Positions 1 to 64,000 of a stretch of DNA of 64,000 nt are shown one piece after another (positions within the stretch are counted from its first letter, which is position 1; each line of letters starts with the position of its first letter). The notes beneath the pieces are model-generated. The model saw only the letters and a list, made by a program, of their open reading frames with translations, was not told the origin of the DNA and made no database searches. The position numbers and the translations under genes were made by a program. The stretch covers positions 1-64,000 of the forward strand of contig JAJDCZ010000005.1 of the NCBI GenBank assembly GCA_029260555.1, given 5' to 3'. The stretch comes from Phycisphaerales bacterium. Its GTDB lineage: Bacteria; Planctomycetota; Phycisphaerae; Phycisphaerales; UBA1924.

Positions 1-129
1 CTGCGCTCGCTGCGCTGTCGAACCAAGGGGGCCCTCTGGAACTCCATGCAGAGCGTGCTCGATCAGGTGACCCCGACCGACGCCACAAACTGCTTCACGC
101 ACTGCGGATACTCGATACGCTTTGACTGA
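1..129 (+). CDS. 3' end of an IS630-family transposase gene, cut by the window edge
   Basis: The frame is open from base 1 to a TGA at 127-129 and gives 42 residues. They contain LWNSMQSVLDQVTP and, near the end, a C-x3-F-x2-CGY segment. This is the usual closing region of IS630/Tc1-mariner-type DDE transposases, where the family typically shows a LWN...TP...F..AGY pattern after the last catalytic acidic residue. The catalytic part lies outside the window, so it is unknown whether the gene is intact. It ends 7 bases before the stop codon of the convergent porin gene. IS630 elements insert at TA, and a TA lies at 138-139 inside that porin stop codon. No terminal inverted repeat could be confirmed because only one end is visible. 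Confidence 0.7.
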   Translation: MRSLRCRTKGALWNSMQSVLDQVTPTDATNCFTHCGYSIRFD

Positions 130-136
130 GAGTGCT

Positions 137-1381
137 CTAGAACAGGAGTTGAAACTGAACCCTGAAAGCGACCTGATTATCGTTGGCATCGGTGAGCAAT
201 CCAATGCCTGTGTTCTGCTTGACCTTGTCGTTCTGGGACATGTCATCGAGGAAAAACTGGACATCGGCGGTGAGCTTGGCAGCGTGTGATTCAGGAAGGA
301 AATAGTAGTTGGTGCCAACAGTTACGGTATTGAACGAGTTGTCACCGACGCGATCTGAATCCGGCAGGACCGAATCAAAGCGTGCAAAGAGTTCCGCTTC
401 TTCGGAGACAAATAATCCGCCCTGGACAACGAAGCCGAGATCGTTGAAATCGACATCGGAACCCATTGCTCTGATGTTTGTGTTCCTGCCAACAAAGGCT
501 GCGTAGACATTCCAGCCATCACTTTCGTATGACGCATCAACGGTGTACTGGAAGAAGCTGGTATCAACATCGGCTAAGGCGTTGGTGTTTGCACTTTGCT
601 GGTAGTGCACACCACCGCCGATGAGGGCTGCATCGTCGCTGCCTCTGAATGATGTGAAGTCTTTAAACTGTTTCCAGTTGCCCATGACTTTGTAATCGAC
701 CCGGCCTGTGAAGGCGTAGTCGGCTTCTGGAGAAGTTGCCGGGGAAGTGAAGTCGCTGTTGGCGGTTTTAAAGCCAACGGAAAAATCTGCGAATGCACGC
801 CAGTCGTCTGCTTTGTATGCCAGCTCAATGCCCTGGGTGCGATCCTGATTGAAGACTTCGTTGACAACAGAGCGATCAACAGCCTGCTGATACTTGGAGC
901 TGATGTTTTCTTCACGCAGCATGGGCAGTTTGTATTGACCCCAGCGTAGTGACCAGCCATCACCAATTTTATTTTTCACATACGCATCTTCGAGTTCAAA
1001 AGCGCCGCCTTTGCGGTCAAAGGCGCCATTGACCTTGAATGAGAGGTCTTCATTGATGACATGCCCGCTGAAAGCTATTTTGGTTCTGCGAGTTTGAAAG
1101 CCATGCTCAAAGGAGTTGTCGTTGGCATTGTCACGAAAGTTTGCGATATAGCGGAACTGGACCTGGCCTGAAACATTCAGGCGATAGTTCCCATCTGAAC
1201 TGGAGAGATGGAACTTGCCATCATGGCCAGCATCGGCTCCTTGAAGGCTTGTGCGGGTGGAAGCATCAGCAAAAAGACCTGCCAGGTAGGCACGATCGTC
1301 TTTGCCGTCTGAAGCGTGAGCAGAAAGAGCAGCTGCCAGCCCTACGAGTGGAACAAGACACAAGGTACGGGAAGTTTTCAT
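137..1381 (-). CDS. Porin A, phosphate-selective porin O/P (OprO/OprP) family
   Basis: Outer-membrane beta-barrel protein of 414 residues from the chosen start. The ATG at 1381 is preceded by GGAG at a 7-base distance and begins a signal peptide (MKTSRTLCLVPLVG..., cleavage after AHA). A start nine codons upstream is possible but would put a Trp/Cys-rich stretch before the signal. The mature protein shows alternating aromatic strands, the family-like stretches QTRRTKIAFSG and WGQYKLPMLREE, and ends in QLLF, the terminal Phe expected for barrel assembly by the BAM machinery. It is a close paralogue of the next gene upstream on the same strand, with many identical segments (RTRRT/QTRRT, DFTSFRGSD, YYF-PESHAAKLTADVQ). 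The specific substrate is not shown by sequence. Phosphate or polyphosphate is suggested only by family and by the PhoB/PhoR pair nearby. Confidence 0.88.
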   Translation of the reverse strand: MKTSRTLCLVPLVGLAAALSAHASDGKDDRAYLAGLFADASTRTSLQGADAGHDGKFHLSSSDGNYRLNVSGQVQFRYIANFRDNANDNSFEHGFQTRRTKIAFSGHVINEDLSFKVNGAFDRKGGAFELEDAYVKNKIGDGWSLRWGQYKLPMLREENISSKYQQAVDRSVVNEVFNQDRTQGIELAYKADDWRAFADFSVGFKTANSDFTSPATSPEADYAFTGRVDYKVMGNWKQFKDFTSFRGSDDAALIGGGVHYQQSANTNALADVDTSFFQYTVDASYESDGWNVYAAFVGRNTNIRAMGSDVDFNDLGFVVQGGLFVSEEAELFARFDSVLPDSDRVGDNSFNTVTVGTNYYFLPESHAAKLTADVQFFLDDMSQNDKVKQNTGIGLLTDANDNQVAFRVQFQLLF

Positions 1382-1551
1382 TTTGTAACTCCAACAGGCT
1401 TGCCCCATGCGAACCTGATATTGCAGCAGTGTACCCGTGCAATATCTCGGCCAATGTCTGGAAATGTAAAGATTGAGCCAAACGATGCACCCATGCCCAG
1501 TGGCTCATTTTGCAGGCTGGATACGCCAACATTTCAATAGCAAATACAAGT

Positions 1552-1591
1552 ACAAAAAACAACCGACCGGCCCTGCAAAGGACCGGTCGGT
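1552..1591 (-). terminator. Rho-independent terminator of porin B
   Basis: ACCGACCGG (1562-1570) pairs with CCGGTCGGT (1583-1591) around a 12-base loop. On the minus strand the hairpin is followed by TTG and a run of T (the A-run at 1553-1559 on the plus strand). It lies just downstream of the porin B stop codon and separates it from porin A, so the two porins probably have separate transcripts. Confidence 0.78.
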
Positions 1592-1619
1592 GAATAGATC
1601 TACTGGATGTCAGACGAAC

Positions 1620-2906
1620 TCAGAAGAGCAGCTGCATCTGCAGGCGGAAGTTGACCTGTGAGTCTTGCGTATCAGCAAGCAAGCCAATGCCGGTGTTGGG
1701 GGCAAAAGAGGTGACAGCAGCATTCATGTCAGTGTTGGGCTGATCGTCAAGGAAGACCTGAACATCAGCGGTAAGCTTGGCAGCGTGAGACTCGGGAACA
1801 AAGTAGTAGTTCACACCACCGGTGATTGTATTGAAGTTGTCGTCCAGAGTGCGATCGCCATCTGGGATGAGCACATCGTAACGGGCAAACACTTCAAGCT
1901 GATCAGAGACGAAGAAGCCGCCCTGAGCAACAATTGCGAAGTCATTGAAATCGACATCTGAAGCGCCGAGTGCTTTGAACTGTGTATAGCGGCCCATGAA
2001 GGCTGCAAAGAAGTTCCAGCCATCAGCTTCGACGGAAACATCAGCGGTGTAGGCAAAGAGGTCGACATCAACATCGGTTGGAGCGTTGGTGTTGCCGCTC
2101 TGCTGGAAGTGACCTGCAACGCCGAACATGCCAGCGTAGTCGCTGCCACGGAACGATGTGAAGTCCTGGAAGCGATCCCAGTCACCAGCGAACTTGTACT
2201 CAAAGCGACCTGTGAAGGCGTAATCGGCTTCGGTCGTTGAGGGAGTAAAGTCGGTGTTGGCTGTGCGAGCACCATTATCGAAAGCAAAGACTGTTCGCCA
2301 ATCTTCTTCCTGATAATCAAAGGCGATGCCTTGGGAGTAGTCAGCGTTGTACCACTCGTTGGCGACGGAGCGATCAGCAGCGAGCTGATAGCGTGAATCG
2401 ACCATTTCTTCGCGGTTCAGAGGAACGCGCATCTGGCCCCAGGAAATCCCGACGCCGTTGTCAAGCTGGTAGCGAGCAACAGCATCACGCAGTGTGAATG
2501 TGCCGCCAGGAGCGAAACCGCTGCCATCCTGCTGGCCAAAGTCGCCAGAGACGAGGAAGGTGAGGTTTTCGTTGATGACATTGCCGCTGAAGAAGAGCCT
2601 GGTGCGCCGGGCCTGGAAGCCCTGCTCAACAGCGTTGTACTCTTTGTTGTCGCGGATGTTGAAGTTGTAACGGAACTGGATCTGACCTTCAAAGTTCAGA
2701 CGATAGTTGCCATCTGCACTGGCCAGATGGAAGGTGCCGTCGTGGCCGCCACCGGCTGCCAGAAGGCTTGAACGCTCATCAGCGTTTGCAATGAGCTCTG
2801 CGAGGTACGCACGATCATTGTCTGGGTTCTGGGCCAATGCACCGGAGGTGACACTCAGGCTCACCGCCGCACCTGCAAATGCCAGAAGGCTTCTCTTGTG
2901 ACTCAT
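1620..2906 (-). CDS. Porin B, phosphate-selective porin O/P (OprO/OprP) family
   Basis: 428-residue outer-membrane porin. The start is set by AAGGAG eight bases before the ATG. The signal peptide is MSHKRSLLAFAGAAVSLSVTSGALA. After a short acidic linker come the barrel strands, including SADGNYRLNFEGQIQFRY, RRTRLFFSGNVINE and WGQMRVPLNREE. The C-terminus is QMQLLF with the terminal Phe. It is a tandem paralogue of porin A (same order of motifs, slightly longer because of extra loop residues near the C-terminus such as MNAAVTSFAP). It is divergent from the PhoB-like gene across a 585-base spacer, which suits but does not prove control by that regulator. Confidence 0.9.
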   Translation of the reverse strand: MSHKRSLLAFAGAAVSLSVTSGALAQNPDNDRAYLAELIANADERSSLLAAGGGHDGTFHLASADGNYRLNFEGQIQFRYNFNIRDNKEYNAVEQGFQARRTRLFFSGNVINENLTFLVSGDFGQQDGSGFAPGGTFTLRDAVARYQLDNGVGISWGQMRVPLNREEMVDSRYQLAADRSVANEWYNADYSQGIAFDYQEEDWRTVFAFDNGARTANTDFTPSTTEADYAFTGRFEYKFAGDWDRFQDFTSFRGSDYAGMFGVAGHFQQSGNTNAPTDVDVDLFAYTADVSVEADGWNFFAAFMGRYTQFKALGASDVDFNDFAIVAQGGFFVSDQLEVFARYDVLIPDGDRTLDDNFNTITGGVNYYFVPESHAAKLTADVQVFLDDQPNTDMNAAVTSFAPNTGIGLLADTQDSQVNFRLQMQLLF

Positions 2907-3491
2907 GGATGAGACTCCTTGATTGATTGGCTCTTTGGAACCCGGTTTCGACCGCGATCCTTAGCCTTGTTTTCTACTTGCCCGCCGAGTCCTTTCCCGA
3001 CGGTCATTCCATTTCTAACCAAACGAAACTGTCTTGTTCTGCAACGAACTGTTTGGTAACCAACTCAACTGAATCATCCCCGGAACGACCGGAACTGACT
3101 CTTTTGTTTTACTTCTCCTGAATCAGATTCAAAGGCATGCTGCCTGCGAATCACATCAGTCCTGCAATGGCTGGGAGTATACTCCCCTTGATTAGCAATC
3201 GCAAACTCCTTGAGGCGAGTTTTTTCGTCCATCCAGACCAGTCATCGTCAAACTTTCTCCGAGAATTACAAGAATCGTGTCTGCGAGGCGGCAGAATCGA
3301 TATTCTCGGGCCTAAAAGCCGTGTATATGCCGAATATGCTGAGTGTGACGCTTGCGAAAACCCGTCCACAAGCCGTACTTTATATTATGAAAAAGTCAAA
3401 GTTACCTGTGTTGTCTGATATGTGGTTGCCAGATGGTGCATGTACTCTGATAGTTTGGTGACAAGTTTTTTTATACAAGGGGACGGCTTGC
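2907..3491. other. 585-base divergent promoter region between porin B and the PhoB-like regulator
   Basis: No convincing coding frame. It must hold the promoters of porin B (minus strand) and of the response regulator (plus strand). A perfect 8-base inverted repeat, CCGAGAAT at 3259-3266 and ATTCTCGG at 3302-3309, brackets a GC-rich stretch. A weak sigma70-like pair, TTGCCA at 3426-3431 and TGATAG at 3448-3453, lies upstream of the regulator. Two copies of CTGT at 3029 and 3049 are spaced 20 bases apart, which does not fit the 11-base period of an E. coli Pho box, so no Pho box is claimed. The stretch is more AT-rich than the genes around it. Confidence 0.45.
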
Positions 3492-4184
3492 ATGTCATCT
3501 CAAGCATCCGCAGCTCACATTTTGATCGTTGAAGATGAACCTGATATTGCTCAATTGCTGGCATTGAACCTGCAGAGCGCGGGATACCAGACGACGATCG
3601 CAAGCGAAGGACGAGCGGCACTTTCGGTGGTGAACGAGAGTAAGCCTGACCTGGTGCTTCTGGATGTGATGCTGCCTGGGATGGATGGAGTGCAGATTGC
3701 TTCGAGGCTGAGAACCGAGCCGAGCACTGCCATGATTCCCATCATCATGCTGACAGCACGAACCACCGAGCGAGATCAACTGCGCGGGCTGGATTCAGGC
3801 GCGGACGATTACATTGTCAAACCTTTTTCGATGAACATTGTTCTGGCGCGTGTGGCCGCACTGCTTCGCAGGCGTGACCGGGATGATCATCAGACATTGC
3901 GCTCCATCGGCCATATTTCCATCGATACGGATCGACATGAAGTTTTCGTTGATGATGACATGATCGAGCTGACCGCAACGGAATACCGTATTCTGGTGTC
4001 ATTGATGCGTCGGCCCGGTGCGGTGCTGGCACGGGATGAACTGATTCGGCTCGGGATTGGACCGGGGATTGCAGTGACAGGGCGCACGATAGATGTGCAT
4101 ATGGCTGCGATTCGTCGGAAACTGGCACATGCGGGCCAACAGATCCATACGGTTCGTGGGGTGGGGTATCGGATCGACAGCTGA
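3492..4184 (+). CDS. OmpR/PhoB-family response regulator
   Basis: 230-residue DNA-binding response regulator. The receiver domain (about residues 8-125) has the acidic pair ED at 15-16, the phospho-acceptor Asp58 in LVLLDVMLPGMDG, the Thr of MLTAR, and the Lys of IVKPFS. The C-terminal winged-helix domain (about 135-228) has the typical IELTATEYRIL, the recognition-helix segment TIDVHMAAIRRKL and the final hairpin TVRGVGYRI. An AAGGGGA ribosome-binding site lies before the ATG. The sensor kinase gene follows within 25 bases, so the two form an operon. PhoB is the nearest well-known match in architecture. The target genes cannot be read from sequence, although the porins and phoH are plausible. 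Confidence 0.9.
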   Translation: MSSQASAAHILIVEDEPDIAQLLALNLQSAGYQTTIASEGRAALSVVNESKPDLVLLDVMLPGMDGVQIASRLRTEPSTAMIPIIMLTARTTERDQLRGLDSGADDYIVKPFSMNIVLARVAALLRRRDRDDHQTLRSIGHISIDTDRHEVFVDDDMIELTATEYRILVSLMRRPGAVLARDELIRLGIGPGIAVTGRTIDVHMAAIRRKLAHAGQQIHTVRGVGYRIDS

Positions 4185-4208
4185 GGCACAGATTCCTTGC
4201 AAAGTTTG

Positions 4209-5573
4209 ATGACATTAACGCAGCCAGAATACACTCTTGCGAGTGTTGGCTTGATGCCGATGCTGCTGGGGGGGCTGGTGGTCGTGCTACTGGTGTTGGC
4301 GGGTGTTGCAGCAGCACTGAGCAGAACATTAAAAGAACACGATGCGCTTCAGCAGGCGGTGATTGAGCGGGCATTGAGGCTGAGGCAGCTTTGGGATCAG
4401 CCTTGCGAGCCTGGGGATGTGGGTAATGCGCTGACCTCGCTTGATGATTTGGGCAGCTGGCTTCAGGCAAGGCTGGGGAAACCCTGGGCCAGTGGCAAGG
4501 CCTTTCAGAAGTTTATTGACGCATCGCCGGGAGCGTTGATAGTGGTTCGTAATGATGGTCATCTGGTGGCTGCCAATTCGGGGGCGAGCAGCCTGCTGGG
4601 GATGAACCACAACCAGCTGATGCACCGACTGGTTCACGAGGTGTTTACGCAACGGGAAATGATCGAGTTGTATGAGCAGGCGCGTGTGACTTCGCCTAGC
4701 GACTCGCCGGGAATGACGATCCATGTGCAGCGCATGCGTGTTGCCAGGGAAGACGGGACGCGGATACTGGAAGTCTCAGCATGTTCTACGGGGCCTGAGG
4801 TTGTGCTGACACTACTGGATGTGACAGACCTGTCGCTTGCAGGGGATCTCAAGGGTGATTTTGTTGCCAACGCATCACATGAGCTTCGCACACCGATTTG
4901 TGCGATTCTGGCAGCGGTGCAGACTGCTCAGCAGCTGAGTTCTGACGAAGATTCGACGCTTGCGCAGCTTCATGCCATGATTCAAAAGCACACGCAAAGA
5001 CTTAATGCCCTGGTGGAGGATCTGATGGAGCTTTCGCTTCTTGAAGCTCCCGGGAGTGAGTTATGCATCGAGCCTTTGGAAATTGGCGAGCTGTTTGAAG
5101 AGCTGGAATCGTTGTTTGAGGGTGTGTGTGAAGCGCGAGGGCTGAGGCTGAGCCTTGAGATTGATGAGGAATTTGGGTCGATTCACTCTGATCGTAAAAG
5201 CCTGTATCTGATTTTGAAGAACCTGATTGAAAACGCAACACGGTTTGCCTTTGAAACGACGACAATCCGCGTGCAGGTGAAACGGGTTGAGGACAGCGAG
5301 GGGAGAGGCGTGCGCCTGAGTGTGATTGATCAGGGGATCGGGATTCCACTCGATGAACAGGGTCGCATCTTTGAGCGGTTTTACCAGGTGGATCGATCGC
5401 GAACAGGCTCTGGACAAGGATCGCGAGGTACAGGGCTTGGGCTTGCGATTGTTCGGCACGCGGTACGAGGACTGGGAGGCTCAGTGCGCGTTGAGTCAAT
5501 CTGGCAACAAGGTACGACCGTTTCAGTTGAACTCCCGGATGGTGGCACGGCGACGACGGGAAAGAGCACATGA
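4209..5573 (+). CDS. PhoR-like sensor histidine kinase
   Basis: Membrane-bound histidine kinase of about 454 residues, the partner of the upstream regulator. One N-terminal membrane helix (LGGLVVVLLVLAGVAAAL) is followed by a PAS-like domain (FIDASPGALIVVRNDG...), a HisKA dimerisation domain with the phospho-acceptor His in ASHELRTP (about residue 224), and a HATPase domain with the N box LIENATRF, G1 DQGIGIP, F box IFERFYQVD and G2 GTGLGLAIV. A single helix and a cytoplasmic PAS domain match PhoR architecture, where the signal comes through the Pst transporter and PhoU rather than a periplasmic sensor. The start is uncertain: the ATG at 4209 has no clear ribosome-binding site, while a TTG at 4197 lies 10 bases after GAGG. 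The gene ends convergently with, and overlaps by 51 bases, the PEP-CTERM-like gene. Confidence 0.87.
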   Translation: MTLTQPEYTLASVGLMPMLLGGLVVVLLVLAGVAAALSRTLKEHDALQQAVIERALRLRQLWDQPCEPGDVGNALTSLDDLGSWLQARLGKPWASGKAFQKFIDASPGALIVVRNDGHLVAANSGASSLLGMNHNQLMHRLVHEVFTQREMIELYEQARVTSPSDSPGMTIHVQRMRVAREDGTRILEVSACSTGPEVVLTLLDVTDLSLAGDLKGDFVANASHELRTPICAILAAVQTAQQLSSDEDSTLAQLHAMIQKHTQRLNALVEDLMELSLLEAPGSELCIEPLEIGELFEELESLFEGVCEARGLRLSLEIDEEFGSIHSDRKSLYLILKNLIENATRFAFETTTIRVQVKRVEDSEGRGVRLSVIDQGIGIPLDEQGRIFERFYQVDRSRTGSGQGSRGTGLGLAIVRHAVRGLGGSVRVESIWQQGTTVSVELPDGGTATTGKST

Positions 5574-6140
5574 TGCACATGCAAGCAGTGCAAGTGTGCC
5601 CGGAGCAGGGGTCTGGTAAATGCCAAAGGTCTGAATGGGAAGCGTTGGACCTGTGAGACTGGTTACGATCACATCAGGCATCACGCCAGCACCGACTGAC
5701 CAGGCTGTGCCTGTGATATTGGTGTAGAGAACAATGGCGTTGTTCATGCCAACGGGAAGTTCAAAGTCATTGGGGGGGAAGCTGGCAAAGATGTTGATAT
5801 TTTCTATGGTGTATGGATCTGTCTGGTCGCCATGATTGAGGACACCCCAAAAGACATTGTCCGGATCTGCGATACCTGAGCCTGCAAGTTCGTATAGGCC
5901 ACCACTTCCAAGAACGCCTGCTTCAGATCGACCATCAAGTGTCATCGAGATGGTGCTGATGAAAGCGCCGGGTGCATCTGCCCAGATCCAGACGCTCAGG
6001 TCTTCGGGGGAGCCCATCACAGCATCGCCCATGGTGATGCCATCGGGACCACCTGAAGCATGATCAATCTCAACAAAAATATCCGCCTGAGCTGACAAGG
6101 CAGAAACCAAAACAATAGATACAGCGACTCTTACTCTCAT
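5523..6140 (-). CDS. Secreted protein with a PEP-CTERM-like C-terminal sorting signal
   Basis: 205 residues. GGAGG lies before the ATG. A signal peptide (MRVRVAVSIVLVSALSAQA) leads into a beta-rich exported domain without a recognised fold, and the protein ends with P-A-P-G-TLALLACASCALSRRRR followed by a short tail. A proline-rich start, a hydrophobic helix and an arginine cluster at the C-terminus are the hallmarks of PEP-CTERM or similar exosortase-dependent sorting signals, common in planctomycetes. No exosortase gene is in the window. The 3' end overlaps the end of the sensor kinase gene on the other strand. Function beyond envelope or surface placement is unknown. Confidence 0.75.
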   Translation of the reverse strand: MRVRVAVSIVLVSALSAQADIFVEIDHASGGPDGITMGDAVMGSPEDLSVWIWADAPGAFISTISMTLDGRSEAGVLGSGGLYELAGSGIADPDNVFWGVLNHGDQTDPYTIENINIFASFPPNDFELPVGMNNAIVLYTNITGTAWSVGAGVMPDVIVTSLTGPTLPIQTFGIYQTPAPGTLALLACASCALSRRRRATIREFN

Positions 6141-6293
6141 GATTCAGTCCTCCAGCAGAGATAGTACCGAAACGACGGCTCTGAAGAAACAGTTTTTGGA
6201 TGATTGTTTAGATAACTGCTTGTCGCTGGATCATGCCGGGATGGCGAACCAGTTGATCCTGGCAAGAGCTTGAAGTGAGTTTGGGAGGGGATG

Positions 6294-6806
6294 TTATCGG
6301 ACAGGCTTGTAGGTGTCGCCCCGGATCTGGTTGATTCTTTTTTTCATATTGTTGATGAGTGAGCGTTCCCGATCCGCATCGCCAAAACGGCCAACAGCTG
6401 CTGATATGGTGATGGAGAGTGGTGGCGGGGTTGTGGAATCGATTGCGAAGTTCTGGGTGGGGGCTGGCAACTCGATGCGAAGCCATGCGGGTTCGCCTCG
6501 GACGGTGCGAAGTGTGTAGAAGCGGGTTGTGGAATCTTTGATGATGTCGACCACATCCATATTCAACCTGGAAGCTGCAACCCGGGCAGCAGCATCAAGA
6601 TCATCAACATCTGCGCTGACGAGCGTGGTGATGCCAGTTGAGATGGCTGAGGCTTGCCTCTGAGACGCCCGATCAGAAACGGATATAGAGGATGCACATC
6701 CCATCAAAAATAATGAGCAACTCGCCAAAAAACCGATCATAACACAAACAACCTTTGGAAACCGGGGTTTACCGGGGTGCGGAGATGATGGAGATAGGTG
6801 GAACAT
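6294..6806 (-). CDS. Putative lipoprotein of unknown function
   Basis: 170 residues as an open frame from the ATG at 6806. An internal ATG at 6740 would shorten the unusually long N-region before the hydrophobic segment. The signal peptide ends in a lipobox, LFLMGC-ASS, so the protein is probably lipid-anchored after cleavage before Cys. The mature part (about 130 residues) has the segments LVSADVDDLDAAARVAASRLNM and a Pro/Thr stretch, and ends in a basic helix RERSLINNMKKRINQIRG. I do not recognise a family. It is divergent from phoH with about 100 bases between the starts. Confidence 0.68.
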   Translation of the reverse strand: MFHLSPSSPHPGKPRFPKVVCVMIGFLASCSLFLMGCASSISVSDRASQRQASAISTGITTLVSADVDDLDAAARVAASRLNMDVVDIIKDSTTRFYTLRTVRGEPAWLRIELPAPTQNFAIDSTTPPPLSITISAAVGRFGDADRERSLINNMKKRINQIRGDTYKPVR

Positions 6807-6904
6807 GGGAATTCTCGATTGTGCTGCGAGGTGCGTGGTCCGAGATAGAATAGGAGGCTTGGGGTCTTGACGGGTCAGGGCTTGAGCGCGGAGGCATTGT
6901 CAGT

Positions 6905-7966
6905 TTGGAAGTTACCATCGATATTGAGCTTCAGGAAGATTCCGCGGGTGTTCTGGGGAGTGCGGATCGAAACCTGAAGATGATCCGCGAGTCGCTGGGT
7001 GTGAACATCACCGCCCGTCAAGGGATGGTCCGCCTGAAGGGCGAGTCACGGAATGTGCGTACAGCAAGGGGCGTGCTGAATCGATTGCGTCACGAGGTTC
7101 ATAATGGCAAGGGCGATGCGCTCAACAGGCAGCGAGTGCTTGATGTGATTGCAGATGAAGCAGGGCGGACTATCGACGAGCAGGCTGGGGATGAAGTGCT
7201 GGCATTGAGTAGTGACCACAGCGATATGAGGGGAATCGCGAGAGGGGTGTGGGATGGAAAGCTTGATGTATATGCCAGCGGGATGCGGATCGGGCCTAAG
7301 AGCGAGAATCAGAGTGTGTATCTCAATGCGATGCGTGATCATGATCTGACATTTTGCATTGGACCTGCGGGGACGGGCAAGACATATCTGGCGGTGGCTG
7401 CAGCTGTGCATCTGCTCAAGCAAGGACAGGTTCGGAGGCTGGTGCTGGTCAGGCCTGCGGTTGAAGCGGGTGAGAAGCTGGGGTTTTTGCCTGGCGATCT
7501 GGAAGCCAAGGTCAACCCATATCTCAGGCCTTTGTTTGACGCGCTGCAGGACATGGTCAACTACGACACCATTCGTGGTTTTCTGGACAGCGATGTGGTG
7601 GAAGTGGCGCCGTTGGCATTTATGCGAGGCCGGACGCTGAACAATGCTGTGGTGATTCTTGATGAAGCCCAGAACACGACCATCAGCCAGATGAAGATGT
7701 TTTTGACAAGGCTCGGGCTGGACTCGAAGATGATCGTGACGGGCGATGCGACACAGATTGATTTGCCCGATCCAGCGCAAAGCGGATTGATTGATGCAGC
7801 TCGTCGATTCAGGCGGACCAAAGGCGTTGCATTTGTGACGCTGGAACGGTGTGATGTGGTTCGCCATGATCTGGTGCAGCGGATCATCACTGCGTATGGG
7901 GAAAACGACAGCACAGCTGATGGGGGTGGGGAACCAGATCCGGGAGCAGCTGACCATGGCCGGTGA
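6905..7966 (+). CDS. phoH: PhoH-family ATPase
   Basis: 353-residue PhoH/YbeZ-type protein. The N-terminal 100 residues carry a KH-like RNA-binding region with the LGV...G...V.G pattern usual for the family. The ATPase core has Walker A GPAGTGKT (153-160) and Walker B VVILDEAQN (about 249-257), plus LVRPAVEAGEKLGFLPGD, the most conserved PhoH motif. The family is linked to RNA metabolism and, in many bacteria, works with YbeY. It starts with TTG at 6905 with a CGGAGG site about 10 bases upstream. Its last 11 bases overlap the start of the HD-domain gene, so the two are translationally coupled. In many bacteria ybeY follows this pair, but here it is absent. Confidence 0.93.
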   Translation: MEVTIDIELQEDSAGVLGSADRNLKMIRESLGVNITARQGMVRLKGESRNVRTARGVLNRLRHEVHNGKGDALNRQRVLDVIADEAGRTIDEQAGDEVLALSSDHSDMRGIARGVWDGKLDVYASGMRIGPKSENQSVYLNAMRDHDLTFCIGPAGTGKTYLAVAAAVHLLKQGQVRRLVLVRPAVEAGEKLGFLPGDLEAKVNPYLRPLFDALQDMVNYDTIRGFLDSDVVEVAPLAFMRGRTLNNAVVILDEAQNTTISQMKMFLTRLGLDSKMIVTGDATQIDLPDPAQSGLIDAARRFRRTKGVAFVTLERCDVVRHDLVQRIITAYGENDSTADGGGEPDPGAADHGR

Positions 7967-10286
7967 GTCAGACAAACAAGTTCATAAGCGCACAGGCGCG
8001 GTGAAGCCCAGCCGGGCTGGCAAGCCGGTGCGTGATCGTGTGTCCATGCAGGATCTGGTGTCGTGGTTTGTTGCAAGGCCCATGCTGGGCTGGGGGGTGA
8101 CGATCGGGATTGGGTTTGCGATTTTGGCGGGTTTACTGGCTGCGTGGGCGCGAGAGCAGCCTCGGGTTTCTGTGGGGCAGATTCTTTCGCACACGCGGGT
8201 GGTGCGCATTGAGTTTCGCCTTGAAGATGAAGAAGCGACTGAACGATTGCGTGAGATGGCGCGTCAACGGACAGCCCGTGTGTATGTGGGGGATGAGCCT
8301 TACCTGCAGGAGATTGCTGTTTCGCTTGAAAACCTTCCCAAGACGCTTGTATCGGTCAAGAGTCTTGACGAGGTTGCCCATGAAATACGAGCACAGTTTC
8401 ATCTGACGGAAGCAACGCTGGCTGCGATTCAGGCACAAGTAGTGGATGACCAACCTTCGCCTCAGTGGCGAGATGCAGTGCGGAAGTTTCGCCGATGGCT
8501 TGAGACCACGCCGCTGCTTGATGATCAGACCTGGCAACGGGCAACGCAAGAAGGCGGGCACTACGAGATTGCCTTGAGGCTTGGCGTTCGGGAGATACGC
8601 GTAGCGCGAGGCGAGGTTTTGAATGTCGATTCAACAGAGTCGTTGACGGAGCATGTCACGCGGGCTGCGACAGCTGCGGGGTTTGACCAAGCGGTGCAGC
8701 CGATTGTGATTGCGCGGATCACTTCAGCACCAAGACCAACCTTCCGGTTTGATGCCTCCGCAACTGCAGCATCACAAGAAGCGTCTGCAGAAGCAGTTGA
8801 TCCAGTGATTGTGCTGAGCCCCAAGGGCCAGACGATCTTCAAACGAGGGCAGAGGCTAACCGCAGCCCAGCTGAACCTTTATAAAGCAGAGCTTGCCAAC
8901 TTTCGTACTCAGGCAAGTGCCTGGCAGATCTGGTTGAGACTTTTCAGCATTATTGGTGCGTTGAGTGTGGTGATTGGCGCAGCCATGGGGTATATCGCGC
9001 TGATGTGCCCAAGACTTCGCAAGAATGCCAGTCGCATGGGATGGTTTGCAGGCATTGCGATCATTCTGCTGGCATTTGCAGCCATCGGCAGCGTCATTGC
9101 ACCTCAAGCCCAGGCACTGACCACAACAGCGCCCACGGTATTCCTGGCTGCGATTTTGACGATCGTTTACAACCAGCGCACAGCGATTGCACTCTCAGCA
9201 TTGCACGGAATTCTGGTGTGTCTGGCGCTTGATGCAACAATCGGGACTTATGCGATCATCGTCGCGGGGGTTGGAGCTGCGGTTTGGCAGCTCAAGGAGA
9301 TCCGTGATCGCAATGCATTGTTCAGAATGGGGGTTCTGGCTGCAGGTGTACTGGCGGGAACCACCATGCTGGCGGAGTTGACAGAGCTTCCCATGGTGGC
9401 GGGGGTTCTAAAGCAGGTCTTTATCGATGCTGCCTGGGCAGGATTTGGAGGCGTGGCTGTCGGCGCGGTGACGCTGTTCATTCTCAGGCCGATCGAACGG
9501 GCGTTTGATATCACCACGGGCATGACGCTGATTGAGCTGCGTGATCCAAAGCAGCCACTTCTCAAAATGTTGCAACAACGAGCACCGGGCTCGTACAACC
9601 ACAGCTTGAATGTGGCGTCGATAGCTGAAGCCGCTGCGGATCGGATCGGGGCAGACAGCTTGTTGACTTATGTGGGCGCGTTGTATCACGACATCGGAAA
9701 GATGAACAAACCTGAATACTTTGTCGAAAACCAGTTCAATGGCCCCAACAAGCACGACAAGCTGAGTCCGGCAATGAGTCTTCTGGTCATTGTGGGGCAT
9801 GTGAAGGATGGGCTGGAGATTGCTCGGCAATATGGGCTATCCCGGTCGCTGCACCATTTTATTGAAGCGCACCACGGCACGACGCTGGTGGAGTATTTTT
9901 ACGATCGCGCCAAGAAGCAGGCTGCGGATCAAAGCGAGGGTGACGAAACGCAGATGCCTGAGGAACTGGCCTATCGGTATCCGGGGCCCAAGCCTCAAAC
10001 TCGTGAAGTTGCGATTTTGATGCTGGCGGATGCGGTTGAATCAGCCACGCGTTCGATGGCAGAACCCACACCGAGCCGAATCGATGCCTTTGTGCATGCA
10101 ATTGCCAACAAGCGGCTGATGGATGGTCAGTTTGATGATTGTGCACTGACATTCCGTGAACTACAGACGATTGCTGAATCAATCTCGCAATCTGTTGCAG
10201 CCATCTACCACGGAAGAATCGCCTATCCATCATCAACCGAGACCAGCAGCGAAAAATCCAGGCAACAACGAGCCGGAACCGGCTGA
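7956..10286 (+). CDS. PgpH/YqfF-like 7TM receptor with HD phosphohydrolase domain
   Basis: 776 residues from the ATG at 7956. A longer open frame reaches back to 7851 inside phoH, but only the 7956 start has a good ribosome-binding site (CGGGAG). There is one membrane helix near residues 45-65, a large extracytoplasmic domain, then a cluster of about seven membrane helices (roughly residues 325-520), then a cytoplasmic HD domain with YNHSLNVA and YHDIGK (His578-Asp579). This order is that of the 7TMR-HD family. Its Listeria member PgpH hydrolyses cyclic di-AMP, so the same role is a reasonable inference, supported by a cdaA-cdaR pair at 50.7-52.8 kb. The last bases contain a short palindrome (GCCGG-AA-CCGGC) before the stop. 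Confidence 0.88.
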   Translation: MAGESDKQVHKRTGAVKPSRAGKPVRDRVSMQDLVSWFVARPMLGWGVTIGIGFAILAGLLAAWAREQPRVSVGQILSHTRVVRIEFRLEDEEATERLREMARQRTARVYVGDEPYLQEIAVSLENLPKTLVSVKSLDEVAHEIRAQFHLTEATLAAIQAQVVDDQPSPQWRDAVRKFRRWLETTPLLDDQTWQRATQEGGHYEIALRLGVREIRVARGEVLNVDSTESLTEHVTRAATAAGFDQAVQPIVIARITSAPRPTFRFDASATAASQEASAEAVDPVIVLSPKGQTIFKRGQRLTAAQLNLYKAELANFRTQASAWQIWLRLFSIIGALSVVIGAAMGYIALMCPRLRKNASRMGWFAGIAIILLAFAAIGSVIAPQAQALTTTAPTVFLAAILTIVYNQRTAIALSALHGILVCLALDATIGTYAIIVAGVGAAVWQLKEIRDRNALFRMGVLAAGVLAGTTMLAELTELPMVAGVLKQVFIDAAWAGFGGVAVGAVTLFILRPIERAFDITTGMTLIELRDPKQPLLKMLQQRAPGSYNHSLNVASIAEAAADRIGADSLLTYVGALYHDIGKMNKPEYFVENQFNGPNKHDKLSPAMSLLVIVGHVKDGLEIARQYGLSRSLHHFIEAHHGTTLVEYFYDRAKKQAADQSEGDETQMPEELAYRYPGPKPQTREVAILMLADAVESATRSMAEPTPSRIDAFVHAIANKRLMDGQFDDCALTFRELQTIAESISQSVAAIYHGRIAYPSSTETSSEKSRQQRAGTG

Positions 10287-10323
10287 TTTGTGCAGAAATT
10301 TGCCGTTTTGGAAAAGGGGAAGG

Positions 10324-11451
10324 TCAGCTAATGATCTTGACCAGACCGACGCGTGAGGCGAACTCGGTGAAGCCTGCGCGTTCGTAAAGCCGAATGGCGG
10401 GGGCGTTGCGCCGGTCCACAGCACAGTTGATTTCCTTGAGCTTCCAGGGCGAAGCTGCATTGGATGAATGTTCTTTCTGGTAGTCAAGCAAGGTATTCAA
10501 CCCCAGATCAAGAAGGTGTGTGGAAAGACCTTTGCCTCTGAGCTTGGGTGAGAGACCAAGGTAGACAAGCTCTGCAGAGCTTTGTGTGGGATAGAGATTA
10601 AAGAGGACGCACCCCTCGGGTTGGCCCTGGTCAAAGACGAGCCACCAGAGCTGGGGAGCAAACTCGCCAGAAGCCTGATGAGAAGCGATAACATCTTCGG
10701 TGCTGCGCAAGCCTGCAAGCTCAGAGCAATCCAGCGTTTGTTGATAGGTCCGTTCAAGTGTGACGAGCAGGTTCTTGTAGTCCGGCGAGCCTTTGTCCAG
10801 ATTCTGAATCTGCCTGACCTGAATACCCTGTGGCCAATGCGAAGGATGCACAAGGCAGGGGGTGATCGATGCGGGTCTGCAGAGGTAGGCCAGTTCGCCG
10901 ACATTGATAAACCCCGCATCAAGAAAGGCGCGGATCGCTGATTTTTCGTGGGGCTCAAGCAGAGCCTGGGCCAGACGAACCGCTGGAGAGTTCTTTTTGC
11001 CAAGCTCCAGACAGGCTTTTTCGATGGCTGCGATGCGCTGCTGGGCTGAGGAGGAGGAATCCTCATCGCGAGTGGAGATAAACAAGGTGGCAGTTGCGCC
11101 AGCTCCAGCCACTGCCAGGCAGACCTGCCCGATCTCTGGCGGGTTTGTGGATTGATCAAAGGTGGCAAAAAGCTCATCGAGGCAGATATTTTGTTCCTTT
11201 GCGGTGGCGATGAACCGCTGAACGCCTCGGGCTGACTCGCTCTGGTCAGGAATGAGCCTGGCGATGGCTTGAAGTTTAAACTCTGGAAGCACCCGGGTGG
11301 CGACGATGGGGTCAGCATCGGCATGGTTTGATGGCTGGGGGTTGGTAGGGGAGGTGGGGTCGGGGGGGGGGGTGGGAGAGAGAGGGGGGATCCGTTTGGT
11401 GGTGGAAGGCGTACTATCTTCTGCTGGTGTTTGTGCGCCATCTGGGATCAT
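10324..11451 (-). CDS. GNAT-family N-acetyltransferase with a Pro/Thr-rich N-terminal tail
   Basis: 375 residues. GAGGA precedes the ATG at a 7-base distance. The first 50 residues are rich in Pro, Thr and Ser (DNA with long G runs on the plus strand) and probably disordered. A degenerate N-terminal half (about 50-200) may be a second GNAT fold. The C-terminal half contains the acetyl-CoA-binding signature LGLSPKLRGKGLSTHLL and the late motif NAPAIRLYERAGFTEF. Double-GNAT architecture recalls mycothiol synthase, but this is a weak resemblance and the substrate is unknown. It converges on the HD-domain gene with a 37-base gap. Confidence 0.8.
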   Translation of the reverse strand: MIPDGAQTPAEDSTPSTTKRIPPLSPTPPPDPTSPTNPQPSNHADADPIVATRVLPEFKLQAIARLIPDQSESARGVQRFIATAKEQNICLDELFATFDQSTNPPEIGQVCLAVAGAGATATLFISTRDEDSSSSAQQRIAAIEKACLELGKKNSPAVRLAQALLEPHEKSAIRAFLDAGFINVGELAYLCRPASITPCLVHPSHWPQGIQVRQIQNLDKGSPDYKNLLVTLERTYQQTLDCSELAGLRSTEDVIASHQASGEFAPQLWWLVFDQGQPEGCVLFNLYPTQSSAELVYLGLSPKLRGKGLSTHLLDLGLNTLLDYQKEHSSNAASPWKLKEINCAVDRRNAPAIRLYERAGFTEFASRVGLVKIIS

Positions 11452-11603
11452 GGTGGTATCCTCAGTGATTGATTGACAGAGCCACTGATGCCACTAGACT
11501 AGGTTCAGTGTTGGGTTCGGTCTGGCGGGGAGTGCGGGGGTGGGGTGTGTTGAAGGTAGATTGAAGCATTTTTCGTGTGATTTGAGCTGGGAGATCCCAA
11601 ACG

Positions 11604-12275
11604 ATGTTGAGAACGCTGAGAAAAACGCCGGGGATTTTCCTGGGGCTGATGTGTGTATTCATGGTTGGGCTGACGCCTGCAAGTGCTTCTCAAAGCGAGT
11701 TTCGAAGCGGGCTGGCGCCTGAGCCGAATCCGATTCCCTCGCGCTGGGAGCTTCGGGTGCGTGCGGGTCACTTGCGGCTGGCGACGGTTCAACTCGAGGG
11801 CAAGGGGCCACGGGTGTACTACTACCTGACATACACGGTTGAGAATAACTCAGGTCAGGATCGCCGGTTTGCGCCATCTTTTTACCTTTCGACCAAGGAA
11901 GGGACGCAGCTGAGGTCTGGTCAGGGGGTGCCTTCTGCGGTCACACAGGAGATTCAGCGTCGGCTGGACAATCCACTGCTGTTGGACCAGATTTCGATGT
12001 TGAAGGGTCTTTTGCTGCAAGGCCGGGAGAATGCCAAGCAGGGGATGGTGGTCTGGCCTGCAGATGATCTGGATATTGACCGGATCCATGTCTATTGCCT
12101 TGGGTTCAGTGGCGAGACCAAGACTTATCGGATCACTGACCCGGAAACAGGGCAGAAAAGGGATGTTGTCCTCCGCAAGACGCTTGAGCTTCGCTATCGG
12201 GTGCCTGGCGAGATGGTGGGTTATGGCTCTACACCATTGCAGAAGTCGCACAAACCACGCTGGATCATGCGTTAG
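11604..12275 (+). CDS. Exported protein of unknown function
   Basis: 223 residues. GGGAG lies 10 bases before the ATG. An N-terminal signal peptide (LGLMCVFMVGLTPASA) is followed by a beta-rich region with LRLATVQLEGKGPRVYYYLTYTVENNSGQDR, which resembles a small periplasmic beta-sandwich, and a C-terminal part that mentions no catalytic motif. I recognise no named family, although the form (short signal, TYTVENN, WPADDLDIDRIHVYCLGFSG) is consistent with proteins conserved in planctomycetes. It lies 62 bases upstream of rpmA, in the same direction. Confidence 0.72.
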   Translation: MLRTLRKTPGIFLGLMCVFMVGLTPASASQSEFRSGLAPEPNPIPSRWELRVRAGHLRLATVQLEGKGPRVYYYLTYTVENNSGQDRRFAPSFYLSTKEGTQLRSGQGVPSAVTQEIQRRLDNPLLLDQISMLKGLLLQGRENAKQGMVVWPADDLDIDRIHVYCLGFSGETKTYRITDPETGQKRDVVLRKTLELRYRVPGEMVGYGSTPLQKSHKPRWIMR

Positions 12276-12337
12276 AATCAGCCTAGAGTCGGCCCCAGCG
12301 GATTGTGTGCCGCTGAAACAGCATTGCGAGGCGAATT

Positions 12338-12619
12338 ATGGCTCATAAGAAAGGTCAGGGCTCGACGAAGAACGGTCGGGACTCCAACCCCCAATATCGC
12401 GGTATCAAGCTCTATGGCGGGCAGTATGCCAAGTCTGGAGCCATCATCGTTCGCCAATGTGGCACCAAGTTCCATCCGGGCTTCTTGGTCAAGCGAGGCA
12501 AGGACGACACGCTGTTTGCAGTAGCAGAGGGCAAGGTGGTCTTCAAGGGCCGCAAGGTTCATATCACCCCGGCAGATGAAAACACACCGCGTCCATTCTG
12601 GATGCCCGCAACAGCCTGA
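12338..12619 (+). CDS. rpmA: 50S ribosomal protein L27
   Basis: 93-residue L27, a component of the large ribosomal subunit whose N-terminus reaches the peptidyl transferase centre. The sequence opens [20 protein letters not shown], begins without a cleavable extension, and contains the conserved [18 protein letters not shown] and VGRGKD-like ([11 protein letters not shown]) stretches. A GAGG site sits six bases before the ATG. The usual upstream partner rplU (L21) is missing. The C-terminal 12 residues differ from the common ending. A strong terminator follows about 80 bases later. Confidence 0.97.
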
Positions 12620-12700
12620 CCCCCCCCTCCCCCACCCAACCCTTTCCCCCACTACTTGTCTATTCAGAGTCAGTTTTATTGCATAATGAGCAATCACAAG

Positions 12701-12726
12701 GCTCCCCAATGTCGGGAGCTTTTTTT
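12701..12726 (+). terminator. Rho-independent terminator downstream of rpmA
   Basis: GCTCCC (12701-12706) and GGGAGC (12714-12719) form a six-base-pair GC stem with a 7-base loop, followed directly by seven T (12720-12726). It ends the rpmA transcript, so gltX needs its own promoter in the next 70 bases. Confidence 0.9.
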
Positions 12727-12794
12727 ATGCTGCATACCATGTGGCAGAACCGCTGCTACACCATTACCCACTCACCACACAGGCACCCAAACCC

Positions 12795-14477
12795 ATGAGC
12801 ACACGAGAGGTTGTTACACGATTCGCACCATCACCCACGGGGCATCTTCACATCGGAGGCGTCCGCACAGCTTTGTTCTGCTGGGCATGGGCGAAAAAAA
12901 ACCAGGGCCGATTTTTGCTGCGCGTCGAAGACACCGATCAGGCACGATCCAGCGAATCTTCAACCCGGGGCATCCTGAAAGATCTGGCGTGGCTTGGCAT
13001 TGACTGGGATGAAGGGCCTGAGCTGGCTGATGATGAAGGGGTGGTGCTTGGGGGCGATCCGCGCAGCGTGGGGCCATTCTTTCAAGCAAAGCGACTGGAG
13101 ATATACACACAGCACCTTAATGAACTGATCGAAAAGGATTGTGCCTATCCCGCGTTTGATACCGCTGAGGAGCTGGCAGAGCTTCGGTCAGCAGCGGAGG
13201 CGAAAAAGGAAACCTTCAGATATCACCGGGCGGAGGATTATGACCGTGACGATGCCATTGCAAGGATGAATGCGGGTGAGTCGTGTGTGGTTCGACTGAG
13301 GGCACCTGCTCAAGAGATTGTGGTGAACGATTGTGTGCTTGGGGAGGTGCGGTTTGGTGCTGGAGAGCTGGACGATTTTGTGATTCGCAAGGCAGATGGA
13401 TATCCGACTTATCACTTTGCGGTGGTGGTGGATGACGAGCTCATGGGTGTGACGCATGTGCTGCGAGGTCAGGAGCATTTGATGAACACGCCTCGGCATC
13501 AGGCGTTACAGAAAGTGCTGGGGTTTGGGACACCAAGTTATGCGCATATGCCTTTGATCTTTAATGCGGATGGGTCGAAGATGTCCAAGCGGGACAAGGA
13601 CAAGGCTGCACGCAAGGCATGTAAGGCTGCGGGGCTGAAAGATTCACCGGTTGCCTGTATTGATGATGCGGAGTTTACAAGGTGGATGGGGGACAAGCGA
13701 TCGCAACTGGCATCGGATCAGTTGAGCTGGCTTGGGCGTGAAATGGGCGTGGAGTTGCCTGAGATTGATGTTGAGGATTTTCGTGCCAGCGGGTATGTAC
13801 CTGAAGCGTTGTGCAACTATGTGGCGCTTCTGGGCTGGAATCCGGGGATGAAATGCGAGGATGGCACGGATCTTGAGCGGTTCAGCATGGCGTTTCTGGC
13901 TGAGCACTTTTCGCTGGAACGGATCGGAAAATCCAACGCCAAGTTTGATCGCGCCAAGCTGCTATCGTTCAATGCCCATACGCTGCAGACGATGGAGGCG
14001 GGTGCGTTTGTTTCATGCTGGAAGGACTATTTGAGTCTGTACCAGCCCGAGATGCTCACGCGGTTTGATGACAGCCAGTTTGAGCTTCTTGCGAGCATGA
14101 CGCAACCTCGGTGTAAAACTTTACGAGATGCGCTTGAGCCGATCAGCTTTGTGATTGCGGGCGATGACGAGATTGTGTTTGATGACAAGGCGGTACGCAA
14201 GGTTCTGCTCAAGGGCGAGCCGAGCGGCTTGAGTTTTCTGGCTGAGATTGAGCCGGTGCTTCGTGCGGTCGAGCCTTTCCAGGCTGATGAGATTGAAGAA
14301 GCGATCAAGGCGTTTTGTGAAGCTCGCGAGATTGGCATGGGCAAGGTCGCTCAGCCATTGCGAGTTGCGATGACGGGACTGGGTGTGAGTCCGCCATTGG
14401 GTCAGACGCTGGAGATTCTGGGGCAACAGGCGGTGCTGAGCCGCATCGACAGGTGTGCTGCAGCACATGCGACCTGA
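12795..14477 (+). CDS. gltX: Glutamyl-tRNA synthetase with an enlarged insertion after the KMSKS loop
   Basis: 560 residues from the ATG at 12795 (MSTREVVTRFAPSPTG). A GTG at 12741 would add 18 atypical residues. Class I signatures are HIGG at 19-22 and KMSKR at 262-266. The enzyme charges tRNA-Glu in the cytoplasm. Two departures from the E. coli form are visible: about 12 extra residues around 78-90, and about 50-55 extra residues between KMSKR and the GYVPEALCNYVALLGW motif (residues 333-348). The extra part is basic, then acidic (DKDKAARKACKAAGLKD...DDAEFTRWMGDK). Downstream glnS probably charges tRNA-Gln directly, so this enzyme is likely discriminating. Confidence 0.95.
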   Translation: MSTREVVTRFAPSPTGHLHIGGVRTALFCWAWAKKNQGRFLLRVEDTDQARSSESSTRGILKDLAWLGIDWDEGPELADDEGVVLGGDPRSVGPFFQAKRLEIYTQHLNELIEKDCAYPAFDTAEELAELRSAAEAKKETFRYHRAEDYDRDDAIARMNAGESCVVRLRAPAQEIVVNDCVLGEVRFGAGELDDFVIRKADGYPTYHFAVVVDDELMGVTHVLRGQEHLMNTPRHQALQKVLGFGTPSYAHMPLIFNADGSKMSKRDKDKAARKACKAAGLKDSPVACIDDAEFTRWMGDKRSQLASDQLSWLGREMGVELPEIDVEDFRASGYVPEALCNYVALLGWNPGMKCEDGTDLERFSMAFLAEHFSLERIGKSNAKFDRAKLLSFNAHTLQTMEAGAFVSCWKDYLSLYQPEMLTRFDDSQFELLASMTQPRCKTLRDALEPISFVIAGDDEIVFDDKAVRKVLLKGEPSGLSFLAEIEPVLRAVEPFQADEIEEAIKAFCEAREIGMGKVAQPLRVAMTGLGVSPPLGQTLEILGQQAVLSRIDRCAAAHAT

Positions 14478-14531
14478 AACCTGATACTAGTGTCCCTGAG
14501 AGTACGGACATCAATGTCATAACGGGAGCAG

Positions 14532-14559
14532 GACCACTCCCTCACGGTCGCGGCTCGTT
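14532..14559 (-). repeat. Intergenic repeat, copy 1 (single copy)
   Basis: On the minus strand this reads ...GAGCCGCGACCGTGAGGGAG..., the same core as the copies at 26983, 60536 and elsewhere. It lies between gltX and glnS, with no partner copy nearby. Orientation is given as the strand on which the AGCCGCGACC core reads 5' to 3'. Confidence 0.85.
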
Positions 14560-14603
14560 GGCTTTAGACTACGATTGATACCTGAATAAAAGAGATTCAA
14601 ATC

Positions 14604-16439
14604 ATGGAACCTGCGAAGAACTTTATTACCGAGATGATTGATGAGCATATTGCTTCAGGGAAATGGGGAGAGCCTGGCGATTCGTCTGTGGTTCACACGC
14701 GTTTCCCGCCGGAGCCCAATGGGTATTTGCACATCGGACACGCCAAGAGCATCTGCCTGAACTTTTCGCTGGCACAAAGCTATGGAGGCGCATGCAACCT
14801 GCGCTTTGATGACACCAACCCCGTGAAGGAAGAGGATGAATATGTGCGCTCGATCGTGCAGGACATTCGCTGGCTTGGGTTTGTGTGGAATAAGGGGTGC
14901 CCGGATGATCCCATGGCGGGGGTGTTGTTTGCCAGCGACTACTTTCAGCAGCTTCATGACTGGGCTGTCGAGCTGATCGAAAAAGGGCATGCGTATGTCG
15001 ATGATCAGACGCCTGATGAGATCCGGGCTGCGCGAGGCACGCTCACGGAACCTGGCACACCCAGTCCGTATCGAGATCGAACTGCGGCTGAGAATCTGGA
15101 TTTATTTGAGAAGATGGTCAAGGGCGAGTTTGCTGATGGCACGCGCGTGTTGAGAGCTAAAATTGACATGGCATCATCAAACATGAATCTGCGAGATCCG
15201 GTGATGTACCGCGTGCTGCACGCTGAGCATCATCGCACGGGCGATGCGTGGTGTGTGTATCCGATGTATGACTGGGCACATGGGCTTGAGGATTCGATTG
15301 AAGGGATTACCAACTCGCTGTGTACGCTTGAGTTTGAAAACCACAGACCTTTGTATGACTGGTTTATTGATGCGATTAATCAGGGTCGTGGATCGGGCAG
15401 TCAATGGGGTGAGCCGATCCATCAACCCCAGCAGACCGAGTTTGCCAGGCTGAGCCTGACATATTCCGTGATGTCAAAGCGCAAGCTGATTCAACTTGTT
15501 GATGAAGGGCATGTTGATGGGTGGGATGACCCGAGAATGACAACCATCTCAGGTTTGCGAAGGCGAGGCTATACGCCTGAAGCAATCCGTGCTTTTTCCA
15601 TTGATGTGGGTGTGACCAAGTTCAATGCCATGATCGACATGGCAAGGCTTGAGAATGCCTGCCGGGATCACTTGAACAAGGTGGCGCACAGGCGGATGGC
15701 GGTGTTGAACCCATTGAAAGTGACGATTACGAACTGGTCTGAAGGTGGTGACGAGTCGCGTACGGAGTGGATGAAGGCTGTGAACAATCCGGAGGATGAG
15801 GGTGCGGGCAAAAGGCGGGTGCCTTTCACCAGGGAGCTTTTTATCGAGTGCGATGACTTCATGGAAGATGCACCACGGAAGTTTTTCAGACTTAAGCCTG
15901 GTGGCGAGGTCCGGCTTCGCTATGCCTACTGGATCACCTGTAACGAGGTGGTGCGGGATGATGCGGGCGAGGTTATTGAGCTGCTTTGCACATATGACCC
16001 ACAGACCAGAGGCGGCAACGCCCCGCCGCCGCCGCCGGCAACCGTTGACAACCCCGAGCCCAAGGCAAGAAAGGTCAAGGGGACGATTCACTGGGTGAGC
16101 GCTGAGCATGGCATTGAAGCCAGTGTCAAGCTGTTTGATCGGCTGTTTGTGAACGAACGACCTGATCGCAAGCCTAAGAAGGCTGGTCCAGACTGGTCAT
16201 TTTTGCAAAATATCAATCCTGATTCGCTGTCGGTGATTGATGATGCGATTCTCGAGCCTGCGTTTGCAGGTGTGGGTGAAACAGAGTGCCAGGCTGCAGC
16301 AGCGGGCGATCGGTTCCAGTTTGAGAGGCTGGGGTATTTTTGTGTGGATGCTGACTCGCCCAGCGGCGATACGGGGAAACTGATGTTTAACCGGACGGTT
16401 TCGCTGCGAGACAGCTGGGCCAAGAAAAGCGGTTCGTAA
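14604..16439 (+). CDS. glnS: Glutaminyl-tRNA synthetase
   Basis: 611 residues. The start has AAGAG nine bases upstream. The class I catalytic core has [15 protein letters not shown] (HIGH at 43-46) and VMSKRK (289-294) as the KMSKS equivalent. The C-terminal anticodon-binding beta-barrel domains follow ([47 protein letters not shown]). A proline stretch (APPPPPA, codons rich in CCG) and an adjacent basic segment lie at about 473-490, in a position where a loop is expected. GlnRS is patchily distributed in bacteria outside the proteobacteria, so its presence implies a direct Gln-tRNA route here. Confidence 0.96.
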
Positions 16440-16497
16440 GGCTCATGGTGCTCACTGCTCCTATGCTTGGGCTGGTCATTATTTTGGGAGTTATTGC

Positions 16498-17430
16498 ATG
16501 AATCTGGTCGTTACAGGAACTATTGGGATTGATACGGTGGTTACGCCTCAGGGTCAGCACGCTGAGGGTGTGCTGGGCGGGTCGTGTGCGTACTTTGCAG
16601 CCGCATCGTCGTTCTACACACCAACGCGATTGGTGGCAGTGGTGGGCGATGATCAGCCGACGGAGCACCGGGATCTGCTGGATTCTTTTAAGGATATTGA
16701 CACCACGGGGCTGGAGGTTCGAGCGGGCAGCCAGACTTTTCGCTGGGGTGGCAAGTATCTGGAGAACATGGACCATCGCGAGACATTGTTTACCGAACTT
16801 GGTGTGCTTCGAGAAGAGCCTCCAGTGGTGCCTGAAGCGTACAAGGACTCGACGCATGTGTTTCTGGCCAACACGCATCCTGCGATTCAGATGCAGATGC
16901 TCGAGCAGTTCCCCAATCGGACGCTTGCGGTTGCAGACACGATGGATTTGTGGATTGATACCGCCCGGGATGATCTGATCGAACTTCTGGGCAAGGTTGA
17001 CGGGCTGGTGCTGAACTATGACGAAGCAGAGCAGCTTTCTGGCAAGACCAATACGGTGGCTGCATCACGGGCGCTGCTCGAGTTCGGCCCCCGGTTTGTC
17101 GTGGTGAAAAAGGGCGAGCATGGATGCATCTTTGTGCATCGTGACGGGATAGCAGCGTTCCCTGCGTTTCCTGCTGAGGAAGTGCTGGACCCGACGGGCG
17201 CGGGTGACACCTTTGCAGGCGGAATGATGGGGCATATCGCAGCCAATGCTGGGCGAACCTTCAGCGATGAAGATTCAGATTTTCATACCATTCGACGGGC
17301 ACTGGCGCATGGCACGGTGATGGCAAGCTTTAACATCGAATCGTTCAGCCTGTATCGTCTGGGCTCGCTCACACGCGAACAGCTCGATCGACGCTATGAC
17401 ATGTTTACCAACATGGTCTGCTCGCACTGA
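16498..17430 (+). CDS. PfkB-family carbohydrate kinase
   Basis: 310 residues. GGGAG lies seven bases before the ATG. The N-terminal strand MNLVVTGTIGIDT, the early glycine pair in VLGGSCAYFAAAS, and the C-terminal signature LDPTGAGDTFAGGMMG with the catalytic Asp and anion hole place it in the PfkB/ribokinase family. The substrate (sugar or nucleoside) is not evident. The methyltransferase gene starts 2 bases after its stop, so they form an operon. Confidence 0.88.
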   Translation: MNLVVTGTIGIDTVVTPQGQHAEGVLGGSCAYFAAASSFYTPTRLVAVVGDDQPTEHRDLLDSFKDIDTTGLEVRAGSQTFRWGGKYLENMDHRETLFTELGVLREEPPVVPEAYKDSTHVFLANTHPAIQMQMLEQFPNRTLAVADTMDLWIDTARDDLIELLGKVDGLVLNYDEAEQLSGKTNTVAASRALLEFGPRFVVVKKGEHGCIFVHRDGIAAFPAFPAEEVLDPTGAGDTFAGGMMGHIAANAGRTFSDEDSDFHTIRRALAHGTVMASFNIESFSLYRLGSLTREQLDRRYDMFTNMVCSH

Positions 17431-17432
17431 TC

Positions 17433-18134
17433 ATGCCTGAGCACGAAGATGAGCAAGTAGCCAAAGCGGGTGAGGCTGACTATCTTGAGCCTTACGCCAA
17501 AGCGGTCAAAGAGCATGGCCCGGGGTTTGAAGCATTGCTCTGGAACAGCGCAGATGCTCAAAATCGCAGATTCGATGCGATCACAAGTCTGTGTCACCCA
17601 TCGGGGCGTGTGATCGCAGACATGGGGTGTGGCCAGGCGGACTTTGCCCTCTGGTTGAATCAGCAGAAGATTCCGTGCAAGCGTTACCTGGGTGTTGAAG
17701 CGATCCAGGAGTTGCAGACACTCAGCCAGGAGCGCATCAAGGATCTGAACTTGGGCGAGGCAAAGATTCTGCATGGCGAGTTTGTTGCGGATGAGGGGCT
17801 GTTTGACAGGCTTGTACGCGATGAGGGTGTGGATTTGATCGTGTTCAGCGGGTCATTGAATACGCTGGAGCAGGACCAGGCGGTCGCGGTGCTGAAAAGG
17901 GCGATGGAAGCACTGGATGGAGGGCGGGGATGGGGGGGAGGGGGGGCGTTGGTGTTCAACTTTTTAGCGCAGTCGCCTGCAGAGCCTGAGCGGGCAGTGA
18001 TGCCTCCAGCAAAGCGGTTTGCCACGCTGAGGATGATCCGCTGGGCGCTAGTCCAGTCACCACTGGTTTCGTATCGGCAGGATTACCTGCAGGGGCATGA
18101 TGCGACAATCTGTATTCGGGCTGCTGGGGATTAA
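17433..18134 (+). CDS. SAM-dependent methyltransferase-like protein
   Basis: 233 residues. The ATG lies 2 bases after the kinase stop, so it is probably read by re-initiation. Motif I of class I methyltransferases is seen in RVIADMGCGQADFALWL, followed by an acidic residue at the end of strand 2 (LGVEAIQEL) and LIVFSGSLNTLEQD as strand 4. A glycine run (GGRGWGGGGALVF) around residues 165-180 is coded by an uninterrupted G tract at about 17925-17950 and may be a slippery, expandable site. The substrate is unknown. Location next to a PfkB kinase offers no clear pathway. Confidence 0.78.
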   Translation: MPEHEDEQVAKAGEADYLEPYAKAVKEHGPGFEALLWNSADAQNRRFDAITSLCHPSGRVIADMGCGQADFALWLNQQKIPCKRYLGVEAIQELQTLSQERIKDLNLGEAKILHGEFVADEGLFDRLVRDEGVDLIVFSGSLNTLEQDQAVAVLKRAMEALDGGRGWGGGGALVFNFLAQSPAEPERAVMPPAKRFATLRMIRWALVQSPLVSYRQDYLQGHDATICIRAAGD

Positions 18135-18247
18135 GCGGGTTCCCAAGTGACCTTTGGATTGGGATTATGATTTAGGCGTGGGGATCACCTATCATGCGTT
18201 GATGACGGCTGACCTGTCACGCAATGAAATCCGAAGCTGAGGCATCC

Positions 18248-19651
18248 ATGTCTACCAAAGCACCATTTGCACCGGAAAAACCCTGTCTGACCAAGCGCAT
18301 TCCCACCTTCCCCTGGGCTGACCCTTCAGCTCGGCACTTTGTCGGGTATGACGAGTATGTCAAGACTGGAGGGTATGCCGCTCTCAAGAAGGCGATATCA
18401 ATCGCCCCCAGTGAGTTGGTGGAGATCGTCAAAGCTTCGCAACTTCGTGGTCGCGGGGGCGCGGGGTTTCCCACAGGGCTCAAATGGTCGTTTTTGCCTC
18501 AGCTTGAAGAGGGGCAGGACCCGGGCATGCGCTATCTGGCGATCAACTGCGACGAAGCAGAGCCTGGCACTTTCAAGGATCGGCTACTGGTCGACTTTGA
18601 CCCGCACATGGTGGTCGAAGGCATTGCCATCGCGTGCTATGCGTGTCGAATCAAGCGGGCGTATTTCTTCATTCGTGGCGAATATCACCATCAGGCTCGG
18701 ATGATGGAAAAAGCCATCAAGGAGGCTTACGAGCATGGCATCTTTGGGGACAAGGGGCTACTGGATGGTGCGGGGACAGCTGCCGGTGGTGCGTGGGCTG
18801 TGGACTGCTTTGTGCATCGTGGTGCGGGGGCGTATATCTGTGGCGAGGAGACGGCTCTTTTAGAAGCGATTGAAGGCAAGCGTGGTTGGCCCCGGATCAA
18901 GCCTCCGTTTCCTGCGATCAAGGGGCTGTTTGGCAAGCCCACGATTATTAACAATGTTGAGACGCTCGCAGCGATTCCTTTCATCGTTGAGGAGGGGTCT
19001 GAAGCGTTCGCTGCAATGGGGTGCGAATCTTCCATCGGCGGGCCGCCTTCGTATGGCACGAAGCTGATGGGTGTGTCGGGGCATGTTGAACGCCCGGGCG
19101 TGTTTGAGTGTGAGCTGGGGGTGCCTTTGTCGACGCTGATCAATAGTTACTGCGGCGGCATGAAAGGCAACAAGAAGTTCAAAGGCGCCATCGCGGGCGG
19201 CGTATCCATGGGCATTCTTGGTCCTGACCAGATGGATGCGGTCATGGATTTTGATATTGGCAGAAAATATAATGTTCTGGGGCTGGGCACCGCCTGCCCA
19301 ACCGTGTTTGATGAAGATACGGACATGGTCGCGGTGGCAAGAAACATTTCCCGATTTTACATGCACGAATCGTGTGGTCAGTGTACGCCTTGTAGAGAGG
19401 GTAGTGGATGGCTTTATCAACTGCTCCAGCGCATTGAAGCAGGCGAAGCGAGGACGAAGGATCTGGATCTGGCTCTTGAGATCGCTACCAGCATGGGCAC
19501 GATGCCAGGCACCACGATCTGCGGGCTTGCGGATGGCAACAACTGGGCGGTGCGGACCATCATGAACAAGTATCGCGAAGAGTTTGAAAAACGCGTGATG
19601 CCTACGCATGTGCCGGTGCGAATGACCGTCGGAGTCAGCACGAGAGGCTGA
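18248..19651 (+). CDS. nuoF: NADH-quinone oxidoreductase subunit F (NuoF)
   Basis: 467 residues from the ATG at 18248, which has TGAGG five bases upstream. The frame is open back to 18224. This is the NADH-oxidising, FMN-binding subunit of complex I. The FMN/NADH site is in RGRGGAGFPTGLKWSF, NCDEAEPGTFKDR and ICGEETALLEAIEG. The N3 iron-sulfur cluster is supplied by ESCGQCTPCREG and the later Cys of TTICGLADGN. Neither nuoE nor nuoG is next to it, whereas the family is usually within a nuo operon. A related isolated gene, nuoB, is at 38.2 kb. It could also serve a NAD-linked hydrogenase or formate dehydrogenase, but the length and context suggest complex I. Confidence 0.93.
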   Translation: MSTKAPFAPEKPCLTKRIPTFPWADPSARHFVGYDEYVKTGGYAALKKAISIAPSELVEIVKASQLRGRGGAGFPTGLKWSFLPQLEEGQDPGMRYLAINCDEAEPGTFKDRLLVDFDPHMVVEGIAIACYACRIKRAYFFIRGEYHHQARMMEKAIKEAYEHGIFGDKGLLDGAGTAAGGAWAVDCFVHRGAGAYICGEETALLEAIEGKRGWPRIKPPFPAIKGLFGKPTIINNVETLAAIPFIVEEGSEAFAAMGCESSIGGPPSYGTKLMGVSGHVERPGVFECELGVPLSTLINSYCGGMKGNKKFKGAIAGGVSMGILGPDQMDAVMDFDIGRKYNVLGLGTACPTVFDEDTDMVAVARNISRFYMHESCGQCTPCREGSGWLYQLLQRIEAGEARTKDLDLALEIATSMGTMPGTTICGLADGNNWAVRTIMNKYREEFEKRVMPTHVPVRMTVGVSTRG

Positions 19652-19655
19652 ATCA

Positions 19656-19673
19656 GGATTGAGATTTCAATCC
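19656..19673. terminator. Weak hairpin after nuoF
   Basis: GGATTGA (19656-19662) and TCAATCC (19667-19673) can pair around a four-base loop directly after the nuoF stop codon. There is no T-run on either side, so an intrinsic terminator is doubtful. Confidence 0.3.
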
Positions 19674-19735
19674 GGGGCATTCTCTGGTGAGCGACGACCA
19701 CATGGAAATGAACTGGTTTGGCAGCAAGACCTGAA

Positions 19736-19763
19736 GACCGCTCCCTGGCAGTCGCAGCTCGTT
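19736..19763 (-). repeat. Intergenic repeat, copy 2 (single, diverged)
   Basis: Minus-strand reading gives GAGCTGCGACTGCCAGGGAG, with three changes from the common core. It lies in the gap between nuoF and the TolC-like gene and reaches 2 bases into the end of the latter. Confidence 0.7.
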
Positions 19764-21519
19764 AGTTATTTGGTTGATCGCTGGTGTTGGTCAGTGTGTC
19801 GATCATATTCGCTTCATTTTCGCTGCCTGGGGATGCTGGCACGGGCCAGTTTGGGTCGTTTCTGGGGTCGATGGGTTGCCAGTCGATTTTGGATGCTCCC
19901 AGCAGCGTGCCTGTGGCAAAGGAAAGATCTACAAGCGATATCTGGTAATCGGTGATTGCGCGGATTTCAGAGAGTTGTGCATCTGCCAGACTGGTCGCAG
20001 CGTCCAGCACATCGGTGCTGGTGCGTGCACCGACCTCAAACTGGCGTTGTTCTGCATCATATGTGCGAGCAGTTGCAGCAGCGGACTGACGGGCAGCCAT
20101 GATCCTCTGCCAGGCTGCGTTGACATTGTCAATCGAGGTCAGAACTTCCTGCTCAATAGCCAGTTTGCGTGATTCTCTGGTCGCAAGGCGCTGGAGTCTG
20201 GCCAGAACCGACTGTCTGATGCGGGATTTGGCAGCTTCATTGCCGATGGGTATTTGCCCCGTCAAGCCTACTGACCAGCTTTCAAAGTTGTTGTCGATAA
20301 GCACAGAGTTGGACTCACGAAACATGGACCCAAGTCCCTGAATGTTGTAGGCGTAGTCCAGCGTGAACAATGGGAGAGACTGGTTTTTGTTGAAGGCGAT
20401 GGTGCTGGCATCTTGCGCCAAACGAAGCTCCAACTCGAGCATCTCCATGCGATTTTCAAGAGCCTGCTGCATCAGATCGCTTGATGCAAACTTATACGGG
20501 ACCGGATCCGGTAGCGTCTGGATGGTCAGATGCGTGGTCGTATCCATCGAAAGCCCGGGGATATTCATGATGCGCTTGAGGTCGCGTTGGCGGTTCTTGA
20601 TGAGGTTCTCAGCGATGATGATGGATTCAAGGCGTTGTGCCAGGCCTGCTTCGGCGCGCATGATCTCGACCTCTGCTGATGCCCCCGCCTGAACACGACG
20701 GCGAGCTCTTTGAAGCTGAACCAGGGCAAGCTCGTACTGTTTTTGTGTTACTTCCAGCGCCTGCTGTGCTGCGTACAGCCTCCAGTATGCACGATCAACG
20801 CCTGCGATCTGACGGATTACCTCAAGCTTGGTCTGTGCCTGGGAAACCTGCTGATTGAGTGCAGCAATGCGCAGAGCATGAGTGTTTGTGCGACGGCCAG
20901 CATTGCGAAGCAGAGGTTGACTGACCGAAAACCGCAATGACGAGTCGTAGCTGGTATTCAGCGTAACGAAGGGGTTATTCGTCTGACGCCATTGTTCGAT
21001 AAGATCGACACTGACACTGCCTCCGGTGCGCAGGGGGATCTGCACGCCATTGGAAGTAAACACCGAATCCTGTTGGTTGAACGAGGTGATATTAAATGAA
21101 GGCGAGTCATCCTCGCGATAGATCAGTCTTGTGTTAAAGGCCGCTTCAAAGCGAGCTTCTTCCTGTGAGATAGATTCTTTGGCAATGTTGGGATTGACCA
21201 TTGCAACACGCAAGTCCATGTTGTTCTCAAGCGTGGCCTGCCTGACGCGCTCGATGCTGAACTCCATTTTTTGAACACCTGCGAATCGATCCGCCAGAGG
21301 ATCGGCCATGGCGTTTTGCTCTGGGAGGGGTGCTTGATGGGACTTGAGGTCCAGAGGCTGAATGTTTTGCAGCTGGGCAATGCTGACGCGCTTGCCCAGG
21401 TCTGCATCGTATGTGCGAAATGGATTGGAACAACCCGTGCCCAGAAGTACTGTGCATATCCCAAAGCCCATGATGGCACTACGGGCAAAATGCTTGGCCG
21501 ATTCTTGTGTTTTGATCAT
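19762..21519 (-). CDS. TolC-family outer membrane efflux lipoprotein
   Basis: 585 residues from the ATG at 21519. The frame is open to 21726 but that part overlaps the upstream permease and looks non-coding. A lipobox (VLLGTGC-SNPF) suggests a lipid anchor. The body has the long alpha-helical TolC/OEP repeats (LNQQVSQAQTKLEVIRQI, ARRRVQAGASAEVEIMRAEAGLAQRLES, IRQSVLARLQRLATRESRKLA) and the strand/turn EVGARTSTDVLDAATSLADAQ, which is characteristic for OEP proteins. It is the last gene of a minus-strand operon with MacA, ATPase and permease genes, forming the outer-membrane exit of the system. Confidence 0.9.
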   Translation of the reverse strand: MIKTQESAKHFARSAIMGFGICTVLLGTGCSNPFRTYDADLGKRVSIAQLQNIQPLDLKSHQAPLPEQNAMADPLADRFAGVQKMEFSIERVRQATLENNMDLRVAMVNPNIAKESISQEEARFEAAFNTRLIYREDDSPSFNITSFNQQDSVFTSNGVQIPLRTGGSVSVDLIEQWRQTNNPFVTLNTSYDSSLRFSVSQPLLRNAGRRTNTHALRIAALNQQVSQAQTKLEVIRQIAGVDRAYWRLYAAQQALEVTQKQYELALVQLQRARRRVQAGASAEVEIMRAEAGLAQRLESIIIAENLIKNRQRDLKRIMNIPGLSMDTTTHLTIQTLPDPVPYKFASSDLMQQALENRMEMLELELRLAQDASTIAFNKNQSLPLFTLDYAYNIQGLGSMFRESNSVLIDNNFESWSVGLTGQIPIGNEAAKSRIRQSVLARLQRLATRESRKLAIEQEVLTSIDNVNAAWQRIMAARQSAAATARTYDAEQRQFEVGARTSTDVLDAATSLADAQLSEIRAITDYQISLVDLSFATGTLLGASKIDWQPIDPRNDPNWPVPASPGSENEANMIDTLTNTSDQPNN

Positions 21520-21553
21520 CGGTGAGTAAAAACCTGTTTCTGAACTGATGGTG

Positions 21554-22795
21554 TTATTCGTGACGCAATGCGTCGATGGGATTGAGCCTGGCGGCTTTGA
21601 TTGCAGGGAACATGCCAAAGATGATGCCGGTGGCAGCACTGAAACCCACCGAGAGAACGATAGCCCAGAAGGGCACGGAAGCTTTTGAGAGGGGCGAATC
21701 CGGCATGAGGCGAAGACCAAGCACAAAGCCTTCGCCGATCAATAGCCCGATACCTGCCCCGACCAGGCACAAAACCACAGCTTCAACAAGGAACTGAGTC
21801 AAAATGATCATGGGGCGAGCGCCGACAGCTTTCCGCAGGCCGATCTCGCGTGTGCGTTCGCTCACGCTGACCAGCATGATGTTCATGATCCCGATACCTC
21901 CGACCAGAAGCGAGATGGCAACGATGCCTCCAGCACCGGCTTTGATTGCACCCGCCATGGAGTTGAACTGGTCGATGAACCGCTGCATGACCTGAATCTG
22001 AAAAGTATCTTCTTCATCGGGTTCGAGGCCGCGCATTTTGCGTAATACAAAGCGGATTTCAGCGATGGCATCTTCAGCAGCATTGGGATCTTTGAGTTCC
22101 CCCTGGGCGTAGTTCAGCCAGCCATTGGGATTGAGTTTGCGAGCGGTGGAGAAGGGGATGAAGACTTCCGTGGAGGTGTCGCCGCCGCCGAACATGGCGG
22201 ACATCTGAATGGTCTCGACCACGCCGACGATCAGGAATCTTCTGCCCGAGACGAGGATGTAACTTCCCACGGGGTTTCGATCCAGATCCAGTTCCTGGAT
22301 GGCGTGTTCATTAATCAGGCAGACCTGGCGTTTTTCATCTTCATCAATGGCTGAGAACTGACGGCCCTGAAGGATTTGGCGGTTTTCAATCTTGTGCCAG
22401 GAGGGCCACATACCGATGACCGAGACGCTGTCGATGGTTCGCTTGCCGTGTGCGATGGAATACCCGCCGTACCACATGGGGACGATGAGATCCAGAGATT
22501 CGCTGTGTTTGAGGATTTCGGTGACTTCGATTTCTTTGAGTTGAACTTCGCGCCATGTGATTTTGTTGCGCATTGATTCGGGGCGTCTGCCGTCGATGAA
22601 GACTCGCTTGGCGCCAAACTTTTCAAACTCGCCGAGGATGTTGTTTTGTAACCCATCAAGAGCTGCGATGACGGAGATGACCGATGCAACGCCGATGATG
22701 ACACCCAGGGTAGTGAGCATGGATCTTATTTTGTTAGAAAAGATCTGGCTGAGCGCGAGGAAGACAGTCTGAAATGCAAGTCTGAGCAGAATCAT
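21554..22795 (-). CDS. MacB/FtsX-type ABC transporter permease
   Basis: 413 residues. AGAGGAG lies ahead of the ATG. It has an N-terminal membrane helix near [20 protein letters not shown], a large extracytoplasmic MacB_PCD-like domain, and three C-terminal helices with the conserved [18 protein letters not shown] loop that contacts the ATPase. The start codon overlaps the end of the ATPase gene by 4 bases. It would form the inner-membrane channel of the tripartite export machine with the adaptor at 23698 and the TolC-like gene at 19762. The substrate could be an antibiotic, a peptide or a lipid. Confidence 0.92.
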
Positions 22796-23691
22796 GGCTG
22801 AATGACTCCTCTTGCAGGTTTTGTTCCCGGCATTGTATGAATCGAGGAAGCATCCAGAGCCTCTGTCTCTTGTGAAAGCTCGTGAGCACGCTTTGTCGAG
22901 TTGTTTGTAGAAGTGTCATCAAGCTGCTTTGGTATGTGATTCTGATCGATGTCTTGCACCTGCGTCTGGATGGTTGAAGCCATTGCAGTGACAAACTTGC
23001 GGTGCAATGGATCTTCTGCTGTAGGATTGTCTGAGATGACCTTGCCATCACTGAGACGCACGATTCGCTGGGCATGGCTGGCGACTTCCTCTTCGTGCGT
23101 CACGATGATGATGGTCTGCCCTTCATCGTGAAGTTGTTTGAAAAGTGCGATGATTTCGCTGGATGTGGTTGAATCCAGGTTGCCGGTAGGCTCATCTGCC
23201 AGCAAGATACTGGGTTCAGAGACCAGTGCCCGCGCTACCGCCACCCGCTGCCTCTGGCCGCCGGAGAGCTGGTTGGGGCGATGGCTCATTCGAGTTTCCA
23301 GCCCCACACGCTTGAGGGCATTTTTAGCTCGCTTGCGCGCTTTGAACATGCCTTTGGAATACAGCAGGGGGAGCATGACATTTTTCAGAGCAGACTGTCT
23401 GGGCAAGAGCTCGAACGATTGAAAGATGAAACCGATTTCCTGGTTGCGCACGCGGGCCAATGCCCCAGCTCTCATTTTGTGAGTGGGCTTTCCATTGAGT
23501 GTGTAGATGCCACTGGAGGGTCGATCCAGGCACCCCAGGATGTTCATCAGCGTGCTTTTGCCTGAGCCTGAAGCACCCATGATGGCTACAAACTCGTTGC
23601 GCTGGATATCAAGATCGACGCCATCGAGTGCGCGTACGCGCTCGACACCCATCTTGTATACCTTGCGAAGTTTGCGAATCCTGATAGTCAC
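22792..23691 (-). CDS. ABC transporter ATP-binding protein (MacB/LolD type)
   Basis: 299 residues with a GTG start 6 bases after the adaptor gene's stop. Walker A is GASGSGKST, the Q loop [15 protein letters not shown], the signature [33 protein letters not shown] (split here: LSGGQ followed by Walker B LLADEP), and the H loop is in [18 protein letters not shown]. The family drives mechanical transmission in MacB and LolCDE systems. About 70 residues after the ATPase core (residues 230-299) form an acidic, low-complexity tail ([15 protein letters not shown]) not found in the usual 220-235-residue LolD. Neighbours make it part of a MacAB-TolC-like operon. Confidence 0.93.
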
Positions 23692-23697
23692 TGCTGA

Positions 23698-25026
23698 TCA
23701 GCCCTTCTCGCCTGGTGCTTGAGTGTCTGTTTCTTCTTCAGATGCTGATTCCTCAGCAGCCTTTTCTTGTTCATTTTCTTTCTTGACATCTTCCTCGTCA
23801 CGAACTAGCTCATCATGCTTGATTTTCAGCAGTTCTTTGTATGGGCCGACGATGATCCGGTCGTCATCGCTCAGGCCGCTGAGGACGACCGTGTGCGTCA
23901 GGTCGCTGGTGCCAACACTGACAGGTGTGACCACCGCTTTGCCATCAACAAACCGGTACACCACGCGGGCGTGGGTTTTTTTCTGATCGACATTGGGATT
24001 TTCTTTGCGAATGTCACTGGGCAGGTCGTCAATGGCCAGATCCATCACGGCCTGGCTGGGGATTTTAATAACATCCCGTGTGGTTTTGATCTGGATATCG
24101 GTGTTGGCATTGCCACCGAGCCAGAGCAGGCGATCGCCTGGCATATTTATGGAAATCTCTGCTTCGATGTAGGCTGTGCCATCGCGCCAGACTTCGCGGT
24201 GCAACTTGACGCGGTCAACGGTGCCTTGGAATGTCTCATCAGGAAAAGCGTTGATATAGATTGTTGCATCCTGGTCTGACTCGATAAGCGCTACATTGGA
24301 TTCATCAACCCGGGCACGCATGAGCATATCAGACATATCCGCGATGGTCATGATCGTTGAACCGATGTTGTTGAATGTGCCCAGCACATTCTCGCCGATC
24401 TTGTTGTTCAACCGGGTGATGGTGCCATCGATGGGCGAGGTAATGACGGTGTAATCGACATTCTTCTTTGCTCTTGTGATAGACGAACGGGCAATCTCAA
24501 TAGATTGCTCAGCCATCTTCACGCCCGCCTGGGCTTGACGGAATCGTGCTTCTGCAGCATCAAGCTCAGCCTTGGAAATGTCGTTGGTCGTCAACAACTC
24601 ACGAGCCCGCACCACAGCAAGGTCTGCTTCAACAAGTGAGGCTTTGGCGCTTTCTACCCGCGCTTCTTCGCTTTTCAGCTGAGCCTGGGTCGATTCAAGC
24701 GATGCCACCAGATCCTTGGAATCCAGCCGCACCAGCACATCGCCCTCTTTGACATGATCACCCTCTTTAAAAGGCATCGCGGTGATCATGGCTGACACCC
24801 TTGAGGATATATTGACCATATTGCGAGGCTCAATGGACCCGGGTGCATTAACGGTGCGTGTGAGATCCCCCCTGGATACTGCCTCCAGCCGAACGACCTT
24901 GGCTTTGGGCTTGTTTTCGAGCTTGGCTCTGAACTGATCAAACTGAGGCGACTTGACCAGTGCAAACACCCCGCTGCCCAGCAGCACCACGATCACAATA
25001 AAAATCACTGCCAGCCGTTTCCACAC
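23698..25026 (-). CDS. MacA/HlyD-family periplasmic adaptor
   Basis: 442 residues. I chose the GTG at 25026 (MWKRLAVIFIVIVVLLGSG), which has GGAGG eight bases upstream, rather than the longer frame up to 25134 that runs through a G-rich tract. An N-terminal signal anchor is followed by a barrel-sandwich (lipoyl-like) half VNAPGSIEPRNMVNISSRVSAMI, a coiled-coil hairpin (LESTQAQLKSEEARVESAKAS...), the second lipoyl half TVITSPIDGTITRLNNKIGE, and a beta-barrel. The C-terminal 40 residues are acidic (EEDVKKENEQEKAAEESASEEE). First gene of the four-gene export operon. Confidence 0.92.
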   Translation of the reverse strand: MWKRLAVIFIVIVVLLGSGVFALVKSPQFDQFRAKLENKPKAKVVRLEAVSRGDLTRTVNAPGSIEPRNMVNISSRVSAMITAMPFKEGDHVKEGDVLVRLDSKDLVASLESTQAQLKSEEARVESAKASLVEADLAVVRARELLTTNDISKAELDAAEARFRQAQAGVKMAEQSIEIARSSITRAKKNVDYTVITSPIDGTITRLNNKIGENVLGTFNNIGSTIMTIADMSDMLMRARVDESNVALIESDQDATIYINAFPDETFQGTVDRVKLHREVWRDGTAYIEAEISINMPGDRLLWLGGNANTDIQIKTTRDVIKIPSQAVMDLAIDDLPSDIRKENPNVDQKKTHARVVYRFVDGKAVVTPVSVGTSDLTHTVVLSGLSDDDRIIVGPYKELLKIKHDELVRDEEDVKKENEQEKAAEESASEEETDTQAPGEKG

Positions 25027-25040
25027 GAGACATTCCTCCG

Positions 25041-25075
25041 CTCTTTCCCCCCTCCCTTTCCCCCTCCCATTCCTC
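25041..25075 (-). promoter_or_regulatory. Guanine-run tract directly upstream of macA (possible G-quadruplex in the mRNA leader)
   Basis: On the minus strand the tract reads G3-A-G5-AAA-G3-A-G6, four G-runs with loops of 1, 3 and 1 base, which fits the canonical quadruplex rule. It ends only a few bases before the GGAGGA ribosome-binding site of the macA gene and could mask or regulate it. It has no coding meaning with the GTG start. Function is inferred from position only. Confidence 0.5.
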
Positions 25076-25258
25076 AGCCTGTCATACGCTGCTATCTTAC
25101 GAACGCCTATGCCATTGATCATACGCAGAGGCACCTATTCCACTACCTGACCCCGAAAGAGACATTGTTGGCAAAAAGGCACAGCGTCTTTCACCTGCAA
25201 CCACCTTTATTATGACTTATACCGGTTCAGGCTATTCCGGTTCGCTTCTGTAGACCTG

Positions 25259-26893
25259 TCAGAGCCCAAGTTTCTCAGCCAGGTAATCGCCCACGGAAGC
25301 AATCGAGATCCTCTCCTGGCTCAATGAATCACGATCACGCACCGTCACCGTGTTGTGGTTAGGCGAGTCAGCATCAAGCGTCTCGCCATCAATCGTAAAG
25401 CAGAATGGACACCCAGCCTCATCCATACGGGCATAACGCTTGCCGATGGACTGTTTCTCATCATAATCAATGGTGCCAAGATGCCCGAACCGGTTGCGAA
25501 GCTCTGCTGCCAATGGTGCAGCCACTTCGGGCATGCCACCTTTTTTAACCAATGGAAAAACGGCAGCCTTGATGGGGGCAATGCGAGGATGAAACTTCAT
25601 ATAGACACCAGAGGCACGCTCTGGATCAGGGGTGTAGGCTTCACAAAGCAAGGCCAGAACACCTCGATCAAGACCAGCTGAAGGTTCGATAACATGTGGG
25701 AGGTAGCGTTCGCCTTTGGGTTGGCCATTCTTGGCAAGTTCGCCTCGGGTGTTATCAAAGTAATCGAGTTTGGTCTTGGCGTGCTCGGCGTGTTGTTTGA
25801 GATCAAAGTTGGTTCGATCTGCGATGCCTTCGAGCTCACCAAAGCCCGGAGCAGTGAAGGGGAACTTGTATTCGATGTCAGATGTGCCTGCACCTTCCTT
25901 GGCGTAATGAGCCAGTTCATCCTTGTCGTGTTCGCGAAGGATGAGGTTGTCGCCTTTGAGCCCCAGATCCTGCCACCATGCCATGCGCCAGTCACGCCAG
26001 AAGACATACCAGTCTTTGGCGTCATCGGGATGGCAGAAGAACTCGATCTCCATCTGCTCAAACTCGCGGCTACGAAATGTAAAGTTTCTCGGCGTAACCT
26101 CATTACGAAACGCCTTGCCGGTCTGGGCGATGCCGAAGGGGACCGACACGCGCGTGGTATCAACGACATTCTTGAAGTTGATGAAGATGCCTTGAGCGGT
26201 TTCAGGGCGAAGATAAGCCTTGTTGGTTTCGATATCACCTGTCGCGCCGATGACGGTTGGGAACATGAGGTTAAAGGCGCGAGGTTCGGTGAGTGTCCCG
26301 ACTTCTTTGGCATCTGGGCCGACGGTAATTGTGAGTTCATCTGCACCCAGTTCGGTCAAGGAGCAGATGTCAACACCATCTTCCGGGATGTCCTTTTTCT
26401 TGTACTTTGACAGTTTTTTGAGTGCGTTGGCAAAGGATTTATCATCGTTTTCGATAAAAGCGTAGATCTGGCCAGTGGAATCGCCCTTTTCGCCCATGCA
26501 CATAAGATGATCTGCGCGGTACCGATTCTTGGTTTCGCGACAATCTACCATTGGATCATTGAATCCGCCGACATGCCCGGATGCTTCCCAGACCTTCGGG
26601 TTCTGGATGATGGAGGTGTCGACCGGCACAATGGAGACGGGTTTGCCATCAGGGCCGAGTTTGCCGTTGCAGCCTTTCATGACGACATCGGTCCACCAGG
26701 CATCGCGGAGGTTTTTTTTGAGTTGGGCACCGAGTGGGCCGTAGTCCCAGAAGCCGTTGATGCCGCCATAGATTTCGGATGCGGGATAGATGAACCCTCG
26801 GCGTTTGCACAGAGCCATGATGTCATCCATGGATTTGCTGGCTGGATCAGAGGCTGTGCTGCATTGAGCTTGAGAATCGGTCCCGCTGGACAT
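25259..26893 (-). CDS. glyQS: Glycyl-tRNA synthetase, single-chain (alpha2) type
   Basis: 544 residues. The start at 26893 has AAGGAG six bases upstream. A longer open frame to 27037 would cross an intergenic repeat and is rejected. This is the class II alpha-2 form found in archaea, eukaryotes and many bacteria, not the GlyQ/GlyS heterodimer. Motifs seen are RRGFIYPASEIYGG, FWDYGPLGAQLKKN, LMFPTVIG near motif 1-2, RPETAQGIFINFKNV, FRNEVTPRNFTFRSREFEQMEIEFFC (motif 2), and GLDRGVLALL (motif 3), followed by the C-terminal anticodon-binding domain (PRIAPIKAAVFPL). It sits upstream of the export operon with a gap of 232 bases. Confidence 0.96.
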   Translation of the reverse strand: MSSGTDSQAQCSTASDPASKSMDDIMALCKRRGFIYPASEIYGGINGFWDYGPLGAQLKKNLRDAWWTDVVMKGCNGKLGPDGKPVSIVPVDTSIIQNPKVWEASGHVGGFNDPMVDCRETKNRYRADHLMCMGEKGDSTGQIYAFIENDDKSFANALKKLSKYKKKDIPEDGVDICSLTELGADELTITVGPDAKEVGTLTEPRAFNLMFPTVIGATGDIETNKAYLRPETAQGIFINFKNVVDTTRVSVPFGIAQTGKAFRNEVTPRNFTFRSREFEQMEIEFFCHPDDAKDWYVFWRDWRMAWWQDLGLKGDNLILREHDKDELAHYAKEGAGTSDIEYKFPFTAPGFGELEGIADRTNFDLKQHAEHAKTKLDYFDNTRGELAKNGQPKGERYLPHVIEPSAGLDRGVLALLCEAYTPDPERASGVYMKFHPRIAPIKAAVFPLVKKGGMPEVAAPLAAELRNRFGHLGTIDYDEKQSIGKRYARMDEAGCPFCFTIDGETLDADSPNHNTVTVRDRDSLSQERISIASVGDYLAEKLGL

Positions 26894-26982
26894 GGTGAAC
26901 TCCTTGGTCTGAATGGTGCCAATCCTATTCCTCGTTGGGGCTTGAGTCTTAGTCAATGTGTTTGGGACTGTGTTTGACATCT

Positions 26983-27007
26983 GACGAGCCGCGACCGTGA
27001 GGGAGCG
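26983..27007 (+). repeat. Intergenic repeat, copy 3 (left arm of an inverted pair)
   Basis: Contains the core AGCCGCGACCGTGAGGGAG exactly. It is repeated in inverse orientation at 27046-27070, 38 bases away, so the two arms can form a long cruciform or an RNA hairpin. Lies in the glyQS leader. Confidence 0.9.
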
Positions 27008-27045
27008 AGAGTTGTAGTAAAGACTTTGGGAAAACAAGGAAGAAT

Positions 27046-27070
27046 CGCTCCCTGACGGTCGCAGCTCATT
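27046..27070 (-). repeat. Intergenic repeat, copy 4 (right arm of an inverted pair)
   Basis: Minus-strand reading is AATGAGCTGCGACCGTCAGG followed by GAGCG, differing from the core at a few bases. The middle of the element (GTAGTAAAGACTTTGGG) is partly shared with the 60536-60611 pair (GTAGAGATCCTTGGC), so the whole palindromic unit of about 80 bases is the repeated entity. Confidence 0.85.
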
Positions 27071-27217
27071 AAAGATGAATGCTGCTGGTCAGATTCATGA
27101 ACCTGTTTTTGCCATCAAACACATCTGATTGATGCATCATCTGGTCGTTTGACTTCAAGCCCGGTTATTGTCATTGCTGCAAAGAGCCTTGCTTGTGGGT
27201 TGCTACAGTTGTGGCTC

Positions 27218-27991
27218 ATGGATGAACAAAGCAAGCCAACATCAAGACCCAAGCTGGGGATGAACTTGTCGCTTCCTGTCTTCAAGACGCAGGAGCATCC
27301 CTGTCCATATTTGCCCGGCAACTATGCATCAGAGCTGGTGGTTGGCTCGCGCGGGCTTGATTCAGCCATGTATGAAAAGCTCATGCATCAGGGGTTTCGG
27401 CGCTCCGGTGTGATGTTCTACGCAACGGATTGCCCGGGCTGCCAGGCTTGTGTGCCCATTCGTGTGCCTGTGGATCAGTTCAGGCTTTCCAAGAGTCAGA
27501 AACGGGCTCTGAACAAGAACCGTGATGTAGAGGTCAGGGTTCTTTCAGAACCGTTGTGCGATGAAGCCAGGCACGAGTTGCTGTGCCGATATGAAACTTT
27601 CAAGCATGGCGGAAAGAATGTGCCTTCGTTTGACGAGTTTGAAGCCAACTTCTGCTTTTCCACCATCCACACCATCGAGATGGATTATCTGATCGATGGC
27701 AAGCTCATAGGCGTGGGGCTGGTGGATGTTTGCCCTGATTCGCTTTCGAGCGTCTACTTCTACTTCGAGCCCGAGTATGCCAAACGAAGTCTGGGGATTT
27801 TCTCAGCCTTGACAGAGATCCAGGAAACAGGACGCCGAGGTCTGCGTTATTGGCACATGGGGTTTGTGGTGCGAGGCTGCGCCAAAATGGATTACAAAAA
27901 TACCTTTCGTCCCCATGAAGTGCGCGATTCACTCGGATTCTGGTCGGTTCCTCATGCCCGGCGCAAGCTGAACCCCAGACTTGGGTCTTGA
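27218..27991 (+). CDS. bpt: Aspartate/glutamate leucyltransferase (N-degron pathway)
   Basis: 257 residues from the ATG at 27218. The open frame reaches 27149 but the added 23 residues are not typical. Bpt transfers leucine from Leu-tRNA to N-terminal Asp or Glu, marking proteins for ClpS/ClpAP. Family motifs include PCPYLPG, YASELV, LMHQGFRRSGVMFY, a Cys cluster DCPGCQACVPIRVPV, and SKSQKRALNKN. The usual length is about 240-250. Neither ClpS nor the leucyl/phenylalanyl transferase is in the window. A clear neighbour relation is not visible. Confidence 0.9.
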   Translation: MDEQSKPTSRPKLGMNLSLPVFKTQEHPCPYLPGNYASELVVGSRGLDSAMYEKLMHQGFRRSGVMFYATDCPGCQACVPIRVPVDQFRLSKSQKRALNKNRDVEVRVLSEPLCDEARHELLCRYETFKHGGKNVPSFDEFEANFCFSTIHTIEMDYLIDGKLIGVGLVDVCPDSLSSVYFYFEPEYAKRSLGIFSALTEIQETGRRGLRYWHMGFVVRGCAKMDYKNTFRPHEVRDSLGFWSVPHARRKLNPRLGS

Positions 27992-28072
27992 TTTGGGATC
28001 ACTATTCTGTCATACTATTGATGTCTTTCCTGCGGGGATTCACCCAAGACGACTAGCGGAGATTTCAGACTG

Positions 28073-28921
28073 ATGTCCAACCGAAAAAAATCGGCGTTTA
28101 CACTGATCGAACTTCTGGTGGTCATCGCCATCATCGCGCTCCTTATTGCCATTTTGCTTCCCTCTCTTGGCAGCGCCCGTAATACTGCCAAGCAGGTTGT
28201 CTGCAGCTCGAACCTCAGACAAATGGGCATCGCCATGGCGGGATACACAAAGGACAATCAGGGATTCTTCCCGGGCGATCACTGGCAAGACCGAGGAACG
28301 CTCAATCTCTTTGCATGGCCCGGGCGGCTTCGCGTGTACATGGGCGACTCAACCGATGGATTCTGGTGCCCATCAACACTCAGCGATTTCAAGTGGGTCA
28401 AAACCTACAGAGACTCTGCTATTCCCAGCGGCACCGATGGTCAGGGATCCCCGACTCTCTTTGGTTATGAAGAGTTTGAAAGACCACTGCGAGGCACACG
28501 CCAGGATATGACCATCACCTATGGATACAACGGCTGGGGTGTCGGCGATATTCAAGGTGCTTGTGGAGGGATGTTCGGCCTCGGCGGGCATGTTGCATGG
28601 ACCAACCGCGACAACATGAATGAACGCCGACTGTGGGAGATTCCCCAGCACTGGGTTCAGCAGCCCAGCGATATGATCGCTCTGGCTGACAATACCGTGA
28701 ACTTTAACTGGGATGCCTGGATTACTCCCAAGACTCAGAACTGGCGAAACTGGCCCGGTGATCGCCACTTTGATGGCTCAAATGTGCTGTTCGTTGATGG
28801 TCATGCCAAGCACATGAAGCAAAAAGACCTTATTGATAACCCGGACCGCACCATTCAGGAACAGAAAAGGGCAAGAAGACGCTGGAACTTTGATTACGAC
28901 CCACGCCTTGAATGTCTGTAA
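28073..28921 (+). CDS. Prepilin-like secreted protein with N-terminal methylation motif
   Basis: 282 residues. GGAG lies 11 bases before the ATG. The N-terminus SAFTLIELLVVIAIIALLIAILLPSLG is the type IV/II pseudopilin signal, with cleavage expected before Phe and a Glu at +5. The body is a compact domain with WVKTYRD, YGYNGWG and a C-terminal DRHFDGSNVLFVDGHAKHM, the H-x9-DG-like ending seen in many planctomycete prepilin-like proteins. Such proteins are numerous in planctomycetes, and their role is unknown. A relative with the same signal is at 31.7-32.7 kb. Confidence 0.85.
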   Translation: MSNRKKSAFTLIELLVVIAIIALLIAILLPSLGSARNTAKQVVCSSNLRQMGIAMAGYTKDNQGFFPGDHWQDRGTLNLFAWPGRLRVYMGDSTDGFWCPSTLSDFKWVKTYRDSAIPSGTDGQGSPTLFGYEEFERPLRGTRQDMTITYGYNGWGVGDIQGACGGMFGLGGHVAWTNRDNMNERRLWEIPQHWVQQPSDMIALADNTVNFNWDAWITPKTQNWRNWPGDRHFDGSNVLFVDGHAKHMKQKDLIDNPDRTIQEQKRARRRWNFDYDPRLECL

Positions 28922-28957
28922 ACCATCCAGCACCTTGACCCGCAAACGAGCTTTCAT

Positions 28958-29320
28958 ATGACCCTCAAAAGTATCATTCAACTTCTTGTTGCGATTGCCC
29001 TGCTGGCAGCAGCGGGTGTTCTGGTGGCAAAGAATCTGGCCAAGTCATCCGGTACCAACTCTGACGGGCCGCCAAAGGAAATTCACTTTCAATGCGCTAC
29101 CGAATCATGCCAGGCGGTCTTTACGGTGCCTTTCAAGGATGTTCGGGCGTACGCTGAGAACTCTGAGGGGTCGTATCCCTGTCCCGAGTGTGGCAAACAC
29201 TTTACGCATGAGGTGTACAAGTGCAGCAACTGTGATGCTGCTCTGGAGCCAGTCGGGCACGGCGGGTTCCCTGAGGTCTGCCCAAGTTGTGGAGAGGCGA
29301 TTCGTCCACCCGGCGCCTGA
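28958..29320 (+). CDS. Small membrane-anchored zinc-ribbon protein
   Basis: 120 residues. One N-terminal membrane helix (QLLVAIALLAAAGVLV) is followed by a region with three pairs of cysteines: CATESC, CPECGKH and CSNCDA-x-CPSCGE. The last four Cys pairs are spaced as zinc knuckles, so the domain should bind one or two zinc ions. It starts 36 bases after the prepilin-like gene. No family name is certain and the function is unknown. Confidence 0.72.
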   Translation: MTLKSIIQLLVAIALLAAAGVLVAKNLAKSSGTNSDGPPKEIHFQCATESCQAVFTVPFKDVRAYAENSEGSYPCPECGKHFTHEVYKCSNCDAALEPVGHGGFPEVCPSCGEAIRPPGA

Positions 29321-29360
29321 TGGCCGGCAAGACACTGTCGTTGTGGGTGGGGAGAAAATA

Positions 29361-30092
29361 ATGTCTGAACCCAATCAAGCAAGAGAGCATTCACGCAGGC
29401 GAGCTGTGTGTGGCGGGCTGTCGTCTGCCAGAGTCTTGGGGGTTCTGGCGGCACTGCTGCTGGCGACACCAACTGTGCAGGCTCATATTTTTCACTTTAT
29501 TGCGCTCCTCAACGGCCAGACGGTTTTGCCTCCGGTTCAAACGCCGGTGACGGGCACCGCGGTGTTTCAATACAACCATCATGGGCTGTTGTTTGATATA
29601 GATCTTTTTATCGAAGGGCTGACACTTGCGGATCTGGCGAACACAGGTCCCAACAACACCCCCGTGCATATTCACACCGCACCGCTCGGCGCCAATGGTC
29701 CAATTGTGCTTGATCTGGGGTGGATGACCCAGTTTGTCGAAGAACCCACAGGTCTGAGGCTGATCCTCAATGACGCTTTCCTCGGCGATCAGCAGGGCAA
29801 TGTCTGGAGCGACTTTTTCCAGAACGAAGTAGACCTCTTTGATGAGAAGCTATACATCGATGTCCACACCATCGCCCACCCCGAAGGCGAAGTTCGTGGC
29901 CAGCTTGTCGTTTCAGGTATTGGCTTGTGCCCGGCTGACTACAACAACGATGGCGTAGTGGATGTGCTGGACTTTTTTATCTTCGTCAACCTGTTCAGCC
30001 AGAACAGCTTTGAAGCGGATTTGAATCTTGATGGCACTGTGGATGTGCTGGACTTTTTCCGGTTTATTGCAGTGTTTCAAGTTGGCTGCTGA
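29361..30092 (+). CDS. Secreted CHRD-domain protein with two dockerin-like repeats
   Basis: 243 residues from the ATG at 29361 (GGGGAG site upstream; the longer frame back to 28986 overlaps the zinc-ribbon gene). A signal peptide (VLAALLLATPTVQA) precedes a CHRD domain with the typical FHFIALLNGQTVLPPVQTP start and HIHTAPLGANGPIVLDLG, and ends IDVHTIAHPEGEVRGQL. The C-terminus has two Ca-binding repeats, DYNNDGVVDVLDFFIFVNLF and DLNLDGTVDVLDFFRFI, with the D-x-N-x-D-G-x-x-D-x-LD pattern of the dockerin-type family frequent in planctomycetes. It may attach to a surface scaffold, but no cohesin is seen here. Confidence 0.87.
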   Translation: MSEPNQAREHSRRRAVCGGLSSARVLGVLAALLLATPTVQAHIFHFIALLNGQTVLPPVQTPVTGTAVFQYNHHGLLFDIDLFIEGLTLADLANTGPNNTPVHIHTAPLGANGPIVLDLGWMTQFVEEPTGLRLILNDAFLGDQQGNVWSDFFQNEVDLFDEKLYIDVHTIAHPEGEVRGQLVVSGIGLCPADYNNDGVVDVLDFFIFVNLFSQNSFEADLNLDGTVDVLDFFRFIAVFQVGC

Positions 30093-30143
30093 GCATTCAA
30101 ATATATATGACAAACGCAGCCAGACCTGTCTAACAGCAGAATC

Positions 30144-30587
30144 TCAGGATTCGGCTGTGAATGTTGCACCCGCCAGCACGCCAAAGGCCACGATCTGGCC
30201 TTTTTCAAAGTCATCCGGGCTTTGGCGATCATCGGTGAGTTTGACGATTACGGGGATACCTGCGTTGACGGTGATGGTGCCTGCGGATGAATCGGTGCTC
30301 ACGACCATGCCTTGCACTCGTCGAGGTCTGCCGATCACGGGATCAATGAAGCGCCCACCTGCCCCCACCACATCGACACGGCGTGCATGCACCTGAATCA
30401 TGCCCATGGCTGTCTTGCCGACGGGCGTTGATATCTCGCTGGTGGAAATCAGGTGCAGTTGATAGTTGGTGTTGGGAAATGTGAGCCGAACCATCACGGG
30501 TCTGGTTGCGGTTTCTTCCTCAAAGCCATCGAAGGTGCCTCGGGCGATGTGAGGCTCGATTTTGATTGTGGGTTCGGGGTGAATCAT
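30144..30587 (-). CDS. Conserved-looking hypothetical protein
   Basis: 147 residues with no signal peptide or membrane helix. It is rich in beta-strand patterns (QLHLISTSEISTPVG, GMVVSTDSSAGTITVNAGIPVIVKL), suggesting a small cytoplasmic beta-barrel or OB-like domain. I recognise no family. It converges with the CHRD gene after a 51-base gap and is followed by pabA on the minus strand, but the distance to pabA (34 bases upstream) could place it in the same operon. Confidence 0.6.
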   Translation of the reverse strand: MIHPEPTIKIEPHIARGTFDGFEEETATRPVMVRLTFPNTNYQLHLISTSEISTPVGKTAMGMIQVHARRVDVVGAGGRFIDPVIGRPRRVQGMVVSTDSSAGTITVNAGIPVIVKLTDDRQSPDDFEKGQIVAFGVLAGATFTAES

Positions 30588-30621
30588 GGTGTCATGAGCA
30601 TAGGGCGTATGGCTGATGCGC

Positions 30622-31275
30622 TCAACATGACGCCTGCAATGGTGCCATATTCAGAAAATTGCCCAGCAACTGATGCCCCTGATCTGTCAGGAAGCTCTCG
30701 GGATGAAACTGCACCCCTTCCATGGGTGCCTTGCCAGGGTCATCCCACACCCGCGATAGCCCCATCAACACGCGCTGTGACTGACCAGATGAGCCAGGCT
30801 CATCGGTCCATGCAGATGCATGCCACCCGGATGGTACCGCATCAAAATCAGCGACCAGTGAGTGATATCGAGTGGCACAAAAGGGGCTGGGGAGTCCTGC
30901 AAAGAGGCCTGTGGAGTCATGGTGCATCATGCTGGTCTTGCCATGCATGGGTTTGTCGTGCTGATGAACCCTCATTCCAGCAAGCTCAGCCATGCACTGA
31001 TGCCCAAGACAGACGCCCAGCACAGGGATACGACCAGCGAAACGGGAAATCATGGCCCGCGATACGCCTGATTCACTGGGCGTGCAAGGCCCCGGCGAAA
31101 TCACCAGATGCGTCGGCCCCTTGCCACCATCAAGAGCCTGAGCCTGATCAGGCGTGATGGCATCATTGCGAACCACGATCAAATCTCGCTCGGGAATCAG
31201 GCTGGGTTCAATCTCGCCAAAGCGCTGGACCAGGTTCCAGGTAAAGCTGTCATAGTTGTCGATCAGCAGAATCAT
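30622..31275 (-). CDS. pabA: Glutamine amidotransferase, anthranilate/aminodeoxychorismate synthase component II
   Basis: 217 residues. The class I glutamine amidotransferase fold is shown by MILLIDNYDSFTWNLVQRF, the catalytic Cys in VLGVCLGHQC and the His-Glu pair in GVQFHPESFLTDQG. The family supplies ammonia for aminodeoxychorismate (folate) or anthranilate (tryptophan) synthesis. There is no trpE, pabB or other pathway gene in the window, so which partner it serves is open; pabA and trpG are often the same protein. The symbol is therefore tentative. Confidence 0.85.
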   Translation of the reverse strand: MILLIDNYDSFTWNLVQRFGEIEPSLIPERDLIVVRNDAITPDQAQALDGGKGPTHLVISPGPCTPSESGVSRAMISRFAGRIPVLGVCLGHQCMAELAGMRVHQHDKPMHGKTSMMHHDSTGLFAGLPSPFCATRYHSLVADFDAVPSGWHASAWTDEPGSSGQSQRVLMGLSRVWDDPGKAPMEGVQFHPESFLTDQGHQLLGNFLNMAPLQASC

Positions 31276-31342
31276 CGCGGGTCAGTGTAGGTCGCCTGCC
31301 TGTAGCACCACGCCAGAGGCATTCATGGATGAGCATTTGTGC

Positions 31343-31657
31343 TCAGCCGCCTGCCGGGCTGGAGCCAGCCTTGCCAGACCCTGGCTCGGGCTCTTGACCC
31401 TTGGGGTAGCGGTTCTGAGCATCAGTCGCAGCAGCATTTTCTTGAAGTGCTGCTGAAGTGCTTTGATTGCTCAAGGCACGCTCTCGAGTTACTTTATCAG
31501 GCTTTTTGGGAATGAAGTTTTTTGAATAGACAACCACGACCAACAAAAGCACCACAACACCCACTGCGCTCACGATCACCCGTTTGCGTATTTCCGGGTC
31601 AGCCATGCTTACTCGAACCCGGTCAGTGAGTTCTTCGATGCGATACCGATCGATCAT
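31343..31657 (-). CDS. Small single-pass membrane protein
   Basis: 104 residues. A short N-terminal cytoplasmic part (MIDRYRIEELTDRVRVSMADPEIRKR) is followed by one strong membrane helix (VIVSAVGVVVLLLVVVVYS) and a disordered Ser/Ala/Gly-rich tail. No family is recognised. The frame is supported by an uninterrupted ORF with start before it, but there is no clear ribosome-binding site. It could be anchored with its tail outside. Confidence 0.55.
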   Translation of the reverse strand: MIDRYRIEELTDRVRVSMADPEIRKRVIVSAVGVVVLLLVVVVYSKNFIPKKPDKVTRERALSNQSTSAALQENAAATDAQNRYPKGQEPEPGSGKAGSSPAGG

Positions 31658-31698
31658 GCCTGTCCTCTGTTGTGTGCGTCAGGTGTAAAAGAATAGGG

Positions 31699-32748
31699 TT
31701 AGCGTTGAATATCCCGGCCGTGAATGCCGTCCTTCGTAGCCCAGAAGAATGCGGGATAGAGCCCGCCATTCTCGGTCGTGCCGTTCTCAAGAAGGTCGCC
31801 TCTCATTTCATATCGTCCAAGAATGGAGTTATCGACATCCCACACATCCGTAGGCGTAAACGCATCACGCACGCTCTGCTTGGGTGATTGTGTCAATGCA
31901 GACACCTCGCTCATGTTCGCCCGGATCACGCTGCCATCGACCAGCCCAACATTGGTCTTGGCCTGTGGATTGTGCCAGGTTGGTGGAGCATCGCGTCTGC
32001 CGAGAACTTGAGGATTCCCCAGGATGGTCACTGTCTCAAGCCGACGGCGCTGTGATGTATCAAATCGCTCAAAGATGATGACTTTTTGCGTGGGATAGGT
32101 CACATCACTCTGCCTGTTACGGCGAAAACCCGCCTGATCAGGCTCTCGTGGATCAGCAGAGTTCCTGGGCGACTGGGCATACCGATTCGGGTTAAACCAG
32201 AATGTAGGCGAATAGAAATATGAAGTGTCCCAGATCACCCGATCCAGAGAGTATTGAGTGGAAAGTTCAAGGAATCGATCCTTGGGTGCTGCATCAGCCG
32301 GTGCAAACTGAACATCAGATGCGTAATCACCCGGTGAGATCCAGTCCGCGGTCTGGCTGTACCAGTGGGCTGCGTACATCTCGCTCTTCCACACTCCCGG
32401 ATCAGTAAAAGCAAAGCACTGTTCATCGTTTCTGGAGATGCGCCACCAGGTGCCTTGATTGCAGAGGTTGGTTCCTCTGCCAAAGGGATTGACAAAAGAG
32501 TCATCATGCTCTCCACCATACAGGATCTGCACCTGCGTCAGAGATTTGATATTCGACAGGCTCACGGTGTTTTGAGCTGCGAGTCTGGCTTCACCCAGAG
32601 ATGGAAGCAGAATCCCAATAAGCAGTGCGATGATCGCAATGACGACCAACAGCTCAATGAGCGTAAAGCCCCGGCCGGGATTGCTGCTTCTCAGCTTCAA
32701 CCTGCTCCACCGGCTTACACCGTTGTCGTTTGTATTCAGACGATTCAT
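31699..32748 (-). CDS. Prepilin-like secreted protein with N-terminal methylation motif
   Basis: 349 residues from the ATG at 32748, five bases after GGAGG. A start three bases upstream is too near the site, and the frame reaches 32838 without support. The N-terminal region SRWSRLKLRSSNPGRGFTLIELLVVIAIIALLIGILLPSLG is the pseudopilin signal. The mature domain has ILYGGEHDDSFVNPFGRGT and the later DAPPTWHNPQAKTNVGLVDGSV, again the H...DG ending of the planctomycete prepilin-like proteins. The long basic leader peptide before the helix is atypical. It has the same signal as the protein at 28.1-28.9 kb but little other similarity. Confidence 0.85.
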   Translation of the reverse strand: MNRLNTNDNGVSRWSRLKLRSSNPGRGFTLIELLVVIAIIALLIGILLPSLGEARLAAQNTVSLSNIKSLTQVQILYGGEHDDSFVNPFGRGTNLCNQGTWWRISRNDEQCFAFTDPGVWKSEMYAAHWYSQTADWISPGDYASDVQFAPADAAPKDRFLELSTQYSLDRVIWDTSYFYSPTFWFNPNRYAQSPRNSADPREPDQAGFRRNRQSDVTYPTQKVIIFERFDTSQRRRLETVTILGNPQVLGRRDAPPTWHNPQAKTNVGLVDGSVIRANMSEVSALTQSPKQSVRDAFTPTDVWDVDNSILGRYEMRGDLLENGTTENGGLYPAFFWATKDGIHGRDIQR

Positions 32749-32957
32749 CATAGCCTCCAATTTCAAAGTTCTGTGTATGCTTTGCCCGCCCGCATCACAC
32801 AACACATGACACAGCACCTCGTTGCATGATTCTAACATCTATCCGTACTGACGGCAATTCTGATGCCAAAAATGGATCGATACCAGCGGAATCCTTTTTC
32901 TGCCTGCCGATAACTCAAAAAGACTGGCTCGATCAGCCTCATCTGGCGGGTTCCTGA

Positions 32958-33779
32958 TCAGATCTGGCCAGATTCTTTTTTCTTACTTTGACTGGTATTG
33001 GCGATTTCCTCACGAACGATCCGCCTGATCAGTTCAATCTTGCCGGGCGTGGCGTTCTCCATGCTCCCCGCCAGTGCATCCAGCCCGCCCAGAGCTGCCC
33101 CGATCAGCCCTGCTCGGCTGATGATGTCCTCACACCGGGCATCCAGGGCATCAACCCTGTCCGCAGCTGCCAAAAGCACAGCATCAATCTGCCTGCGAAT
33201 GATCGCAGTCTGTTTATTGATCTCCCCAACCTGGCTGCACGCATCTTCAACACGCTGCACCAGGGCTTCACTTTGCTCGATCAGAGCAGATATATCCTGC
33301 CCACCTATTGCGTCCTGCTGCGTGGGAGATACTGCGGGTTCTGTCTGGTCAGCCTGGCGCTCAATGGGCTCAGGTGGAGATGCGTTTTGTATTTCCGTCT
33401 TTGAGTCTTCGATGCTGGTGAGTCGGCTGGCAATCTGGGTCGTGTGCTCTTCCAGAACAGCCAGACGGTCAACCAGCGATTCCGCCTGCTCGTCTGCCTT
33501 GCTGGCAATGGCGTCAGCACGGGTCTGCACCGCATCCAGAGCTTGCTTGAGCGCCAAAATCCTTTTTCGCGTGCTTTGTTTTGCTTCTTCAAGCTCACGA
33601 AGCACTCGTTGAGCCTGATCTGCCTGGTTTTCGAGTCGATCAGCTTCATCACCAGCCTGCTCTATGGTCTGCCGAAGCTCACGCGAATACTCATCAAACG
33701 CATCTGAATCGATCACTCGAGGTGAAACGAACACCTCGCTGGCCAAATCCGATACCGTTTCCAAGCTCGACCGTTCCAT
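32958..33779 (-). CDS. Coiled-coil protein of unknown function
   Basis: 273 residues. AGAGG lies before the ATG. Most of residues 25-105 (ELRQTIEQAGDEADRLENQADQAQRVLRELEEAKQSTRKRI...) have heptad patterns and should form a long coiled coil. A second helix set at about 160-215 is followed by a Gly/Ala stretch (IGAALGGLDALAGS). There is no signal peptide or membrane helix, so it is probably cytoplasmic. Homology to a known family is not evident. It is divergent from the pseudouridine synthase gene. Confidence 0.68.
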   Translation of the reverse strand: MERSSLETVSDLASEVFVSPRVIDSDAFDEYSRELRQTIEQAGDEADRLENQADQAQRVLRELEEAKQSTRKRILALKQALDAVQTRADAIASKADEQAESLVDRLAVLEEHTTQIASRLTSIEDSKTEIQNASPPEPIERQADQTEPAVSPTQQDAIGGQDISALIEQSEALVQRVEDACSQVGEINKQTAIIRRQIDAVLLAAADRVDALDARCEDIISRAGLIGAALGGLDALAGSMENATPGKIELIRRIVREEIANTSQSKKKESGQI

Positions 33780-33907
33780 AGCTCAACCTCTATTTACGAT
33801 GACAAACCATCTTCTGATGAATCGGCCCACCTGAACCTGACGCTTGAGAATCGGACCAACTCTCCACAAAGCAAGGCTCCCACGCTACACCAGCCTAAAC
33901 TCAACCA

Positions 33908-34786
33908 ATGCCTCCTCCAAAGAACACCTCAGCACGAAGCAGCACGAACCCCATCCGCGATGCTGCCCATGGCAGACGCCTTCAACGCGTCCTGGCTGAG
34001 GCTGGCGTCGCGTCCCGGCGAGAATGCGAACAGCTCATCGAAGGCGGGCATGTCTCGGTCAATGGCTCAATCATCAACACGCTCCCAGCATGGGTCGACC
34101 CACAAACCGACCGAGTCGTTGTCGATGGCCTGGTGATCGACCTCAACAGCGCCCGAAAAATCTGGGTCATGCTCAACAAGCCCGCCCGAACCCTCACCAC
34201 CATGCACGATGAACCCGGTGCTGACCGGCGAACCATCGCTGACCTCGTCCAACATCCCGCAGCTCCGCGCCTCTTTCCCGTAGGCAGACTCGATTATGAC
34301 ACCGTCGGGCTCATCCTTCTGACCAATGACGGTGAAGCGGCCAATCGGCTCATCCACCCTCGCTATGGCGTGGCCAAGACCTATCGGGTGATCGTCAAAG
34401 GCTCACTTGAGCCTGAGCAGGTCCAGACTCTGCAAAAAGGCTTGTACCTGACTGATCGCAGAAAGGGGCGTTCGACCGGGGCCAGCCGTACTGCGCCCGT
34501 GGAGGTGCGGGTGGTCAAGAAGGATCGAGAGCGCACGGTGCTGGAGATCACGCTGCACGAAGGGCGAAATCGTCAGATCCGTCGCATGCTTGCAGATGTG
34601 AAATGCCCCGTAAAACGGCTCGAGCGCATCGCGATCGGTCCACTGAGGCTCAAAGGTCTTGCCAGAGGCGAATGGCGCGAGCTGGAAAAACACGAACTTG
34701 CAGCACTCAAAAAAGCCACCCCCAAATCTGGAAAACCCAAACCAACCCATGAAAAACCCGCGCGCGACAACCGCAAACCAAGCTGA
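33908..34786 (+). CDS. RsuA/RluB-family pseudouridine synthase
   Basis: 292 residues. An S4 RNA-binding domain (LQRVLAEAGVASRRECEQLIEGGHVSVNG) is followed by the catalytic domain. The active-site Asp is in FPVGRLDYDTVGLILLTNDG, and GRNRQIRRMLADVKCPVKRLERIAIGPLRL is the closing motif. These place it with RsuA, RluB, RluE and RluF, which modify rRNA. RluB (23S rRNA) is the likeliest by length. The C-terminal 40 residues are Lys/Pro-rich and overlap the start of yihY (38 bases). An RNA position cannot be assigned from sequence. Confidence 0.92.
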   Translation: MPPPKNTSARSSTNPIRDAAHGRRLQRVLAEAGVASRRECEQLIEGGHVSVNGSIINTLPAWVDPQTDRVVVDGLVIDLNSARKIWVMLNKPARTLTTMHDEPGADRRTIADLVQHPAAPRLFPVGRLDYDTVGLILLTNDGEAANRLIHPRYGVAKTYRVIVKGSLEPEQVQTLQKGLYLTDRRKGRSTGASRTAPVEVRVVKKDRERTVLEITLHEGRNRQIRRMLADVKCPVKRLERIAIGPLRLKGLARGEWRELEKHELAALKKATPKSGKPKPTHEKPARDNRKPS

Positions 34787-36308
34787 AACCGATGGAACCA
34801 GACTTGCCCGCATCTCGCATGTTGTGCGTGGTGTTGCAAGAGAACTCTATCGCACACGCCTGCCTCAGATGGCTGCTGCACTGTCGTTTCGAACCATCTT
34901 TGGCATGATCCCTGCAATGGTGCTTTCGCTCGTCGTCATTGGCGGATTCGCCAGCGATCAGAGCGTCGAAAAGATCCTTGATCAACTGCTGGACTTTTCG
35001 GGTCTGAGCGAAATTGTCATCACCGAACAATCCTCTCAAGGCACCCAATCACAAGAAACAAATCCGACCACCGACCAAAATGAACTTGAGCCTGCTCCGG
35101 CGGATACAAACCAGGAACTGCTCCCCCCAGAGCAAAGCGATTTATCAGCAAATGCAGATCCGGTTGCTGATGATGCTCCTGCAAGCACCAGTCAGGAACG
35201 GCTGGAGGTCTGGATTCGTGATCTGATCACCGCGGCTCGTAACATTCAGTTCAAAGCCATCGGTGCTGTGGGCTTGCTTTTTTTAATCTACGCTGCCCTT
35301 TCGATGCTCGTCGAAATTGAGCGCGCGTTTAATCAGGTCTACAGAGCGCAGACTGGACGGCAATGGATTCGCAGACTCACCCACTACTGGACCATGCTCA
35401 CACTGGGCACACTCTTCCTGCTAGCCACCTTCTATGTTGGCGAACGCTTTAAAGACTGGACCGGCGGGCTGGAATCCATCAGCACCATTGGCCGATCCCT
35501 GACAGCCCTCTTGGGCTACTTTACAACCGTCGCGATCAGCTGGCTTCTGATTCTCGTCATGTACAAAATCGTACCCAACGCGCCCGTGCGCCTCGGCCCT
35601 GCCATGATCGGCGCTTTGGTCGCAGCGTTACTCTGGGAAGGCGGCAAGTGGGGCTTCACGCAGTATGTCGCATACTCAATCAGCTATGCCAGACTCTACG
35701 GAGCCATGGCACTCATCCCGCTCTTCATGCTCTGGGTCTATCTAACCTGGCTCATCGTGCTCTTTGGGTTGCAGGTCAGCTACACGCTTCAGAACTTCAA
35801 GCAATGGTCAATCGCTGAAGCCTCTGGTCATGAATCCAGCGATCGCGCACCGTTTCTTGATCCCGCTATCGTTGTCGAGTTCATGACCATGATCGCTTCG
35901 CGTTTTGCAGCGGGCACCCAGACAAGTGCTGAGAAACTCGCTGAGAACCTGGGCATGCCCCGAGCTGAAACGATACAAATCCTCGACGCCCTGGGAAATG
36001 CAGGCCATCTGTGTAAAGTGCAAAGCGACTCAGACGAAGCCATCTACGCACTGGCTCGGCCGCCGGAGCAGATCGATGCATCAGAACTGCTGGCCATCGC
36101 CCATGCCATGGCTGGCACCAGTGCTGTGCCAAGCACCGTACTCGACGAACTTCGCAAACAGGAACTTCATACGCTTTCAGGTCGATCGCTGGCATCTTTG
36201 CTGTCTGTGCCTGCAGCACCAGATTCACAAGCACCCGCTGATGAACCTGCGCCGATTTCTGAGAAGGATGACACTGACAATCATGAGCACTCTGATGAAC
36301 AGTCCTGA
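34749..36308 (+). CDS. YihY/BrkB-family membrane protein
   Basis: 519 residues from the ATG at 34749, inside the end of the pseudouridine synthase gene. YihY proteins are six-helix inner membrane proteins, once labelled ribonuclease BN, which is now considered mistaken; the actual role is unknown. The family core is seen in LPQMAAALSFRTIFGMIPAMVLSL and AFNQVYRAQTGRQWIRRLTHYWTMLTLG. Three unusual parts: an acidic, Gln/Asn-rich 90-residue insert between helices 1 and 2, a C-terminal winged-helix-like domain (AENLGMPRAETIQILDALGNAGHL), and a disordered acidic tail. The lipoprotein gene overlaps its end. Confidence 0.88.
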   Translation: MKNPRATTANQAETDGTRLARISHVVRGVARELYRTRLPQMAAALSFRTIFGMIPAMVLSLVVIGGFASDQSVEKILDQLLDFSGLSEIVITEQSSQGTQSQETNPTTDQNELEPAPADTNQELLPPEQSDLSANADPVADDAPASTSQERLEVWIRDLITAARNIQFKAIGAVGLLFLIYAALSMLVEIERAFNQVYRAQTGRQWIRRLTHYWTMLTLGTLFLLATFYVGERFKDWTGGLESISTIGRSLTALLGYFTTVAISWLLILVMYKIVPNAPVRLGPAMIGALVAALLWEGGKWGFTQYVAYSISYARLYGAMALIPLFMLWVYLTWLIVLFGLQVSYTLQNFKQWSIAEASGHESSDRAPFLDPAIVVEFMTMIASRFAAGTQTSAEKLAENLGMPRAETIQILDALGNAGHLCKVQSDSDEAIYALARPPEQIDASELLAIAHAMAGTSAVPSTVLDELRKQELHTLSGRSLASLLSVPAAPDSQAPADEPAPISEKDDTDNHEHSDEQS

Positions 36309-36543
36309 TACAGATCGACTCCGTGCCTTTTGCACTCAAGCTACTCGCACTACATCGAGTCTTGGCTTTGTCATACTGATCGTGTTGAGCCTTTCTCTGA
36401 CAGGGTGTTATCAGCGTATCGTGGGTGCCCGGGGGTTTAATGCCCGCGAAACTGATATCGGCAAAAGCAACCTGGGCAAGGGGCCGCTGGATCGACTCCT
36501 CTTTGGCGATTCATCCGAGAAAAAACTTGAAGAACGCTGGTAA
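36283..36543 (+). CDS. Small lipoprotein of unknown function
   Basis: 86 residues from the ATG at 36283 or 82 from the ATG at 36295; both overlap the 3' end of yihY. The signal peptide has FVILIVLSLSLTGC-YQR, a lipobox, so the protein would be lipid-anchored. The short mature part has the stretch RIVGARGFNARETDIGKS and ends in a charged DSSEKKLEERW. The overlap with yihY suggests coupled translation. Confidence 0.65.
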   Translation: MSTLMNSPDTDRLRAFCTQATRTTSSLGFVILIVLSLSLTGCYQRIVGARGFNARETDIGKSNLGKGPLDRLLFGDSSEKKLEERW

Positions 36544-36616
36544 ACTCCCGGAACTAACCCGTTTTAGCCCGTCAATCAGTCCGATGAAGATCAATATATT
36601 TACCAACAACGATGCA

Positions 36617-38113
36617 ATGGAAAACCGACCAATGAACAACGCTGTGCGCACGATCGTGTTTCTGATGATTGGCATGCTGGCTCTGCCAGCTCTGGGACAA
36701 GATACCGACATCCGAGAATCGGTCGTCAAAATCTTCTCCACCACACGCCCGCCAGATCCCACGCGCCCCTGGACCAAAGGCTCGCGGCGAGATGTCAGTG
36801 GCTCGGGCGTTGTCATCTCCAACAACCGGATTCTCACCAATGCCCATGTCGTGCGCTATGCACGCGAAGTCTTCGTTCAGCCCAACAACTCCTCAGATAA
36901 ACTCCCTGCTTCCATCGTCGCTATCGCGCCGGGCATTGATCTTGCCATCTTGAAACTTGAAGATGAGTCGTTTTTTGACACGCACCCCGCAGCCTTGTTC
37001 AGCAGCGACCTTCCTGAAGTCGGCCAGAGCCTCAGCGCCTTTGGTTACCCCATCGGAGGCGATGCCATGAGCATCACCGAAGGCATCGTCTCGCGCATCG
37101 AATATTCCGGCTATTACCAGGGCACACTGGGCTTGCGCATCCAGATCGACGCACCCATCAACCCCGGTAACAGCGGCGGCCCCGCGTTTGCAGATGATAA
37201 AGTCATCGGTCTGGTCTTCAGCGGCATCCCCGACGCACAAAACATCGGCTATCTCATCCCCGTCCAGGAAATCCGCGCCTTTCTCGATGATATCGAAGAC
37301 GGCAACTATCAGGGCAGGCCTCGGCTTTTCGTTCCACTTCAAACCCTTGAGAACCCTGCGCTACGAAAAAAACTTGGTATCGAATCCGGCATGTCGGGTC
37401 TGGTCGTCACCAACACGAAGAACGCTGAAAGCGTCTTTAAAAAGTGGGATGTCGTCACCGCCATTGGTGATAAGGATATCGACAACGCTGGCATGATCTC
37501 AATCGAGCAGAACTTGCGTGTCGACTTTCGGTACATGGTGCCTTTGCTTGCTCATGACAACCTTGTGCCCATCACCGTCTGGCGTAATCGCGAGCTCGTC
37601 GAGATTCAAGTCCCCGTCTCAGCCCAGCGTGACATGCTTTTGAAATATCTGGGCAACTCGTATCCCTCGTATTTCATCTATGGGCCTCTGGTCTTCACGC
37701 CGGTCTATGCAGATCATCTTGACTGGCTTGGGCGGGCGCTGCCTTTGTTCATTGCCCGCGACAGCCCGTTCATCTATCGCCGATACGAACTGCTCGATGA
37801 ACCAGGCGAGCAGATGGTCCTACTCTCGTCAAAGCTCTTTTCCAACCGCATCGCCAAAGGCTACGACCCTGGCCCCTTCCCCATTCTCCAGAGCGTCAAT
37901 GGCCACGATATCACAAGCCTTGAGCAGCTCGTAAGGCTCCTGAGAGCACTTGAAGATGAGTTTGTAATCTTCGAATGGGCAGACCGAGGCGTCGAAACCC
38001 TCGTCTTTGAGCGCGATCAGATCGAACGAGCCACCGAAGAAATCCTTGAAGACAACGGCGTCCGCAGCCAATTCTCCGACGACCTCAAGGACGCATGGAA
38101 CAACCCTCAGTAG
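36617..38113 (+). CDS. Deg/HtrA-type trypsin-like serine protease
   Basis: About 498 residues from the ATG at 36617, with a second candidate at 36632. An N-terminal signal peptide (TIVFLMIGMLALPALG) sends it out of the cytoplasm. The protease triad is His76 in ILTNAHVV, Asp107 in GIDLAILKLE and Ser185 in NPGNSGGPAF (numbering from 36617). PDZ-like segments follow (GMSGLVVTNTKNAESVFKKWDV). The longer spacing and motifs such as FGYPIGGDAMSITEGIVSRIE match the Deg9-like branch of plants and bacteria more than DegP. It probably degrades misfolded envelope proteins. Only about 70 bases separate it from the lipoprotein gene. Confidence 0.9.
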   Translation: MENRPMNNAVRTIVFLMIGMLALPALGQDTDIRESVVKIFSTTRPPDPTRPWTKGSRRDVSGSGVVISNNRILTNAHVVRYAREVFVQPNNSSDKLPASIVAIAPGIDLAILKLEDESFFDTHPAALFSSDLPEVGQSLSAFGYPIGGDAMSITEGIVSRIEYSGYYQGTLGLRIQIDAPINPGNSGGPAFADDKVIGLVFSGIPDAQNIGYLIPVQEIRAFLDDIEDGNYQGRPRLFVPLQTLENPALRKKLGIESGMSGLVVTNTKNAESVFKKWDVVTAIGDKDIDNAGMISIEQNLRVDFRYMVPLLAHDNLVPITVWRNRELVEIQVPVSAQRDMLLKYLGNSYPSYFIYGPLVFTPVYADHLDWLGRALPLFIARDSPFIYRRYELLDEPGEQMVLLSSKLFSNRIAKGYDPGPFPILQSVNGHDITSLEQLVRLLRALEDEFVIFEWADRGVETLVFERDQIERATEEILEDNGVRSQFSDDLKDAWNNPQ

Positions 38114-38241
38114 CGAGTTTAATCACCTGCTCAGGAGTTGATACTGTTTTGGTCTAATCGTGGGCTTGCCGCTGATCAGCCCATACCATAAGGTCTTACT
38201 GAACCTGCCACACAGCTGGCTGATGACCGGAGCAGATCACC

Positions 38242-38811
38242 ATGGGAATCGAAACCGCCCTGCCTACAGACTTTGTGCTGACCACCCAGCTTCAGCGCGT
38301 CATCAACTGGTCACGGCGGTCCAGCCTCTGGCCCTTGCCCTTTGCCACCGCCTGCTGCGGAATCGAGCTCATGGCCACCGCCTCGAGCCGCTATGACCTG
38401 GCCCGGTTCGGCGCTGAGGTCATGCGCTTCAGCCCGCGTCAGAGCGACCTGCTCATCGTCGCAGGCCGCATCGGCATCAAAATGCTCCCCGTTCTTCAGC
38501 ATGTCTATCAGCAGATGACCGAACCCAAGTGGGTCATTTCCATGGGGGCGTGCGCCTCAACTGGTGGCGTCTTTGACACCTACGCAGTCGTCCAGGGCTG
38601 CGACCAGTTCATCCCCGTTGATGTCTATGTCCCCGGCTGCCCGCCCCGCCCCGAGATGCTCATCGAAGCAGTCATGGCCATCCAACGCCACATCGATCAA
38701 GAAGGCATCCCCCCCACGATCGATGGCAAACGCGTGCCTCTGGGAATTGCGGTCGACCCCACCCACGCGGTCGCTCCCCAACCCGTAGGCATCACCGTCG
38801 GCGGTCAATAA
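38242..38811 (+). CDS. nuoB: NADH-quinone oxidoreductase subunit B (NuoB)
   Basis: 189 residues. GGAG lies nine bases before the ATG. NuoB holds the N2 [4Fe-4S] cluster, the last in the chain before quinone. The ligands are the tandem Cys in [10 protein letters not shown] (38-39), Cys104 in MGACASTGG and Cys133 in [10 protein letters not shown], all conserved. No nuoA, nuoC or nuoD adjoins it, which is unusual for a complex I gene, although nuoF also stands alone at 18.2 kb. The C-terminal 25 residues (Val/Pro/Gly-rich) are longer than in E. coli. Confidence 0.95.
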
Positions 38812-38853
38812 AAAAGACCAACTCCCAACGAGCTGTGAGCGGTTGAGAACCAG

Positions 38854-40353
38854 TTACTTCTCGTCTAACACCCGATCCCCAGCTTCATTCGATTCCACCA
38901 ATTTGGACCCTTCCAGCAGCTTTGTCGTCACCGTAACCTCAGTAAACTCGGGTAGTTCCTTGGCGCTCTTGACACCCGTATCTTCAAACTTGCGAAGCGT
39001 CGGCATGAGTCGAGACTCCACGCTTGATGCAAACTGGTTGTAGCGATCGACCGTCTGGCCGATCGATTTACCCAGTGATGCTGCATACCCAAATGCAATC
39101 GCAGCCTTGCTGTGCAGTTCCTTGCCCAACTTCAACAGCTCGTTGGCTTCCTCAGCAAGCTGATACTCACGCCACCCCACCGCCACTGCCCGTAACAACC
39201 CGATCAGTGTGCTGGGGCTCGCAAGAATCACATTGTTTTCAGCAGCGATTTCGATCAGCTCAGGCCTCTGGCTCAGGGCTGCATCAATAAAATGATCCCC
39301 AGGCACAAACATCACCACAAAGTCAGGCGAGTCCTTATACAACGACCAGTATTTCTTGTCACCAAGCTTTTTGGTTTGATCGACGATGTTCCTGGCAAAG
39401 TGCTCCAGATGCTCCTGCCGCTCCTCATCACTCTGGGCGTTCACAGCCTGGATATACGAATCAATATTGGCTTTGGCATCAACAACAATCTTCCGCTCGT
39501 TCGGTAATGTCACGATCATGTCAGGCCGAAGCAGCTTCCCGGTTTCCGGATCTCGCACCGATGATTGCTCGGTAAAATCACAATACCGCGTCATACCCGC
39601 AAGCTCAGCAACCCGTCGAAGCTGAATCTCCCCATACCGGCCTCGAATCTCAGGCCGACTCAGCGCCTTGGTCAACCTGCCAGTTTCATCCTTGAGCTGT
39701 GCATTGGCGCTGGTCATCTGCGTGACTTGCTCGTAGAGAGTAGCAAAAGCCTTCGTCCGTGTCTTCTCCAGCTCCTCGAGCTTTTCCCGCGTCTCTTTAA
39801 GCGTTTGACTGATCGGCTTGACCAGTTGCTCGACCGCGATCTTGCGCTCGTCCAGCTCTGCTTTGGATTCCTTTTGCGTGGTCTCCAGCTTGGTCACCGC
39901 CAGCTTGAGAAACTCCTCATTGCTGGTCTTGAGTGCCTCAGCTGCCAAAGCACGGAAGGTTTTATCAAACTTCTCATTCAGGTCCGCCATGCGCTGAGCC
40001 AGCTGTTTTTCGCGTTCATTAAGTTCACGCTCGCGCTGGCCATGCAATGCCTGAAGCTCATGCTCTTTTTGCCCGTACATGTCATCGCGACTTTTAAGTA
40101 GCAGTTTGTGTTGATTCTGCTCTCGCTCAAGTTGACCCGAAAGCTCGGTGGTTTCCTTCTTGAGGCTGTCCAGCTCCGGCTCGAGCTGTTCAAGCTTCTT
40201 GCTGATGGGCTCAAGCATCTGCCTAGCAGCATCACGCTCTGCAATCGCCCGCGCCTGATTCTCCTTGAGACGCATCTGGCTCCAGAACAACCAGAACCCC
40301 ACCACCCCGAACACCAGCGCAGCCAAACTCACGACAATCAATGCGATTTCCAT
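38854..40353 (-). CDS. rmuC: RmuC-family DNA recombination protein
   Basis: 499 residues. It has an N-terminal membrane helix (LIVVSLAALVFGVVGFWLFW), a long coiled coil (residues 40-220), and the RmuC nuclease-like core with RYGEIQLRRVAELAGM, RPDMIVTLPNERKIVVDAKANID and FVPGDHFIDAALSQRPELIEIA. The family limits inversion at short inverted repeats in E. coli, so its presence beside a genome full of small palindromes is suggestive but not evidence. It converges with nuoB. Confidence 0.92.
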   Translation of the reverse strand: MEIALIVVSLAALVFGVVGFWLFWSQMRLKENQARAIAERDAARQMLEPISKKLEQLEPELDSLKKETTELSGQLEREQNQHKLLLKSRDDMYGQKEHELQALHGQRERELNEREKQLAQRMADLNEKFDKTFRALAAEALKTSNEEFLKLAVTKLETTQKESKAELDERKIAVEQLVKPISQTLKETREKLEELEKTRTKAFATLYEQVTQMTSANAQLKDETGRLTKALSRPEIRGRYGEIQLRRVAELAGMTRYCDFTEQSSVRDPETGKLLRPDMIVTLPNERKIVVDAKANIDSYIQAVNAQSDEERQEHLEHFARNIVDQTKKLGDKKYWSLYKDSPDFVVMFVPGDHFIDAALSQRPELIEIAAENNVILASPSTLIGLLRAVAVGWREYQLAEEANELLKLGKELHSKAAIAFGYAASLGKSIGQTVDRYNQFASSVESRLMPTLRKFEDTGVKSAKELPEFTEVTVTTKLLEGSKLVESNEAGDRVLDEK

Positions 40354-40367
40354 ACTTCAAGTGTATC

Positions 40368-40384
40368 AGCCGCGACCCGCGAGG
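40368..40384 (+). repeat. Possible degenerate intergenic repeat, copy 9
   Basis: AGCCGCGACCCGCGAGG shows only 3-4 changes from the repeat core and sits in the short gap before the PH-domain gene. The flanks do not extend the match, so this may be chance. Confidence 0.35.
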
Positions 40385-40440
40385 TGCTGTAGCAATTACA
40401 CCGCCAGACGAGCTTTCAGGTTCTCTGGCTATAATCCGAT

Positions 40441-41019
40441 ATGAACACGACCAACAGCGATGTCATCCTCAACGCCGTATTTGATAAAAAAACGATCATC
40501 AAGTACCACTGGATCATGCTCATCCCGATCGCCTTGTTTATCATCACGATCCCGTTTGTGATCCTCGGCGCGATCATCTACAAGTTCTTTCTTGTTCGGA
40601 TCGTTGACAACTGGTCAGCGACACTGACCAGCCGAAGCCTGATCGTCCGCAAAGGCGTCTTCAACAAGATCGAAAAGACCATTCCACTTGAGAAGATCAC
40701 CGACCTCTCCACCACAGAGGGGCCGATCATGCGATACTGTGGCCTCAAGAGCATCGGTGTCGAAACCGCAGGCCAGTCAGGAGCCTCAGGAGCACCCCTC
40801 ATCAGCCTGCTTGGCATCGTCGATACCGACAACTTCAGGAGTCAGGTTCTCGCCCAGCGTGATCTGATCACAGGCAGCAGTGCAGCGATCAATACTGATA
40901 AACCAGCCCCCCCCAGCAGCTCACCCGGTGAACTTCAAGAGATTGCCGACACACTCCGCCGAATGGAAACCCTCCTCGATCGAATCGCATCAGGAAACAA
41001 CGATTCATCCGGGCAGTAA
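40441..41019 (+). CDS. Membrane protein with a bacterial PH domain
   Basis: 192 residues. Two close membrane helices (IMLIPIALFIITIPFVILGAIIYKF) precede a bPH2-type domain with the conserved RSLIVRKGVFNKIEKTIPLEKITDLSTTEGPI and YCGLKSIGVETAG. The C-terminal tail is a charged helix (LQEIADTLRRMETLLDRIAS). Such proteins are widespread and of unclear function. Confidence 0.8.
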   Translation: MNTTNSDVILNAVFDKKTIIKYHWIMLIPIALFIITIPFVILGAIIYKFFLVRIVDNWSATLTSRSLIVRKGVFNKIEKTIPLEKITDLSTTEGPIMRYCGLKSIGVETAGQSGASGAPLISLLGIVDTDNFRSQVLAQRDLITGSSAAINTDKPAPPSSSPGELQEIADTLRRMETLLDRIASGNNDSSGQ

Positions 41020-41141
41020 AAAATCGCGTATAGAGATTTGTTGTCGCGTGCCGTGGCCATTGCTCGAGTGGACACAATTCCAGTACCACGCAAAGCCGTG
41101 ACCATGCCACTAATTGTTACCCCGATTTACTTGTGTGAAAT

Positions 41142-41702
41142 CTACTCAATCTCCGTTCCCGATCCACATGCTTCGCAGTCCTTCTCCACGATCAGTTTCG
41201 CCACCTTTTCATCGATCACCCGCCCACATTCCGGGCATACCGTCCCCGGCGTACCTTTCAGGTGATAGCCACACCCAAAGCACACCGGCACCCCGCACTT
41301 GATCAACTCCTTCCGCAAGTGCTTTGACACATGCCGGTTCAACATCCATACCGCAATAACGCTACACACAGTTGATGTCAGAAACATCAGCACCAAGTTG
41401 ATCGACAACTGGCTTATTCCAAGCCCCAAGCCTCCAATAAATCGCCGCAGCAACACGGTTGAGACCAACGAGATCAAGATCGCTACGAACACAACGCAGA
41501 TCCAGACCCACCGTCCGATCAGTTGAAATAAAACCCGCTTCTTCGCTCTTGCTGCCTCCAACTCCGTAGGAAACAGCTCCATCTCTGCCAGTTCGCCCCA
41601 AATCCGACCACTAATAAGCAATCCAAGCTTTCTCAACCGACGCCCATTCCCATGCCCGCCAGCATTTGATTCCCCATGCTCCGGTTTTCGCCGTGCTTTC
41701 AT
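41142..41702 (-). CDS. Membrane protein with a C-terminal zinc ribbon
   Basis: 186 residues from the ATG at 41702 (a GTG at 41729 is an alternative). Two membrane helices (WVWICVVFVAILISLVSTVLL and INLVLMFLTSTVCSVIAVWML) are followed by a zinc ribbon with CFGCGYHLKGTPGTVCPECGRVI, in the arrangement CxxC...CxxC, plus another CEAC near the end. The combination of two helices and a terminal ribbon recurs in planctomycetes, but I cannot name it. Confidence 0.72.
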   Translation of the reverse strand: MKARRKPEHGESNAGGHGNGRRLRKLGLLISGRIWGELAEMELFPTELEAARAKKRVLFQLIGRWVWICVVFVAILISLVSTVLLRRFIGGLGLGISQLSINLVLMFLTSTVCSVIAVWMLNRHVSKHLRKELIKCGVPVCFGCGYHLKGTPGTVCPECGRVIDEKVAKLIVEKDCEACGSGTEIE

Positions 41703-41785
41703 GCCTGGTACTCCATGTGCTGTAGCCACTGCTTTGAATGGTCACGCAAAACCGTGATTATACTGCCCGCCTGCTTCATCAACAC

Positions 41786-42286
41786 CTATCCTATATCCAA
41801 ACTCTTCTTCATCAGAGCTACCCAATCAATTGCTTGTATCAACATTTTGACTTCTTTCAACTCTACATATCGATTTGGAAAATACTTTTTTACAGTATCC
41901 TTAATACTTTCAAGCAACTTATTGGCAGGATTGTCTTCATCGAGATTCCCTATCCCAAATGACCACTCTCGCCAAGTCACACAGTCATAAATAGGTTTGG
42001 CATTCCAAGCAAATATGTCACCTCTAAACTTAAACACATGAGTTTCCAACTCGCCGTAGTGAACCGTCACTTGGACCCATCCGACAGCTCGCCGATAGTC
42101 CCAGTCGCCCCAATCCCTTTCAACCTGTATTTGAATTTCCTTCTTTCGTCTCAACGGATGTTCAGCACCAAGCTTGTGCCATATTTTACAATCCAAGGCA
42201 ATTTGCTTATCAACCCTTCTTTCACGATTGGCAAAGAAACTTTCCTGACTTTCTTGATACACAGGTATGTGGAGTAATCTAATCAT
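41786..42286 (-). CDS. Orphan protein in an AT-rich island
   Basis: 166 residues. No signal peptide or membrane helix is present. Aromatic-rich segments (RDWGDWDYRRAVGWVQVTVHYGE) and a basic C-terminal helix are visible, but no family is recognised. The DNA from about 41740 to 42360 is much richer in A and T than carB and the genes before it, which points to a recently acquired gene. The start has only a weak GGA upstream. It is probably real but could be a relic. Confidence 0.55.
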   Translation of the reverse strand: MIRLLHIPVYQESQESFFANRERRVDKQIALDCKIWHKLGAEHPLRRKKEIQIQVERDWGDWDYRRAVGWVQVTVHYGELETHVFKFRGDIFAWNAKPIYDCVTWREWSFGIGNLDEDNPANKLLESIKDTVKKYFPNRYVELKEVKMLIQAIDWVALMKKSLDIG

Positions 42287-42362
42287 TAGATGATTCCTTA
42301 ATGGAGACAGTGACTACTACTCCAAGCAACCACAATGCCCATACATTCTACCACAATCACCC

Positions 42363-45300
42363 CTACGCAGGTGTCGGGTTACCCCGGTTGGCGTGGTCTT
42401 GCAGTGCTGCCACATCCCAGTCGCCAGCTCGCAGTGCTTCGATCGCATGCACCACAGCCGTCGCCGCCGTGATGGTCGTGATCATGGGAATCCCCAGCCG
42501 CGTTGCGGTCGCGCGGATCTTGCCTTCGTCCGTGCGCCAGCCGGTGCGCGTTGGCGTGTTAATAACCAGGCTGATTCGGCCGTCGGCCATCAGATCCAGC
42601 ACATTGGGTCTGATCCCTTCTGCGATCTTGTCCAGAAATGTCGGTTTCATCCCCTGTTGCAATAAATATTGCCCCGTCCCCCGCGTGGTATACACCAAAA
42701 AGCCCATCGCCAGAAGTGAGCGCACCACACCAGATGCAGCAACCCGGTCATCCTGTCTGACCGATACAAACACGCCGCCCTCGCGAGGCAAGACCATCCC
42801 CGCGCCCAGCATCCCCTTGAGATACGCCAGAGGCATGTTGAAATCCAGCCCCATCACCTCACCGGTCGAGCGCATCTCCGGGCCCAGCACCACATCCACG
42901 CCGGGGAACTTCTGAAAGGGAAACACTGGCTGTTTCACCGCGATGACGCCACTGTCTAGAACCTCACGCACGGCAAGTTCATCAAGCGTTTTGCCCATCA
43001 TCACCTTGGCAGCAACGCTCGCCCAAGGCACATGCTTGGCCTTGCCAACGAATGGCATCGTTCGGCTCGCCCGCGGGTTCACCTCGATGATATAAATCTC
43101 CTCATCCTTCACCGCCATCTGCACATTCATCAACCCGTTGACACGAAGCGCACCCGCCAGCGTGCGGGCAATGCTCCGAATCCGCTCAACAAGGTGTTTG
43201 GGCAAAGACCAGGGCGGAATCGTGCAGGCTGAATCTCCCGAATGCACCCCCGCCTGCTCAATGTGCTCCATCACGCCACAAACGATGGCTCTCCCCGATG
43301 AAACGCCTGCTTCAACAGATTCGTTTACCGGATAATCAGCAATCACATCGACATCCACTTCAATTGCGCCGTCAAGAAAACGGTCAATCAGAATCGGTGC
43401 ATCATCAAGCCCCGCAACATTCAGCGCGTTGGTCATGTAATGTTTAAGGGCAGCCTCGTCCGGACAGATCTCCATCCCCCGCCCGCCCAGAACATAACTG
43501 GGACGAACCAGCACCGGGTAACCGATCTCATCTGCCACCTTCACAGCTTCATCAAACGCCCGCGCGATCCCACTGGCTGGACTAAGCAGATTCAGTTCCT
43601 TAAGCAGCGCATCAAACCGCTCACGATCTTCTGCCAGATCAATCGAATCCAGACTGGTCCCGATCATCGGCACCGCAGCCAGGCTCAACCCGCCCGCCAG
43701 ATTCAAAGGCGTCTGCCCGCCAAACTGCACCACCACCCCCCGCAAACTCTCACGACCAAGCTCATCAACAACATTGAGTACATCCTCAAGCGTCAAAGGC
43801 TCAAAGAAAAGCAAATTGCTCGTGTCATAATCCGTCGAAACCGTCTCAGGGTTCGAGTTGATCATCACACTCTCAAAGCCCAGCTCACGAGCAGCCAGCG
43901 ATGCATGAACACAACAATAATCAAACTCGATCCCCTGCCCGATGCGGTTTGGACCCCCGCCTAAAATCACCACCTTGGGTGTCTCAGTTATGATAATCTC
44001 ATCACTACCCAGTTCCTCAACAAGCCCGGTGTCATCGTTGAACCTGCCCAGCGGCTGTTCATAGGTCGAATAGTAATAAGGCGTGATCGAATCAAACTCT
44101 GCAGCACAAGTATCCACCAGACGATACACCGGCTTCACACCCAGCCCCAGACGATGCTCGCGCACTTGCAAAATCGACTCGCTGGTAATCTGCCCCAGAT
44201 ACAAGTTGGCCAGTTGAGCATCTGAATACCCAAGCTGCTTGGCTTTGTGCATGGTCGCCTGATCAACCTGATCCAGCGCAGAAAACTCGCACAGCGCATC
44301 TTCAAACGATACCAGCTCTGCGATCTGACTTAAGAAAAATGTGTCGATGCCGCTGAGCTCGTTGAGCCTTGTGATCGACCAGCCCATTTTCAATGCATAA
44401 CGAATATAATAAAGCCGGCCCTGGCAAGGCACCGCGATTTTGCGACTGAGATTCTCGACCGAAATCGGCCATTGAATCTCCTGGCCATCGGCTGTGCGAT
44501 GCCGACCTGAAATCTGTGCTGGTGGAAGATCCGATGACAGATTAAGAACAAGCTGGTCATTCTCCACCGCACGCATCGCAAACAGCCACTTGTCGTTTGC
44601 ATCAAGCCCCAGCCCAAAACGCTTGACCTCCATCGACCGGATCACCTTCTGCAGGCTCTCTTTGAATGTCCGCCCGATCGCCATCGCTTCGCCGACACTC
44701 TTCATCTGCGTGGTCAGTGTTTCATCTGCCTCTGGGAACTTCTCAAAGGTCCACCGTGGCATCTTGGTAACAACATAATCGATCGTCGGCTCAAAGCACG
44801 CACTCGTACTCCCCGTGATGTCATTACGAAGCTCGTCAAGCGTATACCCCACTGCAAGCTTGGCAGCGATCTTGGCAATCGGAAAACCCGTCGCCTTTGA
44901 TGCAAGCGCAGAACTTCTGCTCACCCTGGGGTTCATCTCGACAACCACGAAATCAGGCTTGTCCACGCCGGGCTTTGGGTCAACTGCAAACTGCACATTT
45001 GAGCCACCCGTCTCGACACCTACAGCTTGCATGATTTCGATGGCAGCATCTCGCAGCGCCTGATATTCCTTGTCCGTAAGCGTCAAGATCGGCGCTACCG
45101 TGATCGAATCCCCCGTGTGTACACCCATCGGATCGATGTTCTCAATGCCACACACGATCACACAGTTGCCCTTGCGATCTCGCACCACTTCAAGCTCGTA
45201 TTCCTTCCAGCCCAGGAGCGACTGGTCGATCTGCACCTGATTGATCATCGATGCATTCAGCCCGCGCGAAATAAGATCGCGGGCTTCATCCAGGCTGTAG

Positions 45301-45863
45301 GCAACCCCGCCACCCCAGCCTCCGAGTGTAAACGCAGGCCTGATAATCGCAGGCAGGCTGCTGACCGTCTCGATGAACTCGATCCCTTCGTCTACGCTCT
45401 GCACGCAAAGCGCATTGGGCATGCTCAGCCCGATGCCCTGGACCAGTTCTCGAAACTGCTGGCGATCTTCTGCCCGGTGGATCACCTCTCGGCTGGCACC
45501 GATCATCTCGATGTTGTATTTTGAAAGAATGCCCTGGTCGTAAAGCTCACAGGCACAGTTAAGTGCTGTCTGACCACCAATCGTCGGCAAAATCGCATCG
45601 ATCGGCGTGCCTGACGCTTCCTCTTTGAGAATGATCTTCGTGACCGCTTCAGGCGTGATCGGCTCGATGTATGTCCGATCTGAAAACGCCGGGTCCGTCA
45701 TGATCGTCGCGGGATTCGAGTTGATCAGAACAATCCGATACCCCTCGTCACGCAACGATTTGCACGCCTGCGTTCCTGAATAGTCAAACTCACACCCCTG
45801 TCCGATGACAATGGGGCCTGATCCCAGCACAAGAATCGTATGAAGGTCGTCTCTTTTGGGCAT
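42363..45863 (-). CDS. carB: Carbamoyl-phosphate synthase large subunit
   Basis: 1166 residues from the ATG at 45863 ([23 protein letters not shown]). A start 13 codons upstream at 45902 is possible. CarB makes carbamoyl phosphate from bicarbonate, ATP and ammonia supplied by CarA, for pyrimidines and arginine. Its two homologous halves each hold an ATP-grasp domain, with [17 protein letters not shown] and [17 protein letters not shown] as paired motifs, the first-half [23 protein letters not shown], and a C-terminal allosteric domain ([26 protein letters not shown]). Length matches E. coli (1073) with about 90 extra residues. No carA lies next to it. A G-rich leader precedes the start. Confidence 0.96.
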
Positions 45864-45923
45864 TTTCCAGCTCGCGCATACAGTCCCGATCGTCTCAGCC
45901 ATCCCACTATAGGCTTAGCCACA

Positions 45924-45990
45924 ATCCCTTCACCCACCCCCCCTCCCACCCCTCCCGCCGCCCCCCTCTCGTCCCCCGCCCTGCCCTTCA
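45924..45990 (-). promoter_or_regulatory. Guanine-run tract in the carB leader (possible G-quadruplex)
   Basis: Minus-strand reading contains the successive runs G6, G3, G4, G3, G7 and G3 with loops of one to four bases, enough for more than one quadruplex. It lies 60-130 bases upstream of the carB start, or 20-90 bases from the alternative start. On the other strand it is part of the divergent region before the amidase gene. Confidence 0.5.
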
Positions 45991-46065
45991 TACCCGGCTA
46001 CTGTGAATGCCGTATCATCTTTGTAGCCAGACCGGCGAACTGAACTTCTAAAGGCTCTTGAACCG

Positions 46066-46848
46066 ATGGATACTTTTGTGAGAGAATCACCCACACGACG
46101 CGATCTTCTGGCAACAGGCCTTCTGCTTGGCTCGGGGCTGGTTCTTGGAGCCTGCTCCACCAGCCGCGACAAGGGCTGGAAGCCCATGGTCAGCCTTCCC
46201 CACGACAACTCAGACCTTGAACTTCCCAAGGCTCATCCCCAAAATCCCCACTCCCTGCCTGAATCTACACCCATCCCCGCTGCACCCTCGCGCCCAGAAG
46301 GCGTGCTCTCTCGCACCAGCTGGACCACCGGCAGACCCATCCTCAAACGCGCAGACCCCATGAGTGGCATCGCGCGCATCACCGTTCATCACGATGGCAT
46401 GCCTCCGGTTTCGCTTCGTTCAAAGAGCCAGGTCATCCGCCGCATCGAAGCCATCCGCCGATCTCATGTCCGCAAGGGCTGGGCTGACATCGGCTACCAC
46501 TATGTCATTGATCCCATGGGCAATGTCTGGGAAGCCAGACCCATCTCCCTGCAGGGTGCCCATGTCAAGTGCTGCAACGAGCACAACCTCGGCGTCATGG
46601 TGCTGGGCAACTTCCAACAGCAAAGACCGACCGCAGCCGCCATTAACGCACTGGATTTTTTCCTCGCTGACCGCCTGTATGCATTGAACATCCCCATTCC
46701 CCGCCTGCATACACATCAGGAACTCGCGCCCACAGCCTGCCCGGGCCGAAACCTCCAGAAATACATGGTCCAGACACGCTCAAAGGTCGGCAACCTCGCC
46801 CACGCCTGGTCAGTGTCAAAAGACTCACTCAGGTTCAGAATTCAATAA
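46066..46848 (+). CDS. Peptidoglycan-recognition/N-acetylmuramoyl-L-alanine amidase domain lipoprotein
   Basis: 260 residues. The N-terminus TRRDLLATGLLLGSGLVLGAC-S looks like a Tat-type twin-arginine signal merged with a lipobox, so the enzyme is probably exported and anchored. The amidase_2/PGRP domain follows with ITVHHDG (zinc His), DIGYHYVID, and HTHQELAPTACPGRNL (second His and the Cys ligand position). It would cut peptidoglycan crosslinks between muramic acid and the stem peptide. A Pro/Ser linker of about 40 residues lies after the lipobox. Confidence 0.85.
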   Translation: MDTFVRESPTRRDLLATGLLLGSGLVLGACSTSRDKGWKPMVSLPHDNSDLELPKAHPQNPHSLPESTPIPAAPSRPEGVLSRTSWTTGRPILKRADPMSGIARITVHHDGMPPVSLRSKSQVIRRIEAIRRSHVRKGWADIGYHYVIDPMGNVWEARPISLQGAHVKCCNEHNLGVMVLGNFQQQRPTAAAINALDFFLADRLYALNIPIPRLHTHQELAPTACPGRNLQKYMVQTRSKVGNLAHAWSVSKDSLRFRIQ

Positions 46849-46854
46849 GAGAAA

Positions 46855-47736
46855 TCAGTCAACTTCTTCAGAGTTGTCAGTTGGTGCATCGCCAAAGATT
46901 GCGCTGCCCACCCGAACCAGATTCGCTCCACATTCGATCGCCACTTCAAAATCATTGCTCATGCCCATCGAAAGAATCTGGAATGATTCGTCAACAGCAC
47001 CCTCCTTGGCAACATCCGAAAAGACTTCTTGGCAGATGGAAAACACGGATCTGGAATCCTCGGGGTTTTCACTGAGTGGCGCCATCGTCATCAAGCCGCG
47101 AACACGCATGTACGCCATGGTGTCGATCTGCTCAATCAACGCCCCGATCGCAGGCAGCGGGCACCCGAACTTCTGATTCTCTCCAGCAATGTTCACCTGC
47201 ACCAGCACATCAATGGTCCGTTCCTGCTTGAGCCCCACCTCCTGGAGTTCCTCAGCCAGACGCAACGAATCCACCGAGTGGATCAATCTGGAAAACTCAA
47301 CCACCTTGCGAGCCTTGTTACGCTGAAGGTGGCCGATCATGTGCCAGCGAATGCTCCTGGGACAAGAGCCATCATCCGTTCGACCACACATCCCGTTGTA
47401 GGGTGCCAGCAACTGGCGAGACTCTTCGTCTGCAGCACCCCCAAAGATCTGATCACGCAAGCTCTCAGGCAAAGCCCGGCGACGCTGAAGGTACTCTTGA
47501 ATCATGCATGCCCGCTGAACCAGCTGAAGCACCCGGCTTTCGCCAAAGTCCTGATGTCCCAAAGCCATAAGCTCATGGATTGCCTGAGGCTCAGCGTATT
47601 TGGTCACCGCAGCAAGGATCACATCCTCACCGCGTCTGCCAGCGCGCTGTGCTGCTTTAACCACCCGATCCAACACGCTTGCGTAACGCTGCTGCATACT
47701 TCGTATATCTGTCGTTTGTGTACTCACTGGACTCAT
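46855..47736 (-). CDS. YggS-family PLP-binding protein
   Basis: 293 residues (the family is usually 220-235). YggS/PROSC proteins bind pyridoxal 5'-phosphate and help keep its balance. The PLP lysine is in AAVTKYAEPQ, and WHMIGHLQRNKARKVV, VNIAGENQKFG, GLMTMAP and LSMGMSNDFEVAI-CGANLVRVGSAIFG are the family motifs. About 50 extra residues (RRRALPESLRDQIFGGAADEE...TDDGSCPRSIR) lie between the GESRV and WHMIGHLQ motifs, an insertion compared with E. coli. Confidence 0.9.
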   Translation of the reverse strand: MSPVSTQTTDIRSMQQRYASVLDRVVKAAQRAGRRGEDVILAAVTKYAEPQAIHELMALGHQDFGESRVLQLVQRACMIQEYLQRRRALPESLRDQIFGGAADEESRQLLAPYNGMCGRTDDGSCPRSIRWHMIGHLQRNKARKVVEFSRLIHSVDSLRLAEELQEVGLKQERTIDVLVQVNIAGENQKFGCPLPAIGALIEQIDTMAYMRVRGLMTMAPLSENPEDSRSVFSICQEVFSDVAKEGAVDESFQILSMGMSNDFEVAIECGANLVRVGSAIFGDAPTDNSEEVD

Positions 47737-47821
47737 AGGATAGTCACAATAGCCTCAAACGCAACCCATTTGCCCGAGTTGAGCCTCTGGACCTTGCACC
47801 AATCATCTTCACAACTCCAAG

Positions 47822-48064
47822 TTACCCTCTATCTGGGTCCCCACAATCAACCTCCCCCTGATCCGTCGGCGAAATCTCAATCTCCTCGATCGTCGTACGC
47901 CGGAGCGTGAGTTTGCCCTTGTCGGTCTGTCGGGTTTCCTGCTCGACTTCTTTCCGAGTCACAACCCTCTCAGGCTGAGACGGGTCTGATCGCACAGCCT
48001 TGCCGATATGCCCGAAAAACTCACCCAGCAACCGCATGAGCGATTTATCACCTTTGTCAGCCAT
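47822..48064 (-). CDS. Small protein of unknown function
   Basis: 80 residues. GAGGG lies five bases before the ATG. It begins with MADKGDKSLMRLLGEFFGHIGKAVRSDPS, a helix, and then a charged region with RKEVEQETRQTDKGKLTLRRTTIEEIEI. There is no membrane helix. The clear ribosome-binding site and uninterrupted charged composition support it as a gene, but I do not recognise it. Confidence 0.6.
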   Translation of the reverse strand: MADKGDKSLMRLLGEFFGHIGKAVRSDPSQPERVVTRKEVEQETRQTDKGKLTLRRTTIEEIEISPTDQGEVDCGDPDRG

Positions 48065-48197
48065 AGACCCTCAGTGTAGATCCGCCCGATCCGCCATCGC
48101 AACTTGAAGGCCCGGTTATGCAAGGAAATCGCCATTGAGGTGCCTACCATCGTGCCAACCAGCTCACAATCCTGCTGATTGTGAGTCTGACAATCTG

Positions 48198-48284
48198 GGT
48201 GCGGTGGCCGAGCGGCTGAAGGCACACGACTTGAAATCGTGCAGACCTGAAAGGGTCTCGGGGGTTCGAATCCCTCCCGCACCG
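48198..48284 (+). tRNA. tRNA-Ser (TGA anticodon)
   Basis: 87 nucleotides with a full cloverleaf. Acceptor GGTGCGG pairs with CCGCACC (48277-48283) with discriminator G. The D loop is in GGCCGAGCGGCTGAAGGC, the anticodon stem CACGA/TCGTG flanks the loop CTTGAAA with TGA at 48232-48234, a long variable arm follows (AGACCTGAAAGGGTCT), and the T arm is GGGGGTTCGAATCCC. The long variable arm is typical of class II tRNA-Ser. CCA is not encoded. A T-run follows at 48285-48290. Confidence 0.97.
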
Positions 48285-48367
48285 TTTTTTTATCTGGCAG
48301 ACTCCTTCATCCGCCAGCTTCATCAGATATCCGGTTTATCCAGGCCAATGGTGTGTAAGGTCCAGTC

Positions 48368-48814
48368 GTGTCACGAGCATCAACAAAAAACACCGACCCC
48401 GCCATTTCAAGAGCTGCCCAGCACGCCCGCGTTCGCCAGGCACACTCTGCTGAAACCGCAGAGGACTATGTCGAAGCCATCGCTGACATCATCGCTGAGA
48501 ACGCCATCTGTCGCTGCGTTGATCTCACCAGGCATTTTGGTGTCAGCCATGTCACAGTCATCAAAACCATCGCCAGGCTCAAAGACTCTGGTCTGGTCGA
48601 CACCGAACCTCGCAAGCCCATCACACTGACCCCACAGGGTAAACGCCTTGCCGCTGCTGCCAAACACCGCCATGAAATCATCGTGCAGTTCCTGCTGTCG
48701 CTGGGGCTTGATCAATGCACCGCCCAGACCGATGCTGAAGGCATCGAGCACCATGTCAGCCCAAAGACCCTCAAAGCCTTCCAGCGATTTGTAAAAACGC
48801 ACAACAGTAAATGA
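48368..48814 (+). CDS. mntR: MntR/DtxR-family metal-dependent transcriptional regulator
   Basis: 148 residues, GTG start. The winged helix covers AETAEDYVEAIADIIAENAICRCVDLTRHFGVSHVTVIKTIARLKDSGLV, with the metal-site/dimer helix HRHEIIVQFLLSLGL and GIEHHVSPKTL. These match E. coli-type MntR, a manganese-responsive repressor, with Asp, Glu, His positions conserved. No manganese transporter adjoins it. A VIT1/CCC1-type transporter at 56.0 kb could be a target but is 7 kb away. Confidence 0.87.
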   Translation: MSRASTKNTDPAISRAAQHARVRQAHSAETAEDYVEAIADIIAENAICRCVDLTRHFGVSHVTVIKTIARLKDSGLVDTEPRKPITLTPQGKRLAAAAKHRHEIIVQFLLSLGLDQCTAQTDAEGIEHHVSPKTLKAFQRFVKTHNSK

Positions 48815-48825
48815 GCCTGATCGTT

Positions 48826-48866
48826 CACAAATAAAAATCGGCTGCACCATCAAAGATGCAGCCGAT
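48826..48866 (-). terminator. Rho-independent terminator of atpA
   Basis: ATCGGCTGCA (48837-48846) and TGCAGCCGAT (48857-48866) are perfectly complementary over 10 bases with a 10-base loop. On the minus strand the stem is followed by TTTTATTTG. It lies 33 bases after the atpA stop codon and also just beyond the end of mntR on the opposite strand. Confidence 0.9.
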
Positions 48867-48898
48867 GCATGTTCATATTCACTCTGTGAGCTGAAAAC

Positions 48899-50476
48899 TC
48901 ACTCGCTCTTGTACGATGCCCTGAAGTTTTCCAAAGCCTCGATGAGCTTGGCTTCCAAATCTGCATCAAGCGCTCGCTTGTCGTTCAACCCGTCCCACAC
49001 TGGCTTTCCTGATGTCTGGAAATACTCGAGCATCGCCTTCTCATACGCAGGCACTTGCTCACGAGAAACATGGTCCAGATAGCCCTTGGTACCCGCATAG
49101 ATCGAAATGATCTGATCCGTCACCGTCTGAGGCACATACTGTGGCTGCTTGAGAAGCTCCACCATCCTCGCACCACGATCAAGCTGAGCCTGCGTCGCCT
49201 TGTCAAGCTCTGTACCAAGCTGGGCAAACGCTTCAAGCTCGCGATAGGCTGCCAGGTCAAGCCTGAGCGAACCAGCGATCTTCTTCATGGCTTTGACCTG
49301 GGCATTACCACCCACGCGGGATACTGAAATACCCACATTAATCGCAGGCCTCACACCTGAGAAGAAAAGCTCAGGCTCCAGATATATCTGGCCATCGGTA
49401 ATCGAAATCACATTCGTCGGAATGTAGGCTGACACATCGCCTTCTTGTGTCTCAATCACAGGCAGTGCTGTGAGCGATCCGCCACCGTTGTCATCAGACA
49501 ACTTCGTCGCCCTCTCGAGCAGGCGGCTATGCAGATAAAACACATCGCCCGGATACGCTTCACGACCCGGAGGACGACGCAACAGCAGCGAAAGCTGACG
49601 ATACGCCACCGCCTGCTTGGAAAGATCGTCATAAATGCAGAGTGCGTGCTTGGGATAAGGCTTGCCATCGCTCAGCGTCTTGCCCTCTTCCTTGCCCGTC
49701 CACATGAAGTGCTCGCCCATGGCACAACCCGAATACGGCGCAATGTACTGAATCGGTGCAGGCTCAGAACTCGAAGCATCAACCACGATCGTGTAATCCA
49801 TCGCCCCATGCTCACGAAGCGTCTCTACAACACCCGCGACCGTCGAGTCCTTCTGACCCACAGCAACATAAATACAAACCACTGCCTCATCAGTACCCCA
49901 GTACTGCTTCTGATTGATGATCGTGTCGATGGCAATCGCGGTCTTTCCCGTCTTGCGGTCGCCGATGATCAACTCTCGCTGACCACGACCAATAGGAATC
50001 ATCGCATCAATCGGTTTGATCCCCGTCTGCAAAGGCTGCGTCACAGGCTGACGATCCGCAATGCCCGGCGCGATGATGTCGACTTTGCGAACCTGCTCGT
50101 TGGAAAGTGCAGGGCCATTATCCAGAGGCCGACCCAGTGAATCCACAACGCGGCCCAGCATCTGCTCGCCCACAGGCACCTCAAGCAGACGCCCGGTAGA
50201 CTTGACAAGATCGCCTTCCTTCACCGCAAGGTAATCGCCATAGATCACCGCACCGACCGTGTCGGTTTCCAGGTTCATCACCTGACCCATAATCGAGCCT
50301 TTGGATGTCTGGAAATCCAGCAGTTCGCCAGCCATGGCCTTTGCCAAGCCATAGATCCGAGCGATACCATCGCCAATCTCCACCACCCGGCCGACCTCGG
50401 AAACCTCAAGCTCCGAAGCGTACTGCTCGATCTCCTGCTTGATCACATTGATGATCTCGTCAGTCTTAATCTTCAC
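48899..50476 (-). CDS. atpA: F0F1 ATP synthase subunit alpha
   Basis: 525 residues from the GTG at 50476 ([20 protein letters not shown]). The frame is open to 50647, but those residues are not family-like. Subunit alpha holds the non-catalytic nucleotide sites of F1. Walker A GDRKTGKT is at 172-179, and the signature [13 protein letters not shown] is present. Compared with E. coli there is an insertion of about 14 residues in CAMGEHF...[13 protein letters not shown], with the extra [16 protein letters not shown]. No other atp genes flank it; atpG lies at 59.6 kb on the other strand. It may be cotranscribed after cdaA-cdaR. Length is close to the usual 500-515. Confidence 0.97.
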
Positions 50477-50736
50477 GCCTTTGACCTTTCCTGCTGAAAA
50501 CAATGTCCGCCAGTGCCTCTGGCTGACAGCTTGATCAATCACAATCCGCCGCCCCGGACCCATGCCCAGTTCTGGCTCATTTTGCCCGCTCACTGCGGAC
50601 CCAAAGAATAGCGACCCCACCGCCACCTTTCCGCCCCCCAATGCCACACATTCACCCTTTTTGACTCACCCCACCTTCACTCCCCCCCGCCGCCCCTCTT
50701 CTACCCCCCTCCAACCCCCAACCCAAACCCATAGCC
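50477..50736 (-). other. Spacer between cdaR and atpA with guanine-run tracts
   Basis: 260 bases, no gene. On the minus strand, which is the mRNA sense for both flanking genes, it contains repeated G-runs: about 50676-50735 has GGGTTTGGGTTGGGGG then GGAGGGGGG, and 50605-50645 has further GGGG runs. Four or more runs with short loops allow quadruplex folding. The atpA ribosome-binding site (AAAGG/GGAAAGG near 50480) lies at the end of this tract. Confidence 0.5.
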
Positions 50737-51840
50737 TTACCCCCCATCACTCGAATCTGTCGCTGGTCCACCGCCCCCACCGCCCTCGCCCATGACTCGA
50801 AGCTCAATCCGCAAATCAACGCTCGTCCGCTCAGCCTGGAACGACAAATCGCCTTCCTGAGGCGGCTCTGCAACAAAAACGACTTCCTTGCTCGTAATCC
50901 CCGCATCCAGCTCGTCAGGCAACAAACGAACCACCGCAAAGATACGAATCCGGCCCTCAGCAACCCCCGCAATCAGATCCCGAGGCCCATGCACCGTCAC
51001 ATCAGAAACAAACCCCCCGCCCGCTCCATCCTCTCCCCCATTACCCGCTTCACCCAAAGCCTCCACCCGATAACGCTCCAGCTCTCCCGGTGCCATCTGA
51101 ATCTGCACCGGCACCGATGCCAGAACCACCGAATCCATCTTTGACAATACCGTCAGCGTCACATCCACTCGCATGGGCTCCAGCTTCACACCCAGAAGCT
51201 GCCCCAGCCCCCCCGCAACCTGCACAGGCACCGCCTTCACCAGCGAAGGTTCACCCTCAGCAAGCCCCTTGAGCATCGCCCCATCCACCCTGGCAATCAC
51301 CGATGGACTGGTTCCAAATCGCTCTGCAAATCTCGATGGATAACGAAGTGTCACCGAGGCAGGCTCAGCAGCGGGTGCATCCACACGCTCACGATCTGGA
51401 ACCTCAACCACCACCCGTGCATCAACACTGATAAGCGTATCAACCACAATCTGCACCGTCGCAGGCTCAACCCCCACGATCGTCACCCCCCGTGCCCCCA
51501 ATGCAGATTGATCCCGCAACGCTGAACGAAGATCAATCGTCCGCTCGCCCGCAACCAAAGGCACAAACGGATTCACTCCCGGACTCAACCGAACCGCTTC
51601 ACGAAGTGCCCCATCAAACGCACCTATCGCAGCATTGGACCCCTCAAGCTTCAGCCGAACCGTCCCCGTCCAGCCCTGAGCTGAAAGCACCCGAACATCC
51701 CACCCTGAATCCTCTTCAGTCACAAAACGAACCTCAATACTCCGCCCATCCACGCGCACAAGGCTCTCAGCCTCTGCAAAAACCCAGATCATCAACGCAA
51801 CCAGTGTGACAAGGCTCAATGTTCCGATCTGTCTCTTCAT
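50737..51840 (-). CDS. YbbR/CdaR-like regulator of diadenylate cyclase
   Basis: 367 residues. An N-terminal membrane anchor (LVTLVALMIWVFAEA) is followed by repeated beta-rich domains of the YbbR type (e.g. GVEPATVQIVVDTLISVDARVVVEV, VKLEPMRVDVTLTVL). Its gene starts 12 bases after the end of cdaA. In Gram-positive bacteria CdaR and CdaA are coupled and act as regulator and synthase, which supports the assignment. The C-terminal repeats are longer and Gly/Glu-rich. Confidence 0.82.
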   Translation of the reverse strand: MKRQIGTLSLVTLVALMIWVFAEAESLVRVDGRSIEVRFVTEEDSGWDVRVLSAQGWTGTVRLKLEGSNAAIGAFDGALREAVRLSPGVNPFVPLVAGERTIDLRSALRDQSALGARGVTIVGVEPATVQIVVDTLISVDARVVVEVPDRERVDAPAAEPASVTLRYPSRFAERFGTSPSVIARVDGAMLKGLAEGEPSLVKAVPVQVAGGLGQLLGVKLEPMRVDVTLTVLSKMDSVVLASVPVQIQMAPGELERYRVEALGEAGNGGEDGAGGGFVSDVTVHGPRDLIAGVAEGRIRIFAVVRLLPDELDAGITSKEVVFVAEPPQEGDLSFQAERTSVDLRIELRVMGEGGGGGGPATDSSDGG

Positions 51841-51852
51841 TGCCCTGTTCCT

Positions 51853-52761
51853 CTATGACCCTTCTGCTGTCGCCTGCCCGGGATCATCCACACCCTGTGC
51901 CACCCCTCGATCCGTCGCCTGATGCGCCTGTGTCTCAGCATTCTCCTCTTCTTCTGCCTGACTCGTCCGCTGGAGCTTTTCAAGCAAACTGCTGCGAAGC
52001 TCCTCTGCACTGAGCCCCGCTGACAGCGTCCCCCTCTCAGCAATACGAATCAGCCCCGTCTCTTCACTCACCACCACCACCAGCGCATCGCACTCTTTGG
52101 TCAGCCCCACCGCTGCTCGATGTCTGGAACCAAGTGCGGGGTCTTTCATGTCCGCAGGGTCCGCCAGAGGCAACTGAACCCCCGCAGCCCGCACCACCTT
52201 CCCCCGCACAATCACCGCAAGATCATGCAGTGCTGTCCCCGGATAAAAGATTGTCTGAAATAACTGTGCTGTCGCTTCACCCCGGATCGGCGTGCCGCCT
52301 TGCACCAGATGCTCCAGACCAATGTTCCGCTCAATTGCAATGATTGCTCCGAACCGGGCTTTGCTCAGATATGCACTGGCCTTCACGATGGCATTCACAC
52401 TCTGCACGATATCCGTAGGCGTGGACCGGAAAAACGGTGCCTCACCCAGCCGAATGAGCGCCCGGCGTAGCTCAGGCTGAAACACCACCACCAGCCCGAT
52501 CGCTGCCAGTGCCAGAAGCTTGTCATACAAAAAGCTCAGCCTCTGAAACACATCGCTGCCCGAAAGCACCCGGGCAAACAGCGTCGCAACCAGAAAAAGT
52601 ACCAGAATCCCCTTCAATGCCCCCGCAGCCCGCGACCCTTGCACAAATCGCACCACCAGATACACCAGGAACCAGATCACCGCGATCTCGAGCAGCACCT
52701 CCCACATCGGGTATGATGACAATCGGTCAAACAGGTTCTGTATCGGTGTCAGAGAAAACAT
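51853..52761 (-). CDS. cdaA: Membrane diadenylate cyclase, CdaA (DisA_N) family
   Basis: 302 residues from the ATG at 52761 (frame open to 52848). The family makes cyclic di-AMP from two ATP. There are about three N-terminal membrane helices (residues 22-38, 50-66, 83-95) and a DAC domain with FQPELRRALIRLGE, ALHDLAVIVRGKV (here DLA at 180-182 instead of the usual DGA motif), GSRHRAAVGLTKECDALVVVVSEETG (RHRAA at 213-217). The DGA Asp is kept but the Gly is Leu. The C-terminus has an extra 40-residue tail rich in Glu, Gln and Ala. cdaR follows directly. Confidence 0.88.
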   Translation of the reverse strand: MFSLTPIQNLFDRLSSYPMWEVLLEIAVIWFLVYLVVRFVQGSRAAGALKGILVLFLVATLFARVLSGSDVFQRLSFLYDKLLALAAIGLVVVFQPELRRALIRLGEAPFFRSTPTDIVQSVNAIVKASAYLSKARFGAIIAIERNIGLEHLVQGGTPIRGEATAQLFQTIFYPGTALHDLAVIVRGKVVRAAGVQLPLADPADMKDPALGSRHRAAVGLTKECDALVVVVSEETGLIRIAERGTLSAGLSAEELRSSLLEKLQRTSQAEEEENAETQAHQATDRGVAQGVDDPGQATAEGS

Positions 52762-52880
52762 GATGGTGGTGCTATTCCGTGCTGGCAGAGTGTAGAGCAT
52801 GCTGCACCAAAACGCACACCACGAACAAACACTGATCGTTATCCCCACTCGTCACAACTCGCTTCTGGATCATCAATCCC

Positions 52881-53183
52881 ATGCCTCATCTCACGATCCA
52901 GTTCGACCAGACACCCAATCCCAATGCCCTCAAATGCATCACCAATCTTCAGCTCAGCCCCAGCCCGCGCTCGTTTTTCAATGTTGATCAGGCTCAAGAC
53001 GAACCGCTGGCTTGTGCCCTCTTTGCCATCTCAGGCGTCACCAATGTCCTCATCAACACCAACTGGGTCACCGTCAACAAACACGCTGACACCAACTGGA
53101 ACACTCTGAAACCCAAGATTCGCAAGGTGCTGCAGAATCTCGAAAAAAACAATCACGCCGATGCGCAATCTGACACAAACTGA
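52881..53183 (+). CDS. Nfu/NifU N-terminal-domain protein
   Basis: 100 residues, one Nfu_N domain (TPNPNALKC near the start, LACALFAISGVTNVLINTNWVTVNK) linked in eukaryotic and some bacterial Nfu proteins to iron-sulfur carrier function. It lacks the C-terminal CxxC NifU domain, so it is not itself an iron-sulfur scaffold by sequence. Its 3' end overlaps mutY by 23 bases, and MutY carries a [4Fe-4S] cluster, so a link to iron-sulfur handling is possible but inferred. Confidence 0.78.
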   Translation: MPHLTIQFDQTPNPNALKCITNLQLSPSPRSFFNVDQAQDEPLACALFAISGVTNVLINTNWVTVNKHADTNWNTLKPKIRKVLQNLEKNNHADAQSDTN

Positions 53184-54306
53184 CACCCCCACCCTTCACG
53201 ATGCTGCACGCATCGCCAGACTCATGACAGCCTGGCACAAAAAACATGCCCGCGATCTGCCCTGGCGCCAAGCTGGCGCGCCGGGCCATCGTGATGCATA
53301 TCAAACTCTTGTCAGCGAGTTCATGCTTCAACAAACACAAGTTGATCGCGTCGTGCCTCTTTATCACGCTTTTCTTGCACGATTTCCCACCATCAGCGCA
53401 CTGGCTGCTTCAGATCAACAGCAAGTGCTCGCGCTCTGGTCAGGGCTTGGGTACTACCGCAGGGCAATACACCTGCACAAAGCTGCCATCGCCATCCTCG
53501 AGCAGTTCTCAGGTGCCATTCCCCATTCTCACAAGGATCTGCTCTCACTCCCAGGCGTCGGCCAATACACAGCCGCTGCCATCGCCTGCCTTGCTCATAA
53601 CAGCCGCGACCCCATCATCGATGGCAATGTCACCCGTGTCGCCCTGCGCATCCTCAGCTGTGATCAGCCGCCTCAACTCAGCCTCACCAAGGCTGCTGTC
53701 ACCGACTTCGTCAGCTCCATCATGCTCAGCGCCCGCGACCCTGCCATGGTCGGCGAAGGATTCATGGAACTCGGTGCTGTCATCTGCACGCCCAAAGCAC
53801 CATCATGTCATGCCTGCCCCCTTGCTGACTCATGCAGCGCCCACGGCCAAGGCCTAGTCGATCAGATCCCCAAACCCAACATCAAACCCGCCAAACGAAA
53901 CCTGTATTGCGATTCTCTGATCATCAAGGATGCTGCAGACGCCATTCTTATAGAACAGCGCCCAGATTCTGGCCTCTGGGCCAACCTCTGGCAGACCCCC
54001 ACCATTGAGCGCAGCGATCAGCACGCCGCGAGGCAGGAACTGGCTGATTTGTTTGATTCCTGCCCTGTTTCGGTCAGCCGTTGTTCGCTGGCAAAGTTTG
54101 AACACCAGACCACGCATCGCCGTGTCTTTTTTCGTGTTTTTACCAGCAATCTGCCTCGAAGCATCGACCCTGAATCACTTCTTGGCACGGGTCCGGTCAC
54201 AAGACGCTGGATTGACCCCTTGGAAATCGACACGGTGGGCATATCAAACGCTCAGCGGCGCATTATTTGCATACTTGGGCACAATGCTGCCAGATCGCTA
54301 TCGTAA
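53161..54306 (+). CDS. mutY: A/G-specific adenine glycosylase
   Basis: 381 residues. MutY removes adenine opposite 8-oxoguanine. The helix-hairpin-helix is LLSLPGVGQYTAAAIACLAHN, catalytic residues Glu53 (SEFMLQQTQ) and Asp154 (IIDGNVTRV) are present, and the [4Fe-4S] cluster is bound by Cys209, 216, 219 and 225 in the C-x6-C-x2-C-x5-C pattern. The C-terminal NUDIX-like domain (CDSLIIKDAADAILIEQRPDSGLWANLWQTP) recognises 8-oxoguanine. It overlaps the genes before and after it by 23 bases each. Confidence 0.95.
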   Translation: MRNLTQTDTPTLHDAARIARLMTAWHKKHARDLPWRQAGAPGHRDAYQTLVSEFMLQQTQVDRVVPLYHAFLARFPTISALAASDQQQVLALWSGLGYYRRAIHLHKAAIAILEQFSGAIPHSHKDLLSLPGVGQYTAAAIACLAHNSRDPIIDGNVTRVALRILSCDQPPQLSLTKAAVTDFVSSIMLSARDPAMVGEGFMELGAVICTPKAPSCHACPLADSCSAHGQGLVDQIPKPNIKPAKRNLYCDSLIIKDAADAILIEQRPDSGLWANLWQTPTIERSDQHAARQELADLFDSCPVSVSRCSLAKFEHQTTHRRVFFRVFTSNLPRSIDPESLLGTGPVTRRWIDPLEIDTVGISNAQRRIICILGHNAARSLS

Positions 54307-55090
54307 CAGCGTGAAACTTGGCGTGCTCATCCCGGTCTTTGACGAATCTGCCACGCTCAGCGAGTTGATCGCTCGTCTTGATGCGACACCTGTGCCGACG
54401 GATTGCACGGGCACGCCTTTACAGCGTGAGATCATCCTCATCGACGATGGCTCAACCGATGGCACCACACAACTCATCCAGACCCTCAACGATCGGTCTG
54501 ATGTAGTTGCTGTTTTCCACGAAAAAAACCAGGGCAAAGGCGCAGCTGTCCGATCGGGCATCCGAGCCGCTCTTGAATCAAAGGTCGATATTCTCATCGT
54601 TCAAGATGGCGATCTTGAATATGACCCTCTGGACCACGCCAAGGTCCTTGCGCCCATCATCGCGGGCCGAGCTGATGTGGTGATCGGCTCACGATTTCTA
54701 GGTGAAGCCCACCGCGTGCTCTACTACTGGCACGCCGTCGCCAATCGGCTCATCACCACGCTCAGCAACATGCTGACGAATCTGAACCTGAGCGATATTG
54801 AGTGTTGTTCCAAAGCCTTTGCCAGACCCGTGCTTGAAAAACTCACGATTCAGGAAGATCGCTTTGGCCTTGAACCTGAGATCATTGCCCGTGTCGCCAG
54901 AATGCGTCTGCCTGACACTGGCCGATCAGGTATTGAGCAGGGCGGGGCACAAGAATCATCCCGGCCTGTGCGTGTTTATGAAGTTGGCGTGTCTTATGCT
55001 GGCCGAACCTACGCTGAGGGCAAGAAGATTACCTGGAAAGACGGCATCAGCGCAATTCGATGCATTCTTCGCTACGGACTTGGCCGATAA
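54284..55090 (+). CDS. Glycosyltransferase family 2 protein (dolichol-phosphate mannosyltransferase-like)
   Basis: 268 residues from the ATG at 54284, which lies in mutY's last codons. A GTG at 54311 is an alternative that would begin KLGVLIPVFDES. The GT-A fold shows LIPVFDESATLSELI, IILIDDGSTDGTTQLI, NQGKGAAVRSGI, VDILIVQDGDLEYDP (DxD-like) and VVIGSRF. The family transfers sugars from activated donors to lipid phosphates or glycans. There is no C-terminal membrane helix. Confidence 0.85.
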   Translation: MLPDRYRNSVKLGVLIPVFDESATLSELIARLDATPVPTDCTGTPLQREIILIDDGSTDGTTQLIQTLNDRSDVVAVFHEKNQGKGAAVRSGIRAALESKVDILIVQDGDLEYDPLDHAKVLAPIIAGRADVVIGSRFLGEAHRVLYYWHAVANRLITTLSNMLTNLNLSDIECCSKAFARPVLEKLTIQEDRFGLEPEIIARVARMRLPDTGRSGIEQGGAQESSRPVRVYEVGVSYAGRTYAEGKKITWKDGISAIRCILRYGLGR

Positions 55091-55187
55091 ACCCATCGAT
55101 CTACACACTGATGACCAGAGCACTGGCTACGCTTTAGATCCATTCTAATTAAAGAGCTGGTGCATGAGATTGAGACAGGAGTGACCC

Positions 55188-56006
55188 TTGGAAAAGCAAA
55201 AGCTGATCGCATACGAAGTTGGCCTCAACCCCGGCTTTGAGATTCACCCTGCATCGCCCAGGCGAGACTGGATGGATCAGTTTCCCAATCGTCAGCCTTA
55301 CCGATGCCTGCCTCTGGCGATGGCCAACCAGGCGGGATGGATGATTACCAGCCCGGCGACGGTCCAGATTGTGTGGAACGGGGGTGTAGAGCGAGATGAT
55401 ACGAAGATCACGCCTGCGGGTCCTGAGCACGCTGCGGGGGCAGCGATGCTGCAGTCGCATTTTGGCAAGGGGATTGTGACTTTTTTGTTTCCCTGGCTTT
55501 TCAAGACGCCTGCGGGGATTGGGATGTGGGTCAACGGGCCAAGCAACTTTGTGATTCCGAACCTTTATCCATATCAGGGGATTGTGGAGACGGACTGGAA
55601 CTCTGCATCATTTACCATGAACTGGCAGGTGGTGAAGCGAAATGTGCCTGTGTTTATCAAAAAGGGTGATCCAATTTGCATGATCACGCCTTATCCGATG
55701 GGTTTGCTTGAGAGCTTTGAGCCTTGCATTGAAGATATCCGCAAGGAGCCCGAGTTTTTTGAGCGCATGCAAGCCACCGCCAAGAGTCGCCACGATGCCA
55801 TTAAGCAAAATGTGGAAGCGGGTGCCAATGATTGGGAACGGCATTACATGCAGGGGCGTGACACGCTGGGGTTTGTTGCTGAAGACCATCGGACCAACTT
55901 CAAGATCATGCCGTTTGTAGACAACACAGATGGCGCAGGTCCGCCGCCGCCGCCGCCAGGATTTTTTGACGACGATGAACAAGCCCGCACCAACCCACAC
56001 GCCTGA
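55188..56006 (+). CDS. DUF6065-like protein
   Basis: 272 residues. TTG start at 55188 with AGGAG seven bases upstream. Characteristic stretches are RRDWMDQFPNRQPYRCLPLAMANQAGW, WVNGPSNFVIPNLYPYQGIVETDW and FFERMQATAKSRHD. I recall these as DUF6065, a family with no known function; the match is from memory and moderate. The C-terminus ends in a proline run (GPPPPPPG) and an acidic tail. The VIT1-like gene begins inside its final 30 bases. Confidence 0.7.
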   Translation: MEKQKLIAYEVGLNPGFEIHPASPRRDWMDQFPNRQPYRCLPLAMANQAGWMITSPATVQIVWNGGVERDDTKITPAGPEHAAGAAMLQSHFGKGIVTFLFPWLFKTPAGIGMWVNGPSNFVIPNLYPYQGIVETDWNSASFTMNWQVVKRNVPVFIKKGDPICMITPYPMGLLESFEPCIEDIRKEPEFFERMQATAKSRHDAIKQNVEAGANDWERHYMQGRDTLGFVAEDHRTNFKIMPFVDNTDGAGPPPPPPGFFDDDEQARTNPHA

Positions 56007-56751
56007 AGCAGGTTCTGATCGAGATGATCATGCGCCTCAGGCCATCCGTGAACGACTTTCACGGGGGCCTTCGCACAGCTATCTGCGCGATTTTGTCTAT
56101 GGTGCGATCGACGGTGCAGTGACGACCTTTGCGGTGGTGGCGGGTGTTGCTGGAGCGCAGCTTCCTGCAGGAATCGTGATCGTGCTGGGGATTGCCAATC
56201 TCATCGCTGATGGCTTTTCGATGGCTGCGAGCAACTTCCTGGGCACCCGGGCAGAAAAACAGGAACGGGATCTTGCTCGAGCCAGAGAAGAACAGGAAAT
56301 ATTGACAGATCCAGAAGGTGAACGCGAAGAAATAAGGCAGATCTTTGCACTCAAGGGGTTGAGTGGTCAAACGCTCGAAGAGGTCGTTGACACTCTGACA
56401 TCTGATCCCAAGCGGTGGGTTGAGGTGATGATGACCGAGGAGCATGGCTACGGTGCTCAGACGGGTTCAGCGATCAAGGCTGCGCTGATGACATTTGGTG
56501 CGTTTGTGGTGGTCGGCGCGGTGCCTCTGGTGAGTTACCTGCTCAACTGGGTTCGTCCCGAGACGCTGAAAGACCCATTCTGGCTCAGCGCCATCATGAC
56601 GGGGGTGGCGTTTTTTGCGGTTGGTGCGACCAAGAGCAGGTTTGTTGCTCAGCGGTGGATCTGGTCTGGCCTGGAGACGCTTTTGATCGGAGGCGTGGCA
56701 GCGAGCTTTGCGTATGTGATCGGAATGCTGCTGAAAAACCTGGTTGTCTGA
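55975..56751 (+). CDS. VIT1/CCC1-family iron/manganese transporter
   Basis: 258 residues from the ATG at 55975. Family features are LRDFVYGAIDGAVTTFAVVAGVAGAQLPAG, IANLIADGFSMAASNFLGTRAEKQERDLARAREE, and C-terminal helices with MTFGAFVVVGAVPLVSYLLNW and GGVAASFAYVIGMLL. The family moves Fe2+ or Mn2+ out of the cytoplasm. The long cytoplasmic hairpin (ILTDPEGEREEIRQIFALKGLSGQTLEEVVD) carries the metal-binding acidic residues of the family. It overlaps the DUF6065-like gene by 32 bases. Confidence 0.88.
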   Translation: MNKPAPTHTPEAGSDRDDHAPQAIRERLSRGPSHSYLRDFVYGAIDGAVTTFAVVAGVAGAQLPAGIVIVLGIANLIADGFSMAASNFLGTRAEKQERDLARAREEQEILTDPEGEREEIRQIFALKGLSGQTLEEVVDTLTSDPKRWVEVMMTEEHGYGAQTGSAIKAALMTFGAFVVVGAVPLVSYLLNWVRPETLKDPFWLSAIMTGVAFFAVGATKSRFVAQRWIWSGLETLLIGGVAASFAYVIGMLLKNLVV

Positions 56752-56793
56752 TCAGCAAGGTGGTGAATGCTGTTGACGGGGCTATGGTGAAAC

Positions 56794-57642
56794 ATGCGAT
56801 TGACTTTCCTAGGCACAGGGACCAGTTCGGGGGTGCCTGCCATTGGGTGTGAGTGCGCGGTGTGCCAGTCGGATGATCCACGGGACCAAAGGCTTCGGAC
56901 CAGTGCAGTACTTCAATATATGGATCGGCAGAAAAAGCCTCGGACGATTCTGCTGGATGCAGGTCCTGATCTGCGTGAGCAAGCTCTGGCAGCGGGACTG
57001 AACCGGTGCGATGCGATCTTTTTTACACACAATCATGTGGATCACACCTTTGGGCTTGACGAAGTGCGCCGATTTAATGTGCTGATGGACGAGCCGATTG
57101 ATATCTTTGCAAACAAACGCACAATGGAGCATCTTCAGCGGGTCTACAAGCATATTTTCGATCAATACAACAATGTCAACAAGAGCTTTGTTGCGACGCT
57201 GATCCCCCATGAGGTTCAGCCCATGCAGCCTGTGCAGCTGCACGACATGAAACTGACACCGATTCCGTTGTTGCATGGGAGGCTTGAGATTCTGGGCTAT
57301 CGCATCGAGCCATTGCAGGCATTTGCTCAGGAAACTGATCAGGATGGGTCTATTTTCCCGCTGGCGTATTGCACGGATGTGTCCGCGATCCCCAGCGAGA
57401 GCTGGTCGATGCTCAAGGGATTGAGCACGCTGGTGCTTGATGCCTTGCGATTTCGGCATCATCCAACGCATATGACGGTGGACCGGGCGGTTGAGGTGGC
57501 CCAGCGCGTGGGTGCAAAGCAGACCTGGTTTGTGCATATGGCCCACGCCATCAGCCATGCTGAGGTTGATGCGTCGCTGCCCGAAGGGATCAAACTGGCC
57601 TATGACGGGCTGACGATCGGGGATCAAGAGAAAATCGATTAA
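56794..57642 (+). CDS. MBL-fold hydrolase, PhnP-like
   Basis: 282 residues. Metal site HxHxDH is in FFTHNHVDHTFGLDE (79-84). The N-terminal IGCECAVCQSDDPRDQR gives the extra zinc ligands typical of PhnP and related phosphodiesterases. YCTDVSAIP holds the later Asp ligand. PhnP cuts cyclic ribosyl phosphate in phosphonate use, but no other phn gene is present, and this family also occurs as general cyclic phosphodiesterases. Its stop codon overlaps the stop of the next gene on the other strand by 3 bases. Confidence 0.85.
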   Translation: MRLTFLGTGTSSGVPAIGCECAVCQSDDPRDQRLRTSAVLQYMDRQKKPRTILLDAGPDLREQALAAGLNRCDAIFFTHNHVDHTFGLDEVRRFNVLMDEPIDIFANKRTMEHLQRVYKHIFDQYNNVNKSFVATLIPHEVQPMQPVQLHDMKLTPIPLLHGRLEILGYRIEPLQAFAQETDQDGSIFPLAYCTDVSAIPSESWSMLKGLSTLVLDALRFRHHPTHMTVDRAVEVAQRVGAKQTWFVHMAHAISHAEVDASLPEGIKLAYDGLTIGDQEKID

Positions 57643-58484
57643 AGAAGTGGCAGAGGTGCCATTCCCGCAGATCCAGAAACAAGAAGGGAATATGGCAGCC
57701 ACTGGTTGATTTCATGGTCATAATAAAAACTGAATCGAACCGCACTCTTTGAGCCTTGGGAATACTGCACAGCAAACATTATCCACACGGTATCTGAATC
57801 AGAAATTTGATCGGCTTTGTCCGGGGTTGGATATCCCAGTGGAGGCACAAACATGCTCACGGCTCCAGCCCAACTGTGATGTGGCCAGTTGATTCCAGAT
57901 TGTGCAGTCAAGCCATGGCCAATCTGAATCGAAGCGACATTTACCTTGTCCCATTCAACACGCCTTCGTTTTGCCTGCTCCCAGAGCAAACCTGACTTAT
58001 CTTTAACGCTGAGGACACTAAAATCTTTTGGAATCACGCCTTTGAAATTGTCATACAATGCGTATTGATCTGCCCGGTTGCTGGCCATATCTCCAAGAAG
58101 GCATCCCTTTATAGTCATCAACTGGTAGTAAGGTTCAAACTGATTCATCGCCTGGCTGAATAAGACTACTTCCAGATCATCCCAAAGGCTGTCCAATAGG
58201 CTCTGGTCTGTTCGAAGTGCTTTTTTTGCTTTGTCAGAAGCGATATCAACAATAACATTGACCAGCCTGGACACTGATTTCTCATCTTTGCGAACGACCT
58301 GAATCCAAGCAGCGTTCGCTTCATTCAGACCATACTGGAGTTTCAGATCAGTATCGTCATTGTCTTTGCTCGTTTGTTCGGAAGAAGTCTTTGTGGGGGG
58401 ATCCTTCCAAACGCTGCCAGAAGTGATCGAAGAATATACGCACACAGCGCAAATATCCGAAACTATACACATACGCAGGGCCAT
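57639..58484 (-). CDS. Putative secreted partner of the cysteine-rich protein
   Basis: 281 residues from the ATG at 58484, which has GGAGGA 10 bases upstream. The frame is open to 58613. The N-terminus MALRMCIVSDICAVCVYSSITSGS looks like a signal peptide. The mature part is largely helical at first (DDTDLKLQYGLNEANAAWIQVVRKDEKSVSRL), then beta-rich with DSDTVWIMFAVQYSQGSKSAVRFSFYYDHEINQW. No family is recognised. The gene begins 4 bases after the stop of the upstream cysteine-rich gene, so both are coupled. The DNA is AT-rich. Confidence 0.62.
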   Translation of the reverse strand: MALRMCIVSDICAVCVYSSITSGSVWKDPPTKTSSEQTSKDNDDTDLKLQYGLNEANAAWIQVVRKDEKSVSRLVNVIVDIASDKAKKALRTDQSLLDSLWDDLEVVLFSQAMNQFEPYYQLMTIKGCLLGDMASNRADQYALYDNFKGVIPKDFSVLSVKDKSGLLWEQAKRRRVEWDKVNVASIQIGHGLTAQSGINWPHHSWAGAVSMFVPPLGYPTPDKADQISDSDTVWIMFAVQYSQGSKSAVRFSFYYDHEINQWLPYSLLVSGSAGMAPLPLL

Positions 58485-58488
58485 TGAA

Positions 58489-58836
58489 TTAGCTTCCTCC
58501 ATTCTCAACGCATGCATACATTGGTGGATATACCCAAAAATTTGTTTCACAATGTGATCCGGGATTACAACAAGTTCCCTGCCCAGAACCAGTACTGCAG
58601 TATATGTACCCACAACAAGTTTGGTTCCCGTAACATTGCATCAATGTCTTGAAAACTGGGCCACATGTTGCTCCACACCAGAATGATCCTCCGGGAACAT
58701 GGCTCTCAGCAACCAGTTCGATTGGAACTTCCGTTGGATCTGGCGATGGCGGGTTCGCTTCAACGAGTGTATTTTGTGCTCCAAAACCAACTGAAAGCAT
58801 AATCAACAAAGATGCACATGAAATTGAACCTACCAT
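58489..58836 (-). CDS. Cysteine-rich secreted peptide
   Basis: 115 residues from the ATG at 58836, which has AAAGGAG nine bases upstream. The frame is open to 58890. Signal peptide MVGSISCASLLIMLSVGFGA. After an acidic/proline-rich linker come ten Cys in about 60 residues with spacing C-x3-C-x9-C-x5-CC-x4-C-x8-CC-x5-C-x12-C. Two CC pairs suggest a disulfide-rich fold, but the pattern matches no family I know. Co-oriented with the partner at 57639. The region is AT-rich, and foreign origin is possible. Confidence 0.68.
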   Translation of the reverse strand: MVGSISCASLLIMLSVGFGAQNTLVEANPPSPDPTEVPIELVAESHVPGGSFWCGATCGPVFKTLMQCYGNQTCCGYIYCSTGSGQGTCCNPGSHCETNFWVYPPMYACVENGGS

Positions 58837-59611
58837 AACGATTGACTCCTTTAAAACAGTGAAATGCCTTTTTAAACACTCTATGTACAACCTACCCCCC
58901 TCCCCCTATCCATCTGTCAAGGCTTTTTTGTCTATTTTGGCATTTTTATTGGACATATTTGTCTTGCCCTTGCTAATGGGGTCATTCTGATCAACTGGAT
59001 GTATCTCAAAGTGGCTGGACATCCTCTCAATGAAATAGCCTTTGATTCAAGAGTTGGTTTTGATCGGACTTATGGAATAAATCGAGTACAAAATCCGTTT
59101 TGACACAGTTAGTAGACTTTGTACGAACCGCAAGCAGCAAGAATGCGAAGACAGATTAAAGTAAAGGCGAGTGATCGGTCGAATGAACTGCTCGCCTGTT
59201 CCCACAAACGAGGAACAAAGGGGGCCACTATGGCACACGACACGCACGACGCAGCGGCTGAGGAAATCCAGGTCACCGGACTCGCATCAGCGTTTCCCAT
59301 GTCTCCCGCGGGAGAGGTACCCAGCACATTACCCGGCAGGGTAGAGGATTCACACGGCCCCAAGCCTGCGGGCTCAACGCATACCTCAGGTCAGCATAAA
59401 ACTGCGTCCGCGTAGGTTATCTGTGTCTGACAGAGCAGCAAGACTTGCGCATCTGCCTGTTTTATGCCTGAGCACTTTGGCTGATCGCGCATTGAGTCTG
59501 GTCTTGCATTGGGTCCATTCACTTAATTGGTGCTGATTGGGCTTTGAAAGGTGAGGTTTTCGCTGCTTGTTGAGCACACATCTGGCTGTGGTGAGCCTAG
59601 ACTCGTGCCCT
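58837..59611. other. 775-base gap between the cysteine-rich gene and atpG
   Basis: The left half (to about 59110) is AT-rich without a good open frame. A perfect 7-base stem (AGGCGAG 59165-59171 with CTCGCCT 59191-59197) could form a hairpin before a possible small ORF at 59230. The right half carries the promoter for atpG. No known RNA family was recognised here. It is more likely a relic or an unrecognised small-RNA locus than empty spacer, but this is an inference. Confidence 0.45.
59230..59415 (+). CDS. Possible small protein
   Basis: 61 codons from ATG with a G-run (AGGGGG) about 6 bases upstream. It reads MAHDTHDAAAEEIQVTGLASAFPMSPAG..., a soluble, low-complexity peptide with no signal or membrane helix. 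Codon third-position bias is weak. It may be spurious. Confidence 0.25.
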   Translation: MAHDTHDAAAEEIQVTGLASAFPMSPAGEVPSTLPGRVEDSHGPKPAGSTHTSGQHKTASA

Positions 59612-60487
59612 ATGGCTCAGACAAGAGATATCAAGAAGCGGATCAAGGCGGTTGGAAACATCAAACGCATCACGCGGACGATGCAGATGATCGCAACCAG
59701 CAAGTTTGCCAAGGCGGTTCAACGGGCCACCGAGACCAAGCCTTATACCGAAGGCGTGTTTCATCTGGTGACAGAACTTGCTGAAACTGCAGGTGATATC
59801 ACGCATCCACTCATCACGGGGACAGATTCCAAGGATGCAAAGGATCTGACGCTGGTGATGTGCTCTGACCGTGGACTTTGTGGTCCATACAACGGCACAA
59901 TTTTGCGCCTTGCTCTTTCAAAGCTGAAAAATGCTGATCCTGAGCACTCGCTTATCGATCTGGTGGGCAAGAAAGGCGCTTCGTTTTTGAAGTTCAATGG
60001 CGTGCATGTTGACGAGCACCACCAGCAGTTTGGTGACAAGCCTGAAGTTGATGATGTTGATCGGCTGGCGCAGAGCTACATGGATCGATTCATTGCTGGC
60101 GAGCTGGCATCAGTTCGGGTGATCTACATGCGATTTGTTTCGGCCGGCCGCCAGGAGCCGGAGGTGATGCAGCTTTTGCCCCTGAAACCACCAGCAGCAA
60201 AAGAGTCGCAAGAAAGCACAGGCTCAGCGGTGCTATATGAGTTCAGCCCCGAGATTGATGAACTGCTCGATGAACTTCTCCCTGCAGCTGTTCGGGCGAC
60301 GCTGTTCCAGTGTTTTAACGATGCGGTGGTTTCTGAGCACATCGCCCGCATGGTGGCGATGAAGGCAGCGACGGACAACGCGGGCAAGATGGGGACGAGC
60401 CTCAAGCGCAAGTTCAATCGCGCCCGTCAGAGCCAGATTACCACAGAGTTGACCGAGATCATCTCCGGTGCTGCAGCTCTGGAATAG
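59612..60487 (+). CDS. atpG: F0F1 ATP synthase subunit gamma
   Basis: 291 residues from the ATG at 59612 ([32 protein letters not shown]), the correct family start. A longer frame to 59567 is not typical. Subunit gamma is the rotating shaft of F1. Family motifs are the N-terminal coiled helix, [17 protein letters not shown] and the C-terminal [38 protein letters not shown]. An insertion near [16 protein letters not shown] is longer than in E. coli. None of the other atp genes is beside it; atpA is 9 kb away on the opposite strand. Confidence 0.96.
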   Translation: [291 protein letters not shown]

Positions 60488-60535
60488 TGCTTTCCTGCAT
60501 CAACACGCACGTGATCAGATTGAAGGGCGTTTGCG

Positions 60536-60560
60536 AACGAGCCGCGACCGTGAGGGAGCG
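60536..60560 (+). repeat. Intergenic repeat, copy 5 (left arm of an inverted pair)
   Basis: Exact core AGCCGCGACCGTGAGGGAG within AACGAGCC... It pairs with the inverted arm at 60588-60611 to form a hairpin of about 24 bp with a 27-base loop. Confidence 0.92.
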
Positions 60561-60617
60561 TGTATCGTAGAGATCCTTGGCAAAAAACGCTCCCTTACGG
60601 TCGCGGCTCGTTTTTTT
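60561..60617 (+). terminator. Long hairpin after atpG, made from two intergenic repeats, followed by a T-run
   Basis: The arms are 60536-60560 and 60588-60611, and seven T follow at 60611-60617. This can act as an intrinsic terminator for atpG on the plus strand. On the minus strand it lies just downstream of the threonine aldolase stop codon, but no T-run follows there. It shows the repeat being used, or tolerated, in a terminator position. Confidence 0.65.
60588..60611 (-). repeat. Intergenic repeat, copy 6 (right arm of an inverted pair)
   Basis: Minus-strand reading AACGAGCCGCGACCGTAAGG followed by GAGCG, with one change (T to A... GTAAGGG) from the left arm. Confidence 0.9.
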
Positions 60618-61656
60618 ATGATGTTGAGTTGATGGCGTTTACAATGGCGTTTGCGGCTCTTTCCGGGTCGTGTGCATCCATATGCCAGACTGCCCGGATG
60701 CGAGATGGTGAAACCGCCAGCGTGCGCACGCCTTGCAGCTCTGCTTTTTTGACGATCTGCTCAGCAGAGGTCCGTGCGGGATCGATATCAAAGAAAACGA
60801 TGTTGGTCTGAACAGGGCTGGGGTTCAGTGTGATTGCTGAATCAGCAGAGAGAATCTCAGCAAACTGCTGGGCGTTGTTGTGATCTTCGCTGAGTCTGTC
60901 AAGGTTGTGGTCAAGGGCGTAGAGGGCTGCAGCTGCGAGGATGCCAGATTGACGCATGGCGCCGCCGAACATCTTGCGGAAATAGCGGGCACGGGCAATA
61001 GTCTGTTCATCTGCGCACAAGGCTGAGCCTACAGGAGCACCCAGGCCCTTGGAAAAACAACACGAGACCGAATCAAAGTGCTGAGCGATATCACCCGGTT
61101 TGCAGCCTAGAGCTGTGCATGCATTCCAGAGCCTGGCACCATCCAGATGCCTGCGCAGACCGGCATCTGCAGCAGCTTGTGTGACAGACTCGATGAGATC
61201 CAGAGGCCAGACTGATCCGCCGCCATCGTTACAAGTGTTTTCGATCGCCAGGAGCTGAGTTTTTGGAAAGTGGATATTGCGGGGTCGGATGGCACCCAGA
61301 ACATCCTCAGCATTGAAAAGACCCAGTGGCCCTTGCAGAGCGTGAATCATGACACCTGAGAGGGCAGCGGGAGCGCCGGATTCATAGCGAATGATGTGCG
61401 CGAGCTGATGGCAGATGATTTCATCACCGGGCTGGGTTTGAGAGCGGATGGCGAGTTGGTTTGCCATGGTGCCACTGGGCACGAAACAGGATGCGGGTTT
61501 GCCCATGAGGGTGGCGATGTGGGCTTCGAGCTTTTGCACTGTGGGGTCATCGCCCAGGACATCATCACCGAGTTCTGCTTGAACCATGGCGTTGATCATG
61601 GCGGGCGAGGGACGGGTAACGGTATCACTTCGCAGGTCGATTGTTTTCTGATTCAT
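60616..61656 (-). CDS. ltaE: Low-specificity L-threonine aldolase
   Basis: 346 residues from the ATG at 61656 (MNQKTIDLRSDTVTRPSPAM); an ATG four codons upstream at 61668 is equally possible. PLP-dependent; splits threonine to glycine and acetaldehyde. Fold-type I motifs are IDLRSDTVT, GDDVLGDDPTVQKLEA, FVPSGTMANQLAIR, and the Schiff-base lysine in CCFSKGLGAPVGS. HLDGARLWNA is also conserved. Its stop is next to the atpG terminator on the opposite strand. Confidence 0.92.
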   Translation of the reverse strand: MNQKTIDLRSDTVTRPSPAMINAMVQAELGDDVLGDDPTVQKLEAHIATLMGKPASCFVPSGTMANQLAIRSQTQPGDEIICHQLAHIIRYESGAPAALSGVMIHALQGPLGLFNAEDVLGAIRPRNIHFPKTQLLAIENTCNDGGGSVWPLDLIESVTQAAADAGLRRHLDGARLWNACTALGCKPGDIAQHFDSVSCCFSKGLGAPVGSALCADEQTIARARYFRKMFGGAMRQSGILAAAALYALDHNLDRLSEDHNNAQQFAEILSADSAITLNPSPVQTNIVFFDIDPARTSAEQIVKKAELQGVRTLAVSPSRIRAVWHMDAHDPERAANAIVNAINSTS

Positions 61657-61735
61657 AGACCAAACCATAGCAGGTTGCCTGGACGAGAAAACAAGATACT
61701 CTGGGCGAGGGATGCCTGAGAGTGAGTTATGAGAA

Positions 61736-61763
61736 GACCACTCCCTGACGGTCGTGGCTCGTT
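61736..61763 (-). repeat. Intergenic repeat, copy 7 (direct pair)
   Basis: Minus-strand AACGAGCCACGACCGTCAGG followed by GAGTGGTC. Lies 52 bases from the next copy in the same orientation, so this site has a direct, not inverted, pair. Confidence 0.85.
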
Positions 61764-61787
61764 AAATCGGACTTTATTGTGAATGAG

Positions 61788-61815
61788 GACCATTCCCTTA
61801 TGGTCGCAACTCGTT
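61788..61815 (-). repeat. Intergenic repeat, copy 8 (direct pair)
   Basis: Minus-strand AACGAGTTGCGACCATAAGG followed by GAATGGTC, more diverged than copy 7. Ends just before the stop codon of ispD. Confidence 0.75.
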
Positions 61816-61819
61816 CATC

Positions 61820-62617
61820 TCAGAAGCGTTTGTGTGCTGGTTTTGAGCGGGCAGGGCCGACGCCCATGATTGCCCGGACCAGAGCGAGATCTTCGGGACG
61901 AGTGATTTTGATATTGGTGATCTGGCCTGGCACGACATGGACCGGCTCGTTGAGCTTTTCGATCAGAGCAGCATCGTCGGTGCTGGTCAGATCGTCCTGC
62001 TGATACGCACGCCTGAGCAGGTCGGCTTTGAAGATCTGAGGCGTCTGGATCGACACCAGATTTGATCGGTCGACAGTTTCTTCAATGAGCCTTGTTGTGC
62101 TGCTCTTGCTTGTTGCACCAAGGATCAGATCGAGCGGGTCGATTTCATCTGCGACGGGTTCGCTGCTGATGCGTTTGAGTGTGTCTGAGACATCAAGCCC
62201 TGGCACGACCGCATCAAATCTGGCAGCGGCATCAAAGACATGCTGGATGAGTTCCGGGCTGGCGCAAGGTCTGGCAGCATCATGCACCGCGATGTGCGTA
62301 GCGTCTTCAGGAACCTGCTCCAGTGCATTTTGCACGGTTTGCCAACGGTGGTCAGTGCCACCGGTGCAGAGCTTGACGCCAAAGAACCCGAGCTTCGGGC
62401 CATGGAGTTGTTTGAACTGTTCCATAGCCTCGGGGTCGGCGGGACCTGCAACGATGATGCTTTGAACGAGATGTTCATTGTTAAAAAGCTCGATGGTGCG
62501 TTGAAGCACGGACCGGGAACCCAGGTCTTCGTCGATCTTGGAACGCATCCCGCCCGCTGCGGCGTATCGCTCGCCCATGCCCGCAGCAGGAATGATGACA
62601 GCAATGTTCATAGTCAT
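61820..62617 (-). CDS. ispD: 2-C-methyl-D-erythritol 4-phosphate cytidylyltransferase
   Basis: 265 residues from the ATG at 62617 (MTMNIAVIIPAAGMGERY). It transfers CMP to MEP in isoprenoid synthesis. Motifs are IPAAGMGERYAAAGGMRSKI (nucleotide loop), HIAVHDAARPCASPELI, and SIQTPQIFKADLLRRAY with TSTDDAALIEKL. Length is a little above the usual 225-240. No ispF or other isoprenoid gene adjoins. Confidence 0.93.
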   Translation of the reverse strand: MTMNIAVIIPAAGMGERYAAAGGMRSKIDEDLGSRSVLQRTIELFNNEHLVQSIIVAGPADPEAMEQFKQLHGPKLGFFGVKLCTGGTDHRWQTVQNALEQVPEDATHIAVHDAARPCASPELIQHVFDAAARFDAVVPGLDVSDTLKRISSEPVADEIDPLDLILGATSKSSTTRLIEETVDRSNLVSIQTPQIFKADLLRRAYQQDDLTSTDDAALIEKLNEPVHVVPGQITNIKITRPEDLALVRAIMGVGPARSKPAHKRF

Positions 62618-62665
62618 GCGTGTATTGTCGCTCACAAATCGCCAAAGGCCAGTCTTTTTATGAAC

Positions 62666-63604
62666 TCAGGTGCGATGAGAGATTTCTATGTGGTCTGGCC
62701 CGGGCATGTCTGCTCGCTTGGCGACGATCAGACCATCGACCGAGTGGGTCTGATCAAGGTCTGCCTGAGCAAGAATGTGATAGCCATGTCGCTTGAGCGT
62801 GTTGATGCAGCGGATGTGCTTGCGGTCTGAGTGTGTTGAGATGAAGAGGTAGCCTATGGAGCCTTGGGCGAGGGCTTTGTGTGCGCCTTTGAGCATGGCG
62901 GTTTCGTAGCCCTGGATGTCGCTGTGGAGCAGGTGGAGGAAGTCGAGGTTGTGCTCTGCCATGAGTTGATCGACGCAGACGGTTGGTGTGGGTGATGCTG
63001 TGATGGGGTGATCGCTGACAAAGGCGTTGATGAAGGTGCCTGTGAGATTGTTGAGATTGAAGTTGGCCTGGCCCAGAGCCATGAAATCTTTGACAGGTTC
63101 GACCATGATTGCGCGAGCATCTGGCACAGACTTGCAAAACCATGCAGAGTAATACGCCCAGTATGAACCCAGCTCGATGATGGCTGCACCAGGTGGCATG
63201 AGTTTGAGAACCGCTGCGTAGGCTCGCTCTTCTTCGGGTTCGTGGACACCCTGGTTTGCCTGGATGAGTGTGGTGTTTTCATCGCCACAGTAGCTGCCGA
63301 GTTTTATTTTCAACCCGTTGTGCATGATCTGGGTGTCATCAATAACTTTGCCAGCATCAGGCACGCGGGCAATGAACGCATTATCTGGTGAAGAGAGAAC
63401 TGTTTTTGTGCGCTGATCCCAGTCTTGCACGGTGCGTTGACCCAGACGGTCGCGGCGGTTTTTGACCTGCTTTTCCGCGAAATAGTGACCGGGGCAGCTT
63501 AAAAGCCCCTTGAATCGCAGGCTCAACATCTCAAAGGTAGATCGCTTTGGAATGTGAGCTTCAGGAGATCGCCTGGCAGCTGGGTTGGAAGAATCTGTTT
63601 TCAC
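62666..63604 (-). CDS. FkbM-family methyltransferase
   Basis: 312 residues. Motif I is AAIIELGSYWAYYSAWF, the SAM acidic residue is in AIMVEPVKDFMALGQANF, and the FkbM region has LDFLHLLHSDIQGYETAMLKGAHKAL. The family O-methylates sugars and other small molecules, often in exopolysaccharide clusters, but no such cluster is in the window. The first 100 residues are an extra, basic N-terminal part (FKGLLSCPGHYFAEKQVKNRRDRLGQ). Confidence 0.82.
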   Translation of the reverse strand: MKTDSSNPAARRSPEAHIPKRSTFEMLSLRFKGLLSCPGHYFAEKQVKNRRDRLGQRTVQDWDQRTKTVLSSPDNAFIARVPDAGKVIDDTQIMHNGLKIKLGSYCGDENTTLIQANQGVHEPEEERAYAAVLKLMPPGAAIIELGSYWAYYSAWFCKSVPDARAIMVEPVKDFMALGQANFNLNNLTGTFINAFVSDHPITASPTPTVCVDQLMAEHNLDFLHLLHSDIQGYETAMLKGAHKALAQGSIGYLFISTHSDRKHIRCINTLKRHGYHILAQADLDQTHSVDGLIVAKRADMPGPDHIEISHRT

Positions 63605-63670
63605 GAGGGGTTAGTCTAGGAGTATTGCACAGGAGCAAACTTATCGAGCCGATGGTGCGTATGATGGGTA

Positions 63671-63683
63671 TGCACAAAGTGCA
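63671..63683. promoter_or_regulatory. Perfect short palindrome upstream of tmRNA
   Basis: TGCAC-AAA-GTGCA, two 5-base arms with a 3-base centre, 16 bases before the tmRNA start. Position suits an operator, but no regulator is known. Confidence 0.25.
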
Positions 63684-63698
63684 GCTTCTTTGACAACT

Positions 63699-64000
63699 GG
63701 GGCCGATATGGCTTCGATCGGGCGTGTGAAGCCCGGCGTGGCGCGTCGAGGGGCGTGAACCTCGTAAAAAGTACGCAACACTTATAACTGCCAACACGCA
63801 GTACGCAATGGCAGCCTGAGAAGGTTGACCCGCCTGTCACCTGACGCCCGATGTGGTGGCAAGGCGAAGATTATCGGGCTGGTCCATGCGTGGTACACCC
63901 AGGTAAATGGATGAGAAACTGCTGGGTGCAAGGCGTTGATGGAGGCTGTCGTTTGCCGCCCCAAAGCCGAGATTAAACAAATGACTACACGCGTAGAGGC
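63699..64000 (+). ncRNA. ssrA: tmRNA (transfer-messenger RNA), truncated by the window edge
   Basis: The 5' end GGGGCCGATATGGCTTCGAT matches the tRNA-like start of tmRNA (E. coli GGGGCTGATTCTGGATTCGA). The conserved CGAGGGGCG...CCTCGTAAAAAG segment follows. The tag frame begins at a GCC resume codon (63790) and reads A-N-T-Q-Y-A-M-A-A-stop (TGA 63817-63819), so the tag ends AMAA, the form that is recognised by ClpXP-type proteases through its Ala-Ala end. Sequence after it includes pseudoknot-rich DNA and near the end AAATGACTACACGCGTAGAGG, comparable to the E. coli 3' part. The 3' tRNA-like half and its T arm, about 40-60 bases, fall outside the window. Confidence 0.95.

What the first reader, a model, noticed from the sequence alone, without database searches (positions are those of the whole stretch)
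57639..58836. Two-gene unit: ten-cysteine secreted peptide plus secreted partner
The peptide (58489-58836) has a clear signal sequence and a dense, unusual cysteine pattern with two CC pairs. The next gene starts 4 bases after it and has its own signal. The region is AT-rich, unlike the genes around it, and both starts have strong ribosome-binding sites. Such features are typical of secreted toxins, inhibitors or surface binders. I recognise neither protein.
Basis: partly seen in the sequence, partly recalled or inferred. Interest (0 to 1): 0.55.

Follow-up and report, generated by a model that had tools for sequence, protein, structure and literature searches.

The report
Cysteine-rich exported peptide gene pair
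Two neighbouring genes encode a small, apparently exported peptide dense in cysteine pairs and a companion protein; relatives suggest they belong to an undescribed kind of gene set that links such peptides to a disulfide-related membrane protein and a pilus-like protein.

Summary
The pair is real. The peptide (58489-58836, minus strand) has ten cysteines after its signal region, in the stated pattern; the partner starts 4 bases later. It is the most AT-rich stretch of the window. No Pfam or NCBIfam match is significant.

Relatives explain more than the window does. Peptide and partner lie next to each other in 11 genomes of one family; 9 of 10 cysteines are invariant over nine aligned sequences. 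In 7 of the 11 a MauE-family membrane protein lies upstream; G038 has a compact operon pseudopilin-MauE-peptide-partner. MauE has been proposed to help form disulfides in methylamine dehydrogenase. MauE runs from 1 to 17 copies per genome in this family. Of 68 MauE loci examined (of 119 found in 18 genomes), 47 have a cysteine-rich secreted-type ORF within 2.3 kb on the same strand, 1 on the opposite strand; arbitrary anchors give 4.5%. 21 of the 68 are fused to a pilin.

Best reading: a reduced copy of a module that exports, oxidatively folds and presents or releases disulfide-rich peptides. The window locus has neither MauE nor pilin; this genome's single MauE lies elsewhere. Target and activity are unknown; a toxin role is neither supported nor excluded.

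The parts
58489..58836 (-). Cysteine-rich exported-type peptide, 115 aa, C-x3-C-x9-C-x5-CC-x4-C-x8-CC-x5-C-x12-C after the signal region
57639..58484 (-). Partner protein, 281 aa, family without Pfam match; weak N-terminal signal or anchor
58846..58852 (-). Likely ribosome-binding site of the peptide (AAAGGAG)
   Evidence: read
58495..58500 (-). Likely ribosome-binding site of the partner (GGAGGA), inside the end of the peptide gene
   Evidence: read

Best explanation
The pair is a reduced, locally two-gene copy of a dispersed module found in this family of Phycisphaerae-type bacteria: pseudopilin + MauE + cysteine-rich exported peptide + membrane-anchored exported partner. Shown: the gene linkage in relatives, the conserved cysteine pattern, and the recurrence of MauE with cysteine-rich secreted-type ORFs of several kinds. 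Inferred: the peptide leaves through Sec, loses its signal, and its ten cysteines are oxidised to a compact beta-rich, disulfide-locked domain. In most relatives the neighbouring MauE would assist, as MauE is proposed to do for the methylamine dehydrogenase beta subunit; in this genome a VKOR-DsbA-type protein or the single unlinked MauE would do it. The partner, held at the membrane, probably escorts or holds the peptide, and where a pseudopilin is present a pilus-like apparatus probably presents or pushes out the product. The product would act at or beyond the cell surface, for example in binding or attachment.
For: Peptide and partner are neighbours in 11 genomes (G000, G064, G115, G073, G008, G009, G007, G114, G150, G038, G066); G038 and G066 were seeds of neither profile and were found by both. 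MauE (PF07291) lies upstream in 7 of 11. G038 has overlapping pilin-MauE-peptide-partner genes, N_methyl 21.6 bits against a cut-off of 21.2 and MauE E=3e-14. 47 of 68 MauE loci have a Cys-rich secreted-type ORF within 2.3 kb on the same strand, 1 of 68 on the opposite strand; without the 7 loci fetched because of the pair, 40 of 61 (my count). 42 of 68 have a pilin fused or within 3 kb on the same strand, 10 of 68 on the opposite strand. Arbitrary anchors in three of the genomes: 54 of 1200 and 27 of 1200. 18 of 27 partner loci have a Cys-rich ORF upstream, 21 of 27 have MauE and/or a pilin within 3 kb. The own genome has DSBA matches over the cut-off and a VKOR match under it, each in a 626-aa open frame on contig C43.
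Against: The window locus has neither MauE nor pilin beside it, and this genome's only MauE lies in another, ordinary-looking locus. 9 of 27 partner loci show no Cys-rich ORF by my filter, among them G123, a strong partner match. Of the 11 pair loci only G038 has both pilin and MauE; the other 6 with MauE have no pilin within 3 kb of what was held. A cruder pilin motif search gave 29 of 68 loci and no significant association of pilin with the Cys-rich ORF (Fisher p 0.18). 21 of 68 MauE loci have no Cys-rich ORF. Nothing shows disulfides, secretion or a MauE role here. The peptide model matches no solved fold and the five models vary (pLDDT 44-71).
Confidence: 0.58

Rival explanations
1. Antagonism: the peptide is a disulfide-rich toxin or bacteriocin-like effector, the partner its carrier or immunity protein, and the many different peptides of one genome are an arsenal.
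For: Small, secreted-type, cysteine-dense, diverse (55 peptides in many clusters); low GC in 7 of 8 relatives checked and patchy distribution; weak chance-level resemblance to defensins and a spider neurotoxin in cysteine spacing (E 0.15-0.9).
Against: No significant toxin match. The linked genes are a pilin and MauE; nothing seen marks the partner as immunity. No activity tested.
Confidence: 0.15
2. Metal handling: like bufferins, the exported cysteines bind copper or another metal, with a DoxX/MauE-type protein in the cluster.
For: DoxX genes are core parts of bufferin clusters (passages of PMC12452194); this genome's MauE matches the HvfX family weakly (E 3.2e-5, 24.2 bits against a cut-off of 80).
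Against: No bufferin signature in Pfam or NCBIfam for 51 peptides; pilin linkage; adjacent CC pairs and a predicted beta fold suit disulfides. MNIO genes were not searched for.
Confidence: 0.12
3. A relic: the window copy has lost its MauE and pilin and is decaying, so it has no present function.
For: No MauE or pilin at the locus, weak partner signal, low GC.
Against: Both frames are open, all ten cysteines and both ribosome-binding sites are intact; the G114 and G150 pairs also lack a MauE beside them (the G114 contig is only 4.3 kb).
Confidence: 0.12

Closest known systems
MauE and the methylamine dehydrogenase small (beta) subunit
   Same: A MauE-family membrane protein beside an exported, cysteine-dense small protein; MauE has been speculated to act in disulfide formation of the beta subunit (passage of PMC7794033).
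   Different: No Pfam match for any of 51 peptides; pilins and a new partner family instead. Other mau genes were not searched for.
Bufferins and other exported MNIO-modified RiPPs (PMC12452194, passages)
   Same: Signal peptide, conserved cysteines, DoxX-superfamily gene in the cluster.
   Different: No precursor signature matched; pilin linkage and CC pairs; MNIO genes not tested.
MauE-containing candidate RiPP families of Streptomyces (decRiPPter, PMC7794033, passages)
   Same: mauE homologues beside putative peptide precursors in genomes where the authors found no other mau orthologues.
   Different: Another phylum; no sequence relation tested; no pilin mentioned in the passages seen.
Expanded prepilin-motif (SBP_bac_10) proteins of Planctomycetales (PMC8567305, passages)
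   Same: Many prepilin-motif genes spread over the genome, often flanked by genes with signal peptides.
   Different: Another order; MauE and Cys-rich peptides beside them are not described in the passages seen.

Membership tests
Pseudopilin-MauE-peptide-partner module (described here) | Cys-rich exported-type peptide followed by a partner of the A2 family | tested here: met
   Window pair and 10 further genomes
Pseudopilin-MauE-peptide-partner module (described here) | MauE beside the pair | tested here: not met
   Absent at the window locus; present in 7 of 11 pair loci
Pseudopilin-MauE-peptide-partner module (described here) | Pseudopilin beside the pair | tested here: not met
   Absent at the window locus; the window's two pilin ORFs are about 25-29 kb away. 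Present directly upstream in G038 and G066
Methylamine dehydrogenase light chain (PF02975, accession recalled) | Match to the Pfam family | tested here: not met
   No Pfam family for the window peptide at E up to 10, none for 51 peptides at 0.01
Methylamine dehydrogenase light chain (PF02975, accession recalled) | Other mau genes in the cluster | not tested
   Not searched for
Bufferins | Bufferin precursor signature | tested here: not met
   whether the newer Buf2 and EGKCG signatures of PMC12452194 are in these libraries was not checked
Bufferins | MNIO (DUF692) gene in the cluster | not tested
   No DUF692 search was made
Known disulfide-rich toxins or defensins | Significant sequence or fold match | tested here: not met
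   Best PDB profile E 0.15; Foldseek none at E <= 0.001; VIA-align none with Z >= 2 among 231 chains
Exported disulfide-folded peptide | Disulfides in the mature protein | not testable with these tools
   Inferred from conserved cysteines and MauE linkage

The most novel reading that the evidence does not exclude
The pair belongs to a new kind of bacterial surface system: a genome-wide repertoire of locus-specific sets, each pairing its own disulfide-rich exported peptide with a membrane-anchored holder, a dedicated MauE-type disulfide helper and a pseudopilin, in many cases with MauE and pilin fused in one protein, so that oxidative folding and pilus-like presentation of the peptide are coupled. 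The different peptides of one genome would be a diversified set of surface ligands or released effectors.
Probability: 0.38. Interest if true: 0.82.

Novelty: new variant of a known kind. Interest (0 to 1): 0.6.

Why it matters
If the reading holds, some bacteria of this group devote many loci to different disulfide-rich exported peptides, each with its own folding helper and pilus-like protein. MauE-pilin fusions would tie oxidative folding to a pilus-type apparatus, a link that my searches of the paper library did not find. It would give the multicopy MauE proteins of these bacteria a testable class of substrates, and supply new natural disulfide-rich scaffolds.

Tried and rejected
Pfam and NCBIfam scans of both proteins: nothing significant; the LafU hit of the partner (E 0.12) was taken as chance. 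PDB profile searches: defensin and spider-toxin hits (E 0.15-0.9) and a FAP12 hit for the partner (E 0.051) taken as chance. AlphaFold2 of the partner failed (pLDDT 32), so no fold search was made with it. Identity with the methylamine dehydrogenase light chain was rejected (no profile match). Peptide hits in G075, G106, G111, G095 and G068 were treated as probably spurious (weak, some with stops; no partner match there at that threshold); their regions were fetched but not studied further. A home-made gene caller missed the peptide and was dropped for plain ORF listing. A first pilin motif search gave 29 of 68 loci and no significant link with Cys-rich ORFs (Fisher p 0.18); a profile search then gave 42 of 68. 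I therefore rest the case on the peptide-MauE linkage. Two of the 50 peptides listed (7 cysteines each, spurious-looking) were left out of the 51-row alignment A5, which is not used as proof of homology. The clusters come from a tiny database and single linkage, so they are loose. Third genes beside other peptide types form at least one further family not matched by the partner profile. NVEALA peptides of Bacteroidetes came to mind as an analogue (recalled); one paper search gave nothing.

Full report
Observation. The unit is there as described. The peptide runs from 58836 down to 58489 on the minus strand, 115 residues; the partner from 58484 to 57639, 281 residues. AAAGGAG precedes the peptide ATG, and GGAGGA inside the peptide's last codons precedes the partner ATG (read). 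GC is 0.456 against 0.541 for the window, the lowest stretch of that size. In 7 of 8 relatives checked the pair is 6-14 points lower in GC than its flanks, in G150 it is not (only 1,390 and 1,893 bases of flank in G073 and G114). The own genome holds one copy of the peptide.

No known family. Pfam gives nothing for either protein at E up to 10, NCBIfam only a chance hit for the partner. Profiles of relatives give nothing significant among solved structures. The AlphaFold2 model of the peptide, from two sequences, has pLDDT 84-88 by block over residues 51-100 and six strands, but the five models vary (44-71) and no solved fold matches. The partner model is unusable.

Relatives of the pair. In 163 genomes of the same family, the own included, the partner matches 15 and the peptide 13. 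Profiles over 400 genomes of the order match 30 (partner) and 17 (peptide); matches outside the family are weak (best 2e-4 and 0.0017). In 294 genomes sampled from the phylum the partner matches 2, both of this family. One named record is a metagenome-assembled Phycisphaeraceae bacterium (JAHBWV010000001.1); its contig has the length of G064:C1, so I take them as the same. Peptide and partner are neighbours in 11 genomes, 275 bases apart in G114. G038 and G066 were seeds of neither profile and were found by both (partner 3.3e-16 and 8.5e-12; peptide 1.7e-5 and 7.5e-6). The G066 peptide is shorter and lacks the last cysteine.

The missing genes. In 7 of the 11 (G064, G115, G073, G008, G009, G007, G038) a MauE-family protein (PF07291) lies upstream of the peptide; in G009 it is read with one in-frame TGA. 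In G066 a pilin-motif protein lies upstream (N_methyl 18.3 bits, under the cut-off of 21.2). In G038 pilin, MauE, peptide and partner follow each other with overlapping ends; N_methyl is just over its cut-off (21.6) and MauE has E=3e-14. The window, G114 and G150 have no MauE beside the pair; the G114 contig is 4.3 kb, and G150 has a pilin about 2.2 kb downstream.

A wider pattern. MauE is found in 156 of 163 family genomes, 1 to 17 copies at E <= 1e-5; many have only 1 or 2. In 18 genomes one search lists 119 matches at E <= 0.001. I fetched 60 regions, mostly genome by genome; G008:C112 and G070:C41 were taken because a partner match lay nearby. With the regions this gave 70 MauE ORFs; two were dropped as second halves of split ORFs, leaving 68 loci. 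47 of 68 have a Cys-rich ORF with an N-terminal hydrophobic stretch within 2.3 kb on the same strand, 1 of 68 on the opposite strand. Without the 7 loci fetched for the pair itself it is 40 of 61 (my count). The filter gave 2 hits in 606 kb of reversed sequence and 4 in the 64-kb window, one of them the peptide. In 400 kb taken at round coordinates from G150, G009 and G022, 54 of 1200 anchors (4.5%) had such an ORF; one of these stretches held a further tandem module by chance (L180). A pilin is fused to MauE in 21 of 68 loci and fused or near on the same strand in 42 of 68; 10 of 68 have one on the opposite strand; arbitrary anchors 27 of 1200. An earlier motif search had given 29 of 68 and no significant pilin-peptide association (p 0.18).

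The ordinary MauE. In seven genomes (G000, G009, G064, G022, G008, G150, G115) one MauE sits with a DUF1573-like and a rhodanese-like gene (named by eye), and none of these seven loci has a Cys-rich ORF. The window's genome has only this MauE. It also has DSBA matches over the cut-off and a VKOR match under it, each reported in a 626-aa open frame on contig C43, so another route to disulfides is likely.

Limits. Of 27 partner loci examined (26 of the 40 rows, plus one in G106 found locally; 14 weaker or second rows were left out), 18 have a Cys-rich ORF upstream, here with a threshold of 6 cysteines, and 21 have MauE and/or a pilin within 3 kb. Of the 9 without a peptide, G008:C112 has a 50-aa Cys-rich ORF below the length filter and G118 starts at the contig edge; G123 has a strong partner and nothing cysteine-rich. 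The Cys-rich ORFs are diverse: 24 of 55 fall into one loose cluster with the window peptide, the rest into small clusters or singletons. None of 51 matches Pfam at 0.01; one has a weak NCBIfam match (E 0.0086).

Mechanism. Export through Sec, oxidation to a disulfide-locked beta domain and holding by a membrane-anchored partner are inferences from sequence and linkage. The MauE step rests on the proposal that MauE helps form disulfides of the methylamine dehydrogenase beta subunit (passage of PMC7794033); that paper also reports three candidate RiPP families of Streptomyces with mauE homologues. DoxX genes are core parts of bufferin clusters (passages of PMC12452194), whose peptides are said to chelate copper (abstract in the listing). 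Dispersed prepilin-motif genes, often flanked by genes with signal peptides, are reported in Planctomycetales (passages of PMC8567305). None of the passages seen describes the combination found here, and eight searches of the openly licensed library showed none in their listings.

Verdict. The pair is a reduced copy of an undescribed module around Cys-rich exported-type peptides. What it does outside the cell is open: surface presentation or release of a folded peptide is the best guess; a toxin is possible without positive evidence.

Noticed in passing
window 28073-28921 (+) and 28958-29320 (+): A pilin-motif ORF followed by a small exported-looking ORF with 8 cysteines, zinc-ribbon-like by eye.
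   Followed up: no
window 31699-32838 (-): A second pilin-motif ORF.
   Followed up: no
window 48899-50647 (-) and 59567-60487 (+): By eye the ATP synthase alpha and gamma subunit genes, on opposite strands and about 9 kb apart, with unrelated genes between them.
   Followed up: no
L180 (G022:C1:380001-400000): Two MauE-like ORFs, two Cys-rich peptides and pilins in tandem in an arbitrarily chosen stretch, not in the listed PF07291 matches of G022; copy numbers are probably underestimates.
   Followed up: no
L139 (G150:C1:1603000-1611500): Two nearly identical Cys-rich peptide genes about 1.5 kb apart, with near-identical pilins: a recent tandem duplication.
   Followed up: no
L098, L127, L104, L124, L121, L134: The gene after other peptide types ends in a hydrophobic stretch and a basic tail, like a C-terminal membrane anchor; two of three such proteins scanned had no Pfam match, one only a chance-level one.
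   Followed up: partly
G000:C43:15546-17186: VKOR-like and DSBA-like matches, each reported in a 626-aa open frame: probably one fused disulfide-forming enzyme.
   Followed up: no
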